The notes below the pieces were generated by a model. That model was not told where the DNA came from and did not search any database. It worked only from the letters and a program-made list of their open reading frames with translations. A stretch of 5,059 nt of DNA from Planctomycetota bacterium (GTDB taxonomy: Bacteria; Planctomycetota; PUPC01; DSUN01). Positions 1 to 5,059 of this stretch are shown in pieces (the stretch's first letter is position 1; the number at the start of each line of letters is the position of its first letter). The position numbers and the translations under genes are program-made. The DNA lies in NCBI GenBank assembly GCA_016872875.1, contig VGYW01000549.1:1-5059 (forward strand). Reading direction: 5' to 3'.

Positions 1-2
1 AC

Positions 3-47
3 TACGTGGTGTTGCCCGCGACCCTGGGGGCTTGCTTTGGTCATTGA
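3..47 (+). CDS. Possible C-terminal end of an upstream gene (partial)
   Basis: Frame 3 from the left edge reads YVVLPATLGACFGH and stops at TGA 45-47. Most third codon positions at its start are G or C, as in the real genes of this window, and the repetitive non-coding DNA begins only about 12 nt after the stop. This fits the last 14 codons of a gene lying to the left. The stretch is far too short to assign a family. Frame 2 is also open, from the edge to a stop at 125-127, but it runs through the repeat and has poorer third-position GC, so I prefer frame 3. Low confidence. Confidence 0.25.
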   Translation, partial: YVVLPATLGACFGH

Positions 48-58
48 GCATTCCGGGC

Positions 59-97
59 TTGGAGATTGTTTGGTGCTTGGCGTTTGGCTCTTGGGAT
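59..97. repeat. TTGG heptad repeat tract
   Basis: TTGG occurs at 70, 77, 84 and 91, exactly 7 nt apart, with three variable bases between copies (TTGGNNN). Another copy lies at 59 and a degenerate one (TTGT) at 66. The tract is less GC-rich than its surroundings and ends directly at a perfect hairpin. It looks like an intergenic low-complexity repeat rather than a gene, and no start codon with a ribosome binding site leads into it. Its function is unknown. Confidence 0.6.
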
Positions 98-99
98 TT

Positions 100-123
100 C
101 CCGCATTTCGTGAGAAATGCGGG
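100..123. repeat. Perfect 10-bp hairpin with GTGA loop
   Basis: CCCGCATTTC (100-109) and GAAATGCGGG (114-123) are perfect reverse complements closed by GTGA, a GNRA-type tetraloop when read on the plus strand. There is no T-tract after it, only GTTAGGG, so a classical intrinsic terminator is not well supported. It could still mark the 3' end of an upstream transcript or be the structured end of the adjoining heptad repeat. Confidence 0.6.
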
Positions 124-127
124 TTAG

Positions 128-328
128 GGAGAGCACCCCCGCCCCAGCAAGAGGGCCACTTCCTGTGGGGAGCGAGTGGCACTCTTGTCCAACGGTTAGG
201 ACGAGTGTTTACGCCTGATGCCGACTCGCGCAATGCCCCGGGCCATCAGCAAGGGGTGCGGGGCGTTGTCGAACGGCAAGATCGGGTTCGCTTCAGCCGG
301 ATGGGCCACCTTTTTTTCCGTCAGGGCC
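128..328. other. Non-coding stretch, small hairpins only
   Basis: I see no convincing gene here. The open frames that cross it lack ribosome binding sites and have no recognisable product. It holds a bulged hairpin (CACTC-TT-GTCC at 180-190 with GGACGAGTG at 199-207). The CACTC at 180-184 can alternatively pair with GAGTG at 174-178. A run of seven T follows at 311-317. The segment 187-202 resembles a tRNA D-arm, but no complete tRNA can be folded around it. Confidence 0.4.
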
Positions 329-357
329 TTGAATCTGCCAAAGGCATTTGATACACT
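329..357 (+). promoter_or_regulatory. Candidate sigma70-type promoter for the transpeptidase gene
   Basis: TTGAAT (329-334) and TACACT (352-357) are separated by exactly 17 nt and each match four of six consensus bases. Transcription would start near 364 and give a leader of about 180 nt before the ATG at 546. The segment is locally AT-rich in a GC-rich setting. No experimental support exists, and other sigma factors are possible. Confidence 0.35.
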
Positions 358-374
358 TGGGGGCAACGCGGCAA

Positions 375-399
375 GGCCCCGGGGCGGTCGCCCGGGGCC
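375..399 (+). promoter_or_regulatory. GC-rich hairpin in the transpeptidase leader
   Basis: GGCCCCGGG (375-383) and CCCGGGGCC (391-399) form a perfect 9-bp stem around a 7-nt loop. If the promoter at 329-357 is real, this would be the first structure in the mRNA, roughly 10 nt after the transcription start. No T-run follows, so it is more likely a 5' stabilising or regulatory hairpin, or a chance GC palindrome, than a terminator. A smaller hairpin (GGGCG/CGCCC at 495-507) sits further down the leader. Confidence 0.35.
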
Positions 400-532
400 G
401 CGTCCCCGAAGCTGGGAACTCCCCGATGATCTCGTGCCCCGTCCGCTCAGGCGCAAGCGGGGTCCGCGGGGGGTTCCTATATGTCGGGCTGCCAGGGCGG
501 AGCGCCCCCTAGCCCTAGAGGCCCGTCGGTTC

Positions 533-538
533 AGGAGG
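533..538 (+). promoter_or_regulatory. Strong ribosome binding site
   Basis: AGGAGG is followed by 7 nt and the ATG at 546. This near-perfect Shine-Dalgarno sequence fixes the start of the L,D-transpeptidase and argues against any upstream start. Confidence 0.8.
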
Positions 539-545
539 CAGGCAG

Positions 546-1487
546 ATGCGCAGGTCGTTCGTCGCCTTCGGCGTCGCTATCGCGGCAATCGTCGTGGCAA
601 TCGTGCTCCTGCTCCGCGCGCCGCGGCAGACGGTGACGCCGCCGCCAGAGCGCGTGGAGCCGCCGTCCAAGCCCACAACCGAGTTGCCTGTCGAGAAGCC
701 GAAGGAGCCCGCCGCGGAGCCCGAGCCGAAGGTGAAGGCGAAGGAACCCGTCACCCCGCCAACGCCTGTGGAGAGCGTGGTGGACGCCGATGCGGTGCTG
801 AAGGACGCTGACGCGAAGGAGGCGGCGGGGAAGACCCTCGAGGCGTACAAGGCGCTCTCGGACGCGCTCCTGCGCGGCCCCAAGGCCAAGCGAGGCGAGG
901 AACTCAGGGCGCGACTCACGAAGCTCAGCGACGCCGTGTTCTTCTCCGACAAGGTGGTCGCCCCGCACGCCATCAACCACCAGGTGGTGAGGGGCGACTC
1001 GCTCATCAAGCTGGCGACGGCGCACAAGACGACGATCGAGCTCGTCCGCCGCCTCAACGGCCTCAAGGGCACCACCCTGCGCCTCGGACAGCGGCTCAAG
1101 ATCGTCCCAGGCGGCTTCGACGTGGCGGTGGACAAGAGCGACTTCCGCCTGACGGTGACGAAGGACGGGCTGTGGGTGCGCGAGTTCAGGATCGGGCTCG
1201 GCAAGAACGGCACCACCCCGATCGGCGGGTACGTGGCCGGCGAGAAGCTCCCCGAGCCCGCCTACACGAGGGTCTTCCCACACGTGCCCTTCGGCGACAA
1301 GAAGCGCAACCCCCTCGGCACCCGCTGGATCACCATCCAGGGCGACTACGGCATCCACGGCACCTGGGAGCCCCAGTCCGTCGGCAAGGAGGAATCGGAG
1401 GGCTGCGTCCGCATGCTCAACCAGGACGTCGAGTGGCTCTACGACCTCATCGTCAAGGGCAGCAGCAAGATTGCCATACGGCCCTGA
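546..1487 (+). CDS. LysM domain L,D-transpeptidase (YkuD family), membrane-anchored
   Basis: A 313-residue peptidoglycan-remodelling enzyme. Residues 7-23 form a hydrophobic segment after MRRS, a signal anchor or uncleaved signal peptide placing the protein in the envelope. Residues 31-77 are rich in Pro, Glu and Lys, probably an extended spacer. Residues 78-135 look helical. Residues 145-188 are a LysM domain (HQVVRGDSLIKLA...LRLGQRLKIVP), which binds N-acetylglucosamine in the wall. Residues 191-312 are the YkuD catalytic domain, with the conserved His271 in IHGTW and the nucleophile Cys287 in SEGCVRM; the catalytic Arg289 is also present. By family knowledge such enzymes make 3-3 crosslinks between stem peptides or attach wall proteins, and which of these applies here cannot be read from sequence. 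The start is set by AGGAGG 7 nt upstream. The gene is alone in its orientation and converges on the next gene. Confidence 0.93.
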   Translation: MRRSFVAFGVAIAAIVVAIVLLLRAPRQTVTPPPERVEPPSKPTTELPVEKPKEPAAEPEPKVKAKEPVTPPTPVESVVDADAVLKDADAKEAAGKTLEAYKALSDALLRGPKAKRGEELRARLTKLSDAVFFSDKVVAPHAINHQVVRGDSLIKLATAHKTTIELVRRLNGLKGTTLRLGQRLKIVPGGFDVAVDKSDFRLTVTKDGLWVREFRIGLGKNGTTPIGGYVAGEKLPEPAYTRVFPHVPFGDKKRNPLGTRWITIQGDYGIHGTWEPQSVGKEESEGCVRMLNQDVEWLYDLIVKGSSKIAIRP

Positions 1488-1511
1488 GGCAGCGTCCGCG
1501 CGACCCGATGA

Positions 1512-1603
1512 GGATGATTGGATGGGTGGATGAATGGATGAATGAGAAAGCCATGGACGCCCTTGTCTTTCATCCATCCATTTATCCACCCATCCATTCA
1601 TCC
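1512..1603. terminator. Long inverted repeat between convergent genes, probable bidirectional terminator
   Basis: The left arm (1512-1550) is made of GGAT/ATGG-type tetranucleotides. The right arm (1567-1603) is its near reverse complement, with a few mismatches and a 2-nt indel, around a 16-nt loop (1551-1566). It fills most of the 119-nt gap between the two facing stop codons at 1487 and 1607. RNA from either strand would fold into a stem of about 36 bp. There is no long U-tract, so factor-assisted termination or 3'-end protection is as likely as intrinsic termination. The right arm also reads through in open frames, which I regard as accidental. Confidence 0.6.
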
Positions 1604-1606
1604 CCC

Positions 1607-3217
1607 TCAGTGTGCCGGGCGCACCCACACTTGCGCAGCGAGTCCCCTGCTCTCAATCAGGCCCGTGCCGCCCGCCTGCGTGTCCCAATGCTCCTCTGGC
1701 CCGGCCCTGAAGTAGAAGGCGGGGTTCACGCGCCGCGCCTGCCAGGCGGCGAGGGCGCCGTGGCCCTCGCCCCAGGCCGGCAGCCCCTCGAGCGGCTGCC
1801 ACGCGGCGTCCTCCTCCGGCAGCTTGCCCCCCGCGCCCGCGATGGCGAAGCGGCCGCCGCGAACAGCAATGTCACCCTCCCGCATCCGCCTCTCGGCCTC
1901 CGGCGCCTCGCGCCACGGCCACCAGGCCGCAAAGCAGCGACGCGACCCCCGCGTGAGCGCGCACTCCACCCGCCAGCGGCCCGAGGCATCTCGCTCCACC
2001 ACCGCCCCGCCCCCGCCCGCGCCCTCCGCACTGTGGTAGAAGGGCACCACCGCCTCCGCCGCCCCGAAGTCCAGCCGCACCCGCGTGCGGCCCAGGGCCT
2101 CCAGGCACACGATCTCCGTGCGCCTCTCGCCCGCCTGCCACTGCACGCGCTCCAGCACGCACGCCGTCTCGCGCGAGCCGCGCCCGCTTGGCAGCATCAA
2201 GCCCCATGCCACGGCCGCGAGCGCGGCGGCCACCCCCGCCACCAGCGCGGCGCGGAGCCAGCGGCCGCGGCCCCTCAGGGCGAACCGCGCCGCCAACGCC
2301 CCCGCCGCCAGCAGCGCCACGGCGCCGCCCACCAGGCGCCACCGCAGCCCCGTCCCCCAGCGCGCCCCGCGAAAGGCCGTGTAGAGGCCAGCATCCGCCC
2401 ACTCGTCCCGCCCCGCCGCACCCTTCAGGAACCTGCCGAGCAGCCCGTGGGCGAACTTCTCAGGCGTCCGCGCACACACCGTGCCCAGGCCCAGCCGCCA
2501 CCAGTGCGTGCCATCCACGCCCAGGGTTGATTGCCGTGCCGCCACCGCCGCCAGCCACTCCTCCGCGCTCGGCCGGCCCGCGCACCCGCCCAGCTCCGCG
2601 AGGAGCGAATCCCCACGCACCGGCCCCTTCGCATCCAGCACGAAGCCCGCCACACCCCCGCCACGCACCCACTCCGCAATCGCCACCCGGGCCGCGGCCG
2701 GCACCTCGCCGCCGTCGCCCCCGAAGCCCAACCCATCCACCGCAGCATAGCCCGCCACAAGCGTCGGCAACTCCTCCGCGCGGACCGCCGCCCGGCAACC
2801 CCCGAAGAGGTCCTCCGCCGCCGGCCTGGGGAGCCCCACCGCGGCCACCAGCGGCTTGCCCTCCTCGTGCCGCCGCAGGCCGAGCGGCGCGTCCCCACCG
2901 AAGAGCACCTCGCCCCCGCCCGACCGCACAACCACGCGCGCCCTCGCGGCATCCGAGCGCGCCACGGCGAGCGCCTCCACCGCCGCCGTCGTCTGCGCCC
3001 CAACCCGCACCGGCTGGCGGAACGTCAGCCCCTCCACCACCAGGTCGAGCGTCCCCTCGAACGCCGGCCCGCCGTTCGACAGGCTCACCCGGACCAACAG
3101 CGGAGCGCCCGGCCTGAACTCCCCCTCCCACGCCGCGGCCAGCCTCACCGACAGCGCGCCCCCGTGGCACGCAAGCGTCCCGGTCAGCGCCCACAACAGC
3201 CCTGCCGCCACGCGCAT
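1607..3217 (-). CDS. Membrane protein with GATase-like extracytoplasmic domain, function unknown
   Basis: A 536-residue protein not assigned to a named gene. Residues 1-17 look like a signal peptide (MRVAAGLLWALTGTLAC). Cys17 is not in a good lipobox. Residues about 25-115 resemble a beta-sandwich (FRPGAPLLVRVSLSNGG). Residues about 120-250 resemble a class I glutamine amidotransferase-like fold, with LPTLVAGYAAVDGLGF followed by AARVAIAEWVRGGGVAGFV, but no catalytic Cys-His pair is evident. Two helices lie at about 295-313 and 321-342 with a basic loop between them (RGRGRW). Both large halves should therefore face outside the cytoplasm. The C-terminal 190 residues are rich in Trp and Arg, with no known motif. 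Proteins of this general plan occur beside BatA/VWA-type genes in Planctomycetota, but no such neighbour is visible here. ATG 3217 is chosen because the upstream extension to GTG 3433 would be translated from a highly structured leader and lacks protein-like character. A GTG at 3223 is an alternative. The SD is weak (GGGG, about 6 nt before the ATG). Confidence 0.75.
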   Translation of the reverse strand: MRVAAGLLWALTGTLACHGGALSVRLAAAWEGEFRPGAPLLVRVSLSNGGPAFEGTLDLVVEGLTFRQPVRVGAQTTAAVEALAVARSDAARARVVVRSGGGEVLFGGDAPLGLRRHEEGKPLVAAVGLPRPAAEDLFGGCRAAVRAEELPTLVAGYAAVDGLGFGGDGGEVPAAARVAIAEWVRGGGVAGFVLDAKGPVRGDSLLAELGGCAGRPSAEEWLAAVAARQSTLGVDGTHWWRLGLGTVCARTPEKFAHGLLGRFLKGAAGRDEWADAGLYTAFRGARWGTGLRWRLVGGAVALLAAGALAARFALRGRGRWLRAALVAGVAAALAAVAWGLMLPSGRGSRETACVLERVQWQAGERRTEIVCLEALGRTRVRLDFGAAEAVVPFYHSAEGAGGGGAVVERDASGRWRVECALTRGSRRCFAAWWPWREAPEAERRMREGDIAVRGGRFAIAGAGGKLPEEDAAWQPLEGLPAWGEGHGALAAWQARRVNPAFYFRAGPEEHWDTQAGGTGLIESRGLAAQVWVRPAH

Positions 3218-3220
3218 CGT

Positions 3221-3229
3221 CACGCCCCA
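3221..3229. repeat. Direct repeat, left copy (possible target site duplication)
   Basis: CACGCCCCA here is repeated exactly at 3410-3418, bracketing the structured element. Read on the minus strand this copy is TGGGGCGTG and supplies the only purine-rich stretch before the ATG of the membrane protein gene. If the termini are drawn symmetrically at 3231 and 3410, the flanking 9-mers match at 8 of 9 positions. Confidence 0.55.
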
Positions 3230-3230
3230 A

Positions 3231-3410
3231 GGGTGCAACAACGGATTCGTGCAGGTGGGCACACTGGAAACCAAACCCAGCTCCTCTGGGTCTGGTTTCC
3301 TCTTCAGTCCACCATTGCCCGGGCCAGAAAGCAACAGACTTACTGAACCGACCGAGGAGCCGCTCGGTTCAGTAAGGTGTGCCCACCTGCACAAATCCGC
3401 TATTGCACCC
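3231..3410 (-). ncRNA. 180-nt three-way-junction element with kissing loops (structured leader or MITE-like element)
   Basis: The outer stem pairs 3231-3264 with 3377-3410 over 34 positions with three mismatches. Inside are hairpin A (3266-3280 with 3286-3300, 15 positions, one mismatch, loop CTCCT) and hairpin B (3339-3351 with 3364-3376, 13 bp, perfect, 12-nt loop). About two thirds of the element is base-paired. All four mismatches (3239/3402, 3241/3400, 3248/3393, 3274/3292) are A-C on the plus strand but G-U on the minus strand. GCTCCTC around loop A (3280-3286) is the exact complement of GAGGAGC in loop B (3354-3360), so the loops could kiss. A 38-nt linker (3301-3338) contains CCCGGG. 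It lies in the leader of the minus-strand membrane protein gene, its last base 13 nt before the ATG. It carries no gene and matches no riboswitch class I recognise. A non-autonomous mobile element is the main alternative, and both may be true. Confidence 0.6.
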
Positions 3411-3418
3411 ACGCCCCA
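3410..3418. repeat. Direct repeat, right copy (possible target site duplication)
   Basis: This is an exact second copy of CACGCCCCA found at 3221-3229. Its first base overlaps the last base of the outer stem. It runs into the palindrome at 3416-3449. A 9-bp duplication is a length produced by several bacterial transposase families, but the family cannot be named from this. Confidence 0.55.
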
Positions 3419-3449
3419 GAACAGAGTTGACACAACGCCCCTGTTCTGG
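3416..3449. promoter_or_regulatory. Palindrome at the start of the minus-strand leader, possible operator or 5' hairpin
   Basis: CCAGAACAG (3416-3424) and CTGTTCTGG (3441-3449) are perfect inverted repeats. The 16-nt interior holds a further GTTG-ACA-CAAC hairpin (3426-3436). The candidate minus-strand -10 box lies immediately to the right, so a transcript of the membrane protein gene would begin inside or at this palindrome. It may be a protein-binding operator between two divergent transcription units, or a protective hairpin at the 5' end of the mRNA. Confidence 0.45.
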
Positions 3450-3463
3450 TAATTGTATATATT
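3427..3463 (+). promoter_or_regulatory. Candidate promoter region for the tRNA pair
   Basis: A perfect TTGACA lies at 3427-3432. The best -10-like sequence, TATATT at 3458-3463, is 25 nt away, which is too long for a normal sigma70 promoter. At the ideal 17-nt spacing only TAATTG (3450-3455) is found. TATATT lies 24 nt before tRNA-Val and is well placed to start its transcript. The only AT-rich stretch in this area is 3450-3463, so a promoter is likely here even though the boxes are uncertain. Confidence 0.35.
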
Positions 3464-3479
3464 CAGCCGAGCGCGTCCA
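3452..3479 (-). promoter_or_regulatory. Candidate promoter for the membrane protein gene
   Basis: Read on the minus strand, TACAAT (3457-3452, five of six consensus bases) is preceded after 16 nt by TGGACG (3479-3474, four of six). Transcription would start near 3445 and run through the palindrome and the 180-nt structured element to the ATG at 3217. It shares its AT-rich core with the plus-strand tRNA promoter region, making this a divergent control region. Confidence 0.4.
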
Positions 3480-3487
3480 GCGGCTTT

Positions 3488-3564
3488 GGGCGATTAGCTC
3501 AGTTGGCTAGAGCGCATCCCTTACAAGGATGAAGTCGGCGGTTCGAACCCGTCATCGCCCACCA
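3488..3564 (+). tRNA. tRNA-Val (anticodon UAC)
   Basis: This is a complete cloverleaf. The acceptor stem GGGCGAT pairs perfectly with ATCGCCC (3554-3560). The D-arm is GCTC/GAGC. The anticodon stem CATCC/GGATG encloses CTTACAA with anticodon TAC, which reads GUA and GUG codons. The T-arm GGCGG/CCGTC has one wobble and the loop TTCGAAC. The discriminator is A3561, and CCA is encoded at 3562-3564. It is the first of two tRNAs in the same direction, 37 nt before tRNA-Asp, probably in one transcript. The spacer holds a GGCGG-CGTG-CCGCC hairpin (3571-3584). The last 11 bases, ATCGCCCACCA, recur at 3693-3703. Confidence 0.97.
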
Positions 3565-3703
3565 GAGGCGGGCGGCGTGCCGCCACGCTCATTGGCAACC
3601 CGGGGGCGTAGCTCAATTGGTTAGAGTACCAGATTGTCGATCTGGTGGTTGCGGGTTCGAGCCCCGTCGCCCTCGCCATACCCCCATTTACTATCGCCCA
3701 CCA
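3554..3703. repeat. 11-bp direct repeat of the tRNA-Val 3' end flanking tRNA-Asp
   Basis: ATCGCCCACCA occurs at 3554-3564, where it is the 3' acceptor strand, discriminator and CCA of tRNA-Val. It occurs again at 3693-3703, 15 nt beyond tRNA-Asp. The copies are 139 bp apart and bracket tRNA-Asp. Flanking bases do not match. Duplication of a tRNA 3' end is what integration into a tRNA gene, or loss of a second tRNA-Val copy, would leave behind. An 11-mer match is short, and chance is not excluded. Confidence 0.5.
3602..3678 (+). tRNA. tRNA-Asp (anticodon GUC)
   Basis: This is a complete cloverleaf. The acceptor stem GGGGGCG pairs with CGCCCTC (3668-3674) with one G-T wobble. The D-arm is GCTC/GAGT. 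The anticodon stem CCAGA/TCTGG encloses TTGTCGA with anticodon GTC, which reads GAC and GAU. The T-arm GCGGG/CCCGT has the loop TTCGAGC. The discriminator is G3675, the identity base expected for aspartate tRNA, and CCA is encoded at 3676-3678. The 3' two thirds of the gene overlaps, in antisense, the last codons of the serine recombinase, which suggests an integration site. Confidence 0.97.
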
Positions 3704-5059
3704 TCCCTTGTGTGCCGCCGCCAACGGCGGCCACAACATGTCGTGCCCCACCTTCCGCTTCACTGTCCGAATCCGCCTTCCGCCCGATAGATTCCGCCGC
3801 CGCACAAGCCAGGTTGAACACCACCCGCGCCCGTCCGCGCCCCAAGTCGAGCCGCACTTCCCGCACGACCGCGCGTAGGACCGCGGCCACGTCCAGGAAC
3901 TCGGCGTTGCCCTGTGCCGCGTCCAGGTAGGCCCGCAAGTCGCGCCACAAGCCCACGTCCGCCGCCGCCTGACGTATGCTCGCCCGCTCCCCCTCGCACT
4001 CCGCCAGGGCGTCGTTGACCCGCTGCTTCGCCTCTGCGATCTCCCGCAGCTTGCCCGCCACGTGCTCGGGGGCCATCGTGCCCCCGGCTACCGCGTCCAC
4101 AAGCCGCCGCTCCTGGCCCTCCAGGGCGGCCAGCTTCGCCTTGAGGCCCTCCACGCGGGCGTCAAGCTCCCGCTCCCGCCGCCCGACCTCTTGCCGTGCG
4201 GCGTCCAGGGTGCCCGCGAAGAACTCCGGGCTGCCAACCGTCGCCCGCAGCGCCCGCAATAGCTCCCTGTCGAACTCCCGCGCGTTGATCCTCTGCCCCG
4301 TCACAGGGTCCTGATAGTAGAAGGTGACTACTCCCGTGCTCCCCTTTGCCCAGTAGCGCTTGAACGGCTCGCCGCCCGCGTCGCGCACCACGCCCACGAG
4401 AGCGGGAGCGTCGGCGCCCTCTACGCCCGCGGTCCGCGGCTTGCGGCTCTGCCCCCTCTGCCCCGCGGCAAGGCGCGCTTGCACGGCTTCCCAAAGCTCC
4501 GCGCCCACGATGCCCTTGTGCCGGCCCGCGTAGCTCTGCCCATTCCACAACACCCGCCCGATGTAGACGGGATTCCGCAGCATCGCCACAACGACCCGCC
4601 CGCTCCACTTCTCCCCGTGCGGCCCCCCGACCCCATCTGCATTCAGGGTGTCCGCGATCAACTGCGGCCCGTCGCCGTCCAGGAACCGCCGGAACACCTC
4701 GCCCACCCGCCCGGCGTCGCCATTCGGCTTCAACGTCATTGGCGCCCCTTCTTCGCCGCTCGTCGGCACGCGGTCGTACCCGAACGGCTGCCAGCGCGCC
4801 GGCCAGTAGCCCGCCGCCGCGCGCGAAGCCAAGCCCTGCTTCGTCCGCGCCCGAATCTGCTCCCGCTCGAACTCCGCGAAGCCGGCCAGGATGTTCAGCA
4901 TGAGGCGGCCTTGCGGCGTTGACGAGTCAAAGCTCTCTGTCACGGACACCAGATCGCACCCGTGCCCCCGAAGCGTCTCGAACAACTGCCAGAAGTCCAG
5001 CACGCTCCGCGAGAGGCGGTCAATCTTGTAGACGAGGAGCGTATCGCAATCCCGCGCCG
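3621..5059 (-). CDS. Large serine recombinase / site-specific integrase (N-terminus beyond window)
   Basis: The frame stays open to the right edge, so the gene is partial; about 478 residues are visible. The first are LLVYKIDRLSRS, the second half of the resolvase catalytic domain with both active-site arginines of DRLSR. The catalytic serine must lie outside the window. GRLMLNILAGFAEFEREQIRAR follows, the long E helix of this fold. Next comes the recombinase DNA-binding domain (QPFGYDRVP... to LRNPVYIGRVLWNG). A zinc-ribbon-like module follows (ALVGVVRDAGGEPFKRY...FYYQD) that has no cysteines and so cannot bind zinc normally. A coiled coil (about partial residues 285-365) completes the large serine integrase plan. 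The GTG at 5003 is internal, not the start. The last 18 codons and stop TAA (3621-3623) are antisense to tRNA-Asp, and the preceding 45 residues are low complexity. This enzyme class integrates and excises phages and other mobile elements. Confidence 0.92.
   Translation of the reverse strand, partial: ARDCDTLLVYKIDRLSRSVLDFWQLFETLRGHGCDLVSVTESFDSSTPQGRLMLNILAGFAEFEREQIRARTKQGLASRAAAGYWPARWQPFGYDRVPTSGEEGAPMTLKPNGDAGRVGEVFRRFLDGDGPQLIADTLNADGVGGPHGEKWSGRVVVAMLRNPVYIGRVLWNGQSYAGRHKGIVGAELWEAVQARLAAGQRGQSRKPRTAGVEGADAPALVGVVRDAGGEPFKRYWAKGSTGVVTFYYQDPVTGQRINAREFDRELLRALRATVGSPEFFAGTLDAARQEVGRRERELDARVEGLKAKLAALEGQERRLVDAVAGGTMAPEHVAGKLREIAEAKQRVNDALAECEGERASIRQAAADVGLWRDLRAYLDAAQGNAEFLDVAAVLRAVVREVRLDLGRGRARVVFNLACAAAESIGRKADSDSEAEGGARHVVAAVGGGTQGMVGDSKWGYGEGDGARTRNHQIDNLVL
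3714..3731. repeat. GC-rich hairpin downstream of the tRNA pair
   Basis: GCCGCCG (3714-3720) and CGGCGGC (3725-3731) form a perfect 7-bp stem with a CCAA loop. On the plus strand it follows the tRNA pair by 35 nt and might end that transcript, but no T-tract follows. It lies inside the recombinase reading frame, in the low-complexity tail, so it could also simply reflect Gly/Ala codons. Confidence 0.3.

Follow-up and report, generated by a model that had tools for sequence, protein, structure and literature searches.

A 180-bp structured sequence in the window (the whole 5,059-nucleotide stretch of planctomycete DNA analysed here) is a MITE-like insertion upstream of a gene for a 536-residue protein. 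We hold with high confidence that it is a non-autonomous mobile element, bounded by 23-bp inverted ends, that inserted 13 bp upstream of the gene's ATG and duplicated 9 bp of its target. An earlier note, made from the sequence alone, had read the same 180 bp as an element of an mRNA leader that could control translation, with a three-way junction locked by kissing loops. The features on which the argument turns are the following, in window coordinates.

1607..3217, minus strand: the downstream gene, 536 residues, with hydrophobic stretches seen by eye and no Pfam match
3222..3230: target-site duplication, first copy, ACGCCCCAA, close upstream of the ATG at 3217
3231..3253: left terminal inverted repeat, 23 bp, family form GGGTGCARTARCGGATTTGYGCG
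3254..3386, minus strand: conserved core, comprising an inner stem (GGGCACAC/GTGTGCCC), two hairpins and a variable linker, as seen in alignment A2, covariance model R1 and its hits, and blastn with the window's element
3266..3300, minus strand: hairpin 1, in which 3266-3280 pairs with 3286-3300 over 15 positions around a 5-nt loop (3281-3285)
3301..3338, minus strand: linker of 38 nt, varying in sequence and length among copies
3339..3376, minus strand: hairpin 2, in which 3339-3351 pairs with 3364-3376 (13 pairs), followed by a C.C mismatch, two further pairs and a 6-nt loop (3355-3360)
3388..3410: right terminal inverted repeat, mate of the left
3411..3419: target-site duplication, second copy, ACGCCCCAG
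3452..3479, minus strand: promoter-like site, TGGACG-16-TACAAT, directed at the element and the gene; a putative promoter

The case for insertion begins at the borders. The element measures exactly 180 bp (3231-3410) between its inverted ends, and flush outside its arms stand direct repeats, overlooked in the earlier note, that are identical at eight of nine positions (ACGCCCCAA versus ACGCCCCAG). Duplications of 9 bp indicate a staggered double-strand insertion and not HUH chemistry. Equivalent repeats flank other members of the family. The window's type is represented by 13 complete elements of 180-185 bp, the window's own and 12 in genome G001: eight have a duplication matching at 8/9 or better, two match at 7/9 and three have no clear one. 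A second type of complete element, 152-154 bp long, has a duplication of at least 8/9 in 15 of 18 cases at the fetched loci, against 9 of 2352 comparisons between non-cognate flanks. These 13 and 18 elements were drawn from 49 end pairings, the remainder being nested pairings, other cores or chance.

Empty sites complete the case. A single contig in the GTDB set, L001, encodes a relative of the 536-residue protein; it belongs to G001, a fragmented Planctomycetota MAG of 8.9 Mb. Its gene order is that of the window (serine recombinase, tRNA-Asp, tRNA-Val, gene), the element is absent, and the distance from ATTACCAGA to the ATG is 48 nt, compared with 227 nt in the window. The protein has 14 homologues, its own database record not counted. 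One of them (P0002, 65% identical) carries the N-terminal residues VYIITRI 20 residues ahead of MRG, compatible with the same TATATAATTACCAGA leader, so that its locus, as judged from the protein, seems to be without the element too. The other homologues inspected were uninformative on this point. Elsewhere in the family, 215 nt separate rplN from rplX in G001, compared with 12 nt in a second genome, G002, which marks the G001 copy there as an insertion as well.

Several further observations concern the locus itself. In its database entry (P0001, 555 residues) the protein starts 19 residues earlier, within hairpin 1 of the element, and the reading frame is open through this part of the insertion (window 3218-3274). 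On the far side of the element, window 3602-5057 holds the serine recombinase gene, whose open frame extends into the tRNA-Asp gene (3602-3678); both neighbours are likewise present in L001. A second long palindrome, at 1507-1608, lies directly past an L,D-transpeptidase gene and is built of GGATG/CATCC-like repeats, with arms of 39 nt that are 87% complementary.

The placement of the element in a 5′ leader survives as a probable one. The promoter-like site upstream of it (3479-3452, minus strand) has 9 of 12 matches, a level that shuffled sequence reaches 0.1 times per region, and L001 has TGGACG-16-TATAAT at the corresponding position, as seen by eye. Together these sites suggest that the element is probably part of the transcribed leader. 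What did not survive is the notion of a leader that belongs to the gene: the orthologous region in L001 is without the element, and other copies stand beside unrelated genes.

The architecture described in the earlier note is otherwise accurate, each part lying where it was said to be. The outer stem pairs 3231-3264 with 3377-3410, and its 34 positions comprise 31 Watson-Crick and three G-U pairs on the minus strand; the hairpins of 15 and 13 positions and the 38-nt linker lie inside it. The predicted structure is strong: its free energy is -131.5 kcal/mol on the minus strand, where shuffled sequences give -74.8 (sd 4.8; z = -11.9), and -108.1 kcal/mol on the plus strand (z = -11.2). The three-way junction holds in part. 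The closing stem and the two hairpins are there, but the minimum-energy structure of the minus strand also has a 9-bp hairpin in the linker; absent from the family consensus, this hairpin would make the window copy a four-way junction. One arm of hairpin 2 (window 3364-3378) is similar to the terminal repeat, and a 120-bp element at another locus, L027, ends near the equivalent place.

Homologous copies of the element were found in two genomes, G001 and G002. A blastn search of G001 with the window's element gave 65 local matches, both strands of the palindromes being counted. At a threshold of at least 94 bits, the covariance model recovered 20 core copies in G001 and one in G002; it was built from 18 of the 20 G001 cores, the G002 core and the window, so its count is not independent of the blastn result. 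Alignment A2 holds 20 of the 22 listed cores, one false second arm and one truncated copy having been excluded, and is also without a copy on contig C658 in which the left arm is replaced. The terminal repeat is more numerous than the core, with 60 and 62 matches in G001 at three or fewer mismatches, while a reversed control pattern gave none.

This distribution is narrow. Across 392 planctomycete genomes sampled from a larger group, the core model, run with strict filters, matched in G001 and G002 only; across the class, the same two of nine genomes carried it. The end pattern in those 392 genomes gave 110 sites in G001 and one two-mismatch site in G098, with no mate in the locus. A distant blastn search of the element against plasmids and phages returned no match, and exact arm, end and core patterns each returned none from IMG/VR. 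The absence of an Rfam family, including any purine-riboswitch match, was borne out both at gathering cut-offs and with E-values up to 10; within the element the search returned just microRNA and snoRNA models far under their cut-offs.

Ends and cores are exchanged within the family. The 23-bp ends also enclose other palindromic cores, in the second type of 152-154 bp and in a kind of about 250 bp. Conversely, the window's core also occurs within other outer arms (GGGAAAACCCAGG...CCTGGGTTTTCCC and variants) with extra hairpins on both sides, in seven copies in G001 and one in G002. The genes downstream of these other-arm copies are unrelated: thiL, a mutarotase, an O-antigen-ligase-like gene, an HD protein, rplX and, in G002, tex. 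The elements upstream of tex differ between the genomes, being of the second type in G001 (L042, C559:3177-3329) and a core-bearing copy in the other frame in G002 (L076, C48); the tex match in the G001 locus spans 2005-3054 on the minus strand. Palindromes resembling GGCCTTCAGGCGGTCTT, which form the core of second-type elements, are also seen elsewhere in G001 loci.

Orientation separates the two frames. By the calls of a crude GC3 gene finder, seven of the eight copies in the other-arm frame run in the same direction as the downstream gene, and all seven whose upstream gene could be called run with that gene too; one copy lies inside the rplN-rplX spacer. Elements of the window's type are without such an orientation (downstream 9 versus 4, upstream 5 versus 8). 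The sense orientation of the other frame speaks for the best-surviving alternative, in which the core is a transcribed RNA module that acts like ERIC in the processing or stability of messages, spreads in two mobile frames and is kept for its role in those messages. Both-sided changes at 6 of the 20 pairs in that frame's outer stem, and a core that is better conserved than the linker, point the same way. Against it stand the lack of any preference in the window's type, the inconsistent wobble bias described below, and a sense-oriented frame that itself is without the loop contact; its orientation may, moreover, reflect merely which insertions are tolerated. We regard such a module as rather unlikely.

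Stem covariation deserves separate treatment: across homologous copies, changes in the stems are compensated, as the kissing-loop proposal had required of its helices. The consensus of 20 cores contains 39 pairs, 12 of them altered on both sides. Between 95.3 and 98.5% of cells are paired in the four stem helices over the 20 copies (hairpin 1, 95.3%; the helices of hairpin 2, 97.1 and 98.1%). Scored against 500 shuffles, the full structure, loop contact included, comes out above every one of them on four of the five measures used and above 499 on the other. Many core pairs are invariant over the 20 copies, which hints at recognition beyond pairing.

Whether an RNA or a DNA keeps these stems was approached through wobble pairs, since a strand selected as RNA should carry its own stem differences as G-U. 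Core counts of G-U versus A-C on the minus strand are 25 to 12 by cells and 14 to 11 by distinct events (p = 0.35). The outer stem gives 14 to 21, or 13 to 17 without the out-of-register row L003, and the outer stem of the other frame gives 0 to 3. With no consistent wobble bias for one strand, upkeep at the DNA level suffices, and strand-specific RNA selection as the sole cause of the stems was rejected. Template switching at replication can both create and mend stems and can yield double changes, according to the portions of PMC8794818 consulted; covariation is thus not taken here as proof of RNA function.

The loop-loop contact fares differently from the stems. The complementarity that suggested it, 3280-3286 with 3354-3360, is exact over 7 nt, but only five of the seven positions lie in open loops: 3280, 3286 and 3354 sit in pairs that close the hairpins, so that with the stems intact loop 3281-3285 meets 3355-3359 over 5 bp. 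By an after-the-fact estimate, a 7-bp match arises from random loops of 8 and 7 nt in 0.0003 of draws. The match is perfect over 7 nt in the window copy alone. Over the 20 cores, 54.0% of contact cells are paired compared with 54.5% after shuffling, and four of six slid versions pair more. The contact as a lock of the fold is not kept over these 20 copies, and the loops as a set, unlike the stems, change without compensation.

Within the window's type there is a weak tendency towards pairing. At least five contiguous loop pairs, wobbles allowed, occur in 11 of 13 window-type copies on the minus strand and 5 of 13 on the plus strand; by the same measure the other frame scores 1 of 7, non-cognate loops within the window's type 109 of 156, and random loops set against the commonest partner 37%. 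A comparison with nucleotide-shuffled loops returns p values of 0.001-0.010 over all copies, below 0.001 within the window's type and 0.82-0.84 within the other frame, values that are not independent because the copies are related. When cognate loops are exchanged between copies, p is 0.19 over the whole set; within the window's type it is 0.012-0.016 if the window is included and 0.14-0.18 if it is excluded, in a test whose power is low because one loop barely varies. At most, the contact characterises one copy lineage; it is not what unites the family.

These results leave little of the proposal that the element is a cis-regulatory leader RNA governing the gene through a junction locked by loop-loop contact. 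It can call on a very stable fold in a probable leader, on covarying stems, on the exact 7-nt match, on window-type loops that outdo shuffled and random ones, and on the window's own outer stem, where all three differences are G-U on the minus strand. That wobble bias is absent in other copies, and the loop comparisons above, together with an orthologous leader that is without the element and copies that adjoin unrelated genes, make the proposal highly improbable. No tie to translation control or to a ligand emerged, so neither is supported, and a purine-riboswitch-like RNA was rejected because the position is not conserved.

A different idea is that the core is an independent structured module, of RNA or of extruded DNA, adopted by at least two unrelated mobile frames, one with transposon-like ends that duplicate 9 bp and the other a sense-oriented spacer frame. 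Its retention would be due to recognition of the module by a host or transposition factor, or to a tuning of messages, and loop contacts would have been gained in one copy lineage and be lacking in the other. This we consider distinctly unlikely. There is next to no chance that the element is of the REP/RAYT type, mobilised through recognition of single-stranded DNA hairpins by a tyrosine (HUH) transposase: it is a hairpin-rich multi-copy palindrome, and REPs extend to Planctomycetes, but REPs as defined in the sections of PMC3733652 used here are palindromes of 20-40 bp with a GTAG or CGTC tag at one end, and this candidate was rejected on its ends (GGGTGCA/TGCACCC), its size (150-185 bp) and its 9-bp duplications.

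The preferred reading remains that of a MITE-like mobile element. As the direct repeats and the empty relative show, it entered 13 bp ahead of the ATG of the 536-residue gene and duplicated 9 bp of target. A transposase supplied in trans, making a 9-bp staggered cut, would mobilise palindromes with such ends. The matching of the arms may be maintained by a need for paired ends or cruciform DNA, together with template switching at replication. Once in place, the window element would be transcribed within the leader and fold as a branched hairpin. The duplication retains 9 nt beside the start region, so translation may continue little changed, and any change in expression would follow as a by-product, as with ERIC or Correia elements. 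Regulation by the element, if any, is best read as incidental.

The search for the transposase covered three Pfam families in G001 and G002, both fragmented genomes. The 10 PF01609 loci and the one PF12762 locus yielded no autonomous element bounded by such ends, and PF00872 had no match. Inward frames were listed at nine end sites; those at one of them, L106, were searched against families and are pilus or secretion ATPases. Two G001 loci (L138 on C37 and L140 on C163) hold DDE_Tnp_1 genes near inverted repeats such as CGTTTGGAGTCCCGCCTT, to which the GGCCTTCAGGCGGTCTT palindromes of the second-type cores are similar.

Comparable elements are known from other bacteria. Correia or NEMIS elements of Neisseria, as outlined in the parts of PMC2229807 drawn on, are likewise about 100-200 bp long and have inverted ends and target duplications, come in variants enlarged by extra interior sequence, and form a long hairpin if transcribed; the window's family differs in its ends, its 9-bp duplication and its branched two-hairpin core. 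ERIC (IRU/RU-1) of enterobacteria consists of intergenic co-transcribed palindromes whose orientation affects mRNA stability, and may be compared with the sense-oriented frame in G001; effects on expression are reported for ERIC and proposed for NEMIS (both from the same excerpts of PMC2229807). The window's element differs in having no sequence or structure match in Rfam. BOX, RUP and SPRITE of pneumococcus are, in the account excerpted from PMC3049150, structured mobile repeats in a few related species with a probable effect on co-transcribed genes; they differ from the present family, in which one core is common to two frames and one pair of ends is used with several palindromic cores. To the purine riboswitch the window copy owes its resemblance through a closing stem, two arms and complementary loops; unlike the riboswitch, it has no Rfam match, its contact is not conserved over the cores and its position is not conserved.

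No prior description of the family was found in the literature on MITEs with Planctomycetes, kissing loops or three-way junctions, a body of work in which few subscription journals were covered. The element is best read as belonging to a new, modular MITE-like family of structured repeats, of a bacterial kind already known, in which the exchange of ends and cores is the unusual trait.

The finding removes a riboswitch-like candidate from the list. For a mobile palindrome whose arms template switching can match, a stable fold with stem covariation is insufficient for calling a riboswitch. This modular family of structured repeats, which move within an uncultured lineage of planctomycetes and exchange ends and cores, also offers a usable case for studying the evolution of such palindromes and whether the transcribed form is of consequence.
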